A stretch of 64,000 nucleotides of DNA from Yersinia vastinensis (GTDB taxonomy: Bacteria > Pseudomonadota > Gammaproteobacteria > Enterobacterales > Enterobacteriaceae): NCBI RefSeq assembly GCF_902726565.1, contig NZ_CACVAF010000001.1:1-64000 (forward strand), in the 5' to 3' direction. The translations under genes and the position numbers were made by a program. The stretch's first letter is position 1, and each line of letters begins with the position of its first letter. Shown in pieces: positions 1 through 64,000 of the stretch. The notes beneath the pieces are model-generated. The model was not told where the DNA came from and searched no databases. It was given only the letters and a program-made list of their open reading frames with translations.

Positions 1-43
1 CTGCATGAGAGTGATTGTGTAGCGGGTTGATTAAAACAGAATT

Positions 44-163
44 TGCCTGGCGGCCATAGCGCGGTGGTCCCACCTGATCCCATGCCGAACTCAGAAGTGA
101 AACGCCGTAGCGCCGATGGTAGTGTGGGGTCTCCCCATGCGAGAGTAGGACACTGCCAGGCAT
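44..163 (+). rRNA. rrf: 5S ribosomal RNA (first copy)
   Basis: A full-length 120-nt enterobacterial 5S rRNA. The ends TGCCTGG and CCAGGCA pair to close helix I. It sits in the distal part of an rRNA operon whose 16S and 23S genes would lie before the window start. It is followed after 13 nt by tRNA-Thr and then a second 5S, the order known for E. coli rrnD. It differs from the second copy at five positions. Confidence 0.97.
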
Positions 164-176
164 CAAATTTAGCGTG

Positions 177-252
177 GCTGATATGGCTCAGTTGGTAGAG
201 CGCACCCTTGGTAAGGGTGAGGTCCCCAGTTCGACTCTGGGTATCAGCACCA
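177..252 (+). tRNA. thrV: tRNA-Thr (anticodon GGT)
   Basis: A 76-nt tRNA with the acceptor arms GCTGATA and TATCAGC pairing perfectly, followed by an encoded ACCA. The anticodon stem is CACCC/GGGTG with loop TTGGTAA, so the anticodon is GGT and it reads ACC/ACU threonine codons. It lies between two 5S genes, as thrV does in rrnD of E. coli, and is presumably processed from the rRNA transcript. Confidence 0.97.
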
Positions 253-291
253 GTTACATGGGTTAAAGTTCGGTAGTTGTAGAAAAGAATT

Positions 292-411
292 TACCTGGCG
301 GCAATAGCGCGGTGGTCCCACCTGACCCCATGCCGAACTCAGAAGTGAAACGCCGTAGCGCCGATGGTAGTGTGGGGTCTCCTCATGCGAGAGTAGGACA
401 CTGCCAGGTAT
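292..411 (+). rRNA. rrf: 5S ribosomal RNA (second copy)
   Basis: A second 120-nt 5S rRNA, identical to the first except at five positions. The changes G45 to A293 and C161 to T409 lie opposite each other in helix I, so pairing is kept (G-C replaced by A-T). It is the last gene of the rRNA operon and is followed by a strong terminator. Confidence 0.97.
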
Positions 412-426
412 CAAATCAAGTAAAGA

Positions 427-451
427 CCCCATGCCAAAAGCGTGGGGTTTT
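427..451 (+). terminator. rRNA operon terminator
   Basis: The stem CCCCATGC/GCGTGGGG (8 bp, one wobble pair) is followed by a T-rich tract. It stands 15 nt after the last 5S, a typical intrinsic terminator for an rRNA operon. Confidence 0.85.
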
Positions 452-492
452 TGCTTTTCAACGATTCAGTAAAATGAGATTGAATCTCTGAC

Positions 493-525
493 AAACCCTC
501 TGTGTCTTCACAGAGGGTTTTTGTA
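493..525 (+). terminator. Second rRNA operon terminator
   Basis: A perfect 12-bp stem, AAACCCTCTGTG/CACAGAGGGTTT with a 4-nt loop, followed by more T. The A-run before and T-run after mean it could act in both directions. Tandem terminators after rRNA operons are common. Confidence 0.85.
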
Positions 526-655
526 TTTTTACTGTATAAAAATCAATAGCGACTACTTTCTATACGGTATATGCCAAAATTTCAACAATGAAACATTTTC
601 AGGTTGTTGCAGATCGCTCGACTTTTTACCAAAAAACCGCTATCTTCGGGCATCT

Positions 656-671
656 AGAAGTCTAAACGTAT
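656..671 (+). promoter_or_regulatory. Tandem MetJ boxes before metA
   Basis: Two adjacent 8-mers, AGAAGTCT (7 of 8 matches to the met box AGACGTCT) and AAACGTAT (6 of 8), lie 26 nt before the metA start. MetJ with S-adenosylmethionine binds tandem boxes and represses met genes. Two imperfect boxes side by side at this place, resembling the E. coli metA leader from memory, make repression by MetJ likely. No binding was tested. Confidence 0.65.
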
Positions 672-696
672 AAATGGATATATTGAGGATATAGGC

Positions 697-1626
697 ATGC
701 CGATTCGGGTTCCTGATGAGTTACCAGCAGTGAGTTTCTTACGTAATGAGAATGTTTTTGTTATGACCTCATCACGTGCGAAAACTCAGGAAATTCGGCC
801 CCTGAAGGTGTTGGTTTTGAATCTAATGCCTAAAAAAATTGAGACGGAAAATCAATTCCTACGTTTACTCTCTAATTCACCATTGCAGATTGATATCCAA
901 CTGCTACGGATTGATAGCCGCGAGTCAAAAAATACGCCAGCTGAGCATCTGAACAACTTCTATTGCGACTTTGAAGATATTCAAGAGCAAAATTTTGATG
1001 GATTGATTGTGACAGGAGCCCCGCTGGGCTTGGTTGATTTCTGTGACGTTGCCTATTGGCCACAGATTGAACGTATTATCGCGTGGGCCAAAGATCACGT
1101 CACTTCAACCTTATTTGTATGCTGGGCGGTACAGGCAGCCTTAAATATCTTGTATGGCATCCCCAAAATGACGCGCGAGACCAAACTCTCTGGTATTTAT
1201 CAGCACCAAACAGAAAAGCCTCTGGCGCTATTGACGCGTGGCTTTGATGAAACATTCTTGGCCCCCCACTCTCGTTATGCAGATTTCCCTATCGAGGTGC
1301 TTGAGCAATACACCGATTTGGATATTTTGGTTTCATCTGAAGAAGCGGGAGCCTACCTGTTTGCCAGTAAAGATAAGCGTGTAGCCTTTGTGACAGGCCA
1401 CCCTGAATATGATGTCGACACTCTGGCGGGAGAATATCAGCGTGATCTGGCGGCCGGTCTTAATCCACAAGTTCCTCTTAATTACTTTCCAAATGATGAT
1501 GCTTCTTTACCACCAAAAGCATCCTGGCGAAGCCATGGGCATCTGCTGTTTGCCAACTGGTTGAACTATTATGTTTACCAAATCACGCCATTTGATTTGC
1601 GCCACATGAACCCAACGCTCGACTGA
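697..1626 (+). CDS. metA: Homoserine O-succinyltransferase MetA
   Basis: This enzyme transfers succinyl from succinyl-CoA to the hydroxyl of homoserine, the first committed step of methionine synthesis, in the cytoplasm. The protein has 309 aa, the same as E. coli MetA. The nucleophile Cys142 is in the stretch [11 protein letters not shown], and the catalytic His/Glu pair is in GHPEYDVD near residue 235. The start is preceded by a GAGGAT ribosome site. It is monocistronic, between the rRNA operon and aceBAK, with MetJ boxes upstream and a terminator downstream. Sequence and length leave little doubt. Confidence 0.98.
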
Positions 1627-1651
1627 TTTTTCTCCCTTCAAATGTTAATAA

Positions 1652-1686
1652 AGGCGGCTGAATCGAGGCCGCCTATCTATTTTTTC
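1652..1686 (+). terminator. metA terminator
   Basis: The stem AGGCGGC/GCCGCCT with a 9-nt loop is followed by TATCTATTTTTT. It lies 25 nt after the metA stop and is a typical intrinsic terminator. Confidence 0.8.
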
Positions 1687-1837
1687 CTCTTAGATACCCC
1701 ATTATTTGTCAATTGAACTGGTCTGATCTCTTTATTAAACAATAGGTTACCTTGAAAAAATAAAGATAATGGAAGCCGATTCCTATCTATCAAAATCACC
1801 CATCAATGTTAACAATATGATAAATAAAGATTAAAAA

Positions 1838-1900
1838 ATTATTTTAACTAAAAATGGAAATCGTTTTTGATTTTAATAATTAATTGATTATTCTTAGTCC
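1838..1900 (+). promoter_or_regulatory. aceBAK promoter and IclR operator
   Basis: The gene-free stretch 1627-2031 holds the metA terminator and this control region. The half-site TGGAAAT at 1855-1861 continues as CGTTTTTG, 10 of 14 informative positions of the IclR box TGGAAATNATTTCCA. A -35-like TTGATT (1867-1872) and a -10-like TATTCT (1889-1894) lie 16 nt apart. From memory the E. coli aceB promoter has almost the same string here. IclR binding would cover the -35 and block the glyoxylate operon during growth on glucose. The remaining sequence to the aceB start shows nothing else that I recognise. Confidence 0.65.
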
Positions 1901-2031
1901 TGTCGGGGTGAAAAGTGACCGTAAAATCTGACCTTCAATTTCCGGTTGGAATGCAGTACCCGATACGAATCCAAGAGTGACGCTACATTAGCGTTGATGT
2001 GAAAGTCGTGAGATTGGGAAGGGGAAGGACA

Positions 2032-3630
2032 ATGACACAACAGTTAGTCGGCACGGAGTTAGTTTTCACCCAGCATTTTACTGCTGCAGAGCGACAGGTT
2101 TTGCCAGATGAAGCTGTCGAATTCCTCACAGAATTAGTGGCGAAATTTGCAGAGTCGCGTGGCGAACTCCTTGCTGCGCGTGCATCCTGGCAGCAGGCTA
2201 TTGATCAAGGTGCATTGCCTAATTTTATTTCGGAAACCAATTCCATTCGTGAAGGCGATTGGAGAATTCAGGGGATTCCGGCAGATTTACGCGATCGTCG
2301 AGTCGAGATTACTGGGCCTGTTGAGCGCAAAATGGTCATTAACGCGCTCAATGCCAATGTAAAAGTCTTCATGGCAGATTTTGAGGATTCACTGGCACCT
2401 AGCTGGGATAAAGTGATTGATGGCCAGATTAATCTGCATGACGCGGTCAAAGGCACGATTTCATATACCAATGAGTCCGGTAAAATTTATCAGTTGAAAC
2501 CGAATCCAGCGGTATTGATAGCGCGGGTTCGTGGTCTGCATTTACCAGAAAAACACGTGAAATGGCAGGGAGAGGCGATCCCCGGCGGCTTGTTCGATTT
2601 CGCTTTGTATTTCTATCATAACTATAAGCAATTACTTGCCAATGGCAGCGGCCCCTATTTCTATTTACCAAAAATGCAGTCTTATCAGGAGGCCGCTTGG
2701 TGGAGTGACGTGTTCAGTTTTACCGAGCAGCGTTTCGATTTGCCACAAGGCACCATTAAAGCCACTGTGTTAATCGAAACCTTGCCTGCAGTATTCCAGA
2801 TGGACGAAATTCTGTACCACCTGCGCCATCATATTGTTGGTCTGAATTGTGGCCGTTGGGACTATATCTTCAGCTATATCAAGACATTGAAAAACCATGG
2901 GGATCGTGTCCTACCCGATCGCCAGTCAGTCACCATGACGAAGCCATTCCTGAGTGCCTATTCTCGCTTACTGATCAAAACCTGTCACAAGCGCGGCGCT
3001 TTGGCGATGGGTGGCATGGCTGCATTTATTCCCAATAAAGACCCAGTCCAAAATGCACAAGTACTCGACAAAGTTCGTGCTGACAAAGAGTTAGAAGCCA
3101 GCAATGGTCATGATGGCACATGGGTTGCTCACCCAGGTTTGGCGGATACCGTGATGGCGGTCTTTAACAAGGTTTTGGGCGACCGACCTAATCAATTAGA
3201 AGTGACTCGTGAGCAGGACAAACCTATTACTGCCGCTGAGTTACTGGAACCTTGCACCGGCGAGCGTACCGAAGAAGGAATGCGAGCCAATATCCGGGTT
3301 GCCGTGCAATACATTGAGGCTTGGATATCAGGTAATGGTTGTGTACCGATTTACGGCTTGATGGAAGATGCCGCGACGGCAGAGATTTCCCGTACTTCGA
3401 TTTGGCAATGGATACATCACCAGAAAAGCCTGAGCAATGGTCAGACGGTGACGAAAGAACTGTTCCGCAGCATGTTGAGTGAAGAAATGCAGGTAGTGAA
3501 GCTTGAACTTGGCGCAGAGCGCTTTGATGGTGGGCGGTTTGAAGAAGCGGCTCGCTTGATGGAGCGTATTACAACACAAGACGAGCTTATCGACTTCCTG
3601 ACGTTACCAGGCTACGCATTACTGGCCTGA
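2032..3630 (+). CDS. aceB: Malate synthase A
   Basis: This enzyme condenses glyoxylate with acetyl-CoA to malate, the second step of the glyoxylate bypass. The protein has 532 aa (E. coli AceB 533). The malate synthase stretches RRVEITGPVERKMVINALNA and VFMADFEDS are intact, as is the C-terminal GLMEDAATAEISR. An in-frame ATG lies 33 nt upstream at 1999 region, but the ATG at 2032 has the strong GGGGAAGGA ribosome site and matches the E. coli N-terminus, so it was chosen. It is the first gene of aceB-aceA-aceK, 49 nt before aceA, under the putative IclR operator. Confidence 0.98.
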   Translation: MTQQLVGTELVFTQHFTAAERQVLPDEAVEFLTELVAKFAESRGELLAARASWQQAIDQGALPNFISETNSIREGDWRIQGIPADLRDRRVEITGPVERKMVINALNANVKVFMADFEDSLAPSWDKVIDGQINLHDAVKGTISYTNESGKIYQLKPNPAVLIARVRGLHLPEKHVKWQGEAIPGGLFDFALYFYHNYKQLLANGSGPYFYLPKMQSYQEAAWWSDVFSFTEQRFDLPQGTIKATVLIETLPAVFQMDEILYHLRHHIVGLNCGRWDYIFSYIKTLKNHGDRVLPDRQSVTMTKPFLSAYSRLLIKTCHKRGALAMGGMAAFIPNKDPVQNAQVLDKVRADKELEASNGHDGTWVAHPGLADTVMAVFNKVLGDRPNQLEVTREQDKPITAAELLEPCTGERTEEGMRANIRVAVQYIEAWISGNGCVPIYGLMEDAATAEISRTSIWQWIHHQKSLSNGQTVTKELFRSMLSEEMQVVKLELGAERFDGGRFEEAARLMERITTQDELIDFLTLPGYALLA

Positions 3631-3679
3631 GTCGACACCCTATTAAACCCTACAAAATTGAATAACAAGGAATATCGCC

Positions 3680-4987
3680 ATGACGACCTCTCGTACTCAA
3701 CAAATTCAGCAGTTAGAACAAGAATGGAAATCACCGCGTTGGGAGGGGATTACTCGTCCCTATAGTGCAGAAGAAGTGATCAAATTACGCGGTTCTGTTA
3801 ATCCGGAATGCACATTGGCGCAGCACGGGGCTAAAAGATTATGGGAGTTGCTGCACGGCGAATCGCGTAAAGGCTATATCAACTGTCTGGGGGCTTTAAC
3901 GGGGGGGCAGGCATTGCAGCAGGCGAAAGCCGGAGTTGAGGCTATCTATCTGTCGGGCTGGCAGGTAGCGGCAGATGCCAATACGGCGTCAAGCATGTAC
4001 CCGGATCAGTCTCTGTACCCGGTCGACTCCGTTCCTGCGGTGGTTAAACGCATTAATAACAGTTTCCGTCGTGCAGATCAGATTCAGTGGTCAAATAATA
4101 TTGAGCCGGGTAGCAAAGGCTACACCGACTATTTCCTGCCAATTGTAGCGGATGCTGAAGCCGGTTTTGGTGGGGTGTTAAATGCGTTTGAATTGATGAA
4201 GGCCATGATCGAGGCAGGGGCTGCTGGTGTGCACTTTGAAGACCAGTTGGCCGCCGTGAAGAAATGCGGTCACATGGGCGGTAAAGTATTGGTTCCAACC
4301 CAAGAAGCGATTCAAAAGCTGGTTGCCGCTCGTTTAGCTGCTGACGTTCTGGGAGTACCAACGTTGCTGATTGCCCGTACTGATGCAGATGCTGCTGATT
4401 TGCTGACCTCCGATTGTGACCCTTATGATAGCGAATTCATCACTGGCGAGCGCACTGCGGAAGGTTTTTTCCGCACTCATGCCGGCATTGAGCAAGCCAT
4501 CAGCCGAGGTCTGGCTTATGCCCCTTATGCGGATTTGGTGTGGTGCGAAACCTCTACGCCAGACCTGACTTTGGCCAAGCGTTTCGCTGATGCGATTCAC
4601 GAAAAATTCCCCGGGAAATTATTGGCCTACAACTGTTCGCCATCGTTCAACTGGAAAAAAAATCTCAGCGATGCGCAAATCGCCAGTTTCCAGGATGAGC
4701 TGTCAAAGATGGGCTACAAATATCAGTTTATTACACTGGCTGGCATCCATAGCATGTGGTTCAACATGTTCGATCTAGCCCATGCTTATGCACAGGGCGA
4801 GGGCATGAAGCACTATGTTGAGAAAGTACAGCAACCAGAGTTTGCCTCTGTTGAGCGCGGCTACACTTTTGCCTCCCATCAGCAAGAAGTGGGAACTGGC
4901 TACTTTGATAAAGTGACCAATATCATTCAGGGCGGTGAGTCATCTGTCACCGCGTTGACTGGCTCGACGGAAGAACAGCAGTTTTAG
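3680..4987 (+). CDS. aceA: Isocitrate lyase
   Basis: This enzyme cleaves isocitrate to glyoxylate and succinate, the first step of the glyoxylate bypass, letting cells grow on acetate or fatty acids. The protein has 435 aa, the normal length. The active-site signature KKCGHMGGK is present with the catalytic Cys near residue 196. The Mg-binding aspartates in [10 protein letters not shown] and the N-terminal substrate motif are also visible. AAGGAATA precedes the ATG. It is the middle gene of aceBAK. A hairpin between it and aceK probably lowers downstream expression. Confidence 0.98.
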
Positions 4988-5019
4988 TCTGCTGACTGAG
5001 TAAAAATATCAAGTTATCA

Positions 5020-5041
5020 AGAGCCTGCTTATGCAGGCTCT
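5020..5041 (+). terminator. aceA-aceK intercistronic hairpin
   Basis: A perfect 9-bp stem, AGAGCCTGC/GCAGGCTCT with loop TTAT, lies between aceA and aceK and has no long T-run. In E. coli an intercistronic structure at the same place is linked to the very low level of AceK relative to AceA. Here it may act as a partial terminator or protect the 3' end of the aceBA mRNA. Confidence 0.6.
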
Positions 5042-5064
5042 GTTCCGTATGGTTGGGGGGCAGC

Positions 5065-6792
5065 ATGGTGGGAAAGCTGGAACAATTAATCGCTCAGACA
5101 ATTTTGCAGGGATTCGATGCGCAATATGGCCGCTTTCTAGAGGTCACTGCTGGTGCTCAACATCGCTTTGAACAGGCGGACTGGCAAGCTGTTCAGCAGG
5201 CGATGAAAAAGCGTATTCATCTCTATGATCACCATGTCGGTTTGGTGGTTGAGCAACTCCAGCACATCACAGATCAGCGTTGCTTTGATGTGGCGTTCTT
5301 AGCGCGAGTGAAAGAAATTTATACCGGATTGTTACCGGATTATCCGCGCTTTGAAATCGCCGAAAGCTTTTTTAACTCGGTTTATTGTCGGCTGTTTAAA
5401 CATCGTGATTTAACACCCGATAAATTGTTTGTCTTTAGTTCTCAGCCTGAGCGGCGTTTTCGCGAAATCCCACGCCCCTTAGCACGTGATTTTTCCCCTA
5501 AAGGGAATCTGAGTGGCATGTTGCAGGTGGTGCTCAATGATTTACCGCTGCGCTTACCTTGGGAAAATCTTCCGCGCGACATTGATTATATTGTGGCGGC
5601 ACTGCGGCAAAACTTTACCGACAGCCAACTCGCGGATGCACAGTTTCAAATTGCAAATGAGCTGTTTTATCGCAACAAAGCGGCTTGGCTAGTAGGGAAG
5701 CTGCGGTTGGCGGAGGAAGTCTATCCATTCTTATTGCCTATTCATCATAATGAATCCGATGCGCTATTTATTGATACCTGCCTTACCAGCAAGGCCGAGG
5801 CCAGCATCGTATTCGGCTTTGCCCGCTCTTATTTTATGGTTTATGCCCCCCTGCCAGCGGCGATGGTCGAGTGGTTGCGGGAGATTTTACCGGGTAAATC
5901 GACCGCTGAGTTGTATATGGCAATTGGTTGCCAGAAACACGGTAAAACGGAAAGCTATCGTGAATACCTAACCTTTGTTCATCAATCTAGCGAACAATTT
6001 ATTATTGCGCCGGGCGTCAAAGGCATGGTGATGCTGGTGTTTACTTTGCCGTCATTTGATCGTGTTTTTAAGGTGATTAAGGACCAATTTGCACCGCAAA
6101 AAGAGGTTAGTCAGGCGCGGGTTTTAGAATGCTATCAATTAGTTAAAGAGCACGACCGCGTCGGTCGGATGGCGGATACTCAAGAATATGAGAATTTTGT
6201 CATTGATAAGCACCGTATTAGCCCTGAACTGTTGATGGAGTTACAACAGGAAGTACCTGAAAAATTGGAAGATTTAGGTGATCAAATCATCATTAAGCAC
6301 CTGTATATAGAACGGAGGATGACACCACTAAACCTCTACATGGAGCAGGCAGATGATCAGCAACTGAAAGATGCCATTGAGGAGTACGGCAATGCCATTA
6401 AGCAATTAGCCGCGGCCAATATTTTCCCAGGTGACATGTTATTTAAGAATTTCGGCGTGACCCGGCATGGGCGTGTGGTGTTCTACGATTACGACGAGAT
6501 TTGTTATATGACTGAGGTAAATTTCCGCGACATCCCCCCTCCGCGCTATCCGGAAGATGAGATGGCCAGCGAGCCGTGGTATAGCGTTTCCCCTAATGAT
6601 GTCTTTCCGGAAGAGTTCCGGCATTTCTTATGCAGCGACCGAAAGGTCCGACATTTTTTTGAAGAGATGCACAGTGATCTTTTCCATGCCAGTTATTGGC
6701 GGGGTTTGCAGCAGCGTATCCGGAACGGGCATGTGGAGGATGTTTTCGCCTATCGGCGTAAGCAGCGTTTCTCTCAGAGGGTGATTGGTTGA
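5065..6792 (+). CDS. aceK: Isocitrate dehydrogenase kinase/phosphatase
   Basis: AceK phosphorylates isocitrate dehydrogenase on a serine to switch it off, and removes the phosphate again. This sets the split between the TCA cycle and the glyoxylate bypass. The protein has 575 aa from the ATG at 5065, which fits the Yersinia N-terminus I recall. An ATG at 5053 (four residues longer) is nearer the GGGGGG ribosome site and cannot be excluded. The family's conserved C-terminal half, including [20 protein letters not shown] and [20 protein letters not shown], is intact. It is the last gene of aceBAK, converging on iclR. Confidence 0.97.
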
Positions 6793-6806
6793 TGGCGACT
6801 GCGCAG

Positions 6807-6850
6807 GCGGATTTTGGGCTTAGGCTGTGCTCAAGCATCTCAAAATCCGC
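6807..6850. terminator. Hairpin between convergent aceK and iclR
   Basis: GCGGATTTTG and CAAAATCCGC form a perfect 10-bp stem. Within the 24-nt loop GCTT and AAGC can pair again. It lies between two convergent genes and may end transcription from both sides, although neither side has a clear T-run. Confidence 0.45.
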
Positions 6851-6875
6851 TGCCCCTTGAACCCCTATGACTCAA

Positions 6876-7715
6876 CTAATTACGATTGCCACCACCATAA
6901 GATTGCGTAATTTCTTTCGCTGCATGAATAACTAGCGCACCCAGTTCAGTGACACGATCGTCGGTAATACGCGAAACCGGGCCGGAGATGGAGATCGCTG
7001 CAAAGGCTTCGTGATGCTCATCGAATAAACACGCGGCAATACAACGCAGACCGAGGGCATGTTCTTCATCGTCGAAGGAGTAGCCTTGCTTGCGGATCAA
7101 CGCCAGATTCTCTTTCAAGCTGGCGGGGTTAGTGCGGGTGTGCTGGGTATAAGCATGCAGCCCCTTTTTATGTAAAAGTTGCACTAACTGTTCGTCTGAC
7201 AAAGTAGAGAGGAAGGCTTTACCCGCGCCAGAAGCATGCATCGGCAACTTGCCGCCAATCGGTGCAGACATACGCATCAGTGCAGTACATTGTACCTGGT
7301 CAATAATAATGGCTTGATAATCACTGTGGTCAAGTACGGCCAAATTGACCGTTTCGCCAGATTCATCCATTAAGCGACGTAACATCGGGTGAACCATAGC
7401 CAGCAGATTGCGGCTTTGCAAAAAGCTGCTGCCAACAATAAAGGCGTGAGCGCCCATCGTCCAAAGACCTAAATCCCCCACTTGGCGAACAAAACCTTGC
7501 TGTTGCATCGTGGTCAACAGGCGATGAGTGGTAGAGTTTGGTAAACCCGCCTGTTGCGCTAAATCAGTCAGAGCAACACTGCCTTGAGCTTCGGAAATAT
7601 ATTCCAGTAATTTAAGTCCGCGAGTTAATGATTGAACCTGACCGGTTGCCGCAGGTGTTGATTGTGCGGCTGCCTTGGGTTTCTTTCCCCGTTTAATCGG
7701 AATAGGTAACGCCAT
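6876..7715 (-). CDS. iclR: Transcriptional repressor IclR
   Basis: IclR is the pathway-specific repressor of aceBAK; glyoxylate and pyruvate change its affinity for the operator. The protein has 279 aa (E. coli 274). The N-terminal winged helix-turn-helix covers about residues 33-85 (GSVALTDLAQQAGLPNSTTH) and the C-terminal effector domain has SAPIGGKLPMHASGAGKAFL and EEHALGLRCIAACLFDE. It is transcribed towards aceK and diverges from metH, with an IclR-like box 25 nt before its start that suggests autoregulation. Confidence 0.97.
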   Translation of the reverse strand: MALPIPIKRGKKPKAAAQSTPAATGQVQSLTRGLKLLEYISEAQGSVALTDLAQQAGLPNSTTHRLLTTMQQQGFVRQVGDLGLWTMGAHAFIVGSSFLQSRNLLAMVHPMLRRLMDESGETVNLAVLDHSDYQAIIIDQVQCTALMRMSAPIGGKLPMHASGAGKAFLSTLSDEQLVQLLHKKGLHAYTQHTRTNPASLKENLALIRKQGYSFDDEEHALGLRCIAACLFDEHHEAFAAISISGPVSRITDDRVTELGALVIHAAKEITQSYGGGNRN

Positions 7716-7739
7716 AAATCAGCCTCTCAGTTATTTTTA

Positions 7740-7754
7740 TGGAATTCATTTTCG
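7740..7754 (-). promoter_or_regulatory. Putative IclR autoregulatory box
   Basis: TGGAATTCATTTTCG matches 11 of 14 informative positions of the IclR box TGGAAATNATTTCCA. It lies just upstream of iclR in the 256-nt space shared with divergent metH. IclR represses its own gene in E. coli. I saw no convincing MetR site for metH in the same space. Confidence 0.5.
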
Positions 7755-7971
7755 TTTTTCAATTATGCATGCAAACGGTAAAAAATGCTCATCCGATGAG
7801 TCAACATCTCTACCTGAAAAAGTCTCAACTGGGAGCGGACTCATTACGTCGGTAACTTGTGCTAGGATGACAGACTGATTTGTGAATGGATTATTTTTCA
7901 GCATATCTGATACTAATAAAATACAAAAAATACGTCGGGCGATGGCAAGGCAATAGGGCGAAGAGGCGACA

Positions 7972-10900
7972 GTGGTGGATACAGTAACAAATAATAAAAT
8001 TAAGGAATTACACCAGCAGCTAGCACAACGGATCTTAGTGTTGGATGGTGGTATGGGCACCATGATTCAGAGCTATCGATTGGAAGAGGCTGATTACCGG
8101 GGCGCTCGCTTTGCCGATTGGCCCAGTGATCTGAAAGGCAACAATGACTTGCTGGTGCTTTCCAAGCCGGAGGTCATTACCGCCATTCACAATGCCTACC
8201 TCGAGGCGGGTGCTGATATTCTCGAAACCAACACATTCAACTCCACCACCATTGCCATGGCGGACTATCAGATGGAGTCGTTGTCAGCGGAAATTAACTA
8301 TGAAGCCGCTCGTCTGGCTCGTCTCTGTGCTGATGAATGGACCGCCCGCACGCCGGAGAAACCACGTTATGTTGCCGGGGTGCTTGGCCCGACCAACCGT
8401 ACTGCCTCTATCTCGCCGAAAGTAAACGATCCTGCATTTCGTAACGTCAGTTTTGATCAATTGGTTGAGGCTTACCGGGAATCAACCCGCGCGTTGATTG
8501 AGGGCGGTGTTGATCTGATTATGATTGAAACGGTCTTCGATACCCTCAATGCCAAAGCGGCGACATTCGCTGTTGAATCTGAATTCGAAGCCATGGGCGT
8601 GCTACTGCCGGTGATGATTTCCGGCACCATTACTGATGCTTCGGGCCGCACGCTGTCTGGTCAAACGACAGAAGCTTTTTATAACTCGCTACGTCATGTT
8701 AAACCGCTCTCTTTTGGTCTGAACTGTGCTTTGGGACCAGATGAGTTGCGTCAATATGTCGCTGAGTTATCACGTATCTCTGAATATTATGTCAGTGCAC
8801 ACCCGAATGCCGGTTTACCGAATGCCTTCGGTGAATATGATCTGGACGCCAAAGAGATGGCCGAGCAGATTGGTGAGTGGGCGCGAGCGGGATTTTTGAA
8901 TATTGTCGGTGGGTGCTGCGGCACGACACCACGGCATATCGCTGCGATGGTCAAAGCCGTTGCTGGCGTGGCACCTCGCCCACTGCCGGATATTCCGGTG
9001 GCTTGCCGTTTGGCGGGGCTGGAGCCATTGACAATTGATGCCAACACGCTGTTTGTGAACGTCGGTGAGCGCACGAACGTGACGGGTTCAGCCCGTTTCA
9101 AACGGCTGATAAAAGAAGAGAAATACGGTGAAGCGTTGGATGTGGCTCGCCAACAGGTTGAGAGTGGCGCGCAGATCATCGATATCAATATGGATGAGGG
9201 CATGCTCGACGCCGAGGCTGCCATGGTGCGCTTCCTCAACCTGATTGCCGGTGAACCGGATATCGCCCGCGTGCCAATTATGATTGACTCCTCAAAGTGG
9301 GATGTCATCGAGAAGGGCCTTAAATGCATTCAGGGCAAAGGCATTGTGAACTCCATTTCGATGAAAGAGGGCGTCGACGCCTTCATTCATCATGCCAAAC
9401 TGGTTCGTCGTTATGGTGCAGCCATGGTGGTGATGGCCTTTGATGAGCAAGGGCAGGCTGATACCCGCGCGCGTAAAATCGAAATTTGCCGTCGTGCGTA
9501 TAAAATTCTGACGGAAACTGTCGGCTTCCCACCAGAAGATATTATTTTCGACCCGAATATTTTTGCCGTCGCCACTGGGATCGAAGAGCATAACAACTAT
9601 GCAGTCGACTTTATTGAAGCCTGTGCTGATATCAAAGCTGAACTGCCTTACGCCATGATTTCTGGCGGTGTCTCTAACGTCTCTTTCTCTTTCCGTGGCA
9701 ATGATCCGGTGCGTGAAGCTATTCACGCAGTGTTCCTCTATTACGCGATTCGTAATGGAATGGACATGGGTATTGTCAACGCCGGGCAATTGGCTATCTA
9801 TGACGATCTGTCGGATGAGCTTCGTGAAGCGGTGGAAGATGTCATTCTTAACCGTCGTGATGATAGCACTGAGCGCTTGTTGGAGCTGGCTGAAAAATAC
9901 CGAGGCAGCAAGAGTGATGAGGTCGCGGTTCAGCAAGCTGAATGGCGTGGTTGGCCAGTGGTGAAGCGGCTGGAGTATTCGCTGGTTAAAGGGATTACCG
10001 AGTTCATCGAACTGGATACGGAAGAAGCCCGTCAGGAAGCTGACCGGCCTATTGAGGTTATCGAAGGGCCGCTGATGGCGGGGATGAATGTGGTTGGCGA
10101 CCTATTTGGCGAAGGGAAAATGTTTCTGCCGCAGGTGGTGAAATCCGCACGGGTAATGAAACAGGCAGTCGCCTATCTCGAACCTTATATTGAGGCCAGC
10201 AAACAGAAAGGTAGCACTGCGGGTAAGATCCTGCTGGCGACGGTTAAAGGTGATGTGCACGATATCGGCAAAAATATTGTGGGTGTGGTATTGCAGTGCA
10301 ATAACTACGAAATCATCGACTTGGGCGTGATGGTGCCAACCGAAAAAATCCTGCGCACTGCGCGGGAAGAAAAGGTGGATATTATCGGTTTATCTGGCCT
10401 GATTACTCCGTCGCTGGATGAAATGGTTAATGTCGCCAAAGAGATGGAACGGCAGGGCTTTACTTTGCCGTTGCTGATTGGCGGTGCTACAACATCCAAA
10501 GCCCATACTGCGGTAAAGATCGAGCAAAACTACAGTGGCTCTACCACTTATGTCTCGAATGCATCGCGTAGTGTGGGGGTAGTTTCAGCTCTGTTATCGG
10601 ATACACAGCGCGATGAGTTTATAGCCAAAACGCGTAAAGAATATGAAACCGTTCGTATCCAACATGCTCGCAAGAAACCACGCACTCCGCCAGTCAGCTT
10701 GCAAACCGCTCGGGAAAACCAAACAGTCATTGACTGGGAAAATTATACGCCGCCAGTGGCGCATAAACTGGGAGTGCAAGCGGTAGAGGCCAGCATTGAA
10801 ACACTGCGCAACTACATCGACTGGACTCCCTTCTTTATGACGTGGTCATTGGCGGGAAAATATCCACGGATTCTGGAAGATGAAGTGGTTGGCGAAGAGG

Positions 10901-11667
10901 CCAAGCGCCTGTTTGCTGATGCCAATGACATGCTGGATAAGCTGTCGACTGAGGGGTTATTACATCCGAAAGGGGTGGTCGGTTTGTTCCCGGCAAACAG
11001 TGTCGGGGATGATATCGAAATTTATCGTGATGAGCGGCGAGACGAGGTGCTGGCGGTCAGCCATCATCTACGTCAGCAAACTGAAAAAACTGATTTTCCG
11101 AACTATTGTCTGGCAGATTATGTAGCGCCTAAATCTAGCGGGAAAGCAGATTATTATGGTGCTTTTGCGGTTACTGGCGGGCTGGAGGAGGATGCGCTGG
11201 CTGATGCCTACGATGCCCAGCATGATGATTACAATAAAATCATGATTAAGGCGCTGTCCGATCGTCTGGCTGAAGCCTTTGCTGAATATCTGCATGAGCG
11301 GGTGCGCAAGGTGTATTGGGGCTTTGCGCCGAATGAAAATCTGAGTAACGAAGAGCTGGTGCGCGAGAACTATCAAGGAATTCGACCAGCTCCGGGGTAT
11401 CCGGCGTGCCCAGAACACACAGAAAAAGGCCAAATCTGGCAGTTACTGGATGTGGAAACTCACACAGGGATGAAGCTAACCGAGTCCTACGCCATGTGGC
11501 CGGGTGCATCAGTGTCGGGCTGGTATTTTAGTCATCCAGAGAGCAAATATTTTGCAGTGGCGCAGATTCAACGTGATCAAGTTGAGGATTATGCCGCTCG
11601 CAAAGGGATGCCAGTCGCTGAGGTTGAGCGCTGGTTAGCGCCCAATCTGGGCTACGATGCGGATTAA
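7972..11667 (+). CDS. metH: Cobalamin-dependent methionine synthase MetH
   Basis: MetH moves a methyl group from 5-methyltetrahydrofolate through cobalamin to homocysteine, making methionine. The protein has 1231 aa (E. coli 1227). Modules run in order: homocysteine-binding barrel with zinc cysteines (GLNCALG, then GGCCGTTP, residues 1-330); pterin-binding barrel (about 355-620); B12 domain with the cobalt-ligand His in the [10 protein letters not shown] motif (about 650-890); and the SAM-binding reactivation domain ending in [15 protein letters not shown] and GWYFSHP. The start is one of two adjacent GTG codons (7972 or 7975) behind AAGAGG. Confidence 0.98.
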
Positions 11668-11684
11668 TTCTCCCTTCGTTCTTA

Positions 11685-11719
11685 ATGTTGCAGGGAGCAG
11701 GCGCTGCTCTCTGCAACAT
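11685..11719. terminator. Long hairpin between convergent metH and tpsA
   Basis: ATGTTGCAGGGAGCAG pairs with CTGCTCTCTGCAACAT over 16 positions (one G-T wobble) around a 3-nt loop. It lies between metH and the convergent tpsA gene. No strong T-run follows directly, but so stable a stem probably blocks read-through or protects mRNA ends. Confidence 0.6.
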
Positions 11720-11736
11720 CAATGACTTTTAACTGA

Positions 11737-14700
11737 CTATCGGGACTGGCCGTGGGCAATTCCCGCCACTGCGTTTTTCTGCTCTGAGCCGCCATGGGCA
11801 CCTATCAGCGGAGTGTCGCCTTCCATGAGATCACGGGCGCCATTGCCCAAGGTCTTGATGACGGATGATGCGCCACTCACTCTAGCCCCTCCTTCGGTGT
11901 GTTTTCCGCTAATATCCTGAAGTTCAAGGCCGTTGGTGTGTAACTCGACTTTCCCTCCCTGATTAGCAATCTTCCCGCCCGTCAGTTCAGTTTTCCCCTT
12001 CACATTCAGGGTAACGCTTTGCTTGCCAATAATGCCTGATTGCTCTTCGACGGCGCGATTATTGACGACGTCAACTTCGACCTTGGCATTCCCATTGCCG
12101 CCTTTCACTGAGTCAGTTTGCACTTTATTTTTGACCTTACTGCCTACAAATTTCGCGCCTTTCTGCCACCATTTATCCTTGGTTTCCTTCTCGTCTTTCT
12201 CGTCTTTTGCTTCATCCAGCGTCATTTTTTTACCGTCTTTGGTGTAACTAAGGACTTTGACATTATCCTCTTCTTTGGTGGTCAATCTGCTGGATATTTG
12301 GTCATACTGTTTTTTGATTTTATCGAATAGCTTGTTGGAGTTGCTATCGAGCTTTTTCTTGATCTTGTCTGAACGCAGTGGGCTGGCATCGGCCACCTGA
12401 TTAATCAGACTGTCTTGTTTTTCGTTACTGTGGCTAGCGCCAAAGTGGGTAGCAATATCAACGCTATGTAACTCATCTACTCGGCTTTGGACTTTCAGAT
12501 TGCCGCCAATATTGCCATTGATATTATCAGCCTCCAGTTTAGCGCCTGCTAGCACCATATCTTTGGCTGTGTTTAGAGTCATGTTGTCGCTGTTGATATG
12601 AGTATTTTGTTGTGTGACGGAATTCAATTTATTCACCGTCACATCAAGCTCAGCTCCCACATCGTGAGTTTTTTCACTGCTTTGCTTATCAAGAACCCCT
12701 TTGTCATCTTTATTAAACTTAGTATCTGAGTTGCCATTCGCGGCGACTTCAAAACCCCAATTATTCTTATGCTCTTTGTCCTGAGCGGATTCCAATAAAA
12801 TACCGCCGTTATTCGCTGTCAGTGTCGTTTTCTGACTATTAATAGTGGAATTTTGCATGTGGATAGCGTCGTTATCGTGGCTGCCGGCTTGAACGATAAC
12901 GTGCCCATGACTGTTGATCGCGCCGCCCTGATGAGTGACAGCAGATTCATCAGTTTTAGCGACCTTTATCTCGATATCTGCGTTGACCCCATTACCACTT
13001 TTATCTTTGTTTTTACTGATGCCGGCATTGGCGCTGGCTGACCAGGTCATATCTTGTGTTGACCCTTCAGATTTCGCCGCTTGCATATTCACTTTACCGT
13101 CAGCGATGAGCAGAATATCGCCCGTAGGTTTCTCTTCGCTACCAAAGGCTGTACCGGTGAGGGTTAAATCTTTCCCTGCGTTTAGCTCAATACCTTTTTG
13201 GCCGTCAAGGGTGCTGACTTGGGCAAGTGAGGAGTTCGTCTCGCCCTTGCTATGCCCGCCGCCTAATCCGCCCCCAAACGCTTTACTGTTGGCGTTGGTG
13301 CCGAAATTTAATTTGGCATTGGCATCCACATTGTTATGTTTTTCACTAACATGATGGGTAGCCTGATCAAAGTGAATGTTACCCCCCGCATTGACCGTGA
13401 TTTTTCCATCACCTGCATTGATATTTGTGCCTTGATAAATAGCGTCTTCTTTTACATTAATATTGATGCCATTCGCTGCATTCATGTTACCAACCTGCGC
13501 GACGTCTGCAGTTGTGTGCTTATCCGTCGAGCCGCCGTTGCCTTTACCATCAACGTTAATATCTTTGCCTGTCGAAGTATAAATTCGAATATCAGCGCCA
13601 CCAGATGTTTCTTGTGTTCGCTGGTCAGTACTATCTACTGCCGCCTCGGATATATGGCTGGTGGCATTCAATGTAATGGCTCCCTTATCTGCTTGATAGT
13701 CAGTCCCTTTATCGTTGACGGCACCATTTGCATTGAGGGTAATATCGCCGGCATTAATTGAGGTTACGGTAGATTGAGTATGGGCGCTGCTGGTTTCTTT
13801 CGTCCCTCCTTGGACATGAAGGTCTATTCCCACATTAGGTGTACCGATACTATCGACGGCATCAAGCATGCCGCCCATATCAAGGTCTTTGGCCTTTTCG
13901 ACGATCTCTTTTATCGGACGGCTAACCTCACTGTAATCAATGTTGGCACCAATACCGACATCAACGGTGGTGGTTTTAGTGACGGTTTTCTCGCTGTTCT
14001 CGGCAGCCAGATTATGCACACTCTCAGCATTGACCTGATAGGAGCCATTGACGTTATGATTGCTTCCTTGGTTTGTCATATCCTTGGATGCGGTCATGTT
14101 CAGACTGCCTGCAATTTGGGAGTTTGAAACCACCGCAGTGGATTTATCACTGTTTGTTTGAGTGTCTTCATAACTGACATTGGCCCCGCTACCCGCTTTA
14201 TCCATCCCCCCGGTGTAATGAACATCAACACCCACGGTTTCTTTCTCTTTTAGGCTGGATGTGGTGTCGTTGGCGGCAACAAAGGAGATATTTTCACCTT
14301 TAATATCAGCGTCTCCTTGGGTTGTCGTAAGGTGAGAGCCGGTGAACGTGATGTCTTTTTGGGCATCAAGTTTGATCGACCCCCCCTCAAGGGTTGCACT
14401 GTGGTTTTTAATACTATCGATTTTTTCACTTTCACTGGTGTGCTCCAGCTTCAGCCCAGCTTTATACTGATCTTCACCATTATCACTGGTGAAACCGCCA
14501 ATAGTTAATTGGGTTTTTTGCTCGTCTATCTTCTGTTGTTCTACCGCTGCCTTAACATTAATGTCACCCAGCGTTTCAATTCCGAGTTCCCCGGCACTTT
14601 TGACCAGACTGCCAATCACATCAACATTATCTTTACTGATTATCTTAAGATTGGCGTCAGACACCAACTCACTGCCAGTCACCTTCTCATCACGATTATT

Positions 14701-16611
14701 GGCTTTGTGTGAGCTGCCAGTAATATTAAAAGCAACACCGGTACGTTCATCAATTTTGGTGGTTGTGGTGCTGATGGCATTATCAATTTTAATACCGCCA
14801 TGGTCGGATTGGACATAACCGTCGCTGGCACCTTTAACTTTACTGCCGGTAATAGAAACGCCGTTATGACCACTGACAAAAATCGTCCCACCAGCCGTAA
14901 TTTCAGAACGATGACTGGTTTCTGCATTCTTATCATTTCTATTGTGATCGATACCGCCTAACCCTAGATTTTGTTCATTCTTACCGTTGGTGGTTGTCTG
15001 ATTTTTTGTTTTTCCTACATCAATTTTGACTTCATTAGCATTAATGAATAAATCACCTTTGGCGGAGGCTTTAACTCCACTGGCGGCCATTTTGCCTTCT
15101 GCGGTTAACCCTAAATTTCCACCCGCTTCAAGAGTTGTTTTATTCAGTGTTTGTGTGGTGGTTTTGTTATCCCACTTTTTATCCTTAATTGTGTGTGCAT
15201 AATCATGGCCTTTATTATGTGTCGATTCCTGATCAATGATCCCCTCCAGTTTTAAGTCATTTTTTGCCTTAACAGAAAGGTTATTTCCTGCCTTAATAGA
15301 AGAGCCTGATAGTTTTATATCCCCTTTGGTTGATTGAATGGAGATATTATTTTCTGCATTTATTACTGTGCCAATGTTTTTTTGTTTCTGCTCTCGATTA
15401 GAGGATGATTTATTCCATTTTCCTATTCCTAAAAATCCTTCCCCCCCATCTTCTGAGTAACTGCTATTTGTATCCGTGAGTTTTTCTGTACCCAGATGAA
15501 TATTGCTACCCTGCATAATAATGTTTTTGCCATCAATGATGGCAGCATCAAGGTTATTTTTCTTCTTGGCAAGGAGAGAAATATTCGCCCCTTTTATTTT
15601 GGTGCGTTCCAGTGTCTGTTTTGTTGAACCACCAGACGAAGTTTCAATAATATCACCGGAAGTCAAAATATCACCGGCGCTAATTTTTATATCGTGACCC
15701 GTTAAGTTGGCTGGTGTTGGGTTATAATTAAGGCTAGAGTCGGAATCAACGTCAAGATTCAATTTTCCTGGTGTTGAAATCTCTATTGATTTCCGTCCTT
15801 CATGGTGGCTAGACATATTGACGCCATTACCTTCAGCGGTATTAATGATCCGAATCCTATTCGCCGACATACCGCCAAATATTTTACTGTCATATGCTGA
15901 CCCAATGTAACTGGCTGACTTTAATATTTTACCATCGGCACTGATTTCATTCTGCCCTAGTAAGATATTGATATCTTCTCTTGAGTCAACCACTCCTAAT
16001 ATATTAATTCTTGGAGCAATCAAGTCCAGAGGCCCACCAACGATAGTATAGCCTTTACCTATTTCTAATAGGTTGGTGTTATTTCTGGTATCGAAGCCTT
16101 GTAAAATTCCCTGGTCGACCAACGGATTCCCTACCACTAAAGATGTTCGGTTAGTATTAATAAAACCACAGCTATTGCAGGTAATACCATTAGGGTTCGC
16201 CAGAATATAATCAGCGGCCATGCCAAAAACTTCTTGTTTACCCAAAAGTAATGACGGGTTACGGCTAATCACTTCATTCAGAATAATATTGGCAGCTTGA
16301 CCATTTAAATTCTGGTTGGCACTTAATTGACCCGCAAGTTGAGAGTGGCCTGCACTTGTCGCATTATTCAGCACGGCCCCCGAATTTCCGACGTTGAAGC
16401 TCTCATATTGGTTATGTGATAGACCTGAGGCTGAAGGGGGGACGATGTCAATGACTGACGTACCATTAACTGAATGTACATCGGGTTTGTGAGCGCTATC
16501 GCCAGCACTGACGATGCCGGTGGCATAACAGGTAGCGATTGAGACTGAAATAATGGCTACGGCTGCCACCAGCTTTCCTGCTGGGGAGAGCTTGAACTTA
16601 TTTTGCTTCAT
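11737..16611 (-). CDS. TpsA-family filamentous-haemagglutinin-like exoprotein
   Basis: A large exoprotein of the two-partner secretion (type Vb) pathway, 1624 aa, expected on or released from the cell surface through the TpsB encoded next to it. The signal peptide spans about residues 1-30 and ends in CYA. The TPS secretion domain follows, with NPNGI at 139-143 and the pair CNSC at 145-148, the form found in FHA, HecA and CdiA proteins. From about residue 200 to 1400 it is a beta-helix-type repeat region full of alternating GKDI/NITLNA-like units. The tail is charged (about 1480-1500) and ends without a VENN motif or recognisable toxin. Adhesin is the likeliest role; a calcium-independent haemolysin or a contact-inhibition relic are alternatives. 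There is no immunity-like gene next to it. Confidence 0.85.
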   Translation of the reverse strand: MKQNKFKLSPAGKLVAAVAIISVSIATCYATGIVSAGDSAHKPDVHSVNGTSVIDIVPPSASGLSHNQYESFNVGNSGAVLNNATSAGHSQLAGQLSANQNLNGQAANIILNEVISRNPSLLLGKQEVFGMAADYILANPNGITCNSCGFINTNRTSLVVGNPLVDQGILQGFDTRNNTNLLEIGKGYTIVGGPLDLIAPRINILGVVDSREDINILLGQNEISADGKILKSASYIGSAYDSKIFGGMSANRIRIINTAEGNGVNMSSHHEGRKSIEISTPGKLNLDVDSDSSLNYNPTPANLTGHDIKISAGDILTSGDIIETSSGGSTKQTLERTKIKGANISLLAKKKNNLDAAIIDGKNIIMQGSNIHLGTEKLTDTNSSYSEDGGEGFLGIGKWNKSSSNREQKQKNIGTVINAENNISIQSTKGDIKLSGSSIKAGNNLSVKAKNDLKLEGIIDQESTHNKGHDYAHTIKDKKWDNKTTTQTLNKTTLEAGGNLGLTAEGKMAASGVKASAKGDLFINANEVKIDVGKTKNQTTTNGKNEQNLGLGGIDHNRNDKNAETSHRSEITAGGTIFVSGHNGVSITGSKVKGASDGYVQSDHGGIKIDNAISTTTTKIDERTGVAFNITGSSHKANNRDEKVTGSELVSDANLKIISKDNVDVIGSLVKSAGELGIETLGDINVKAAVEQQKIDEQKTQLTIGGFTSDNGEDQYKAGLKLEHTSESEKIDSIKNHSATLEGGSIKLDAQKDITFTGSHLTTTQGDADIKGENISFVAANDTTSSLKEKETVGVDVHYTGGMDKAGSGANVSYEDTQTNSDKSTAVVSNSQIAGSLNMTASKDMTNQGSNHNVNGSYQVNAESVHNLAAENSEKTVTKTTTVDVGIGANIDYSEVSRPIKEIVEKAKDLDMGGMLDAVDSIGTPNVGIDLHVQGGTKETSSAHTQSTVTSINAGDITLNANGAVNDKGTDYQADKGAITLNATSHISEAAVDSTDQRTQETSGGADIRIYTSTGKDINVDGKGNGGSTDKHTTADVAQVGNMNAANGININVKEDAIYQGTNINAGDGKITVNAGGNIHFDQATHHVSEKHNNVDANAKLNFGTNANSKAFGGGLGGGHSKGETNSSLAQVSTLDGQKGIELNAGKDLTLTGTAFGSEEKPTGDILLIADGKVNMQAAKSEGSTQDMTWSASANAGISKNKDKSGNGVNADIEIKVAKTDESAVTHQGGAINSHGHVIVQAGSHDNDAIHMQNSTINSQKTTLTANNGGILLESAQDKEHKNNWGFEVAANGNSDTKFNKDDKGVLDKQSSEKTHDVGAELDVTVNKLNSVTQQNTHINSDNMTLNTAKDMVLAGAKLEADNINGNIGGNLKVQSRVDELHSVDIATHFGASHSNEKQDSLINQVADASPLRSDKIKKKLDSNSNKLFDKIKKQYDQISSRLTTKEEDNVKVLSYTKDGKKMTLDEAKDEKDEKETKDKWWQKGAKFVGSKVKNKVQTDSVKGGNGNAKVEVDVVNNRAVEEQSGIIGKQSVTLNVKGKTELTGGKIANQGGKVELHTNGLELQDISGKHTEGGARVSGASSVIKTLGNGARDLMEGDTPLIGAHGGSEQKNAVAGIAHGQSR

Positions 16612-16681
16612 TTTTACTTCTCCATCTATTTGTCATATTTCTTGGTGTTGATAAAAATGGGTGCTCACTGGAAGGAGTGAA

Positions 16682-18349
16682 CTAAAAGGAATAGGAGAAG
16701 CGCGCCAGAATATTAATGGGATCCTTAATCTCGGACTTTCCTGATAACAGGTGACCACGACTGGCTTCAATATCCAGTTTGGCGTCGCCATAGCTGATAT
16801 TCATTCCGGCGCTGAACCCCATGGCGCTGCTCCAATTTTGCGAGGCTTGCTGAATGCGGCCAACATCAGCCCCGAGTCGTGGCGTTATCGTGGTATTGCC
16901 AAGAGTGACGTTGCGCGATACGGTGTTTTGTAGATACCAGCCATTATCTGCCGATAATGTATTGCGGCTAAAACCGCGAATGGCGTTGTTATCCGTAATA
17001 CTGAGCCATTCAGTACCGGGTAGGCGGTCGCGACTATATTGACCGTAGAATTGATGACTCAACAAATAAGCATCATCCAATAATCTGAAATAGTGTTTAG
17101 CGGTAATGGCTGTTTTGGCTTTAGTAAATTGGCTGTCTTGGTGGCGAGCGGAATAGCCTTGATCAGCACCTAGCCACGGTAGCCCTTGTTCAATGCTAAA
17201 ATTCACATTGAATAAGCCATTTTGCAGAAGATGTAGGTGATTAACCCCTAATTCAAATACAGTGAGTGTGGGGCTACTGACCGCAATTTTTTGGTCATTA
17301 AGATAATTTTCTGCCTGTTTGTAGGTCAGTTGTGCGCTTACACCATTAATTTGGTTTTGATCACGATAGACAATATAATCAGTGCGCAAACCATGTTGCT
17401 GTGTTTTCCCACGAAGTTCGATGTGATTAAATTGTAATTTTACTGGATAAAGATATTCAGAATAGCTACCAAAACCACTAAAAGTTAATGCACCATAGGG
17501 CACAGAATAAAAGAGTGAATAGGCGCGGCTATAGTTTTTCTTCGCGTTGTCGATGGTGCTGGAAATATTAATGCTCATAGAATCTGATAATCCAAAGGGA
17601 TTATCGAAAGAAAAGGTATTGCGACTTAACCATTTTCCCGTGCTTTTATTACCGAAGTTATCCAGAGAGGTTGTTAGGTGCCAAGGTTTCGAACGGATAT
17701 TACTGAGTTTAAGAATTGAACCGCCGGGCTGGGTGCCGGGTAGAATATCCACAGTAATGTGATTTGAGGGTAAGCGATTAGCTTGATCTAGTCCTTGGTC
17801 AAGTTGGGTAATATTGAGTGGTTTCCCTGTTAAATTAGGAAAGATACTTTCGGCGTTTAATTGAGGGTCCTCACTTTCAATTTTTTCGATAAACCCTTCA
17901 GTGACATCTAGACCGAGCTCACCATCGGCATCAGGTGGAATAAACTGAATCCGTGCTGTGATATAACCTTTGGATAAATAAATCTGCGTTAATTCGCGCG
18001 CAAGTAAATTAACATCATCACTGCGAATACATTGCTCAGGAATCGTGCTCAGGCCATCTAATTCTTTAATGCTTAATAAGGTGATACCCTGAACATAAAC
18101 CCCACTAATAGGCAGACACTGCGAAGTGTTTTTGAGTTCAGGTGCGTGACTCTTGGTTTCTGGCTGTAATTCACGGGGTCTCAAGGGGGAGGGGCGGCGC
18201 TCTTCTATAAAATGATTAATTTCATTACTGCTATTCTGTAAATTTTGACGAGATTCATTAATCGGAGAAGGGATATCCATTCCTGGTGTTGAGCTGGCAT
18301 GAGCGCCAGTACTTAATAAAAACCATAATGCAGTGCGTTTTGGGATCAT
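16682..18349 (-). CDS. TpsB-family outer-membrane transporter (ShlB/FhaC/HecB type)
   Basis: The outer-membrane partner that exports the TpsA protein encoded 70 nt downstream. It has 555 aa, the usual TpsB size. The signal peptide is about residues 1-19. POTRA domains lie at about 75-215 (VYVQGITLLSIKELDGL; YLSKGYITARIQFIPP). A 16-stranded Omp85-type barrel follows, with the IRGF form of the conserved lid-lock motif near residue 455. The last residue is Phe, as required for BAM-assisted insertion. Its ATG has no close ribosome site and appears coupled to a short upstream reading frame (see 18346-18378). Confidence 0.93.
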   Translation of the reverse strand: MIPKRTALWFLLSTGAHASSTPGMDIPSPINESRQNLQNSSNEINHFIEERRPSPLRPRELQPETKSHAPELKNTSQCLPISGVYVQGITLLSIKELDGLSTIPEQCIRSDDVNLLARELTQIYLSKGYITARIQFIPPDADGELGLDVTEGFIEKIESEDPQLNAESIFPNLTGKPLNITQLDQGLDQANRLPSNHITVDILPGTQPGGSILKLSNIRSKPWHLTTSLDNFGNKSTGKWLSRNTFSFDNPFGLSDSMSINISSTIDNAKKNYSRAYSLFYSVPYGALTFSGFGSYSEYLYPVKLQFNHIELRGKTQQHGLRTDYIVYRDQNQINGVSAQLTYKQAENYLNDQKIAVSSPTLTVFELGVNHLHLLQNGLFNVNFSIEQGLPWLGADQGYSARHQDSQFTKAKTAITAKHYFRLLDDAYLLSHQFYGQYSRDRLPGTEWLSITDNNAIRGFSRNTLSADNGWYLQNTVSRNVTLGNTTITPRLGADVGRIQQASQNWSSAMGFSAGMNISYGDAKLDIEASRGHLLSGKSEIKDPINILARFSYSF

Positions 18350-18378
18350 AATGTTTGATTGAGAAATGCACGGGCCAA
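18346..18378 (-). CDS. Possible 10-codon leader frame coupled to tpsB
   Basis: A perfect AAGGAGG (18391-18385 on the minus strand) stands 6 nt before a TTG that opens a 10-codon frame (MARAFLNQTL). Its TGA overlaps the tpsB ATG as ATGA. The tpsB ATG itself has no Shine-Dalgarno sequence within reach and no in-frame upstream start. Ribosomes may load here and restart at tpsB. This is an inference from layout only. Confidence 0.35.
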   Translation of the reverse strand: MARAFLNQTL

Positions 18379-18579
18379 ATCTCGCCTCCTTGAACCAAAT
18401 TCGGGCAGCACTATTACCGTCCCTGAAGAGTAAAAACGGCAGGGAATATCAGGAATTAAGGAATATTCAGAAATAGGGGCGATATAATAAATTTTTAATC
18501 TTTATTCAGCGTTAATTAAAAAGTATTCAGGCTAATAGTGGATGTTATTTAATTTAATAGAGGGGAGGCATTATGGGGA

Positions 18580-18605
18580 AGGAAATGCCCGGATAAGCCG
18601 GGCAG
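18580..18605 (-). terminator. Terminator of the sodium symporter gene
   Basis: GCCCGG/CCGGGC with a 5-nt loop lies just past the stop of the minus-strand symporter gene; on that strand it is followed by ATTTCC. The stem is good but the T-run is poor. The rest of 18379-18620, upstream of tpsB, is AT-rich and shows no further gene; the tpsB promoter probably lies there. Confidence 0.5.
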
Positions 18606-18620
18606 GGCAGATAGTCTGAA

Positions 18621-19544
18621 TTATTCGTGCTCTTTTTTCACCGGCTTACCTGACCAGTAACCAGCCAGCAGTGAACCCGAGAGGTTATGCCACACAGAGA
18701 ATAGGGCGCCCGGCAGTGCTGCTAATGGCGAGAAGTAAATTTTACCCAAGGTGGCCGCCAGCCCAGAGTTTTGCATCCCGACTTCAATGGCTAATGTGCG
18801 GCAGGTTGACTCATCAAAACCAAATAGCTTTCCACCCCAATAACCACTCAACAAACCGATACCGTTATGCAGAATCACGGCAATGATCACCACAAAACCG
18901 ACAGAGGCAATATGACTTTGGCTGCCTGCTACCACGGCACTGATGATGGCTAAAATACAGATCATCGACATGGCGGGTAGGTAAGGTTCAATGCGTTTCA
19001 CCGTTTTGGTGAAAGTATGATGAATAATCAACCCTGCGGTGATTGGAATAACCACGATTTGCAGAATACTTTTTAGCATTCCCACCACATCCACACTGAT
19101 AGTGGCATCAACATATAATCGGGTCAGTAGTGGGGTGGCAAATACACCGACTAGCGTAGACACCGCTGAGATAGTGACCGACAACGCCACATCTCCTTTT
19201 GCTAAATAAATCATGACGTTGGATGCTGTCCCGCTAGCAACACTGCCAACCAGCACCATGCCCGCAGATAAATCCGGTGGCATGCGGAATAGCATAGCCA
19301 GAATCCATGCGGTGAGCGGCATAATCAGATAATGCAGGAACGTTGCCGCAGCCACGGGGGCGGGGCGAGAGAGCACCCGTTTGAAGTCATCGAGTCTTAA
19401 GGTGACGCCCATGGCAAACATAATCAGCATCAATAGCGGAGCAACATAGGGGCTGATACCGGTAAAGGTTGCTGGGCGAAAGTATGCCGCAACAGAGAGC
19501 AGCAGTGCCCATACGGGGAACAGGCGGGTGATTTTGACTAACAT
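18621..19544 (-). CDS. Bile acid:sodium symporter (BASS) family transporter
   Basis: An inner-membrane sodium-coupled transporter of the BASS/SBF family, 307 aa with about ten hydrophobic segments. Family motifs that form the two sodium sites are visible: [19 protein letters not shown] in the first crossover helix region and [10 protein letters not shown] in the second. From memory the sequence is almost identical to the Yersinia frederiksenii ASBT homologue used for structures. The Salmonella relative PanS transports pantothenate precursors. The natural substrate here is thus open: ketopantoate/pantothenate is as likely as bile acids. It is transcribed alone, downstream of lysC on the same strand. 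Confidence 0.9.
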
Positions 19545-19650
19545 GAGGCGAGAATCCTTAATCGTCAGTGCCAGATATATGAAAAACCGGACGATAACGC
19601 CCGGCTTGTTAGTAAATTATTTTGCAGGTTTTGTTGTGTTTCAGACGGTA

Positions 19651-21036
19651 TTACTCAAATAAATTGTGGTGCAGGGTTTGCACCACTTTCTCTGCGTCAT
19701 CACCAGGGATCAGGAAACACAGGTTATGGCTGCTGGCCCCGTAACAAATCATACGAATATTGAATGGGTCGAGCACACCGAACACCTCTTTGCCGACGCC
19801 ACAGGCTTGAGATAAGTTATTACCGATAATCGCCACCAAGGCCAGATTCTCTTCCACTTCCACTCGGCACAGCGAAGAAAGCTCTGTCAGTAGCGAAGTC
19901 GTCAACAAGCTATCACCGGTTGATGTGGAACCGGTGGTATCTAGGGTCAGTGCCACACTCACTTCTGAGGTGGTGATCAAATCAACGGAAATATTGTGGC
20001 GTGCCAAGATGTTAAACACCTCGGCCAGGAATCCGCGGGCATGCAACATATTCAGGCTATGCAGAGTGACCAGTGTTTGTTTGCGGCGTAATGCCAATGC
20101 GCGGAAAAGCGGTGGATTTTCGGTTTCATTGCACACCAATGTGCCACCGGCGGCGGGATCTTTACTTGAGCCGACAAACACTGGAATATCACTGCGCACC
20201 GCCGGTAATAAGGTGGCGGGATGCAGTACCTTAGCACCAAAGGTTGCCATTTCAGCCGCTTCTTCAAAGGCTATTTTATCAATACGTTTTGCACCCGGAA
20301 CGACCCGTGGGTCCGTGGTGTAAATACCCGGAACATCTGTCCAGATATCAATGCGGCTGACATTAAGAGCTTCACCCAGTAGGGCTGCGGTGTAATCACT
20401 GCCACCACGGCCCAAAGTTGTCGTGCGGCCTTTGCTTTCACTGCCGATAAAACCTTGTGTTATCACAATGGCATGCTGGATGCGCGGTGCTAACTGAGTT
20501 TGGGCCAGTTCAGATAAGGCGAGGGTATCTGGCTCGGCTCGGCCAAAACGGTCATTAGTGCGCATAATTTTACGGACATCAAACCATTCCACCGCCACTT
20601 GGCGCTGACGCAGCAGTTCGACAAATAGCAAGGTTGACATCAATTCGCCGTGGCTGACCAATTCATCCGTCAGGGCTGCGGAAGTCGCCAAACTGGCGGC
20701 TTCAGACAACATGGCAATGTTCTCCAGCATGCGATCAATTTCTTCGCGGATAACCACCGGATCGGACAATTTAGCGAGAATATTGTATTGGATGCGGCGA
20801 ATGGCATCTAAGTGCTGGTTGCGTATTTCTAATTCGCAACCCTCGGCTAGGGCGACCAACAGATTGGTAATGCCAGCTGAAGCTGACAGAATGACCAAAC
20901 GAACGTCCGGGTTCGATAAAACCACATCAGCGCTGCGACTCATGGCTTCAAAGTCTGCCACGCTAGTGCCGCCAAATTTGGCGACGACAGTCGGGGAAGG
21001 CGCGTTGCGGCTCTGCTGGGATGCTACTTGAATCAT
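19651..21036 (-). CDS. lysC: Lysine-sensitive aspartokinase III
   Basis: LysC phosphorylates aspartate, the entry step to lysine, threonine and methionine; lysine inhibits this isozyme. The protein has 461 aa (E. coli 449). The N-terminal kinase domain starts with VAKFGGTSVADF and contains TLGRGGSDYTAALLGEAL. Two ACT domains at the C-terminus (about 315-461) carry the lysine site, with VDLITTSEVSVALTLD. A long leader with a lysine riboswitch precedes it, so lysine controls both synthesis and activity of the enzyme. Confidence 0.97.
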   Translation of the reverse strand: MIQVASQQSRNAPSPTVVAKFGGTSVADFEAMSRSADVVLSNPDVRLVILSASAGITNLLVALAEGCELEIRNQHLDAIRRIQYNILAKLSDPVVIREEIDRMLENIAMLSEAASLATSAALTDELVSHGELMSTLLFVELLRQRQVAVEWFDVRKIMRTNDRFGRAEPDTLALSELAQTQLAPRIQHAIVITQGFIGSESKGRTTTLGRGGSDYTAALLGEALNVSRIDIWTDVPGIYTTDPRVVPGAKRIDKIAFEEAAEMATFGAKVLHPATLLPAVRSDIPVFVGSSKDPAAGGTLVCNETENPPLFRALALRRKQTLVTLHSLNMLHARGFLAEVFNILARHNISVDLITTSEVSVALTLDTTGSTSTGDSLLTTSLLTELSSLCRVEVEENLALVAIIGNNLSQACGVGKEVFGVLDPFNIRMICYGASSHNLCFLIPGDDAEKVVQTLHHNLFE

Positions 21037-21149
21037 GTAAAAAACCTCGTGTCAGGGATGCCATCTTTGGGTGGTCATCGGTATTAGCCTTGGCACAAGG
21101 GAAGAGCGGTAAGTCAGGGGGCAGGCGTAGAAACAACACTACGTTACAC

Positions 21150-21334
21150 CCAGAAGCGCTCCACCTTGTTGACCGCCCTAAAAGAACGGCACTGGTGACA
21201 ACCCAGGGGATTCAGCCCCTGCAGTCGACACGTTGATGGCCGAAATCAGCGTGTCTCGGCGTCGCTCCCCCTCGAATGTCTTCTGCGGATCACGGCTCCT
21301 CCGACACTTTACCTGGGCGACGCACCTCTTCTGG
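21150..21334 (-). promoter_or_regulatory. Lysine riboswitch of lysC
   Basis: In the minus-strand leader of lysC, CCAGAAG (21334-21328) pairs with CTTCTGG (21156-21150) to form P1. Inside are the conserved junction strings AGAGGTGCG, GGAGGAGCC, GAGGGGGAGCGACGCCGA and GGGGCTGAATCCCC in the order seen in the E. coli lysC aptamer. Bound lysine shuts off the gene by folding of the expression platform in about 21040-21149. The stretch 21335-21651, up to pgi, holds the divergent lysC and pgi promoters and no gene. Confidence 0.93.
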
Positions 21335-21639
21335 CTTACGCACCGGGTGCGCAAGTAGGCCTTTAGGAATAACGGGTTATCGGCTTTCTGTCAACGATAT
21401 GACCATGAGGTATTTTCATATTTAATAAATTGTCACTTCATATAACTAATTTAACTGGATATCGGCTGACATTCTGGCATTTTCCCCATTGGAAGGGCCG
21501 CAAATAAAGGAAAGGAAGGAAAACAGGAAGCAGATCAAAGGTTGTTTCGAGAGATATCACCTATCGCAAGAAAAGAGATCTCAATCACAGGGTAACAGGA
21601 TACAATCAATGTATTCGTTTCATTAATCCTTAAGCCTAG

Positions 21640-23298
<1,659 letters not shown>

Positions 23299-23333
23299 GC
23301 TTACGCGCTTAAGCTCCTTGATCCGTGCTTATT

Positions 23334-23365
23334 AGCCTCTTACTTTTAGTAAGGGGCTTTTTTTG
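23334..23365 (+). terminator. pgi terminator
   Basis: The 10-bp stem AGCCTCTTAC/GTAAGGGGCT (one wobble pair) is followed by seven T. This is a strong intrinsic terminator 36 nt after the pgi stop. Confidence 0.9.
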
Positions 23366-23428
23366 GGTTCGACCGCAGCATTGCTGTGCTAGTCTCGGGC
23401 TGTTTCACCTACTTTTTATGGGGTATTT

Positions 23429-23836
23429 ATGGCCAAAAATTCACGTTCTCAGTGGGTCGCTAAAAATCTGCAGCGTTTATTGAATGTGGGATTGATTATA
23501 TTAGCGGCTATCTTGGTGGTCTTTCTGGTAAAAGAAACCATCCATTTGGGGCAGGTGTTATTCGTGAATAATCAGGAAACGTCTTCCTACATGCTGATTG
23601 AAGGCATTGTGATTTATTTTCTGTATTTCGAATTTATTGCCTTGATTGTTAAGTACTTTGAGTCAGGTTATCACTTCCCGTTACGCTATTTTATCTATAT
23701 CGGGATCACCGCGATTATCCGACTGATTATTGTAGATCATGAAAATCCAATTGATACCTTGATCTATTCCGCATCTATCTTGTTGCTGGTGGTGACTTTG
23801 TACTTAGCCAATACCGAAAGGTTAAAACGCGAATAA
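23429..23836 (+). CDS. psiE: Phosphate-starvation-inducible membrane protein PsiE
   Basis: A small inner-membrane protein of 135 aa (E. coli 136) with four predicted membrane segments at about residues 18-40, 54-76, 84-102 and 108-127. Its biochemical role is unknown. In E. coli the gene is induced by phosphate starvation through PhoB and modulated by cAMP-CRP. I do not see a clear Pho box in the short space after the pgi terminator. Its place before malG is as in E. coli, except that xylE is missing between them. Confidence 0.92.
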
Positions 23837-23853
23837 TGCGGTAGTTTAGAAAG

Positions 23854-23879
23854 AAAAATGGCGGCCATTAAGGCCGCCC
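23854..23879 (-). terminator. Terminator after malG
   Basis: GGCGGCC/GGCCGCC with a 5-nt loop, read on the minus strand, is followed by ATTTTTCTTTC. It ends the malEFG transcript and may also stop psiE read-through from the other side. Confidence 0.65.
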
Positions 23880-23962
23880 TAAAGACACAGTACCAGAGGG
23901 AAAATACAGCAAGTAGAGCAGCGGCATAATCAATATCAACGACATAAACGAACGAGAAATCG

Positions 23963-24853
23963 TTAGCCTTTCACACCACCGGCCGTTAAACCTCCCACCA
24001 ACCAGCGTTGTGCCAGCAAGAAGACCGTGGTGATAGGGATCGCAGACAGCACGGCTGCTGCGGCAAAATCACCCCACAGGTAGTTTTGCGGGTTCAGATA
24101 CTGTTGCATACCGACGGCGAGGGTGTAGCTTTCCACATCGCGCAATAACAATGAGGCGACTGGCACTTCGGTGATGGCAGCAATAAACGACAGAATAAAT
24201 ACGACGGCTAAAATAGGCACCGACAGCGGCAACAACACCAATCTGAACGCTTGCCATGGGGTGGCTCCGTCCAAGGCGGCGGCTTCTTCCAGTGAGTTAT
24301 CAATGGTTTCGAAATAGCCTTTGATGGTCCAGACGTGCAGCGCAATTCCGCCCATGTAGGCAAAAATCACCCCGCCATGGGTGTTTAAGCCAATAAACGG
24401 CATATATTGTCCAAGACGGTCGAACAACGCGTAGAGTGCCACCAGTGATAGCACCGCAGGGAACATCTGGAAAATCAGCATCCCTTTCAGCAAAGTATTT
24501 TTGCCACGAAAACGCATGCGGGCAAAGGCGTAAGCACACGTTGTGGACAGCGAAACAATACCAATGGCAGTGATCACCGCGATTTTAATTGAGTTCCATA
24601 ACCACAACATCACCGGGAATGGCGGCGGTGTTACTGAGCCATCGGCATGCGTCACACTCATGCCCAGTGCCAGCCTCCAATGCTCCCAGGATATTTGATC
24701 TGGAATAAGGCTACCGGTGGCGAAGTTACCGGGCCGCAGCGAAATGGTAATGACCATTAGCAGCGGGAACATAATCAGCGCGATAAAACACAACATCAAA
24801 AAATGAGTGCCCAATAGACGCAAACGCTGGGATTTAGGTTGAACCATGGCCAT
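23963..24853 (-). CDS. malG: Maltose/maltodextrin ABC transporter permease MalG
   Basis: MalG is the second permease of the MalFGK2 importer in the inner membrane. It has 296 aa, the same as E. coli, from the ATG giving MAMVQPKSQ. An in-frame start 21 nt upstream exists, but AAGGAGGAG is best placed for the chosen ATG. Six membrane segments are visible. The EAA loop that docks on MalK reads [21 protein letters not shown]. It is the third gene of malE-malF-malG, 13 nt after malF. Confidence 0.97.
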
Positions 24854-24866
24854 CTGCATCTCCTCC

Positions 24867-26444
24867 TTAATCAAAATTCATTTTGCTGGCTTTCAAATTC
24901 AGTATCGCGAGTGCGCCTACCAGAATGAAAATCAGTGTGGCAATGGCTGCTGCCAAGCCAAAGTCTTGCCCACCGCCCCCTTCAAAGGCGACACGGTAGG
25001 TGTAGTTGACCAGTAAATCGGTATATCCCGCAGGGGTGCTGGTGCCAATCATATCCGGGCCGCCTCGGGTCAATAACTGAATCAATACGAAGTTATTAAA
25101 GTTAAAAGCAAAACTGGCAATCATTAACGGCGTCAGTGGCTTAATCAGTAGTGGGAACGTAATACGGAAAAAGTTCTGGAATGGTCCTGCGCCATCCATC
25201 GCTGATGCTTCATATAAATCATCTGGAATGGCTTTCAGTAGCCCCATGCACAAAATCATCATGTAGGGGTAGCCGAGCCACGTATTCACAATCAAAATCA
25301 TGCTTTTGGCGGTAAGAGGATCACTGAACCACTCAGGTTTGATGCCAAATAGCTGATTGAGCATCAAGTTGATTTCGCCAAAACTTTGGTTAAATAATCC
25401 TTTGAAAATCAATATCGAGATAAACGATGGCACGGCATAAGGCAGAATCAGCAGTACCCGATAGATAGCTTTACCTTTCAGTGCATCCCATTGCACCACG
25501 CAGGCCAATACCATACCAACAGCCACCGTCAGAATGACGCTCATGACGGAGAAGATGATGGTCCAAATAAAGATGGAGACAAACGGTTTCTGGATACCCT
25601 CGTCTTGCAGTACGCGCAGGAAGTTTTTCCAGCCGATAGTAATAGTAAAGCCGGGGCTGAGTTTCTCATTTTCCCACTGGCCATTAGCATTAACAGCCTG
25701 ATAAAAACCAACATCAAGGTTTGGCCGATAAATGACGCCAGTTTGCTTATTAATTAATTCATTGCCATCGTCGCCCAGTTTATAAAGAGGGCTGGTTTCG
25801 GCGAATTGGCGCAGTGAACTCATGCGCAACTCACCACCATTGGGCAGGATGGCGACCAGACCGCTCAGTGCCTGACGATTTTGGGTAATGATACGCAGTG
25901 AGGCTCGCTCACCGGTCTGTTCCGTGTTAGTCGGCACGACATTTATCTTTTGTCCCGCCACATCATTGAGGCTGAAAGGCTCTGAAATCAGTAGAGTATT
26001 AGCCTCCGGTGCGGTGAGCTGTAAGCGCCATTGATCATCACTGGGGTACAGACCAAAGGAAAAAGTTTTACCGGTCTGGAATTGTCTGTCCAGTAAGACG
26101 GATTGGGCGCGTTCAAAGGTTAATTGGTTGGTACTGCTGTAGTTGGTAAAAGCAATTGCGATGGTGCAAATCAAGGGGAACAGAACAAACAGCCCCATCC
26201 CTGCAACACCGGGATACACATAGCGCCAGGCATAAGCACGGCGATTGGCAAAAACATACAGCCCCAGACTCACCAGAATCAGCGTCACGATGGCAAAAAG
26301 ATATTCACCCTGAGCATACATCAACATGATCAAATAGCAGGTGAATAGACTTAATGCGCCGATAATCAGCCATTTAAGTGCATCACTTTGCCACCAGGCA
26401 ATCTTCTTTTTACGACTTTGGAATTCGGTGTGGGATAACTGCAT
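24867..26444 (-). CDS. malF: Maltose/maltodextrin ABC transporter permease MalF
   Basis: MalF is the larger permease, which binds maltose in the membrane and has the large periplasmic P2 loop that meets MalE. It has 525 aa from the ATG behind AAGGGACC (E. coli 514); a start 48 nt upstream is less likely. Eight membrane segments and the P2 loop at about residues 100-285 are visible. The EAA loop reads [20 protein letters not shown]. It is the second gene of the malEFG operon. Confidence 0.97.
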
Positions 26445-26545
26445 AATGGTCCCTTTTGTATACGTTTCGTGCTTTGAGAATGATTGCTGCATGGCTATAA
26501 ATTGGTCAGGGCACGGCGAACCGCGCCCCTTAGCAGGTAAATCTA

Positions 26546-27757
26546 TTATTTGACGATACGTGCTGCTGCGTCGTTCAGCGCGGCTTCCACAGTTTGACGA
26601 CCACTGATGGCATTCAGCACCGCACTGCGGGTTGCGTACCAGAAGGCGGCCATTTGTGGAATATTTGGCATGATTTCACCATTGGTGGCGTTTTCCATGG
26701 TTGCCGCAATACGTGGATCTTTTGCCAGTTGCTCTTGGTAAGATTTCAGTGCAACTGCGCCCAGAGGCTTGTCTTTATTCACTTCAGCCAGACCTTGATC
26801 GGTCAGCAGGTAGTTTTCCAAAAACTCGGTCGCCAGTTCTTTGTTTGGACTAGCGGCGTTAATACCGGCAGTCAGTACCCCAACGAACGGTTTAGACGGA
26901 TGGCCATGGAAGGTTGGCAGCAGGGTCACGCCATAATTGATTTTGCTCTTATCAATATTGCTCCATGCCCACGGACCATTGATAGTCATCGCCGTTTCGC
27001 CTTTGTTAAAGGCAGCTTCTGCGATGGAATAATCGGTATCAGCATTGATGTGTTTGTTTTTCACCAGATCGACAATAAATTGTAGACCCGCTTGCGCACC
27101 GGCATTGTTCACGCCGACGTTTTTCACATCATAAACACCGTTTTCGAATTTGAAGGCATAACCGCCATCTGCGGCGATAACAGGCCAAGTGAAGTAGGGT
27201 TCTTGCAGGTTCCACATGATGGCGCTTTTGCCATTGGCACGCAGAGTTTTATCCAGTGCTGGAATTTCTTCCCAAGTCTTCGGTGCTTCTTTCAGTAGGT
27301 CTTTGTTATAAATCAGAGACAGTGCTTCGACCGCCACCGGATAGCCAATCAACTTGCCATTAAAGCGAACAGCATCCCATGTGAACGGGAACAGTTTTTC
27401 CTGGAAAGCTTTTGATGGACTGATTTCAGCCAATAAGCCCGATTGAGCATAGCCGCCAAAGCGGTCATGCGCCCAGAAGATAATGTCTGGACCATCACCG
27501 GTTGCCGCCACTTGCGGGAATTTTTCTTCCAGTTTATCTGGATGCTCGATAGTGACTTTAATGCCGGTGTCTTTTTCAAATTTCTTACCGACTTCCGCCA
27601 GCCCGTTATAGCCTTTATCACCATTGATCCAGATAACCAGTTTGCCTTCTTCAATTTTGGCAAAAGCAGAGGAAGAGAGCACCAGCGTGGTCAACGCTGA
27701 AAGGGCCAAAACACGTGCGGTCTTACCAATGCCGGATTTTGTGAAGCTGCTAGTCAT
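26546..27757 (-). CDS. malE: Periplasmic maltose-binding protein MalE
   Basis: MalE catches maltose and maltodextrins in the periplasm, gives them to MalFGK2, and presents maltose to the Tar chemoreceptor. The protein has 403 aa (E. coli 396). The Sec signal peptide spans about 33 residues and ends SSAFA before [20 protein letters not shown]. Maltose-contacting residues in [20 protein letters not shown] and [15 protein letters not shown] are intact. It is the first gene of malEFG, divergent from malK, with MalT boxes between. Confidence 0.98.
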
Positions 27758-28373
27758 AATCCAATCCTTTTATCCAATTTTGTGGGTACTGATTTTTACG
27801 TTGCCATATTGAGTCACAACGGGATACCCCATCATCCTCCCCCTCTCTACGCCCCCCCGTAGGTTATTGTGACCGAGTTAACACTGCTGCCTATTCTGTG
27901 GTGTCAGGCACGATAATGCAGGTCGAAATTTGCAGGCCAGATCACGTATTTGTATTTACAGTGGAACTTCTCCCTGTGTTGGTCGTTCCCTCATCCTCCT
28001 ATCTCCTCCCCCATGAAAAACTTTGTTACGGATGATTACCTAATAGTGTCACTCCCGCACTATCACCGTCATTGAAAAGCACCACTGAAACAGCATCAGC
28101 AGCATTGAAGCAGCATTAGCAATAAAAGGGTGTTGTTCGGTTAATTATTACCCAGCCAGATTAAGGCGTTGAAGCGTTAACCAACGCGCAGCCCTATACT
28201 CAGGCCGCGACGTCGTCCGGGGCAACCTTGCGAATGCATGGCGGTACGACGCGCAGCAAGAGAGTCATCAGGGGACTGGGAGTAATCGATGGGTCATGCC
28301 GGAATTTGCTTCCGCCATTTTTCTTCAGTCAGGTTCATATGAAAAGTTGTTTGCGTAAGCAAAGGAGTAACAC
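27758..28373. promoter_or_regulatory. Divergent malE/malK control region
   Basis: A 616-nt gene-free region between malEFG and malK-lamB-malM. Read on the minus strand, GGGGAGGATG (27842-27833), GAGGATGAGG (27998-27989) and GGGGAGGAGA (28011-28002) each match 9 of 10 positions of the MalT box GGGGAKGAGG. TGTGACCGAGTTAACA at 27868-27883 resembles a CRP site (TGTGA and 4 of 5 of the second half). In E. coli, MalT and CRP activate both operons cooperatively from a similar region. This one is longer than the E. coli space, and the part 28060-28330 shows no clear element. Confidence 0.7.
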
Positions 28374-30835
<2,462 letters not shown>

Positions 30836-31003
30836 CAGCACTCTTCAGCCGCCCATGGGCGGCTGTCATGTTTGCTCAATAACGGTTTTATCGGTGTGCG
30901 GGCTGCGGTCCGCATTCTGCTGACTAACAAGACGAATTGGTTAACTATGCCGACCTTGCCTGTGCACAGTTAGCGCTGACGCTCAATGTATGAGGGTATA
31001 ACA

Positions 31004-31915
31004 ATGAAAAAGAATCTGCTGACACTCTGTCTGGCATTGGCTCTGGGGGTAACTACTCCTCTGACCGCCCTTGCTGCATCAACGGTTTCTCCGGCGAATG
31101 TGTCTATCGCACCCACTATCAACACCGCCACATTACAGCAGTTGCCGTGGCAGCCATTAGTCCCACCGGCGACGCAGGACGTTAAACTGACTGCAGCCAG
31201 CCCACAAATCTCTCAAGGGAATATTGAAGGCGCAGTTGCTGCCTTTGCCCTGCCTGCTGACCGTGGCTCAATGGAAATCACGCTCAGTAGTTTAGTGACT
31301 GATAACGAACTGTTTGCTCCTAGCGTATTGGTGCTAGACGAACAAATGCGCCCGGCCGCTTATTACCCCTCTAGCTATTTCACTTATGAAAAAGCGGGCA
31401 TCATGGTCAATGATCGGCTGCAAGGGGTGATGAAATTGACCCCAGCATTGGGCCAAAAACAAATTTATCTGCTGGTTTATACCACACGTGAAGATTTGGC
31501 AAAAACCACCACACTGTTGGACCCGGCCAAGGCTTATGCCATGGGCGTAGGTAATGCTGTGCCAAATATCCCGGACCCAATAGCGAAACATACCCCGACG
31601 GGTAACTTGAAAATTAAAGTCACTGCCGAGCAGGGCATGGGCAACGTGATGATTGGCTTAATTCAGTCAACACCGCAACCGGCACCTGTTGTTGTGGGTA
31701 GTGCCGCGCAACCTGCTGCGGTAGCGGCACCTGCACCAGCAAAAGCGACTGAGCCAATGCTGAGTGAGACGGAAAACTACTTCAACCAAGCGATTAAAGA
31801 TGCGGTGAAATCCGGTGATGTCGATAAGGCGCTGAAATTGTTGAACGAAGCGGAACATTTGGGCTCAACTTCAGCCCGAAAAACCTTTATTGGTAGTGTA
31901 AAAGGCAAGGGGTAA
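31004..31915 (+). CDS. malM: Maltose operon periplasmic protein MalM
   Basis: A periplasmic protein of the maltose regulon with no firmly assigned activity. It has 303 aa from ATGAAA behind GAGGGT (E. coli 306). A Sec signal peptide of about 26 residues ends LTALA. A linker rich in Ala, Pro and Val (about 225-255) separates an N-terminal domain from a short helical C-terminal part. It is the last gene of malK-lamB-malM, with a strong terminator behind it. Confidence 0.95.
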   Translation: MKKNLLTLCLALALGVTTPLTALAASTVSPANVSIAPTINTATLQQLPWQPLVPPATQDVKLTAASPQISQGNIEGAVAAFALPADRGSMEITLSSLVTDNELFAPSVLVLDEQMRPAAYYPSSYFTYEKAGIMVNDRLQGVMKLTPALGQKQIYLLVYTTREDLAKTTTLLDPAKAYAMGVGNAVPNIPDPIAKHTPTGNLKIKVTAEQGMGNVMIGLIQSTPQPAPVVVGSAAQPAAVAAPAPAKATEPMLSETENYFNQAIKDAVKSGDVDKALKLLNEAEHLGSTSARKTFIGSVKGKG

Positions 31916-31947
31916 ATCCCGGCACTGCCGAATATGGCTGGATGATT

Positions 31948-31973
31948 GGTGCGCCTCGGCGCACCTTTTTTCT
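31948..31973 (+). terminator. malK-lamB-malM terminator
   Basis: GGTGCGCC/GGCGCACC forms a G+C-rich stem followed by six T. This is a strong intrinsic terminator 32 nt after malM. Confidence 0.9.
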
Positions 31974-32109
31974 TGGCGAGGGATGTAAAAGATAAATAAG
32001 ACTCTACGAGACGGGGAATACAACCGGCAGCGGTATCTTGGACGAGATGCCGAAGAGCCGTGTCTACAAGCTCTTTATTGTTCAGCTAATCAATTAAAGG
32101 ATTTGATTG

Positions 32110-35100
32110 ATGTTGAAAAAGCCCCAACTTTGTTTATGGATGGCGATGCTGCCAGGATCGGCACTGTTTGCTGAAGAAGACTATTCACATCGTCCCTTAA
32201 CCCCCCCCTCTATCTCCAGTCCACAGATTAATATCCGAAAAAATCAGCGGCTCCCCATAAAGGTGACGGCAAAGGATCATTGGCTGCTGGATAAGCTGGC
32301 TGAAGAGTTGCCCAATGTCCGTTCGGCTTCAGAACCGGCGTTTCGTCAGGCCATGCAGTTAATCGACAGTGCCAGAACATGGGATCAAAGACGGTGGGTA
32401 CAGCAATTTCCTGATATCAGTGATGCGCGCGTGGGCCGAATTGTGGATCTTTACCTGCAACTTTATGATGTAGAAGGTATCGAGCATGTGCAGGGGCTTG
32501 ATGGACTATTACACCTAAGGCCTGAATTAACCCCCGCTCAAGGCTATGAAAAAGCCCGAATTATCAGTCTGGCGCGGGATGTGCTTTTTGCGTTATCTCA
32601 AAAAGGGCTGATGCTATCAACAGAAGAAAAACTGACCCCTTTCGCAGCGTTGAAGCTGGCTTGGTGGTTACATCAAGCGAAGCCCGCGACATTAGCCGAA
32701 TTATCTGCCGCCATTTATCGTCCTGAACATAGCGTCATCCGAGTTCAGGCAGCAATACTTTATAACTATTCCCATTATAGGCATCGCTACGGCGACATAG
32801 CGGATATTTCCGCGACAGAATTATCTCATTGGGGGATAGCGCAGCTGGATGACCCGGAACAGCCGGTTTTCCGTGCGATGAAAGCATTAAGGGTGCTCCA
32901 TGAGGGAATGACAGCTATTCCTGCGGTAGTGCAATCGGATGAGGCTTATCTGGCCAATGGATTTGCACCTAAAAATGCCCAAGGGAGTTATCTCACCGAA
33001 CAACTCGCGGAGATGATTCTAGCCGGATGCAGTGTGGTTGGGTTTGATGTTTGTAGTCAGCAGGATTTCACGCAATTTCTTGATCTCCAGTATCCGGTCG
33101 GTAGCTTGGCATTTTCACTCAAAGCGACATTCAACCTATATTACCGGTTACAGGGCAAGGCCCTCGATGAATTGGATGGCAAAGATACTGAGCAGCTCTA
33201 TAACTTATTGTTTGAAGAAGAAAAACAATTACAACAAACAGGGGATGTGGGGTACAGCCCGACGGTGATCTTCTTGTCCCATTTCAGTCAATCTAATGGG
33301 GCCGAAGCGCTGACTATCAAACAAATGGCCAGTGCTTTCAGCCGTATTGCCGAGTCAATGGATGTACCTAGTCTCCCTGAGGCCGCACAAAGTACCATTA
33401 ATCGACTAAAACAATTAGCTGGATATATTACGGGCGATGCAGCCATTGATGTGGAAGAAGAGCGGTTTGTGTTGGACCTCAACGCGGTGAGGCAAAGTAT
33501 AGAGCGCCATCAGCCTTCACTCTACCCGCTCGCCCAGCACCGACTCTATAAAACCGAACGCGAAAAAATAGTGCGGCAACTCGATTATCTTGATACGCGC
33601 TTGGCTTATCGCCATCCCCCGGCGGTATTTAATGAAGATCAGGCGATAAAAGCCATTTTGAAAGAAAAAGGCGTCAGGAACATCGACATTCCCAGACGAT
33701 ACACCTACCGTCAGGATCCTCAGTTTGGCTTGCCACAGAAAGAATTCGACTCACCTTTGGGCGAATTTAAACGACGTCGGAATGCCAGTAATCGCTTTGT
33801 GGCCAATATGTCGATGCTCGGCAACAATGGCAGGCCGATTAATGTTTTTGATACGTTAGATGCAAAAAAAACGGCGTATTACGCACAAATCAAAGCTCAT
33901 CCGGCAATCCGAGCGAAGGCGATTGAGGCGTTGATTGACAATGGTCAGCGGCCACAGGGCACGGTGCTACAACATAAAATAGACGACTTTGCGCAGGCCT
34001 ATCAGCCGGAATCAGAGAATACACGTTTCTGGGGGCATGCTTGGACAAAATTGGAGAGTCACTGGGTGTGTAAGCTACCACTGCCTAACCCAATGTGTAC
34101 TATCGCCAGAGTTGAGGGGCCGCGCTACCGTAATGAAAAGGAGAATATGGCGGCAGGTATGACAGCCATGGTGATGGAGGTTAATTTGCTTAGAGGAATG
34201 GAGCGTGGGGTAACGATGGTGGAAAATCTCCCTCGGGGTGCTGACTCTCTTCTATCGCCCACACTGTCGGCTGAAATGGAAGAAGCCATTGCGCATCAAA
34301 CCAACGTGATAAAAGAGCCTAGGGTGGGCGTTAATGTACATGAAGAAACGGGTGAACTGGCATGGCAGTCAATAGAAAACGGACATGGAACACAGATTAG
34401 CGTGCAACGAGTTGAACTCAAAGACCACACTGTCTTGGAGGGCGTGCGTGAGGCTTGGGTCAGACAGGGAGGGAGCGGAGCATATTGGGAAGTGGACTTG
34501 TCAACCGGTCAAGACGTGGGGCTGGTCCTAAAGCAAGGCCCTCAATTTATTAAACCGGGCAAGTTGCTGGGAGGCGGGCCATTCCAATCACGAGCTTTAC
34601 GCCCCGAATTTAACCCTGAAGTTAAATTAGGTAAAAAGATTGGCAGCGGAGGATCCGGGGATGTCTACCTTGATGCGAATAACCCAGACTTTGTCATAAA
34701 GAAATTAAAAACACAAAGCAGGGTGCTTATCACTGAGGTTCATATGAAAGAGGTTGAGTTTTTCAATCGATACTATGGGGAAGGTTCTGCTGAGTTGATT
34801 ATTAATAAAAATCAATATCATATCCGAATGTACAGAGTGCCGGGGAAAGTGCTGATAGAGATTGATAGTCCTACTTTCCTACCTAATGCGAAGGAGCGAT
34901 TTCTGAGCATGATGGACGATTTAGGGTATTACAATATCATCCATGAAGACCTGAATTTTAATAATGTCTTGTATGATGAAAAAACCAACACCTTTTACCC
35001 TATCGATTTCGATAATGCCTATGATGGATATTACTCAGCAAGAGAACTCAATAGTGACAGGCAATTCTGGGGCGTTAATATGAGGGTTAACAACATACTT

Positions 35101-35130
35101 GAGCATATTGAAGAATATAAAAAAAATTAA
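32110..35130 (+). CDS. Large protein with C-terminal OspG/NleH-like kinase domain
   Basis: A 1006-aa protein I cannot name. The last 165 residues look like the small eukaryotic-type kinases of type III effectors OspG and NleH. Visible parts: glycine loop KIGSGGSGDVY at about 843-853, the VIK lysine K864, the catalytic loop HEDLNFNN at 945-952, and DFDNAYDGY (DFG position, D966). All key residues are present, so it may be active. Residues 1-22 look like a Sec signal peptide, unusual for an effector. The middle 800 residues are mostly helical and match nothing I know. The TTG at 32107 is in frame, but the ATG at 32110 with AAAGGA is preferred. It replaces yjbI of the E. coli order between malM and ubiC; no chaperone or secretion gene is nearby. 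Confidence 0.75.
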   Translation: MLKKPQLCLWMAMLPGSALFAEEDYSHRPLTPPSISSPQINIRKNQRLPIKVTAKDHWLLDKLAEELPNVRSASEPAFRQAMQLIDSARTWDQRRWVQQFPDISDARVGRIVDLYLQLYDVEGIEHVQGLDGLLHLRPELTPAQGYEKARIISLARDVLFALSQKGLMLSTEEKLTPFAALKLAWWLHQAKPATLAELSAAIYRPEHSVIRVQAAILYNYSHYRHRYGDIADISATELSHWGIAQLDDPEQPVFRAMKALRVLHEGMTAIPAVVQSDEAYLANGFAPKNAQGSYLTEQLAEMILAGCSVVGFDVCSQQDFTQFLDLQYPVGSLAFSLKATFNLYYRLQGKALDELDGKDTEQLYNLLFEEEKQLQQTGDVGYSPTVIFLSHFSQSNGAEALTIKQMASAFSRIAESMDVPSLPEAAQSTINRLKQLAGYITGDAAIDVEEERFVLDLNAVRQSIERHQPSLYPLAQHRLYKTEREKIVRQLDYLDTRLAYRHPPAVFNEDQAIKAILKEKGVRNIDIPRRYTYRQDPQFGLPQKEFDSPLGEFKRRRNASNRFVANMSMLGNNGRPINVFDTLDAKKTAYYAQIKAHPAIRAKAIEALIDNGQRPQGTVLQHKIDDFAQAYQPESENTRFWGHAWTKLESHWVCKLPLPNPMCTIARVEGPRYRNEKENMAAGMTAMVMEVNLLRGMERGVTMVENLPRGADSLLSPTLSAEMEEAIAHQTNVIKEPRVGVNVHEETGELAWQSIENGHGTQISVQRVELKDHTVLEGVREAWVRQGGSGAYWEVDLSTGQDVGLVLKQGPQFIKPGKLLGGGPFQSRALRPEFNPEVKLGKKIGSGGSGDVYLDANNPDFVIKKLKTQSRVLITEVHMKEVEFFNRYYGEGSAELIINKNQYHIRMYRVPGKVLIEIDSPTFLPNAKERFLSMMDDLGYYNIIHEDLNFNNVLYDEKTNTFYPIDFDNAYDGYYSARELNSDRQFWGVNMRVNNILEHIEEYKKN

Positions 35131-35234
35131 GCTATGGCGGAATGTTGTGGGACGTAATAAAAAAGTAACCTGATGTCGCTCACTACCCATTCTGCGCTAC
35201 AATGACGGCCTATTTACTGACTATCAAACACTAA

Positions 35235-35780
<546 letters not shown>

Positions 35781-35873
35781 GGAACGTAGCCAGCACACCC
35801 GCAATGGGAAAGCGCGCGGGGACATTAGGTTTCGGCGGTTTGATGTGGTGGTGAGATTTTGGAGATTGATAAA

Positions 35874-36740
35874 TTGAAGGGAAGTACAGTTCAGAGCAAA
35901 TGGTTGGCCTATTGCCGTTTGATGCGCATTGATAAACCCATTGGTTCACTATTACTGTTGTGGCCGACGCTATGGGCATTGTGGTTGGCAGGGAACGGTA
36001 TTCCCGATATCCACATACTGATTGTCTTTGTCTTGGGTGTCTTTTTTATGCGCGCTGCCGGTTGTGTCGTCAATGATTATGCTGACAGACATATTGATGG
36101 CTTTGTGAAACGCACGGCATCTCGGCCCTTGCCAAGCGGGCTTATCAGCGAGAAAGAAAGTAAGATCCTGTTTGTCGTATTGGTGCTGATGTCATTTGGT
36201 TTGGTATTAACACTCAATAGCATGACCATCTGGCTATCGCTGGCTGCACTGGCTTTGGCTTGGGTATATCCCTTTATGAAACGGGTCACTCACTTGCCGC
36301 AGGTAGTACTGGGGGCCGCATTTGGTTGGTCAATCCCTATGGGTTTTGCCGCCGTGAGCGAGAGTTTGCCGTTGGTATGCTGGCTACTTTTGCTCGCTAA
36401 TATTTGCTGGACGGTCGCTTATGACACGCAATATGCCATGGTGGATCGTGATGATGACCTGAAAATTGGTGTTAAATCCACAGCCATTTTATTTGGTCAG
36501 CGCGATAAATTAATCATCGGGTTGCTGCAATTGGCCACGTTGATTTTAATGGTCACTATTGGCTGGTTGATGAATTTGGGGGGCGCATTTTATTGGTCAG
36601 TTTTGCTGGCAGGAGCGCTGTTTGTTCATCAACAGAAGATGATTGCCCAGCGTGAACGCGATCCTTGCTTCCGTGCTTTCCTGAATAATAATTATGTGGG
36701 GCTGGTGCTGTTTCTCGGCATTTTGGTGAGTTACATATAA
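35874..36740 (+). CDS. ubiA: 4-hydroxybenzoate octaprenyltransferase UbiA
   Basis: UbiA attaches the octaprenyl chain to 4-hydroxybenzoate in the inner membrane, the second step of ubiquinone synthesis. It has 288 aa from a TTG placed 8 nt after GGAGAT; a TTG at 35859 would give five more residues but has no ribosome site. The two Asp-rich motifs for Mg-diphosphate binding read [10 protein letters not shown] and [12 protein letters not shown]. Several membrane helices are visible. It forms an operon with ubiC. Confidence 0.97.
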
Positions 36741-36741
36741 A

Positions 36742-36768
36742 AATGGCCAGATGATAAATCCGGCCATT
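36742..36768. terminator. Hairpin between convergent ubiA and plsB
   Basis: AATGGCC and GGCCATT form a 7-bp stem with a 13-nt loop between the convergent genes. A T-rich stretch lies about 14 nt after it on the plus strand. It could end transcription from both sides. Confidence 0.5.
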
Positions 36769-36794
36769 CTGTGCTTCATTTTTCTCTTACAGGA

Positions 36795-39263
36795 TTAATC
36801 TTCCGATTCATCCTCGGCCTCAGGGGCGGGTAACTGATTGTTGGTTTCCGCCGGCATACTGACGCTTTCGATTGTCAGCTTCACTTCCGGCGTCATCAAC
36901 GCACTCAGCATATTGTAAACTTCCAGCGTATGTTCCTGAATGGCATCACCGCTGTCGCTGATGTAGCCTTCCTCTCGCAAGGTGCCGACCAGTGTCGAGA
37001 ACACGGCTTTATCGAAGAATTCAGGTGCGTTAATCCCATGCAATACAGACAAACGCTGCGCCATAATCCGGCTTTCTTTTTCCAATGCACCACGGTTGAT
37101 ACTTGGGTTAGCACTGAGTAATGACAGTGTGATTGCGTAGCGTTGCAAGGTTTCACGCACACCAGCGGCCAGTAATTGCAGAGGACGAATACGGGCTGGG
37201 TTCAGCACCAATTCATCCCCTTTATCGCAAATCAGCTGCTGGCGAGCCAGTTCATCTATCAATGTATCCAAGGTTTGTGGCAACTGCTCCTTGCTGTAAT
37301 GCAGGAATAGTTCAGCTTTCAACATCGGATAAATCATACTGATTTGGCGCAATAATTCCGCGCGGGTAATGCGACGGTGGTACATCACCATACTGGCGAT
37401 CAGTGACGGTAACATCAGCAAGTGCTGGATATTATTGCGATAGTAAGTCATCAGCACGGCTTGTTCCCGTGGCAAGATGATAATGTCACCAATATTGTCT
37501 TTCTCCACCTCAAACTTATTCATATTCAAGGCGTGATTAAGTAGCTCTTCCGGTGTTTTATCCGGTACCGTGACATCTTTCGCATAAGGCGCATTGCGCA
37601 TCAGTTGCAGGTAGCACTCAAGTTGCTCCAACAGTTGCTCACGGGTTAGTGAACGCTGACGTGAAGCCAACAATGCGGTCGAACACAGGTTCATGGCATT
37701 TGCTGCCGCAGCATTGTTAATTCTGACCATAATCTTGCCAGCCAAATCATTTACTGCCGGAGTCAGCCAGCTCGGGCGCTGTGCTTCAATGGGGTCAATC
37801 GCATCCCGCCATTGCGGTACATTGGTGTTTAGATAAGTGGTCAGCGGGATTGGCTCACCAAAGTTGACATAGCCCTGACCCAGATTGCGCAACTTGCGCA
37901 GGCCACGCAACATCTGCAACAGGTTTTCTTTCTCTTTGGTGGCTCCTCGCAGCTCTTTGGCGTAAGTACCCACTTCCATCACATGCTCGTAGCCAATATA
38001 AATTGGCACCAGCGTGATGGGCCGCGAACCGCCACGTAACATGGCTTGAATCGTCATCGACAGCGTGCCGGTTTTCGGTTCTAGCAGGCGGCCGGTTCGT
38101 GAGCGCCCACCTTCAACAAAATACTCTACGGAATAGCCGCGGGTGAATAATTCGCCCAGATATTCGCGGAACACAGTTGAGTAGAGTTTGTTGCCTTTGA
38201 AGGTACGACGGATAAAGAATGCACCCAAACGGCGGAAAATCGGGCCGGCAGGCCAGAAGTTAAGGTTAATACCGGCAGCAATATGTGGCGGTACAAGCCC
38301 TTGATGATAAAGCACGTAAGAGAGCAGCAGGTAATCCATATGGCTACGATGGCAAGGCACATAGACTATCTCATGACCATCTTGCGCTAGCTGGCGTACG
38401 CGCTCTGCATTATGGACGTTAATACCCTGATACAAACGGTTCCACGTCCAGCTCAATACCCTGTCAGACAGACGCACGGCTTCATAAGAGAAGTCTGCGG
38501 CGATCTCTTCCATCAGCGTAATCGCATTTTGCTGCGCTTTCTCATGGGAGATTTTCTTGGTACGTGCTTCATCTGCCACGGCTTTTTCAATCGCCTTAGA
38601 AGCCAACAGCTTTTTGAAGAGGTCTTGGCGATCTGGCAAGCTCGGGCCGACAGCGGCCAGACGTTGGCGGGAGAAGTGCATCCGCGCCACGCGCGCCAGC
38701 TTATGGGCTATCGTCTTATCGGTGCCATGCTCACTGGCCATCCGGCGCAATGAAACTGTGGTCGAGAAACGCACAAAGCTATCGCGGCCCAGCCACAATA
38801 CGGCAAAGAATTTCTGCACACCATTCAGCACACGCAGATGCGGCGTACCATGGCCTTCACGCCCTGGCGAACGACCAAACATCACGGAAACCGGCAACAT
38901 TTGAATGTCCAGCTCCGGATTATTGCGGTGCAGATCTAGATAATCGTGGAACAGCTTGACCGACTCTTGCTTAGGTGCGTAATAACGAAAGACTCGAGGG
39001 CCATTATCGATAAACACATGACTCGGCAGTTGCACGCCATCGATTTCCAATGGAATCAATGGGTCGGGCAGATCCTGCGCCTGACACTGCGCTCGCAAAG
39101 TCAGCAAATCAGCCTTAGAATTGTAAGGCAAAACGTACAGAATAGGACGAGAAGGGTCTAACCCTAACTCAGTCACAGGATCTGCCGGAATAACCTTGCT
39201 TTTTACCAACAGTTTAAGTGGTAAATTCAGTAACTTATAATATATTTTACGCCAACCTGACAT
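36795..39263 (-). CDS. plsB: Glycerol-3-phosphate acyltransferase PlsB
   Basis: PlsB acylates position 1 of glycerol-3-phosphate from acyl-CoA or acyl-ACP at the inner membrane, starting phospholipid synthesis. It has 822 aa from [13 protein letters not shown], which fits the E. coli N-terminus (807 aa); the 26 codons upstream are also open but not conserved. The acyltransferase block with the HX4D catalytic motif reads [10 protein letters not shown], followed by [21 protein letters not shown] and [10 protein letters not shown]. It diverges from dgkA, another lipid gene, over a 126-nt shared promoter space. Confidence 0.97.
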
Positions 39264-39389
39264 AACTACATGAAGCCTCTTGTTAGCAATTCGTCGCAAG
39301 GATACCAGAAACTGGTTTTGAGATCTGTGGTGATAAGACAACAGAAAGCGGCAAAGATCATCATTAACTTAAGATAAAGGCAATAAAAC

Positions 39390-39758
39390 ATGGCGAATCA
39401 ATCAACAGGGCTTACCCGAATCTATAAAGCGGCCGGTTATTCGATGAAAGGCCTCAGTGCTGCCTGGAAAAACGAAGCCGCATTTCGCCAAGAATCAGTA
39501 GCTGCCATCGCCGCTATCATACTGGCCTTCTGGCTAGATGTAGATGCTTTAGCGCGCATTTTATTGATTGGCAGTGTCGCGTTAGTGATCATTATTGAAG
39601 TCATTAATAGTGCCATTGAAGCAGTAGTTGATCGCATCGGCAGTGAATTCCATGAACTTTCAGGCCGTGCCAAAGATATGGGGTCTGCCGCTGTGTTTCT
39701 CGCTATCCTGCTGGCGCTTTTTATCTGGATAACGGTGCTCTGGCAACATGTGGGCTAG
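39390..39758 (+). CDS. dgkA: Diacylglycerol kinase DgkA
   Basis: DgkA phosphorylates diacylglycerol to phosphatidic acid in the inner membrane, recycling the lipid left by osmoregulated glucan synthesis. It has 122 aa, the same length as E. coli, with an amphipathic N-terminal helix and three membrane segments. The catalytic and metal residues lie in NEAAFRQE and in EVINSAIEAVVDRIGSE. It diverges from plsB and precedes lexA. Confidence 0.97.
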   Translation: MANQSTGLTRIYKAAGYSMKGLSAAWKNEAAFRQESVAAIAAIILAFWLDVDALARILLIGSVALVIIIEVINSAIEAVVDRIGSEFHELSGRAKDMGSAAVFLAILLALFIWITVLWQHVG

Positions 39759-39866
39759 TTGCGTGGCTGAAATATCGTGGCTTTGGGCACGGTGAGCAAC
39801 ACAATAAAAATAAGCTGTGATTAATCCCTGTTTTTATTCACTCTTTGGTTCCCAATACAGGCTTAC

Positions 39867-39903
39867 CTGTATATACTCACAGCAAGACTGTATAAACAAA
39901 CAG
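39867..39903 (+). promoter_or_regulatory. Two LexA (SOS) boxes before lexA
   Basis: CTGTATATACTCACAG (39867-39882) and CTGTATAAACAAACAG (39888-39903) both keep the CTG-N10-CAG frame of the SOS box. They sit directly upstream of the lexA ribosome site, as the double box does in E. coli. LexA thus represses its own gene until RecA-driven cleavage. Confidence 0.9.
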
Positions 39904-39911
39904 GGGGCGAA

Positions 39912-40520
39912 ATGAAAGCACTTACGACCAGACAGCAAGAGGTTTATGACCTGGTGCGCGATCACCTATCGCAAACTGGCATGCCGCCGACCCGTGCCGA
40001 AATTGCGCAGCGTCTGGGATTCCGCTCTCCTAACGCCGCTGAAGAGCATTTAAAAGCATTGGCCCGCAAGGGTGTTATTGAGATTGTTTCTGGCGCTTCC
40101 CGCGGTATTCGTTTACTGATGGAAGAAGAAGATGGCCTACCGTTGATTGGCCGAGTTGCAGCAGGTGAACCCTTGCTGGCACAGCAACATATTGAAGGGC
40201 ACTACAAAGTCGATCCTTCCATGTTTAAGCCAAGCGCAGATTTCCTACTGCGGGTTAATGGGATGTCGATGAGAGATATCGGTATTCTGGATGGTGACCT
40301 ACTGGCGGTGCATAAAACACAAGATGTGCGTAACGGACAAGTGGTTGTCGCGCGAATTGACGATGAAGTCACAGTAAAACGCTTGAAAAAACAAGGTAAT
40401 ATTGTGCAACTTCTTCCTGAAAATAGCGAGTTCCAGCCGATTATTGTCGATTTGCGTGAACAAAGTTTCACTATTGAAGGACTGGCCGTTGGTGTCATCC
40501 GCAATGGCGACTGGATCTGA
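39912..40520 (+). CDS. lexA: SOS repressor LexA
   Basis: LexA represses SOS genes and cuts itself when RecA filaments form on damaged DNA. The protein has 202 aa, the same as E. coli. The N-terminal winged helix is at residues 1-70 ([20 protein letters not shown]). The cleavage site Ala-Gly is in GRVAAGEP near residues 84-85. The catalytic serine lies in [11 protein letters not shown] (about 119) and the lysine in [16 protein letters not shown] (about 156). No dinF follows, unlike E. coli. Confidence 0.98.
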
Positions 40521-40535
40521 TTCTAGTTGTTGATG

Positions 40536-40565
40536 TATACCCTCTTTACTTAGAGGGTATATTGT
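40536..40565 (+). terminator. lexA terminator
   Basis: A perfect 10-bp stem, TATACCCTCT/AGAGGGTATA, with a 6-nt loop lies 15 nt after lexA; the following T content is modest. The rest of the 346-nt space to yjbJ is AT-rich. It contains TGCTATAGT at 40726-40734, an extended -10 that would suit a sigma-S promoter for yjbJ. I see nothing else there. Confidence 0.7.
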
Positions 40566-40866
40566 TCATATAACCTTCTGTTCTGTTAATTCACTTTATA
40601 TTGAGAACAATCCGATAATACGTGATTACCTGCTGTTTTAACTGAATATAATATGGTTTCGTTATTCAATTATGGTCCTCATTACGACCAGTAACATTGG
40701 TTTTCCTTCAGTTATTAATATCCTCTGCTATAGTTATTTATACGGTAAATAAAACAATCATGCTTAATTTAAATTAAGACTGTGAGTGACTAATTTAAGC
40801 AAAGATTGGTTTTATAAAGAATGTTTATCGTACCTAATTAACTTATTCCAAGATAGCGGAGTTATT

Positions 40867-41076
40867 ATGAATAAAGATCAAGCTGACGGTAACTGGAAGC
40901 AGTTCAAAGGAAAAATTAAAGAGAAATGGGGCAAACTGACTGACGATGACCTAACCGTTATTGAAGGTAAGCGCGACCAACTAGTAGGTAAGATCCAAGA
41001 GAAATACGGCTATCAGAAAGAGCAAGCCGAGAAAGAAGTGAAAGCTTGGGAAGACCACAGCAAATACCGCTGGTAA
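40867..41076 (+). CDS. yjbJ: CsbD-family stress protein YjbJ
   Basis: A small hydrophilic protein of 69 aa in the CsbD family, abundant in stationary phase in E. coli; its function is unknown. The family pattern is clear: NWKQFKGKIKEKWGKLTDDD and then GKIQEKYGYQKEQAEKEV. The ATG behind GCGGAG gives the normal family length; the open frame 81 nt upstream does not look like part of it. A possible sigma-S promoter lies about 130 nt upstream. Confidence 0.93.
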   Translation: MNKDQADGNWKQFKGKIKEKWGKLTDDDLTVIEGKRDQLVGKIQEKYGYQKEQAEKEVKAWEDHSKYRW

Positions 41077-41336
41077 CAGCCTTAAAAAGGAATTTAATTG
41101 ATGTCGATATAAATTATATTGGGTCTCTCATTTCATAGAATATACGTTATTACATAGTGATATTAATAATGAAAATATTCTATTTAGTCCTAATCTAATA
41201 TCGATAAGACACAAGGAAGTGTCCTGTGGTAGCTTCTATTTATTATCATGGCAGTGTTCTTTAACGCATATTCTAATTCAACCTATTACTGTATTATTAC
41301 TATATTGATAACGGGCTGACCCTTATCGCCAGATAT

Positions 41337-41846
41337 TTATTTTTTTTTCATCACAATAGAATGGTCATGATCACAATGATCGTGGCTTTCACATGCTTCA
41401 ACTTCCCCGCATTTAGTGCATAAGCCATGGGCTTCCACCACGCTATGGCGCAATGTAAAACCAGACTGTTTTGCTAACTGTGCCAGTGCTTCTTCAATAC
41501 CTACAGTCGGGCGTTCAGTCACAATCTTGCAGCGATCACAGATAAAGAGTGCGGAGGTATGAGTTGGCTCTTCAAAATGATGGCACAACACATAGCTGTT
41601 AGCTGACTCTACTCGGTGAATAAACCCTTGTTCGAGCAAAAAATCTAATGCGCGGTAGACCGTTGGCGGTTTAGCTTGCGGCTCGGAAACACGGAGCAAG
41701 TCTAACAAATCATAAGCGCTGATTGCGCCGGGCTGTTGCGCCATGAGGCGTAAGACTTCAAGACGTTGCGGTGTCAGCCGGACGTTACGTTGTTGGCACA
41801 GGCTCTCAGCCTGAGCAAGCAGCTTTTCCTGGTTGGTTGAGTTCAT
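41337..41846 (-). CDS. zur: Zinc uptake regulator Zur
   Basis: Zur is a Fur-family repressor that, with zinc bound, shuts off zinc import genes. It has 169 aa from the ATG giving MNSTNQEKLLAQAE (E. coli 171); the frame stays open upstream but is not conserved. The winged helix is at about 20-90 (LTPQRLEVLRLMAQ; KPPTVYRALDFLLEQGF). Structural zinc cysteines lie in ICDRC and LCTKCGEVEAC, with a His-rich tail. It diverges from dusA. The 260 nt between yjbJ and zur (41077-41336) show no gene. Confidence 0.96.
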   Translation of the reverse strand: MNSTNQEKLLAQAESLCQQRNVRLTPQRLEVLRLMAQQPGAISAYDLLDLLRVSEPQAKPPTVYRALDFLLEQGFIHRVESANSYVLCHHFEEPTHTSALFICDRCKIVTERPTVGIEEALAQLAKQSGFTLRHSVVEAHGLCTKCGEVEACESHDHCDHDHSIVMKKK

Positions 41847-42108
41847 GGTTTCATCCCGCAGCGTTTGAATGGAACAGATTTTATCATATTTACGGTTAAT
41901 CGCCGATAGATGAAAAAGTGCGAAGCCGTGGAGTGTCACAATTTTGGTAACGTACAGTAAAATATCCCTTTTTATAGCACAGCTATCCCCCACGCGGTCA
42001 TCGTCAGGTTCTATGGTATAATCACGCATTCCATCCCTTTGTCTTGCGTATTTAATGCGCAAGGAAAATGGGTAATTGATGCAGTAATAACCGATGAAAT
42101 CACAGTAA

Positions 42109-43140
42109 ATGCACGAAGCTCAGACTTTTTCCAGCACTCAGGTAGATATGCCCAAATACCCCCTACAACGTTTTTCCGTCGCGCCGATGCTCGATTGGAC
42201 AGACCGCCATTGCCGCTATTTCCATCGTTTGTTAACTAAGCAGACGTTGCTCTATACCGAAATGGTTACTACAGGTGCGATTATCCATGGCAAAGCAGAC
42301 TATCTGGCTTATAGCGAGCAAGATCATCCCGTCGCGTTACAGCTTGGGGGCAGTGATCCACAAGCGCTAGCACATTGCGCTAAATTGGCGGAGCTTCGTG
42401 GATACAATGAAATTAATCTGAATGTCGGCTGCCCTTCTGATCGGGTACAAAATGGGCGTTTTGGCGCTTGTCTAATGGCTGAGGCAGATCTGGTTGCTGA
42501 TTGTATTAAAGCCATGCGTGATGTGGTTTCTATTCCTGTCACGGTGAAAACCCGTATTGGGATTGACGAATTAGATAGCTACGAGTTCTTGTGTGAATTC
42601 GTGCAGACTGTCGCAGAACGTGGTGAATGTGATATTTTCACGATCCATGCCCGTAAAGCCTGGCTTTCAGGATTAAGCCCAAAAGAAAATCGCGAAGTTC
42701 CTCCTCTGGATTATGAGCGGGTTTATCAGCTTAAACGTGATTTTCCGGCACTGACTATCGCTATTAATGGCGGTGTCAAAACCTTGGCTGAGGCTAAAGA
42801 CCATCTTAAGCATCTCGATGGTGTGATGATGGGGCGTGAAGCCTATCAAAACCCCAGTATTTTAACGCAAGTGGACCGCGAACTGTTTGATCCAAATGCA
42901 CCAGTGGTCGACAGTGTTAAAGCTATAGAAGCGCTTTATCCTTATATTGAACAGGAGCTGTCGCGTGGCGCTTATTTGGGCCATATCACTCGGCATATCC
43001 TTGGTATTTTCCAAGGGATCCCCGGTGCGCGCCAGTGGCGCCGTTATTTGAGTGAAAATGCGCATAAGCCCGGAGCTGATGTTTCCGTGGTAGAAAAGGC
43101 GCTAGCTCTAGTGACCCGCCCACAGCATAATTCGTTGTAG
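42109..43140 (+). CDS. dusA: tRNA-dihydrouridine(20/20a) synthase DusA
   Basis: DusA reduces uridine 20 and 20a in the D-loop of tRNAs, using FMN and NADPH. It has 343 aa. The TIM barrel starts with [16 protein letters not shown]; the catalytic cysteine is in [14 protein letters not shown]; and FMN phosphate contacts lie in INGGVKT and [10 protein letters not shown]. The first ATG is used because related Yersinia proteins begin MHxAQTF; an ATG 39 nt later (MPKYPLQ) is possible. The 5' end of dusA is a known integration site of some mobile elements, but here it is unoccupied. Confidence 0.96.
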
Positions 43141-43174
43141 GAAATCCCACTATAAGTTAGTCAATTTGACCACG

Positions 43175-43212
43175 CCTGCCAGTTTTCTGGCAGGTTGTGT
43201 TTTATTTATACC
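43175..43212 (+). terminator. dusA terminator
   Basis: CCTGCCAG/CTGGCAGG with a 4-nt T loop is followed by TTGTGTTTTATTT. It lies 34 nt after dusA. Confidence 0.85.
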
Positions 43213-43245
43213 CTTTAAATTCAATATGTTAATCTTATTTTCAGG

Positions 43246-43262
43246 TTGGCACGTTTCTTGTA
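43246..43262 (+). promoter_or_regulatory. Sigma-54 promoter of pspG
   Basis: TTGGCACGTTTCTTGTA matches the sigma-54 consensus TTGGCACG-N4-TTGCW except for one base in the -12 element. It lies about 190 nt before pspG. In E. coli pspG is driven by sigma-54 with PspF and a similar element. Sites for PspF would be upstream and were not identified. Confidence 0.8.
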
Positions 43263-43452
43263 ATACTCCTAATAAACCCCCTGTTTGTATCCAACATAAT
43301 TCAGTTGCAGGAAGGCGGCCAGCGAGATAATCCCGATGAGCATACCGTGGTAAGCGATGCGGATTATTGAGAGACGCCAACACACATACAGCTTGAAGTA
43401 TGGTGGGGATAGATTTTATGCATGGGAACAAACAATGATTAAGGAGCCAGCC

Positions 43453-43671
43453 ATGTTCGAAATTCTCTTTGTGATCGGCTTTTTTATTATGCTGATGGTG
43501 ACCGGTGTTTCTCTGTTGGGCATATTCGCCGCTTTAATGGTTGCCGCTGCTTTTATGATGCTAGGTGGGTTATTTGTGATGATGATTAAGTTATTGCCAT
43601 GGTTGATATTGGCGGTGGTCATTGTCTGGATCTGGCGTTCAATGCAAAAACCAGTTGTAAGACGTTACTGA
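43453..43671 (+). CDS. pspG: Phage shock protein G
   Basis: PspG is a small inner-membrane effector of the phage-shock response, which protects the proton-motive force when secretins or other insults damage the membrane. It has 72 aa (E. coli 80) with two membrane segments separated by a short turn (about 3-48 and 52-66). The N-terminus MFEILFVIGFFIMLMVTGVS matches the family. The chosen ATG drops 32 open but non-conserved codons upstream. The sigma-54 promoter above supports the call. Confidence 0.94.
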   Translation: MFEILFVIGFFIMLMVTGVSLLGIFAALMVAAAFMMLGGLFVMMIKLLPWLILAVVIVWIWRSMQKPVVRRY

Positions 43672-43912
43672 TTATTTTGTTTTCTTGCGGGAGTGATCAC
43701 AGGCTGAAAGTTTAGTCAGGACAATTGTCGAGAAAACGTATTTTTTCCCGAATCAGCTTGCTAGGATGCTAGCCGATACGATTTGGTATCACATTTTCAT
43801 CCCTGCCAGAGGTGAAAATAGCCGTATAAACGGCAATGTCATCTAAGTGAATATGCCTCTGACAGAATACTCTGCTATACCCCTACATGTGCATCAAAGA
43901 AAGCGTTAAAAC

Positions 43913-43943
43913 AAAAGGCTCCTTATCGGAGCCTTTTGTTTTT
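43913..43943 (-). terminator. Terminator between pspG and qor
   Basis: AAAAGGCTCC/GGAGCCTTTT with a 5-nt loop forms a symmetric 10-bp stem with A and T runs on both sides. It can terminate qor on the minus strand and pspG on the plus strand. The space 43672-43912 shows no gene. Confidence 0.85.
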
Positions 43944-43967
43944 TATCAATATTGCTGAGGCGGTGGT

Positions 43968-44951
43968 TTATGGGATCAGCAAACTGGAGCCAGTTGTCTG
44001 GCGGCTTTCTAATATTTCATGGGCGCGGCGCGCATCTCGCAGAGGGAATTGCTGGGCTTTTGCGACATCGACCTTAATCGCACCACTGGCTATTAATGAA
44101 AACAGCTCATGGCTGGCACTTTCCAGCTCTTGTCGATTAGTGACATAAGCATTCAGCGAGGGACGGGTCACATACAACGCGCCTTTTTGGTTCAGAATTG
44201 CAAGATCAACCCCAGTAACCGGACCTGAAGCATTACCGAAACTGACCATTAATCCCCGGCGTTTTAGGCTATTGAGTGAATCTTGCCATGTGCTTTTCCC
44301 AACCGAGTCATACACTACACCCACCTTTTCGCCATGGGTCAGTTCAGCGACGCGTTCAGCGATATTTTCCGTGCGATAGTTAATGGTAGCCCAAGCCCCA
44401 TTAGCTTTTGCCAATTCGGCTTTTTCATCAGAGCCAACAGTGCCAATTAGCTTCGCGCCAAGCGCTTTTGCCCACTGACAGGCAATCAGCCCAACGCCGC
44501 CTGCTGCCGCATGGAATAAAAACACTTCGCCAGGCTTGATTTCATGGGTTTGACGTAATAAATATTGGACGGTCAATCCCTTAAGGAATGAAGCTGCTGC
44601 TTGTTCGAAGGAGATGGCCTCAGGGAGCAACGCAATTTTTTCTGCGGCGACATTATGAACTTCGCTGTATGCGCCAAGTGCTGATTGGGCATAAACCACT
44701 CGGTCACCGACCTTTATTGTATTCACCGATGAGCCGACTTTGGTGACAATGCCCGCGGCTTCAGTCCCAAGCCCGCTTGGGAAATGAGGTGGTGGATATA
44801 GGCCGCTGCGGATGTAAGTATCGATGTAGTTGATACCGATAGCTTTGTTTTCGACTTGAACTTCATGTGCCGCGGGATCCACTGGCGTAAGGTCAAGGTA
44901 TTGCAGCACTTCTGGCCCGCCAGTGGTGCTAAATTGAATGTGCTTTGCCAT
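43968..44951 (-). CDS. qor: NADPH-dependent quinone oxidoreductase
   Basis: A zeta-crystallin-like quinone reductase of the medium-chain dehydrogenase family that uses NADPH and lacks catalytic zinc. It has 327 aa, the same as E. coli Qor. The N-terminal GroES-like domain contains NYIDTYIRSGLYPPP and GLGTEAAGIV. The nucleotide-binding motif reads HAAAGGVGLIACQWAKALGA. The C-terminus AHEILESRQTTGSSLLIP is typical. It diverges from dnaB. Confidence 0.97.
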   Translation of the reverse strand: MAKHIQFSTTGGPEVLQYLDLTPVDPAAHEVQVENKAIGINYIDTYIRSGLYPPPHFPSGLGTEAAGIVTKVGSSVNTIKVGDRVVYAQSALGAYSEVHNVAAEKIALLPEAISFEQAAASFLKGLTVQYLLRQTHEIKPGEVFLFHAAAGGVGLIACQWAKALGAKLIGTVGSDEKAELAKANGAWATINYRTENIAERVAELTHGEKVGVVYDSVGKSTWQDSLNSLKRRGLMVSFGNASGPVTGVDLAILNQKGALYVTRPSLNAYVTNRQELESASHELFSLIASGAIKVDVAKAQQFPLRDARRAHEILESRQTTGSSLLIP

Positions 44952-45135
44952 GTTAGCTCCTTCGCAATTGGTGTATTTTGACTCTACAGCGTTCTACTCG
45001 GAGGGCCAAGATTTTGCTAATACCGATAAGTAATAGGGAATTCCTCATTACCCTTCCGATATCATCGCGTATACTGGGCCACACTATTTTTATTCATCAT
45101 TTTCCTCTTCGTAACAAAGGTAAAGAACACTTTTC

Positions 45136-46542
45136 ATGGCCGCGAAAAAACCAACCAACAGTATGACAGAGCCACGAGACCGCCAGATGGAAGGGCTGAA
45201 ACTCCCGCCTCATTCGCTGGAGGCAGAGCAGTCCGTGTTGGGCGGTTTGATGCTGGATAATGAACGTTGGGATAACGTGTCAGAGCGTGTTGCCAGCAAT
45301 GACTTTTTCAGTCGCCCACATCGGCGGATCTTTACTGAAATGCAGCGTTTGCTGGAAAACAGCAAGCCGATCGATTTGATCACCTTGTCTGAATCACTAG
45401 AACAAAAGGGCGATTTGGAGTCGGTAGGTGGTTTTGCTTATCTTGCTGAATTATCAAAAAACACGCCAAGTGCCGCGAATATCGGTGCTTATGCTGATAT
45501 CGTGCGCGAACGTGCAGTTGTGCGAGAGATGATCTCTGTTGCTAACGAGATAGCAGATGCCGGTTATGATCCTCAAGGTCGCAGCAGTGAAGATCTGCTT
45601 GATCTCGCGGAATCCAAAGTCTTCCAGATAGCAGAAAGCCGGGCCAATAAAGATGAAGGCCCAAAAAGTGTCGATCAAATCCTCGAAGCGACAGTGGCAC
45701 GTATTGAGCAGCTTTATCAGCGGCCACATGATGGTGTTACCGGTGTATCAACCGGATTTGTTGATTTGGATAAAAAGACCGCAGGATTGCAGAAATCAGA
45801 TTTGATCATTGTGGCAGCGCGCCCATCGATGGGTAAAACTACCTTTGCGATGAACTTATGCGAAAACGCCGCGATGATGCAGGAAAAACCGGTATTAATC
45901 TTCAGTTTGGAGATGCCTGGCGATCAGATAATGATGCGTATGCTGGCCTCTTTGTCACATGTCGACCAAACTCGCATCCGTACCGGCCAACTAGATGATG
46001 AGGATTGGGCGCGGATCTCCAGCACCATGGGCATATTGATGGAAAAGCGCAATATGTACATCGATGACTCCTCTGGTCTAACACCGACTGAGGTGCGCTC
46101 TCGTGCGCGGCGTATTTTCCGTGAGCATGGTGGTTTGAGTCTGATAATGATCGACTACCTGCAATTGATGCGGGTGCCGTCACTGTCGGATAACCGCACA
46201 TTGGAAATCGCTGAAATTTCACGCTCCCTGAAAGCCTTAGCCAAAGAGCTACAAGTACCCGTAGTGGCGCTGTCGCAGCTTAACCGTAGCTTGGAACAAC
46301 GTGCTGATAAACGGCCAGTAAACTCCGACTTACGTGAGTCCGGTTCTATTGAGCAGGATGCCGATTTGATCATGTTTATTTACCGTGATGAGGTTTATCA
46401 CGAGAACAGTGATGAAAAAGGGATCGCACAGATTATTTTGGGTAAACAGCGTAACGGCCCGATCGGTTCTGTTCGGCTGAAATTTAATGGTCAATGGTCG
46501 CGCTTTGATAACTACGCTGGCCCGCAATACGACGACGAATAG
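45136..46542 (+). CDS. dnaB: Replicative DNA helicase DnaB
   Basis: DnaB is the hexameric 5'-3' helicase that unwinds DNA at the replication fork and recruits primase. It has 468 aa (E. coli 471). The N-terminal domain begins LPPHSLEAEQSVLGGLMLDN. The RecA-like motor has Walker A ARPSMGKTTFAMN near residue 230, Walker B LIMIDYLQLM, and the DLRESGSIEQDADLIMFIYR block. No intein is present. It is followed by alr, as in E. coli. Confidence 0.98.
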   Translation: MAAKKPTNSMTEPRDRQMEGLKLPPHSLEAEQSVLGGLMLDNERWDNVSERVASNDFFSRPHRRIFTEMQRLLENSKPIDLITLSESLEQKGDLESVGGFAYLAELSKNTPSAANIGAYADIVRERAVVREMISVANEIADAGYDPQGRSSEDLLDLAESKVFQIAESRANKDEGPKSVDQILEATVARIEQLYQRPHDGVTGVSTGFVDLDKKTAGLQKSDLIIVAARPSMGKTTFAMNLCENAAMMQEKPVLIFSLEMPGDQIMMRMLASLSHVDQTRIRTGQLDDEDWARISSTMGILMEKRNMYIDDSSGLTPTEVRSRARRIFREHGGLSLIMIDYLQLMRVPSLSDNRTLEIAEISRSLKALAKELQVPVVALSQLNRSLEQRADKRPVNSDLRESGSIEQDADLIMFIYRDEVYHENSDEKGIAQIILGKQRNGPIGSVRLKFNGQWSRFDNYAGPQYDDE

Positions 46543-46634
46543 CGAGTAATAAATATATATCCCCTTCGAATGTGATGTTGCCCTGCGGTAACGCCACTGT
46601 CTTTGGGTATAAAATTGATAATTAAGGATAAGAA

Positions 46635-47714
46635 ATGAAAGCGGCAACAGCAGTAATCGACCGCCGCGCTCTGCGACATAATTTGCAACAGGTACGGCGC
46701 ATCGCGCCGCAAAGCCGCCTGATTGCTGTTGTGAAAGCAAACGCTTATGGCCACGGGTTATTAGAAACAGCGCATACCTTGCAGGATGCTGATTGCTACG
46801 GTGTCGCGCGGATCGGTGAAGCGCTGATGTTGCGATCTGGCGGGGTAGTCAAACCCATCTTGTTATTAGAAGGGTTCTTTGCCGCAGAAGATTTGCCCAT
46901 TCTGGTCGCTAACCGCATAGAAACAGCGGTGCATAGCATCGAGCAACTCGAAGCGCTGGAAGCTGCCAATCTCTCCGCGCCGATTAATGTCTGGATGAAA
47001 CTGGACACAGGCATGCATCGTCTAGGTGTTCGTCCGGAACAGGCGGAGGCTTTTTATCAGCGTTTAAGTGCATGCCGCAATGTTATCCAGCCGGTCAATA
47101 TCATGAGCCACTTTAGTCGTGCAGATGAGCCACAAGTGGATACCACTCGCCAACAACTCAGTTGTTTCGATACTTTCGCGAAAGACAAACCCGGCAAGCA
47201 ATCTATTGCGGCTTCTGGCGGCATTTTGCTGTGGCCCGAAGCTCACCGCGATTGGGTTCGTCCTGGCATCATATTGTATGGTGTTTCTCCTATGGATGAG
47301 CCTTATGGTAGCCATTTTGATCTGCGGCCAGCAATGGCGCTGAAGACCAGCCTGATTGCGGTTCGTGAACATAAAGCCGGTGAGCCAGTAGGCTATGGCG
47401 GTACTTGGGTGAGTGAGCGGGATACCCGTTTGGGGGTGGTCGCTATTGGTTATGGTGACGGCTATCCACGCAGTGCTCCTTCGGGGACACCTATGTGGCT
47501 CAATGGTCGTGAAGTTGGCATTGTTGGCCGGGTCTCGATGGATATGATTTCAGTCGATTTAGGGCCAGATGCCACGGATAAAGTCGGTGACGAAGTGTTG
47601 CTATGGGGCGCTGAATTACCCGTTGAAAAAATCGCGGCCCGTACCGGTATCAGTGCTTACGAATTGATTACTAAGCTGACCTCCCGTGTAGCGATGGAAT
47701 ATATTGGGGAATAA
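46635..47714 (+). CDS. alr: Alanine racemase Alr
   Basis: Alr makes D-alanine for peptidoglycan using pyridoxal phosphate. It has 359 aa, the same as E. coli. The PLP-binding lysine is in [10 protein letters not shown] (Lys34), and the second catalytic base Tyr lies in PVGYGGTWV near residue 255. It lies 92 nt after dnaB and could be cotranscribed. AAGGATAAGAA precedes the ATG. Confidence 0.97.
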
Positions 47715-47830
47715 GGTAAGCTGCATAAGTAACCCATTTTCATCTACTCGCCGTACTGCAATTGTCAACCGTTGGCAATTCGGAGTATTCAGGGTATAGA
47801 CAATTATTATCAATTTAGGAGTGCAGTGCC

Positions 47831-49024
47831 GTGTTCCAAAATGTTGATGCCTACGCAGGTGATCCGATCCTGTCACTGATGGAAAGTTTTAAAGCTGATA
47901 ACCGTGCTCACAAAGTAAACTTGAGTATTGGGCTTTATTACAATGAACAGGGTGAGATCCCATTGATGCAGGCAGTCAAAACTGCTGAAGCACAATTGAG
48001 CACTCAGCCACATGGGACGCCGGTTTATTTGCCGATGGAAGGTTTGCAATCTTATCGTAGTGCTATTCAGCAACTACTATTTGGTGCCGATCATCCGATG
48101 CTGACTCAGCAGCGAGTAGCGACGATTCAAACCGTCGGCGGTTCTGGTGCATTAAAAGTCGGCGCTGATTTCCTAAATCACTATTTCCCTGATTCACAGG
48201 TTTGGGTCAGTGATCCAACGTGGGAAAACCATGTCGCTATTTTCAGTGGCGCAGGTTTTAAAGTGAACACCTACCCCTATTTTGATAACGACAAACTGGG
48301 TGTGAAATTTGACCAAATGCTGGCAACTTTGCAGCAGTTACCGGCCAAAAGCATCGTATTATTACACCCTTGCTGCCATAACCCGACGGGTTCTGATCTG
48401 ACAAATGCACAGTGGGATCAGGTCATTCAGGTAGCGAAAGGTAGGGAGCTTATTCCGTTCTTGGATATCGCCTATCAGGGGTTTGGGGCAGGGTTGAACG
48501 AAGATGCTTATGCTATTCGAGCAATGGCGGCAGCGGAGTTGCCGTGCCTTATCAGTAACTCCTTCTCTAAAATCTTCTCCTTGTATAACGAGCGAGTCGG
48601 CGGTTTGTCCGTGGTCTGTGAAAGTGAAGACGCTGCGGGCCGTGTCTTGGGACAATTGAAAGCTACGGTGCGTCGTAACTATTCCAGCCCACCAAACTTT
48701 GGGGCGCAGGTCGTCGCGAAAGTCCTGCATGACAGCGAATTAAAAGCACAATGGCAGGCGGAAGTAGAGCAGATGCGTCTGCGTATTATTGAGATGCGCA
48801 GCACGTTAGTTCAGGCCTTAAAAGCATCGCTGCCCAATCGTAATTTTGACTACTTGCTGCAACAGCGTGGGATGTTCAGTTACACCGGTTTTAGCGCAGC
48901 GCAGGTAGACCGCTTGCGTGAAGAGTTTGGTGTGTATCTGATTGCCAGTGGCAGGATGTGCATGGCGGGCGTTAATCACAGTAACGTTCAGCGTGTCGCC
49001 GCGGCTTTTGCTGCAGTGCAGTAA
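47831..49024 (+). CDS. tyrB: Aromatic amino acid aminotransferase TyrB
   Basis: TyrB is a PLP enzyme that makes tyrosine and phenylalanine, and helps with leucine, from their keto acids using glutamate. It has 397 aa, the same as E. coli. The start is GTG behind AGGAG. The PLP lysine lies in [16 protein letters not shown], and the conserved Arg for the carboxylate in [10 protein letters not shown]. The aromatic-selective residues cannot be judged here, but alr-tyrB-yjbR-uvrA order supports tyrB over aspC. I found no clear TyrR box. Confidence 0.96.
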
Positions 49025-49053
49025 CCTGATTTAAATTCAGGGTGAGTTATCTG

Positions 49054-49083
49054 AGGCGATAGACAATATCGCCTTTTTCTTTT
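49054..49083 (+). terminator. tyrB terminator
   Basis: AGGCGATA/TATCGCCT with a 5-nt loop is followed by a T-rich run. It ends tyrB. The rest of 49084-49329 contains a short minus-strand frame ending at 49197, discussed under rejected items, and otherwise nothing I recognise; aphA, present here in E. coli, is absent. Confidence 0.9.
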
Positions 49084-49329
49084 TTCTGCTGATTTTCCGC
49101 AAGTTACTCTTATATCCCACTTGTTTTTCCCTAAGCGGATGGCTGTAAATCGATTAGAGAATATACTAATTACTGTAGTAGATGCATGCCCAACGATCAT
49201 TCATCACTCACAGTAAATCTGTTGCCATAGGCGCAAGCTAGTTCTTCAGCATATTGCTGTTCTGATGGAATGAAAACTTTATGAGGCCCTTTCGCAAGAC
49301 GGCACCGGCCCATGACAGGAGATATCCCC

Positions 49330-49683
49330 ATGAATAATTCGGCATTACTGGAGTACTGCATGTCCAAACCCGGGGCAGAGCAGAGTGACCATGAAATGTG
49401 GCAGGCCAATCAAATTAAAGTCGCAGATGTGATGTTTGCTATGGTGGGTGAGACGGGGGGACGCCCCTCTATTTCATTGAAAACCAGCCCTGAATTGGCT
49501 GAAAGTCTACGCGAGCAACATCCGGAGATCGTGCCGAGTGAACACTTGAATAAAGCGCACTGGAACACGGTGTTTCTGGATGGCAAATTACCGAATTCAC
49601 AGTTCTATTCGTTAATTGACCGCTCTTATCAATTGGTATTACAGGGTTTACCCGATCAAATCCGGCAGGAACTGCACGCTTGA
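49330..49683 (+). CDS. yjbR: MmcQ/YjbR-family protein
   Basis: A 117-aa protein of the MmcQ/YjbR family, which has a CyaY-like double-wing DNA-binding fold; its role is not known. The conserved YCMSKPGAEQS start, the SLKTSPELAE core and SEHLNKAHWNTVFLDG near the end are intact. The ATG behind ACAGGAG is preferred to an upstream in-frame ATG at 49312. It sits before uvrA as in E. coli. Confidence 0.94.
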   Translation: MNNSALLEYCMSKPGAEQSDHEMWQANQIKVADVMFAMVGETGGRPSISLKTSPELAESLREQHPEIVPSEHLNKAHWNTVFLDGKLPNSQFYSLIDRSYQLVLQGLPDQIRQELHA

Positions 49684-49736
49684 TAGCCAGCATCAATAAG
49701 CTGGGAGGTGATGGACTCGCCCCCCAGCGCAGGATG

Positions 49737-52580
49737 TTATTGACTGTTTTTATGTTTCGTTAACAGTGGTTTTAGGAACCGAGCGGTATGCGATTCTGCG
49801 CACTGTGCGACAGTTTCAGGTGTACCGGAGACCAAAATCTCACCGCCACCACTGCCACCCTCTGGCCCCAAATCGACAATCCAGTCTGCTGTCTTAATCA
49901 CATCCAGATTATGCTCAATCACTACAATGGTATTGCCCTGATCCCGCAACTGATGCAACACCGCTAGCAACTGCTGAATATCTGCGAAGTGTAGACCGGT
50001 AGTCGGCTCATCCAGAATATATAATGTTTGGCCGGTACCACGTTTTGACAACTCGCGCGACAGTTTGACCCGTTGCGCCTCCCCACCTGACAAGGTGGTT
50101 GCCGACTGACCTAGACAGATATAGGACAAGCCGACATCCATCAGTGTTTGCAATTTGCGGGCTAATGCCGGGACAGCATCAAAGAACTCGCGTGCTTCCT
50201 CGATGGTCATCGCCAGCACTTCGTGAATACTTTTACCTTTATACTTAACTTCCAACGTCTCGCGGTTGTAGCGCTTTCCTTTACACTGATCGCAAGGAAC
50301 GTAAATATCAGGCAGGAAGTGCATTTCAACTTTGATAACCCCATCACCCTGACAAGCCTCGCAACGGCCGCCTTTCACGTTGAAGCTGAAGCGGCCCGGT
50401 GTATAACCTCGCGCGCGTGACTCCGGTACACCAGCGAATAGCTCGCGAATAGGGGTAAAGATGCCGGTATAGGTTGCAGGATTCGAACGGGGCGTTCGGC
50501 CAATAGGGCTTTGGTCAATATCGATCACTTTATCGAAATGTTCTAATCCCTGAATTTCGCGGTAAGGCGCTGGTTCAGTAATCGTCGCACCGTTAAGTTG
50601 GCGTTGAGCAATAGGGTATAAGGTGTCGTTAATCAGCGTTGATTTGCCTGAGCCGGAAACGCCGGTAATACAGGTGAACAACCCGACAGGCAGCGTCAGC
50701 GTGACGTCTTTTAGATTATTGCCACTGGCCCCCATCAGTTTTAACACTTTGCTCGGATCACCTGCGACACGTTGCGCCGGAATGGAGATTTCCCGCTTGC
50801 CGCTGAGGAACTGTCCGGTTAATGACTCTGGTGTCGCCATAATGTCATCGACAGTTCCTTCCGCGACGACTTCGCCACCATGCACACCAGCACCTGGGCC
50901 GATATCAATCACATGATCTGCGGCGCGGATAGCATCTTCATCATGCTCAACCACAATAACAGTATTGCCCAGATTACGTAGGTGAATCAGGGTCTCCAGC
51001 AAGCGCTCATTGTCACGCTGATGCAAGCCGATAGACGGTTCGTCGAGCACATACATGACGCCGACCAAACCGGCACCAATCTGGCTTGCCAGGCGGATAC
51101 GCTGTGCCTCGCCACCGGATAAGGTCTCCGCTGATCGGGACAGTGACAAATAATTCAGGCCGACGTTAACCAAAAACGTTAGCCGCTCCCCGATCTCTTT
51201 TAGAATCTTATCGGCAATTTGCGCTCGTTGGCCGGTCAATGTCAGATTCCGGAAAAATTCAAGAGCATCGCCGATGCTCATATCGGAGATTTTCGGTAAA
51301 GGGGTATCTTGTACAAAGACATAGCGGGCTTCTTTGCGCAGACGAGTACCTTCACAAGATGCACAGGAACGATTGCTGATAAATTTGGCTAACTCTTCGC
51401 GCACCGCACTGGATTCCGTCTCTTTATAACGGCGTTCCATATTGTGCAGCACCCCCTCAAATGGGTGGCGGCGAACGGTAGTATCACCGCGATCATTTAT
51501 ATATTTGAATTCAATAGTATCTTTGCCGGAACCGTACAGCACGGCTTTCTGTATGACGGGATCCAGTGAATTAAATGGTGCTTCAATATCAAACTTATAA
51601 TGATCCGCCAGTGAACGCAGCATCTGGAAATAGTAGAAATTGCGGCGATCCCAACCGCGAATAGCGCCCCCTGCCAGTGATAGCTCAGGATTTTGTAGCA
51701 CGCGTTCTGGGTCAAAGAATTGCTGCACGCCCAAACCGTCGCACGTCGGGCAAGCACCCGCCGGGTTGTTAAAGGAAAACAGGCGTGGCTCCAATTCACT
51801 CATGCTATAGCCGCAAATCGGGCAGGCAAAGTTGGCGGAGAATAGCAGCTCTTCGGCGTGCGGATCGTCCATATCGGCGACCACGGCAGTACCACCGGAT
51901 AGCTCCAGTGCGGTTTCAAATGATTCAGCCAAGCGCTGGGCGAGATCTTCGCGCACTTTAAAGCGATCGACGACCACTTCAATAGTGTGTTTCTTTTGTA
52001 ATTCTAATTTTGGAGGATCAGACAGATCGCAGACTTCGCCGTCGATCCGCGCTCTGATATAGCCTTGCATGGCTAGATTTTCTAGGGTTTTGGTATGTTC
52101 GCCTTTGCGATCTTTGACCACCGGCGCCAATAACATTAGGCGGCGACCCTCGGGCTGGCTTATTACATTATCGACCATTTGGCTGACCGTTTGGGCCGCC
52201 AGCGTCACACCGTGATCTGGGCAGCGCGGTTCGCCGACACGGGCGAAGAGTAAACGCAGATAATCATGGATTTCAGTGATGGTCCCCACGGTAGAGCGTG
52301 GGTTATGGGAAGTCGATTTTTGCTCGATAGAGATAGCCGGGGACAGACCTTCAATATGGTCAACATCCGGTTTTTCCATCAGTGATAGAAATTGGCGCGC
52401 ATAGGCGGAGAGAGACTCAACATAACGGCGTTGCCCCTCGGCATACAGGGTATCAAAAGCCAGTGAGGATTTGCCTGAACCCGATAGGCCGGTGACAACT
52501 ATCAGTTTGTCGCGTGGGATAATCAGGTTGATATTCTTAAGATTATGGGTGCGAGCGCCCCGAACTTCGATATTATCCAT
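49737..52580 (-). CDS. uvrA: Excinuclease ABC subunit A
   Basis: UvrA finds DNA lesions as a dimer and loads UvrB in nucleotide excision repair. It has 947 aa (E. coli 940). Two ABC modules carry Walker A motifs [16 protein letters not shown] near residue 31 and [16 protein letters not shown] near 640. ABC signatures read SGGEAQRI and SGGEAQRV. Zinc modules are CPICG...CPTC and CEAC...CDQC. It is divergent from ssb, with a LexA box between, so it is induced by DNA damage. Confidence 0.98.
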
Positions 52581-52746
52581 TCAAACACTTCCCGGATTAA
52601 AACTGAGCCTCTCACCGTGTCTTTTTTAGGTTTTATCTGTGTGTTGCCGTGCCAGTTTGCCATGAAAACAAACCTAATTTGTGCACTTTGTAACACCGAA
52701 AAAGGACACAGCCAGTACGAAACGAATAATTATGACACAAAAAAAC

Positions 52747-52762
52747 CTGAATGGATATCCAG
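52747..52762 (-). promoter_or_regulatory. LexA box of uvrA/ssb
   Basis: CTGAATGGATATCCAG keeps CTG-N10-CAG and matches 12 of 16 positions of the SOS consensus. It lies in the 322-nt space between divergent uvrA and ssb, like the E. coli uvrA operator. The remainder of 52581-52902 holds the promoters; AGGAGA precedes the ssb start. I see no gene in it. Confidence 0.8.
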
Positions 52763-52902
52763 TATCTGAGTGCAATTAAAGCAGACGCCACGATAAATCT
52801 GTAATGCATTTCGCACTTATGATCTGTTGTGCCGTTTGGCTGTTAGCGTGTTAAACTGACTCGTTTATACTGTACAAAATTTACTTCATCAGGAGAGTTC
52901 AC

Positions 52903-53448
52903 ATGGCCAGCAGAGGCGTAAACAAAGTGATTTTGGTCGGGAATTTGGGCCAAGACCCGGAAGTCCGCTACATGCCTAACGGCGGCGCTGTTGCCAACAT
53001 CACCCTGGCCACTTCCGAAAGCTGGCGTGATAAAGCAACCGGCGAGCAGAAAGAAAAGACGGAATGGCACCGTGTGGTGCTATTTGGCAAACTGGCCGAA
53101 GTGGCGGGTGAATATCTGCGTAAAGGCTCTCAGGTCTATATTGAAGGCGCATTGCAAACCCGCAAATGGCAAGATCAAAGCGGTCAAGAGCGTTACACCA
53201 CTGAAGTGGTTGTTAACGTAGGCGGCACCATGCAAATGCTGGGTGGCCGTCAGGGCGGCGGTGCTCCAGCAGGTGGTGCGCAACAAGATGGTGGCGCGCA
53301 AGGTGGTTGGGGTCAGCCTCAGCAACCGCAAGGCGGCAACCAGTTCAGCGGCGGCCAGACTTCACGTCCTGCGCAAGCAGCCCCTGCAGCACAGCCACAA
53401 GGCGGCAATGAGCCACCAATGGATTTTGACGACGATATTCCGTTCTGA
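52903..53448 (+). CDS. ssb: Single-stranded DNA-binding protein
   Basis: SSB is a tetramer that covers single-stranded DNA and recruits repair and replication proteins. It has 181 aa (E. coli 178). The OB fold is at 1-112 ([20 protein letters not shown]). A Gly/Gln/Pro-rich linker follows at about 113-170. The acidic tail DFDDDIPF is intact. It is the last backbone gene; the foreign island begins right after its terminator. Confidence 0.98.
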
Positions 53449-53487
53449 GATTGACCTTAGAACAAAATGTAAAGATTTTATACGCAG

Positions 53488-53514
53488 ACCCCTGTTAATA
53501 CAGGGGTTTTTTAT
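53488..53514 (+). terminator. ssb terminator
   Basis: ACCCCTG/CAGGGGT with a 6-nt loop is followed by a T-run. It is the last recognisable backbone element before the island. Confidence 0.9.
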
Positions 53515-53607
53515 TTCTAGCACCGAGGAAAAGTGTCTTGTATTAATTGGTGATTTTTCACATATAGTGTACCTTGTAATTGTGTAATGTTTATGAGGTG
53601 TGGGTGC

Positions 53608-54855
53608 ATGGAAAAGAACTACAGAGTTACAACATTTGTCATGGATAGTGGCGAGCGCTATTGCATGGTAGTGGATCGTGCTTCTGGCCTTCCCATGTAT
53701 TACCCAACTTTGTTTTTAACAACCCAAATCCGCAATAAAGGCAATGCCTTCTCAACGACGCTAGCTGCTGCTAACAACCTAGTCTTGTTGTTACGCTTTC
53801 TAGAGAGTCGTGACATTAACCTTGAACAGCGGTTTTTGACCAAGGATTTCTTCAAGCCACATGAGCTGGACGATCTGCGAGATTTTGCTCAGCGCAAGCA
53901 AGGCAGGATGCCATCAAAAGCGCTCTCCAACCCTTGGCTGGATGATGAGTTGACCAATATCGTGGATAACGGAACACAACACTCCCGCTTAACAACGTTT
54001 GCCAACTATTTACGCTGGTATGCGATGCATATCTTAAAAATGCCTGAGCTGGACGTTGTTGAACAGATCAATGCAATGGCGGAGCAGATAAAGACGCGCC
54101 GACCGTCTAAACAGGGCAGAAACGGTGATTTGCAAGATAAGTCATTGAGTGATGTTCAATTGGATGCGTTATTTGAACTCATGCAGCCTGGATCAGCGTC
54201 AAACCCTTTTTCAATAGATGTCCAGCGTCGTAATCGGCTGATGATCTTGCTTCTGTTTTATCTTGGTATTCGAGGTGGCGAATTGTTAAACATCAGAATA
54301 CAGGATATCGACTTTAGCACTAACAGGATCCATATCGTGAGGCGAGCAGATGAACGAGCTGACTCGAGAACTAATGAGCCTAATGCTAAAACTCGAGAGC
54401 GGCTATTACCGTTGGCTGAGTCCTTAGTTCAAGAACTGCATGGTTATATCACCCAAGATCGTCGTAATGTCCGAAATGCGAAGAAAAATGACTACCTGTT
54501 TGTGACTTACAAGCGTGGGCCAACTGTGGGAAACCCTATCTCCAAGGCGGGGTATCATAAAATATTTTCCGTGGTCAGAGCCGTCTCGCCGCAATTGTAT
54601 GCTGCATCAGGACACTCGCTCCGTCACACTTGGAATCGCAAGTTTTCAGAGCGAATGGATGCCATGGATGAGCAAGTCAGCGAGGAACGCCAAGAGCAAG
54701 TCCGCTCGTACTTAATGGGCTGGAGGGAGGGTTCAGGAACCGCAGCGACTTACAACAAGCGTTTCATTCAGCAAAAAGGGTTTGAGGCCGCTTTGGCATT
54801 ACAAAAAGCTAACGGTACTCGCTTGCCTGAGGACTTGAAGAATGATGACGAATAA
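53608..54855 (+). CDS. Tyrosine recombinase 1 (TnpA-like)
   Basis: A phage-integrase-fold site-specific recombinase of 415 aa. The catalytic domain is at about 185-395 with Arg222 (YLGIRGGELLN), box II HSLRH with His336 and Arg339, and nucleophile Tyr382 (AATYNKRF). The N-terminal part is a SAM-like core-binding domain. The ATG at 53608 is chosen because GAGG stands before it; an ATG at 53587 has no ribosome site. It is the first of four overlapping genes: its stop overlaps the start of recombinase 2 by 14 nt. The set resembles Tn554-type tnpA-tnpB-tnpC. Confidence 0.88.
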   Translation: MEKNYRVTTFVMDSGERYCMVVDRASGLPMYYPTLFLTTQIRNKGNAFSTTLAAANNLVLLLRFLESRDINLEQRFLTKDFFKPHELDDLRDFAQRKQGRMPSKALSNPWLDDELTNIVDNGTQHSRLTTFANYLRWYAMHILKMPELDVVEQINAMAEQIKTRRPSKQGRNGDLQDKSLSDVQLDALFELMQPGSASNPFSIDVQRRNRLMILLLFYLGIRGGELLNIRIQDIDFSTNRIHIVRRADERADSRTNEPNAKTRERLLPLAESLVQELHGYITQDRRNVRNAKKNDYLFVTYKRGPTVGNPISKAGYHKIFSVVRAVSPQLYAASGHSLRHTWNRKFSERMDAMDEQVSEERQEQVRSYLMGWREGSGTAATYNKRFIQQKGFEAALALQKANGTRLPEDLKNDDE

Positions 54856-56404
54856 CATCTTACCAGCATTAGTTCCCGAGCGAATCCCAGCAAGGGCGAA
54901 CGGATACTATTTTATGCTGCATGATCAAAAATGGCGGTTAGATAAAAACACCACTATTCCGGTTGGATTGCTACATGGGCTTCTGGAATCAGAGTCTCTG
55001 AAGGGGGCTCTTTATACACTGTCATTCTATGCAAGGAACATGTCTGCTGGTCACACGCATAGTATTTTCTGGTGTTTCTTAGCAATGGTTCGAGCAACTA
55101 AAGCTACTTGCATCGACGATATCATGTTGATTGGCTACAGGTCTTCTTTGGATGCGGCTCATGAATATCGGTTAGGTGTTGTTAGCACCTTCCTGCGACA
55201 GTGGCACAGGCTGGGCTATCCCGGTGTTAGCAATAACGTGGCGTGTTTGCTGGAGGGATGGAGGTTAAAGGGGGGGCGTAAGGGGGATGCGGTTAAGCGC
55301 ATGGATCCTCAAGATGGGCCTCTGACGGATAATGAGCTGACAGCGTTCAACGAGGGAGCTGTTCGGGCCTATGAAAAGAGCTTAATTACCATAGCTGAGT
55401 TGGCCATGGCTCTTGGTACCAGTCATACGGGGCGTCGCTCCATCCAGATCTCACAGCTTCGTGTGGTCGATGTCCTCTGTGGTAAAAATGAAAGGGGAGA
55501 GCCCTTCTATATGTTGAATGTGCCCCGAGCCAAGCAGCGCAGTGGCTCTTTCCGAACAAAATTCAAGCCCTACGCGATGACACAGGATCTATGGGCAATC
55601 CTGAGCGCTCAGGCAAGGAATGCGGTTACTCTGGTTGAGAATAGTCTAGGGTTTGAATTGCCGGAGGCTGATCGGCAGCAGATCCCTCTGTTTCCTGATC
55701 TTGATGTGCTAGCTGCCGTCCAATCCCCTTATGAATTTCGCCAACTTCTTGCTACCGACAAACTTCATATCGCCTCTTCAGAGATCACTGTTACGCTCCA
55801 GTTCATCGTCGCAGCATCTGATATCCGCTCGGAACGTACTGGTGATCTATTGCATATCAGTTCTCGCCGCTTTCGTTATACCACGGGTACTCGGGCTGCA
55901 CGCGAAGGGTTTGGCGAGTTGGTAATAGCGGAACTGCTTGACCATTCGGACACCCAAAACGCAGGTGTTTATATCAAGAATATCCCCGAACATGTGAAAA
56001 AGCTGGATGAGGCGGTTGGATTTCAATTGGCGCCATACGCTCAAGCATTTGTCGGGGTGCTTGTAGATTCAGAGAGGGATGCGCATCGAGGTGACGACCC
56101 TACCAGCCGTATTCGGACCGAAATGGGCCAGGGTGTTGGCACTTGTGGCGAGTATGGCTTTTGTGGTGCCAATGTTCCTATTCCTTGTTATACCTGCATG
56201 CACTTCCAGCCTTGGTTGAATGGCCCACATGAAGATGTCTATCAGGGCCTGCTTAATGAGCGTGAACGGCTGAAAGAGATAACTGGTGATATCCAGATTG
56301 CTGCTGTACTCGATCGTAGCATCATCGCGGTGGCAGACGTGCTCATGCGTTGTGCATCACGTTGTGAAGAGCTTAGCCAACAGAGATTAATTACCAATGG
56401 CTGA
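54842..56404 (+). CDS. Tyrosine recombinase 2
   Basis: A 520-aa member of the phage-integrase superfamily. The first Arg is at 198/199 (HTGRRSIQIS) and the nucleophile is probably Tyr377 (AGVYIKN). Box II reads RRFRYT at about 342-347, so an Arg stands where most relatives have His. After the catalytic domain comes a Cys-rich tail (GTCGEYGFCG...CYTC at about 435-455), also seen in recombinase 3, that may bind zinc. Both ends overlap the neighbouring genes, so translation is probably coupled. Confidence 0.82.
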   Translation: MMTNNILPALVPERIPARANGYYFMLHDQKWRLDKNTTIPVGLLHGLLESESLKGALYTLSFYARNMSAGHTHSIFWCFLAMVRATKATCIDDIMLIGYRSSLDAAHEYRLGVVSTFLRQWHRLGYPGVSNNVACLLEGWRLKGGRKGDAVKRMDPQDGPLTDNELTAFNEGAVRAYEKSLITIAELAMALGTSHTGRRSIQISQLRVVDVLCGKNERGEPFYMLNVPRAKQRSGSFRTKFKPYAMTQDLWAILSAQARNAVTLVENSLGFELPEADRQQIPLFPDLDVLAAVQSPYEFRQLLATDKLHIASSEITVTLQFIVAASDIRSERTGDLLHISSRRFRYTTGTRAAREGFGELVIAELLDHSDTQNAGVYIKNIPEHVKKLDEAVGFQLAPYAQAFVGVLVDSERDAHRGDDPTSRIRTEMGQGVGTCGEYGFCGANVPIPCYTCMHFQPWLNGPHEDVYQGLLNERERLKEITGDIQIAAVLDRSIIAVADVLMRCASRCEELSQQRLITNG

Positions 56405-58430
56405 GATTTTCAAGTTCAAGTCAAAGTCTATGCTGACAGCCGCCGAAAACCTTGGAGCATTCATAGCCAAGTGCCGAGATCAACTGACTGTATTCGGAAC
56501 TGAACTCAATTGGGATGATCCGGTGTGGCCAAACATAACTGTGTTTGCCAAGTTGGGCGTTACTACTCGCAAACCAAAACCCCAAGAGGTGCAAGCTCCA
56601 GAGTTCATCGGTTTCGCTAAAGCTTATTTCCGTTACCAGCAGGGGCATCGTCCCACGGGGACAAAGAATGAAAGTAAGGCCCTCCGAGCGGTTGAGGCGT
56701 CTTTGCTTCAAGTAAACGGAAACGCAAATATTGATGGCCTGTCAATTACTGTGCTTGATGAAGCAGCTGAATTGGCAAGGCAGCACTACTCAGATAGCTC
56801 AGCATATCATTGCGGCCGAGAGATTGAGCGGCTGGCTAAGTTTGTAGTTGAAAACCAGCTTGTATCAAACGCTGTACAAGATTGGGTTAATCCAATTAAG
56901 CGTGCTGAGGACAAGAACAAAACAGGCAGGGAGGCGAAGAAAAATAGGGAAGAGAAACTTCCAAGTGATATTGCCCTCAATGCGTTGGCAGAAATTTTTG
57001 CCAACGACCCAATTCATGAACGAGATATATTTACAACATCGGTATTTGCCATGTTGATGTCAGCGCCGTCACGCATTAGTGAGATGTTCGCTCTACCTGT
57101 GGATTGCGAGGTATTTGAAACTGATCGTGAAGGTATAGAGCGCTATGGTTGGCGTTTTTTTGCGGGGAAAGGCTATGAGGGTGATATCAAATGGATACCC
57201 ACCGTCATGGTCAGCATCGCTAAAACAGCCGTAGCTCGAGTTAGTGTGCTCTCTGAAAATGCTCGACAACTGGCCAAGTGGATTGAGAAACACCCGGATA
57301 AATTTTACCGCCATGCTAACTGCCCTGATGTTGCTGATGATGTGCCGTTGACGATGGAGCAGACCTGCATGGCGCTCGGCTTTGCACATAACACCCCAAA
57401 GACGTGCAGGTCGTGTCTTAATAGTAGAGGTTTAGCCTCAGAAGATGGTGTGCATACGCTAAATAGCCTGTGGCAGCATACTATGGCGCGTTTGCCCGAT
57501 GACTTTCCGTGGTTTGATAAAGACAAAGGGATTAAGTACAACGATGCCTTGTTTGCACTGAATGCAAATCAGCTCCACGGGAACCGAGGATGTATACCGG
57601 TTGAATTGCATAAGCCAACCAATAATTTCTTCAACAATGATTTGTCACCTCGTGAAACACTGGAAGGAAAACACAGCAGTATCTTTGATCGTCATGGTTA
57701 CCGCGCAGAAAACGGAGAACGGGTCAAATTGACCTCGCATCAGGCTCGGCATCTGCTCAACACCATTGCCCAGCACGGCGGCCTGTCAAACCTGGAAATT
57801 GCTAAGTGGTCGGGGCGGGCAGATGTGAAACAGAATCGAACTTACAACCACATGACCGAATACGAGCTGGTTGGTATGGCTGAACGCCTCGATCCCACAA
57901 AAGCGCTATTTGGGCCTGTTGGCGAGGTGGCAAAGCATCTGCCCGTGACTATGCAGGAGTTCAATACCTTAGAACATGCTGCAGTCCATGTGACGGAGTA
58001 TGGCTACTGTGTGCATGATTACACCATGAGTCCTTGTGAGAAGTTCCGAGATTGCGTCAATTGTACCGAACAGGTTTGCATCAAAGGCGATGATACTGAA
58101 AAGTTGGATCGCATTAAGAAACGTCTGGAGAAGTCGGAGCGACTGTGTTTGCTTGCTGACGCAGCGGTGGAAAGCGGCGAGATAGGAACTGATCGCTGGT
58201 ATCAGTACCACAAGAAAACTGTTACCCGGCTTCGTGAGCTAGTGGCTATTTTAGAGAATCCAGAGATTGAAAATGGTGACCAGATTAAGCTCCGGGGCAA
58301 TGATTTCAGCCAGCTTCGCCGTGTTGTCGCAAAGAAGTCTATTGAGGCCATTGAGCAAAAAGGCAAAGAAAGTGAAGAAGCTGTGATGTTAGATGATTTG
58401 ACAACTTTATTAGGGGGTGGCCTTGGCTAA
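56397..58430 (+). CDS. Tyrosine recombinase 3 (TnpB-like)
   Basis: A 677-aa recombinase, about the size of Tn554 TnpB (around 630). Catalytic residues: Arg226 (APSRISEMF), box II HQARH with His448 and Arg451, and Tyr483 (NRTYNHM). A Cys-rich C-terminal part (YGYCVHDYTMSPCEKFRDC, CTEQVC, about 540-565) is followed by a long helical tail. It overlaps recombinase 2 by 8 nt and the next small gene by 14 nt. Confidence 0.85.
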   Translation: MAEIFKFKSKSMLTAAENLGAFIAKCRDQLTVFGTELNWDDPVWPNITVFAKLGVTTRKPKPQEVQAPEFIGFAKAYFRYQQGHRPTGTKNESKALRAVEASLLQVNGNANIDGLSITVLDEAAELARQHYSDSSAYHCGREIERLAKFVVENQLVSNAVQDWVNPIKRAEDKNKTGREAKKNREEKLPSDIALNALAEIFANDPIHERDIFTTSVFAMLMSAPSRISEMFALPVDCEVFETDREGIERYGWRFFAGKGYEGDIKWIPTVMVSIAKTAVARVSVLSENARQLAKWIEKHPDKFYRHANCPDVADDVPLTMEQTCMALGFAHNTPKTCRSCLNSRGLASEDGVHTLNSLWQHTMARLPDDFPWFDKDKGIKYNDALFALNANQLHGNRGCIPVELHKPTNNFFNNDLSPRETLEGKHSSIFDRHGYRAENGERVKLTSHQARHLLNTIAQHGGLSNLEIAKWSGRADVKQNRTYNHMTEYELVGMAERLDPTKALFGPVGEVAKHLPVTMQEFNTLEHAAVHVTEYGYCVHDYTMSPCEKFRDCVNCTEQVCIKGDDTEKLDRIKKRLEKSERLCLLADAAVESGEIGTDRWYQYHKKTVTRLRELVAILENPEIENGDQIKLRGNDFSQLRRVVAKKSIEAIEQKGKESEEAVMLDDLTTLLGGGLG

Positions 58431-58842
58431 GCATCTTGACAATAGAGATATTAACGCCATCGTGAATCTAATTCGGGGATGGCAGGAACCAAAACTGTCC
58501 TGGTCAGCAATCTGTGAGGCGGCAGAACCATTGGTCGGAAAGTTGCCGTCAAGACAGTCCCTCAGTGCACATGACGCAATAGTGACTGCCTATCAAACAA
58601 AGAAAGAGGCGCTTAAAGGCCGTGGCCCCAAAAATCCGCGTCCAGCTAGTTTGAACATTGCAGCCGCTAGGATTGTGAATCTTGAGAGCGAAATCGAAGA
58701 GCTGAAGGAAGAGAACCGGATGTACAAACAACTGTTTGTGATCTGGCAATACAATGCATACAAACATGGAATGAAGGAACATCAACTTAATGCGCAGTTG
58801 ACAAAGATTGACCGAGAGCGTTCTGACGGTGAAAAACGATAA
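58417..58842 (+). CDS. Small coiled-coil protein, TnpC-like
   Basis: A 141-aa hydrophilic protein starting at GTG inside the end of recombinase 3. Residues about 80-110 (NLESEIEELKEENRMYKQL) form a clear coiled coil; the first half is helical with a Ser/Arg-rich turn. Size, position and coiled coil agree with TnpC of Tn554 (about 125 aa), an accessory that affects transposition efficiency and orientation. Homology is inferred from layout rather than a recognised motif. Confidence 0.6.
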   Translation: MALAKHLDNRDINAIVNLIRGWQEPKLSWSAICEAAEPLVGKLPSRQSLSAHDAIVTAYQTKKEALKGRGPKNPRPASLNIAAARIVNLESEIEELKEENRMYKQLFVIWQYNAYKHGMKEHQLNAQLTKIDRERSDGEKR

Positions 58843-58854
58843 TAATCTCGGTAG

Positions 58855-58860
58855 TATAAT
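58855..58860 (+). promoter_or_regulatory. Possible promoter of the reverse transcriptase operon
   Basis: A perfect TATAAT lies 34 nt before the first RT gene, but there is no good -35 at 16-18 nt. A weak or activated promoter is possible; read-through from the recombinase operon (12 nt upstream) is the alternative. Confidence 0.35.
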
Positions 58861-58893
58861 TTTTCGTAATATTATTTATAAAGGAGATTGAAA

Positions 58894-60243
58894 ATGATTG
58901 ACCAGTCTTTTTCAGCGAGAAATTTTAGAAGGATATACGACCTAGATAGAAAAAATAAAGGTACTTTAGAAGTTGAATACTTTCCTGATGCTTATAAAAT
59001 TAGGAAGAAAATAATAATGTTAAAAGGTTTTATTTATTGGCTTGCAAGAAGGCTGAGAAATGATAAGATTAGTACGACTAAATTTGAAGAAAGGAAAAAT
59101 ATAATTAATGAACATATTAAGATTAGAAAGGAACAATATAATAATGAAGTGAATAGCAAGTTGAAAATTATTGCACAGAATGTCGGTGTAAAAGGGTACA
59201 CTTTACCTTTGACGTTATTACCACATCAAGTGAAGAATAAGAATGTATATTCAATTGGTAATACAGTTGAAGCATTATTTGTGTCTAGGCAAATAAAATT
59301 TATTTTAAGTTCGTTATACACAATAAAATCAAATAATAGGGATCTGATTATCAGTCGCCTAAGCGCCCTGATTAAGGAAGTTAGTCCAAAATATATAATC
59401 AGGGCCGATGTTGAAAGTTTTTATGAATCCATAAACCATAAGTCTTTATTAGATATGTTGCATTCATCACCTAAGTTATCTGTTCCGCCACGTCGAGTGA
59501 TTACTCAGTTAATTAGGGAATACCAGGGTTTAACTGGGCTAGATAAAGGGGTGCCTCGTGGTGTAGGCATAAGCTCTTATTTATCTGAGTTGTATATGAG
59601 TGTTGTAGATGATAAAATAAGGGCTTTGCCAGATGTTACTTATTACGAACGATTTGTAGATGATTTAATAGTGATCTTCTCACCAGATAAAGGGAGGAAT
59701 ACTTGTGGCTACCTCCCTCAAATCACTAAAATTATAAATGACCGAGCCCTGTCTCTTAATAATAAAACAGAAGAGTTGGATTTATTTACACAATCTAATA
59801 AAAATTTTGAATATCTAGGCTATAAATTTCAGATAACAGCTAGAGATTACAGTATAAAGATGAGTTCTAATAAGGTTAAAAAAATTAGAAGTCGAATTGA
59901 TAAAGCATTTGATGAATACAATCAGAGTGTTAGTAAAACACCAAAGAGAGCAGAAAAAAATATTTTGCTTAGAATGAAATTTCTCACCGGAAACACCCGT
60001 CTTTATAATAGTAAATCAAAAGCATTTGTTGGGATATATTTTAGCAATCGATTTATAACTGATTTATCTGATTTAAATGGATTGGATTCTTATTTGGTGA
60101 GTAAAATAAATGGTTTGCAAGACCAGAAACTTAAAAAAAGAATTAGTAGGTTTTCCTTTAGTAAAGGTTTTGAAGATAAAATTTTTAGAAAATTTAGTTT
60201 CATAGAATTTAGCGATATATCTAAGGGATGGTCACATGTCTAA
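58894..60243 (+). CDS. drt3a: Reverse transcriptase, Drt3a-like (DRT type 3, UG3)
   Basis: A 449-aa reverse transcriptase and the first gene of what I take to be a DRT3 anti-phage system. RT motifs: A RADVESFYESI with Asp172; B GVPRGVGISSYLSELY at about 219-234; C RFVDDLIVIF with Asp256 and Asp257; E FEYLGYKF. No maturase, endonuclease or other fused domain follows; the tail is about 130 basic residues. Start: ATG 7 nt after a perfect AAGGAG; the in-frame TTG at 58888 is rejected. It overlaps the second RT by 8 nt (ATGTCTAA). The gene is visibly AT-rich compared with the recombinases before it. From published work as I recall it, this RT copies an ACACAC tract of a companion RNA into poly(GT). 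Confidence 0.82.
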   Translation: MIDQSFSARNFRRIYDLDRKNKGTLEVEYFPDAYKIRKKIIMLKGFIYWLARRLRNDKISTTKFEERKNIINEHIKIRKEQYNNEVNSKLKIIAQNVGVKGYTLPLTLLPHQVKNKNVYSIGNTVEALFVSRQIKFILSSLYTIKSNNRDLIISRLSALIKEVSPKYIIRADVESFYESINHKSLLDMLHSSPKLSVPPRRVITQLIREYQGLTGLDKGVPRGVGISSYLSELYMSVVDDKIRALPDVTYYERFVDDLIVIFSPDKGRNTCGYLPQITKIINDRALSLNNKTEELDLFTQSNKNFEYLGYKFQITARDYSIKMSSNKVKKIRSRIDKAFDEYNQSVSKTPKRAEKNILLRMKFLTGNTRLYNSKSKAFVGIYFSNRFITDLSDLNGLDSYLVSKINGLQDQKLKKRISRFSFSKGFEDKIFRKFSFIEFSDISKGWSHV

Positions 60244-62278
60244 AAAAGCGTTATCGATAAATTTCCCAATAGAGAGAGTAGTTCTTTCAGATTTTTTACC
60301 ATATGAAGTTCCTATTACTTTTTCAAATAGACATTTTTACAATTTTATTGTTAAGCATCAAATAAAACATGATGGGTTGAATTTTATATGGTTAAAGAAA
60401 GATGACTGTTTAAATAGTTTGATTTTAATTTTATTGGGTCTTGAGCAGAATACAGAAATAGTTGAAATTCTTGATGATGGTATTAGTTATACTAAAACAA
60501 ATATCAAGTATTCTAAACTACCTAGCATTGCTTTTACTTTTCCAATTTCACATAAACATAAAGAATACAGATACTTGTCTCTAATGCATCCTAAAGGACA
60601 GTTATTAGGCGTTGATTTCTATAGAAATTATAAAGATTTAATAACATACTATTCAAATGTTAGTCCATTTAGCCTCAGATCAGCAAAAAGGACCGCTGGT
60701 TGTACTTACATCGAGTCAAAGTCTCTTATTGAAAGTTTTGAGAAAGAAGATTTAAGTATTGAGGTTGAAGGTCAGGATTATGAAAATTTAAAATCTTTTT
60801 TCGTTTATAAGAAATATCGTAATATTTTTGAATTTTATGAATCTGAAGATCATCATTGGTGTGAAAAGCGTTTTAATTTCCTCTCTAAATTAGATGTGTC
60901 GAACTGTTTTGATTCAATATACACCCATTCAATTTCATGGGCTGTTTTGCAAAAAAATTACGCAAAACAACAGTTGAGTAAGACACAATCGACATTCCCA
61001 TTTAAATTTGATCAATTGATGCAGAGGTCGAACTACAACGAGACAAATGGAATAATAATTGGGCCAGAATTATCCAGGATTTTTGCAGAGATAATAATGC
61101 AGTCAGTGGATAACAATATTATCAATGATCTTAATATAGATGGTTTAGTTCTTGGTGGGGATTACCAAGTATATCGCTATGTCGATGACTATTTCATTTT
61201 TTATAATGATGATGATGTTTTCAATAAAATTAGAATAAGTACGCAGAAAAATCTAAAAACCTTCAAGCTAAGTTTGAATAAATATAAAGAAGAGAGGTTT
61301 TCTCGTCCAATAATAACGCCAATAACTATAGCCAAGAAAAAAATAGCGAATTTGATATCAGAAAGAATATCTTATAACATTACTGACAATGGTTCTCTAG
61401 AGGAAGATATTAAGAAAGGGAATGTCTACATACATCAAAATAGTTTATCTACCGACTTTAAATCTATACTTTCTGTATCAGGTATAACATATTCGGATAT
61501 CTTAAACTATTCATTGTCTATCATTGAAAGAAAAATAAAGGCACTTTTTAAAGATTATAAAGAGCTTTCAAAAGATGAAAGTGGCGAGCATCAACTAATT
61601 AATGCTATTGTATCGGTGGTGAATTTCACATATTTTATATATGCAGTTGCTCCTAAAGTGAATAGCACTATAAAATTATGCAGGATAATTCAGCAAGTAA
61701 TTATGTTTGTCAAAGATCAAAAAATAGGCGAGGAATATCAACATATTGTATTCAAATGTGTATTCGATAATTCATGTTCTATTTTAGATAAATACTCCAT
61801 TGATAAAACAACACCGATAGAAACTTTATATTTGTTAGTGCTCATTAGGCAACTTGGTAAATATTATTGGTTAGGTGAAAAAAGTTTGATGAAGTATTTC
61901 AATATTAGATTTGAAGGTGGTGTCTACTCATTTGATGATAATCTGAATTACTTTTCCATTACTTCTCTAATTTTTTATATGAGTGACAAAAAAAGATATG
62001 ATGGAATCAGGAAGCATCTTTTGCTTCATGTCGAAAATATTTATAGCATGAAAGTTGACACCCTTCTAAATGAGTCTGAATTGGTTCACTTAACGTTGGA
62101 TTTAATTGCTTGCCCATACATATCTGTTTCTTTTAAAAAATCCCTGCTTTCTCGGTATGATATTGAAAAATCGGATGTGAAACGAATTATTTCATTAAAT
62201 AAATATTGGTTTACAAAATGGAATGACTTTGATTTTGCAAAGGAGCTGGACGCGAAACTTAGCAATGCAGTATACTGA
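60236..62278 (+). CDS. drt3b: Reverse transcriptase, Drt3b-like (DRT type 3, UG8)
   Basis: A 680-aa reverse transcriptase, longer than most. RT motifs: A SKLDVSNCFDSIYTHSISWA with Asp220; B NGIIIGPELSRIFAE near 272; C YRYVDDYFIFY with Asp317 and Asp318. About 330 residues of helical sequence follow the palm and match no domain I know. The start overlaps drt3a by 8 nt, so the two proteins are probably made in fixed ratio. Pairing of a roughly 450-aa and a roughly 650-700-aa RT is the hallmark of DRT3. The partner RT is reported, as I recall, to make the complementary poly(AC) strand without a nucleic acid template. The promoter for the downstream RNA lies inside its last codons. Confidence 0.82.
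   Translation: MSKKALSINFPIERVVLSDFLPYEVPITFSNRHFYNFIVKHQIKHDGLNFIWLKKDDCLNSLILILLGLEQNTEIVEILDDGISYTKTNIKYSKLPSIAFTFPISHKHKEYRYLSLMHPKGQLLGVDFYRNYKDLITYYSNVSPFSLRSAKRTAGCTYIESKSLIESFEKEDLSIEVEGQDYENLKSFFVYKKYRNIFEFYESEDHHWCEKRFNFLSKLDVSNCFDSIYTHSISWAVLQKNYAKQQLSKTQSTFPFKFDQLMQRSNYNETNGIIIGPELSRIFAEIIMQSVDNNIINDLNIDGLVLGGDYQVYRYVDDYFIFYNDDDVFNKIRISTQKNLKTFKLSLNKYKEERFSRPIITPITIAKKKIANLISERISYNITDNGSLEEDIKKGNVYIHQNSLSTDFKSILSVSGITYSDILNYSLSIIERKIKALFKDYKELSKDESGEHQLINAIVSVVNFTYFIYAVAPKVNSTIKLCRIIQQVIMFVKDQKIGEEYQHIVFKCVFDNSCSILDKYSIDKTTPIETLYLLVLIRQLGKYYWLGEKSLMKYFNIRFEGGVYSFDDNLNYFSITSLIFYMSDKKRYDGIRKHLLLHVENIYSMKVDTLLNESELVHLTLDLIACPYISVSFKKSLLSRYDIEKSDVKRIISLNKYWFTKWNDFDFAKELDAKLSNAVY
62247..62276 (+). 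promoter_or_regulatory. Sigma-70 promoter of the putative DRT3 ncRNA
   Basis: TGGACG (62247-62252) and TATACT (62271-62276) are 18 nt apart, 4 of 6 and 5 of 6 consensus matches. It lies within the last 32 nt of the second RT gene. Transcription would begin near 62282-62284, right at the outer arm of the predicted RNA structure. Confidence 0.6.
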
Positions 62279-62280
62279 GA

Positions 62281-62465
62281 GGAAGCGCATCAGGCACCCT
62301 TAATGGCTGTTGGCAGCCGCACACACCAGCGCTAACAGGTATGATTGCCCTATGCATGGGAATTATACTTGGCAAGATTCGTCTGAGTCTTTCCTTTGAG
62401 GTAGCCCCCTACTACACAGCTTTTGGCCTATGTAGTAGGGGGTTGTCGAGCCTAGAGTGCCTTAG
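62281..62465 (+). ncRNA. Putative DRT3 template ncRNA
   Basis: No reading frame, but rich pairing. AGCGC (62284-62288) can pair with GCGCT (62329-62333). Between them lies a perfect hairpin, GGCTG-TTGG-CAGCC (62305-62318), and directly after it the unpaired ACACAC at 62321-62326. A second perfect 12-bp hairpin is CCCCCTACTACA/TGTAGTAGGGGG (62405-62442). AGGCAC (62292-62297) and GTGCCT (62457-62462) could close the whole fold. A promoter fits a start near 62283. DRT3 systems encode an RNA whose AC repeat serves as template for one RT. The 3' end is inferred; no T-run terminator is seen. Confidence 0.65.
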
Positions 62466-62489
62466 ACACCATTCTTTTCAGTTTGAAGT

Positions 62490-62890
<401 letters not shown>

Positions 62891-62994
62891 GCTCAAGAGG
62901 GATCCTATATGACTTTTAGTCCAGTGATTCAGCTCACTGCTACACTTGCAGGATTATCGAAACTCTGTATGCGGATACCCATGAGGGGGCTATA

Positions 62995-63242
62995 ATGGTT
63001 CTTATTATTGAAAAATGGAGGAGCAGCCCGGTGGTTAGAGTCCCGGAGCGGAGTTTGGTATGAAAAAATTTGGCTTAGGTGCAAATGATGTTATTGATAT
63101 TAAAGACCAATATGGTTTCATCATCATTGGCCATACGGAACTGAAAATATATTCCTTGGATACTCTCTTGAAGGGAATTTCCGCAGTTAATCTTCACCAA
63201 AAAATTAGCTTCGGTTTACCAACAGGTAAAGAGCAGCTCTGA
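62995..63242 (+). pseudogene. MazE/PemI-type antitoxin, frameshifted, toxin missing
   Basis: The first frame from 62995 reads MVLIIEKWRSSPVVRVPERS, a MazE-type swapped-hairpin DNA-binding start. It is broken near 63058; the adjacent frame goes on with FGLGANDVIDIKDQYGFIII, then GISAVNLHQKISFGLPTGKE, the toxin-binding tail of MazE proteins. Joined, it is a normal-size antitoxin of about 80 aa. One insertion or deletion explains the break. No mazF follows; instead IS debris starts. A 60-aa frame from 63060 survives but lacks the DNA-binding strand. Confidence 0.65.
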
Positions 63243-63460
63243 TTTTTTCACGCTGTTCCGAAAGCTTTTTATGTTCTTCCAACTGCTGAAAATTTAGAAG
63301 GAAGGGCAGAGAATCCAGCGCTGAGTGTTGTCGGTAATTGTCATCATGCATTAATCATTTTATGTACAATAACATTGAACCGCGTTCATTCAGATGTTCG
63401 TATCGAAATCTTCGTTAAAACTCTCAATATACATATTATGTGTTGGCTTACCGGGATGCT
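63243..63460 (-). pseudogene. Second IS3-family OrfB fragment
   Basis: The minus strand encodes HPGKPTHNMYIESFNEDFDT near 63380-63450, the conserved block around the last catalytic Glu of IS3-family transposases (usually PGKPTDNAFIESFNG). Further on, QHSALDSLPFLLN resembles the usual RPHSALGGLTP motif. Stops and frame changes interrupt it. It is a different subgroup from the remnant at 62.5-62.9 kb. Confidence 0.55.
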
Positions 63461-63523
63461 TACAATTTAATTAACTACTTTATCTGTAATGGTATTTTTA
63501 TCTCAAGACTCAATATTTTCCTT

Positions 63524-64000
63524 CTAATCTACAGTGAAAGTTTCTTGAAATACCTTGGGGTACGCTGGTTCATTCGAGACCCATTCGCGCTCACCTCGCG
63601 TAATGAAATCTGCGATAGCAGATTCAATGATGTCACGGCTCAAAACATCAACATCAACGATAATCTGCAAACCAATACCATTTGCATAGCCGGGTAGGAT
63701 ACAGATAACCACTGTGAACTATTGGTGGGTTTTCTCGGGCTATTTCCTGTTCTCGCTTCTCAAGATATTCCATCCATGTCAGCCCTGCGAATTGGGCGAG
63801 TGCTGGTTTATTGCACAAATCACAGAACCGTTCGCCATCATCCAGCATCGACCATGCTTCATTGAATGCGATTGATTCGACTCTATCACTAAATTCTACA
63901 CTGGCCGTAATTATCTCCGCATTCCAGAAAATCGCAGAGTCTCTTCCCAAGAAAAGTATGTCGCTCCACTTCCAGTTTCCGCATGCAAATGCCTCATCTA
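63524..64000 (-). pseudogene. Unknown gene, partial at window edge, possibly frameshifted
   Basis: A minus-strand frame is open from the window end to 63654 and reads GNWKWSDILFLGRDSAIFWN ... FCDLCNKPALAQFAGLTWME ... ARENPPIVHSGYLYP. It contains one CDLC pair. The adjacent frame then continues sensibly, PGYANGIGLQIIVDVDVLSRD to VSNEPAYPKVFQETF, ending at 63524. Either one insertion/deletion near 63690 split a single gene, or a second small gene (GTG at 63712) overlaps. I do not recognise the family. The N-terminus lies outside. Confidence 0.4.

What the first reader, a model, noticed from the sequence alone, without database searches (positions are those of the whole stretch)
62281..62465. 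Undescribed ncRNA with an exposed ACACAC template next to a perfect hairpin
The AC tract at 62321-62326 follows GGCTG-TTGG-CAGCC by two bases and sits inside a larger stem AGCGC/GCGCT. It is the only such structured element near the RT pair. An AC-repeat template would yield GT-repeat DNA, which is the product I recall for DRT3. The 12-bp hairpin at 62405-62442 may be the RT handle.
Basis: partly seen in the sequence, partly recalled or inferred. Interest (0 to 1): 0.92.

Follow-up and report, generated by a model that had tools for sequence, protein, structure and literature searches.

The report
Pseudoknotted template RNA of DRT3 immunity

Summary
The interval lies just 3' of intact drt3a and drt3b genes and is the template ncRNA of a DRT3 anti-phage system. 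That an ACACAC RNA templates poly(dTdG) is published for E. coli DRT3, so the mechanism is not new; this copy is a deep variant. An ACACAC/CACACA tract lies within 300 nt 3' of drt3b in 112 of 112 loci and 7 of 8 later ones; the eighth has CACAC. Window-type RNAs share a closing stem, a hairpin 5' of the template, a 3' hairpin and a pseudoknot, all with two-sided pair changes. The two DRT3s found in the PDB have another RNA layout and lie outside the window's protein clade. The end of drt3b resembles a sigma-70 promoter: TATAYT overlaps Val-Tyr-stop, where Tyr is the primer-type residue. Its Val codon is GTA in 67 of 71 genes (15.4 expected), and 68 of 81 loci also have a -35-like box at 18 nt. 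Promoter function and product are inferred, not measured.

The parts
58894..60243 (+). drt3a: RNA-templated reverse transcriptase, intact, FVDD at residue 254
   Evidence: PADLOC Drt3a 1.4e-108; NCBIfam NF041747 360.6 bits, cut-off 200; FVDD
60236..62278 (+). drt3b: protein-templated reverse transcriptase, intact, YVDD at 315; gate residues E24, R112, R281; C-terminal primer-type Tyr680
   Evidence: PADLOC 5e-193; NF041748 699.7 bits, cut-off 350; residues placed by the alignment to 26cz and counted; Tyr column shared with L107 and L115
62247..62252 (+). -35-like box TGGACG inside drt3b codons
   Evidence: promoter scan; Asp codon GAC in 62 of 65 genes against 85 of 307 internal Leu-Asp pairs
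62271..62276 (+). -10-like box TATACT overlapping GTA-TAC-T(GA), the codons of Val679, primer-type Tyr680 and the stop
   Evidence: TATAYT in 73 of 81 window-type loci; Val codon GTA 67 of 71 against 27 of 128 internal Val-Tyr pairs
62284..62394 (+). conserved core of the DRT3 ncRNA, window type; predicted transcript start about 62283-62284
   Evidence: covariance model R1: 79.8 bits, E 2e-14 (the window row is itself in the model); 6 of 111 columns vary among 8 close sequences, against 15.8% of drt3b columns in 7 of them
62284..62288 (+). P1 closing stem, 5' strand (pairs with 62329-62333)
   Evidence: 3 of 5 pairs with two-sided changes, 97.6% of cells paired
62290..62295 (+). pseudoknot 5' strand UCAGGC (pairs with 62381-62386)
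   Evidence: 97.5% of cells paired in A2; 92.0% in A3, 6 of 6 pairs with two-sided changes (46 of 47 A3 rows are not in A2)
62305..62318 (+). P2 hairpin GGCUG-UUGG-CAGCC just 5' of the template, in the place of a template boundary element
   Evidence: 99.4% of cells paired, 4 of 5 pairs with two-sided changes
62320..62326 (+). template tract CACACAC (ACACAC at 62321-62326)
   Evidence: 112 of 112 loci carry an AC tract of 6-11 nt 3' of drt3b
62329..62333 (+). P1 closing stem, 3' strand
62336..62371 (+). P3 hairpin
   Evidence: minimum-energy fold of the window; covariation not tested
62372..62393 (+). P4 hairpin (one C-U mismatch in the window); its loop holds the pseudoknot 3' strand 62381-62386
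   Evidence: 92.0% of cells paired, 7 of 7 pairs with two-sided changes
62405..62442 (+). terminal 12-bp hairpin, seen in close relatives only
   Evidence: the 8 close sequences
53587..58842 (+). three large recombinase-type genes in tandem (53587-54855, 54842-56404, 56397-58430) and a small tnpC-like gene (58417-58842; the name is recalled), probable carrier element
   Evidence: Phage_integrase 7.7e-15 and integrase_1 NF041502 649.5 bits for the first two; no family hit for the last two; the same gene row beside drt3 in E. coli L018-L020

Best explanation
The interval encodes the template ncRNA of a type 3 defence-associated reverse transcriptase (DRT3) system. Drt3a should copy the CACACAC tract (62320-62326) repeatedly into poly(dTdG), stopping at the P2 hairpin and sliding back in two-base steps, while Drt3b, primed on its C-terminal tyrosine, makes poly(dCdA) under control of its own side chains (E24, R281, R112). 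The strands anneal, and the duplex acts in abortive phage defence. These steps are shown by others for E. coli DRT3 (the stop at the hairpin is their hypothesis with supporting data) and inferred here from homology. In this clade the RNA has a separate architecture: P1 closes a loop that holds a pseudoknot strand, P2 and the template; P3 and P4 follow, and the P4 loop pairs back to the 5' strand. The RNA appears to start at P1 from its own promoter, whose -35 and -10 boxes lie inside the last codons of drt3b, so that the -10 box contains the codon of the primer-type tyrosine. The pseudoknot is supported by covariation; promoter function is inferred from codon choice and spacing.
For: Gene identity. 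Published mechanism: PMC13174585. Template: 112 of 112 loci. Structure: 171 two-sided cells against 46.3 in shuffles, 96.3% of cells paired; on A3, with 46 of 47 rows not used to make the model, 224 against 57.2 and 93.9%. The pseudoknot, which the model did not contain, is 97.5% and 92.0% paired. R1 gave 47 matches in 93 sources, 39 at E 0.01 or less and 8 between 0.011 and 0.96, each on the + strand just 3' of drt3b. Of 7 later loci (L135, L166, L169-L173) it found the 2 window-type ones, and it found one site in the own genome. Residues: R281, Y315, D317, D318 in 112 of 112; E24 position E 104, D 7, gap 1; R112 position R 110, N 1, gap 1; Y680 column Y 111, A 1; a Tyr within the last four residues in 112 of 112. 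Promoter: GTA 67 of 71 against 15.4 expected; redundancy-reduced 55 of 59 against 12.1, z 14.2, and GAC 50 of 53 against 19.9, z 8.8; both boxes, always at 18 nt, in 68 of 81 loci; P1 begins 7-10 nt after the -10 box in 34 of 34.
Against: No transcript, cDNA or phage assay exists here. One intact Drt3b with the other RNA layout or none (L003) has no 6-nt AC tract in 450 nt, only CACAC after a hairpin. The minimum-energy fold of the window core prefers a longer 5'-3' helix over P1. Other codons also deviate: Ser-5 z 7.6, Ser-32 6.4, Leu-10 4.9, Ala-37 4.4, Lys-7 4.1, Leu-14 4.0, so relatedness inflates z. 13 of 81 loci fail at least one box. The -35 score alone separates the groups poorly: 4 of 6 or better at 18 nt in 72 of 81 window-type and 15 of 31 other loci. 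7 of 31 other loci have a 5-of-6 -10-like hexamer somewhere in the 18 nt at the stop. The window's own pair matches 9 of 12, and 6 promoter-like sites were found in 801 nt against 2.7 (sd 1.9) in shuffles.
Confidence: 0.85

Rival explanations
1. The conserved 3' end of drt3b is not a promoter: the ncRNA is cut out of the operon mRNA, and GTATAY is kept as a processing site or as part of the RNA.
For: Genes and RNA lie on one strand and abut; codons outside the two boxes deviate too; the -35 score alone is a poor separator.
Against: The two strongest codon deviations among the last 40 fall in the -10 and -35 boxes, 18 nt apart, and P1 begins 7-8 nt after the -10 box in 30 of 34. Among 31 loci without an R1 match, both boxes occur at the stop in 2, L055 and L057, which lie inside the window's protein clade.
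Confidence: 0.22
2. An ordinary DRT3 ncRNA of the published family; the difference of layout is only alignment noise.
For: Same template, same place 3' of drt3b. 15 of 30 loci outside R1 show a free template, an enclosing helix and a 5' hairpin against 14% of 600 controls (10 of the 30 lie inside the window clade).
Against: R1 finds neither L107 nor L115, which carry the solved-structure types, nor L164, a near copy of L107. The template starts 25-75 nt after the stop in 81 R1 loci and 102-262 nt in the 20 rows outside the clade. All 74 R1 rows of the tree lie in one branch of 84 rows, SH-aLRT 100. The published model itself could not be run.
Confidence: 0.12
3. The AC tract is a chance repeat and the RNA is a terminator or trailer without RT function.
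For: P4 is followed by T-rich sequence in several loci (seen in the sequences printed; not counted).
Against: 112 of 112 loci with a tract against 5.3% of random stretches; compensatory stems; published template mutants lose defence and poly(dTdG) (PMC13174585).
Confidence: 0.02

Closest known systems
EcoDRT3 of Wang et al. 2026 (PMC13174585; 26cz by its tag and residue numbering, near-identical to locus L107)
   Same: Two adjacent RT genes, ncRNA 3' of drt3b, ACACAC template after a stem-loop, E/R/R gate residues, C-terminal Tyr
   Different: Drt3b of L107 is 31% identical to the window's (best segment); template 129 nt after the stop, inside a predicted 10-bp closing stem that spans about 133 nt; Drt3b ends AYE, not VY; R1 does not match
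DRT3 of the 9z6y/9z6z structures (close to locus L115; presumably Deng et al. 2026, which could not be read)
   Same: Same gene pair; AC template 3' of drt3b, 124 nt after the stop in L115
   Different: Drt3b of L115 29% identical to the window's; no R1 match; outside the window clade
DRT10 ncRNA (PMC12632851, passages)
   Same: Short template directly 3' of a stem-loop that is proposed to set its 5' boundary; repeat addition by re-alignment
   Different: Different RT: RT_UG17 scores 1.5e-33 against Drt3a 1.4e-108; template loop poorly conserved; SLATT partner
DRT2 ncRNA (PMC12039810, abstract in the listing)
   Same: A pseudoknotted ncRNA next to a defence RT
   Different: Product is a repetitive gene, another RT family; structures not compared here
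Telomerase RNA template/pseudoknot domain
   Same: Template, boundary element and pseudoknot together (passage in PMC12632851; otherwise recalled)
   Different: No sequence or evolutionary link tested; resemblance of layout only

Membership tests
DRT3 | adjacent drt3a and drt3b genes | tested here: met
   both over curated cut-offs; the genes overlap by 8 nt
DRT3 | intact RT catalytic motifs in both | tested here: met
   FVDD 254 and YVDD 315
DRT3 | Drt3b gate residues (EcoDRT3 E22, R71, R241) and primer Tyr666 | tested here: met
   E24, R112, R281, Y680 by alignment
DRT3 | ncRNA 3' of drt3b with an ACACAC template in a loop | tested here: met
   transcription itself not testable
DRT3 | ncRNA fold of the published covariance model (EcoDRT3 subgroup) | not testable with these tools
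   the published model is not held; in the reverse test our window-type model does not match L107 or L115, which suggests distinct folds
DRT3 | poly(dTdG)/poly(dCdA) product, RecBCD-linked abortive defence | not testable with these tools
   needs cDNA sequencing and phage assays
DRT10 / UG17 | UG17 reverse transcriptase | tested here: not met
   RT_UG17 1.5e-33 against Drt3a 1.4e-108
DRT10 / UG17 | SLATT gene beside the RT | tested here: inconclusive
   no SLATT hit among the six window proteins scanned; small neighbours not scanned
telomerase RNA | homology to telomerase RNA | not tested
   no Rfam family reached its gathering score in the interval; layout only

The most novel reading that the evidence does not exclude
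A large branch of DRT3 (mostly Pseudomonadota and Bacteroidota by record titles, with single records from three other phyla) uses a telomerase-RNA-like core - template, boundary hairpin and pseudoknot in about 111 nt - transcribed on its own from a promoter written into the last codons of drt3b, so that a single codon serves both as the protein primer of one DNA strand and as part of the -10 box for the RNA that templates the other strand.
Probability: 0.65. Interest if true: 0.65.

Novelty: new variant of a known kind. Interest (0 to 1): 0.55.

Why it matters
If right, the DRT3 RNA comes in at least two scaffolds that keep one nearly invariant template, which shows what the RNA must provide (template, 5' hairpin) and what can change (the scaffold that serves Drt3a and Drt3b). 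A promoter inside the codons of the primer end would show how RNA and protein are made from overlapping DNA, and one synonymous change tests it. The constancy of the AC tract fits the view that the product sequence is fixed by Drt3b, whose specificity lies in its side chains.

Tried and rejected
Tried and set aside: (1) the 12-bp hairpin as RT handle: seen in close relatives only. (2) Search for non-AC templates paired with changed gate residues: none found; the 7 E-to-D variants of 112 keep AC tracts, and the one locus without a 6-nt tract (L003) has CACAC after a hairpin and keeps the conserved LPYEVP and GPEFSR stretches (read by eye). (3) MAFFT alignment of 81 downstream regions with RNAalifold gave only one helix; a trimmed set of 34, chosen by me for diversity and alignability, worked. 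(4) A structural test of the other RNA layout was weak (15 of 30 against 14% of controls), and no model of it was built. (5) viral contigs with the single protein found nothing; the alignment query gave 32 loci, of which L101-L124 were entered and L125-L132, partial matches, only. (6) R1 in 369 genomes of the class, with the stricter filters used for large sets, found only the window; the protein family search of the same set found 41 genomes, of which only the window and G397 (L135) had near-full Drt3b matches; L135 has an AC tract 144 nt after the stop and no R1 match. (7) Drt3b over cut-off: 2 of 398 genomes of the phylum sample and 9 of 392 of the family sample, window included. (8) Rfam: no hit in the interval. 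(9) No structure prediction was run, since solved relatives cover both proteins.

Rows dropped before counts: of 118 loci entered, 6 were left out of the 112 (L003, read there on the wrong strand and examined later; L111, L120, L121, L122 and L124, frames under 470 residues). L010 (drt3b annotated in two pieces) was not in the 112 but matched R1. L083 (E 0.96) was counted as not R1. The 81 R1 loci are 34 of the model, 44 found by it (7 of them at E above 0.01) and L002, L018 and L020, assigned first as near copies and found by R1 afterwards. drop 7 near copies (74 left, 71 ending in Val-Tyr). L174 and L175 end before the region; L167 and L168 repeat the window and L002.

Full report
WHAT IS THERE. 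The interval starts three bases after the stop codon of drt3b (60236-62278), which overlaps drt3a (58894-60243). Both proteins are over the curated cut-offs of NCBIfam, and Drt3a and Drt3b are their best PADLOC hits. Both catalytic motifs are intact.

KNOWN MECHANISM. Wang et al. 2026 (PMC13174585; I read the abstract, two of three parts of the Results, the Discussion and passages) show for E. coli DRT3 that an ncRNA 3' of drt3b carries ACACAC, that Drt3a copies it into poly(dTdG), that Drt3b makes poly(dCdA) with E22, R241 and R71 as gates and Y666 as primer, and that DRT3 is toxic without RecBCD. Their covariance model was started from relatives of EcoDRT3. A review (PMC13314766: abstract, passages and one part of a section) and a comment (PMC13213688: passages) report the same from Deng et al. 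2026, which was not held.

COMPARATIVE SET. Loci came from related genomes, plasmids, E. coli genomes, genome contigs (80 kept of 464 relatives) and viral contigs (32). Of 118 entered, 112 had a usable drt3b frame (the dropped ones are named under Tried and rejected). All 112 carry an ACACAC/CACACA tract within 300 nt 3' of the stop, against 267 of 5046 random 300-nt stretches in the same loci and 10.6% of shuffles. Of 8 further complete frames, 7 have one (L135, L166, L169-L173; L169 is 98% identical to the window). L003 has only CACAC, directly after a hairpin. The gate residues are conserved: R281 in 112 of 112, E24 as E in 104 and D in 7, R112 as R in 110 and N in one; the gap in each belongs to L039, whose frame is cut by the contig end.

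THE RNA OF THIS CLADE. An alignment of 34 cores gives P1, P2, P4 and a pseudoknot between the strand after P1 (62290-62295) and the P4 loop (62381-62386). Of 782 cells 96.3% pair and 171 show two-sided changes against 46.3 in shuffles; sliding the partners drops pairing to 33-45%. A covariance model without the pseudoknot (R1) gave 47 matches in 93 sources, 39 of them at E 0.01 or less; the window is the one source that was also in the alignment. On these rows the pseudoknot, which the model did not contain, is 92.0% paired with two-sided changes in all 6 pairs. I found the pseudoknot by eye on the first alignment, so the fresh rows are the fairer test. Sequences are related, so shuffle counts are not probabilities. 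In the window P4 has one C-U mismatch, and the energy model prefers another helix to P1, so the fold of this one copy is inferred from its relatives. Among 8 close sequences 6 of 111 core columns vary, while 15.8% of drt3b columns vary among 7 of them.

TWO LAYOUTS. R1 does not match L107 (whose Drt3b aligns over its full 667 residues with 26cz), L164 (an E. coli near copy of L107) or L115 (close to 9z6y). In L107 and L115 the template lies 129 and 124 nt after the stop. The template starts 25-75 nt after the stop (median 41) in the 81 R1 loci and 102-262 nt in the 20 tree rows outside the clade. In a quick tree of 104 Drt3b rows, 84 form one branch with SH-aLRT 100 and a long stem. All 74 R1 rows and 10 without an R1 match are in it; L107 and L115 are outside. 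Several end branches are long, and the program warns about joins outside this branch. The 10 inside without a match (template at 31-131 nt) include Bacteroidota and two Orbaceae copies and may be diverged forms.

A PROMOTER IN THE LAST CODONS. A promoter-like pair TGGACG-18-TATACT lies at 62247-62276, one of 6 such sites in 801 nt (2.7 in shuffles). In the clade most Drt3b end Val-Tyr-stop (71 of 74). The Val codon is GTA in 67 of 71 genes, where the genes' own usage predicts 15.4 and internal Val-Tyr pairs use GTA in 27 of 128. The Asp codon of the -35 box is GAC in 62 of 65, against 85 of 307 internal Leu-Asp pairs. In 59 redundancy-reduced genes these are the two strongest deviations among the last 40 codons (z 14.2 and 8.8); others also deviate (Ser-5 7.6, Ser-32 6.4, Leu-10 4.9). 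TATAYT occurs in 73 of 81 loci, and both boxes, always 18 nt apart, in 68 of 81, against 2 of 31 other loci; those 2 (L055, L057) lie inside the clade. The -35 score alone separates poorly (72 of 81 against 15 of 31). P1 begins 7-10 nt after the -10 box in 34 of 34, where transcription would start. The Tyr in this box aligns with the C-terminal Tyr of L107, Y666 in EcoDRT3 numbering. I found no mention of such a promoter or of a DRT3 pseudoknot in the listings of searches or in passages of PMC13174585; Deng et al. could not be checked. A pseudoknotted ncRNA is known in DRT2 (abstract of PMC12039810 in the listing).

THE 12-BP HAIRPIN. It is shared by the 8 close sequences. Among 81 loci a perfect stem of 10 or more pairs in that place occurs in the window, L021, L088, L085 and L053, in the last three with other sequences; imperfect stems were not counted. 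It may be a 3' end of this subgroup.

CONTEXT. The genes sit 3' of ssb beside a trio of recombinase-type genes and a small tnpC-like gene. E. coli L019 and L020 carry the same row between ssb and yjcB; L018 and L020 have Hachiman beside it. Within the flanks held, mostly about 2 kb upstream of drt3a, parts of the trio or the small gene were found only in close relatives. R1 finds one site in the own genome.

VERDICT. A real DRT3 ncRNA by homology and conservation. The kind is known. The pseudoknotted layout is well supported by covariation; the embedded promoter is strongly suggested and cheap to test.

Noticed in passing
L165:2820-8558 (about 64820-70558 in window numbering, past the window end): Possible defence island 3' of DRT3: PfkB/nucleoside deoxyribosyltransferase, QueC-like, Ogg-HhH glycosylase, D12 adenine methyltransferase, and an anti-phage dGTPase (NF041026, 560 bits).
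   Followed up: partly
window 53587-58842; L018, L019, L020: Trio of recombinase-type genes plus a small gene beside DRT3, placed 3' of ssb in the window and in two E. coli loci, with Hachiman in two of three E. coli loci.
   Followed up: partly
window about 62490-63040: Sequence 3' of the ncRNA differs from the E. coli loci and is shared with L021; it looks like a decayed insertion-sequence remnant (impression from reading only).
   Followed up: no
L003 (reverse strand), 3' of drt3b: A complete Drt3b frame whose downstream hairpin is followed by only CACAC; possibly a shortened or decaying template.
   Followed up: partly
L055, L057: Schmidhempelia and Gilliamella copies lie in the window clade and have both promoter boxes but no R1 match, and have the shortest full tract, CACACA.
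   Followed up: no
window 43794-43914: Rfam match to Ysr100, a Yersinia sRNA (106 bits), hinting at the host group.
   Followed up: no
L010 6001-8044: Plasmid copy in E. coli with drt3b annotated as two pieces, yet the ncRNA found by R1; described only.
   Followed up: no
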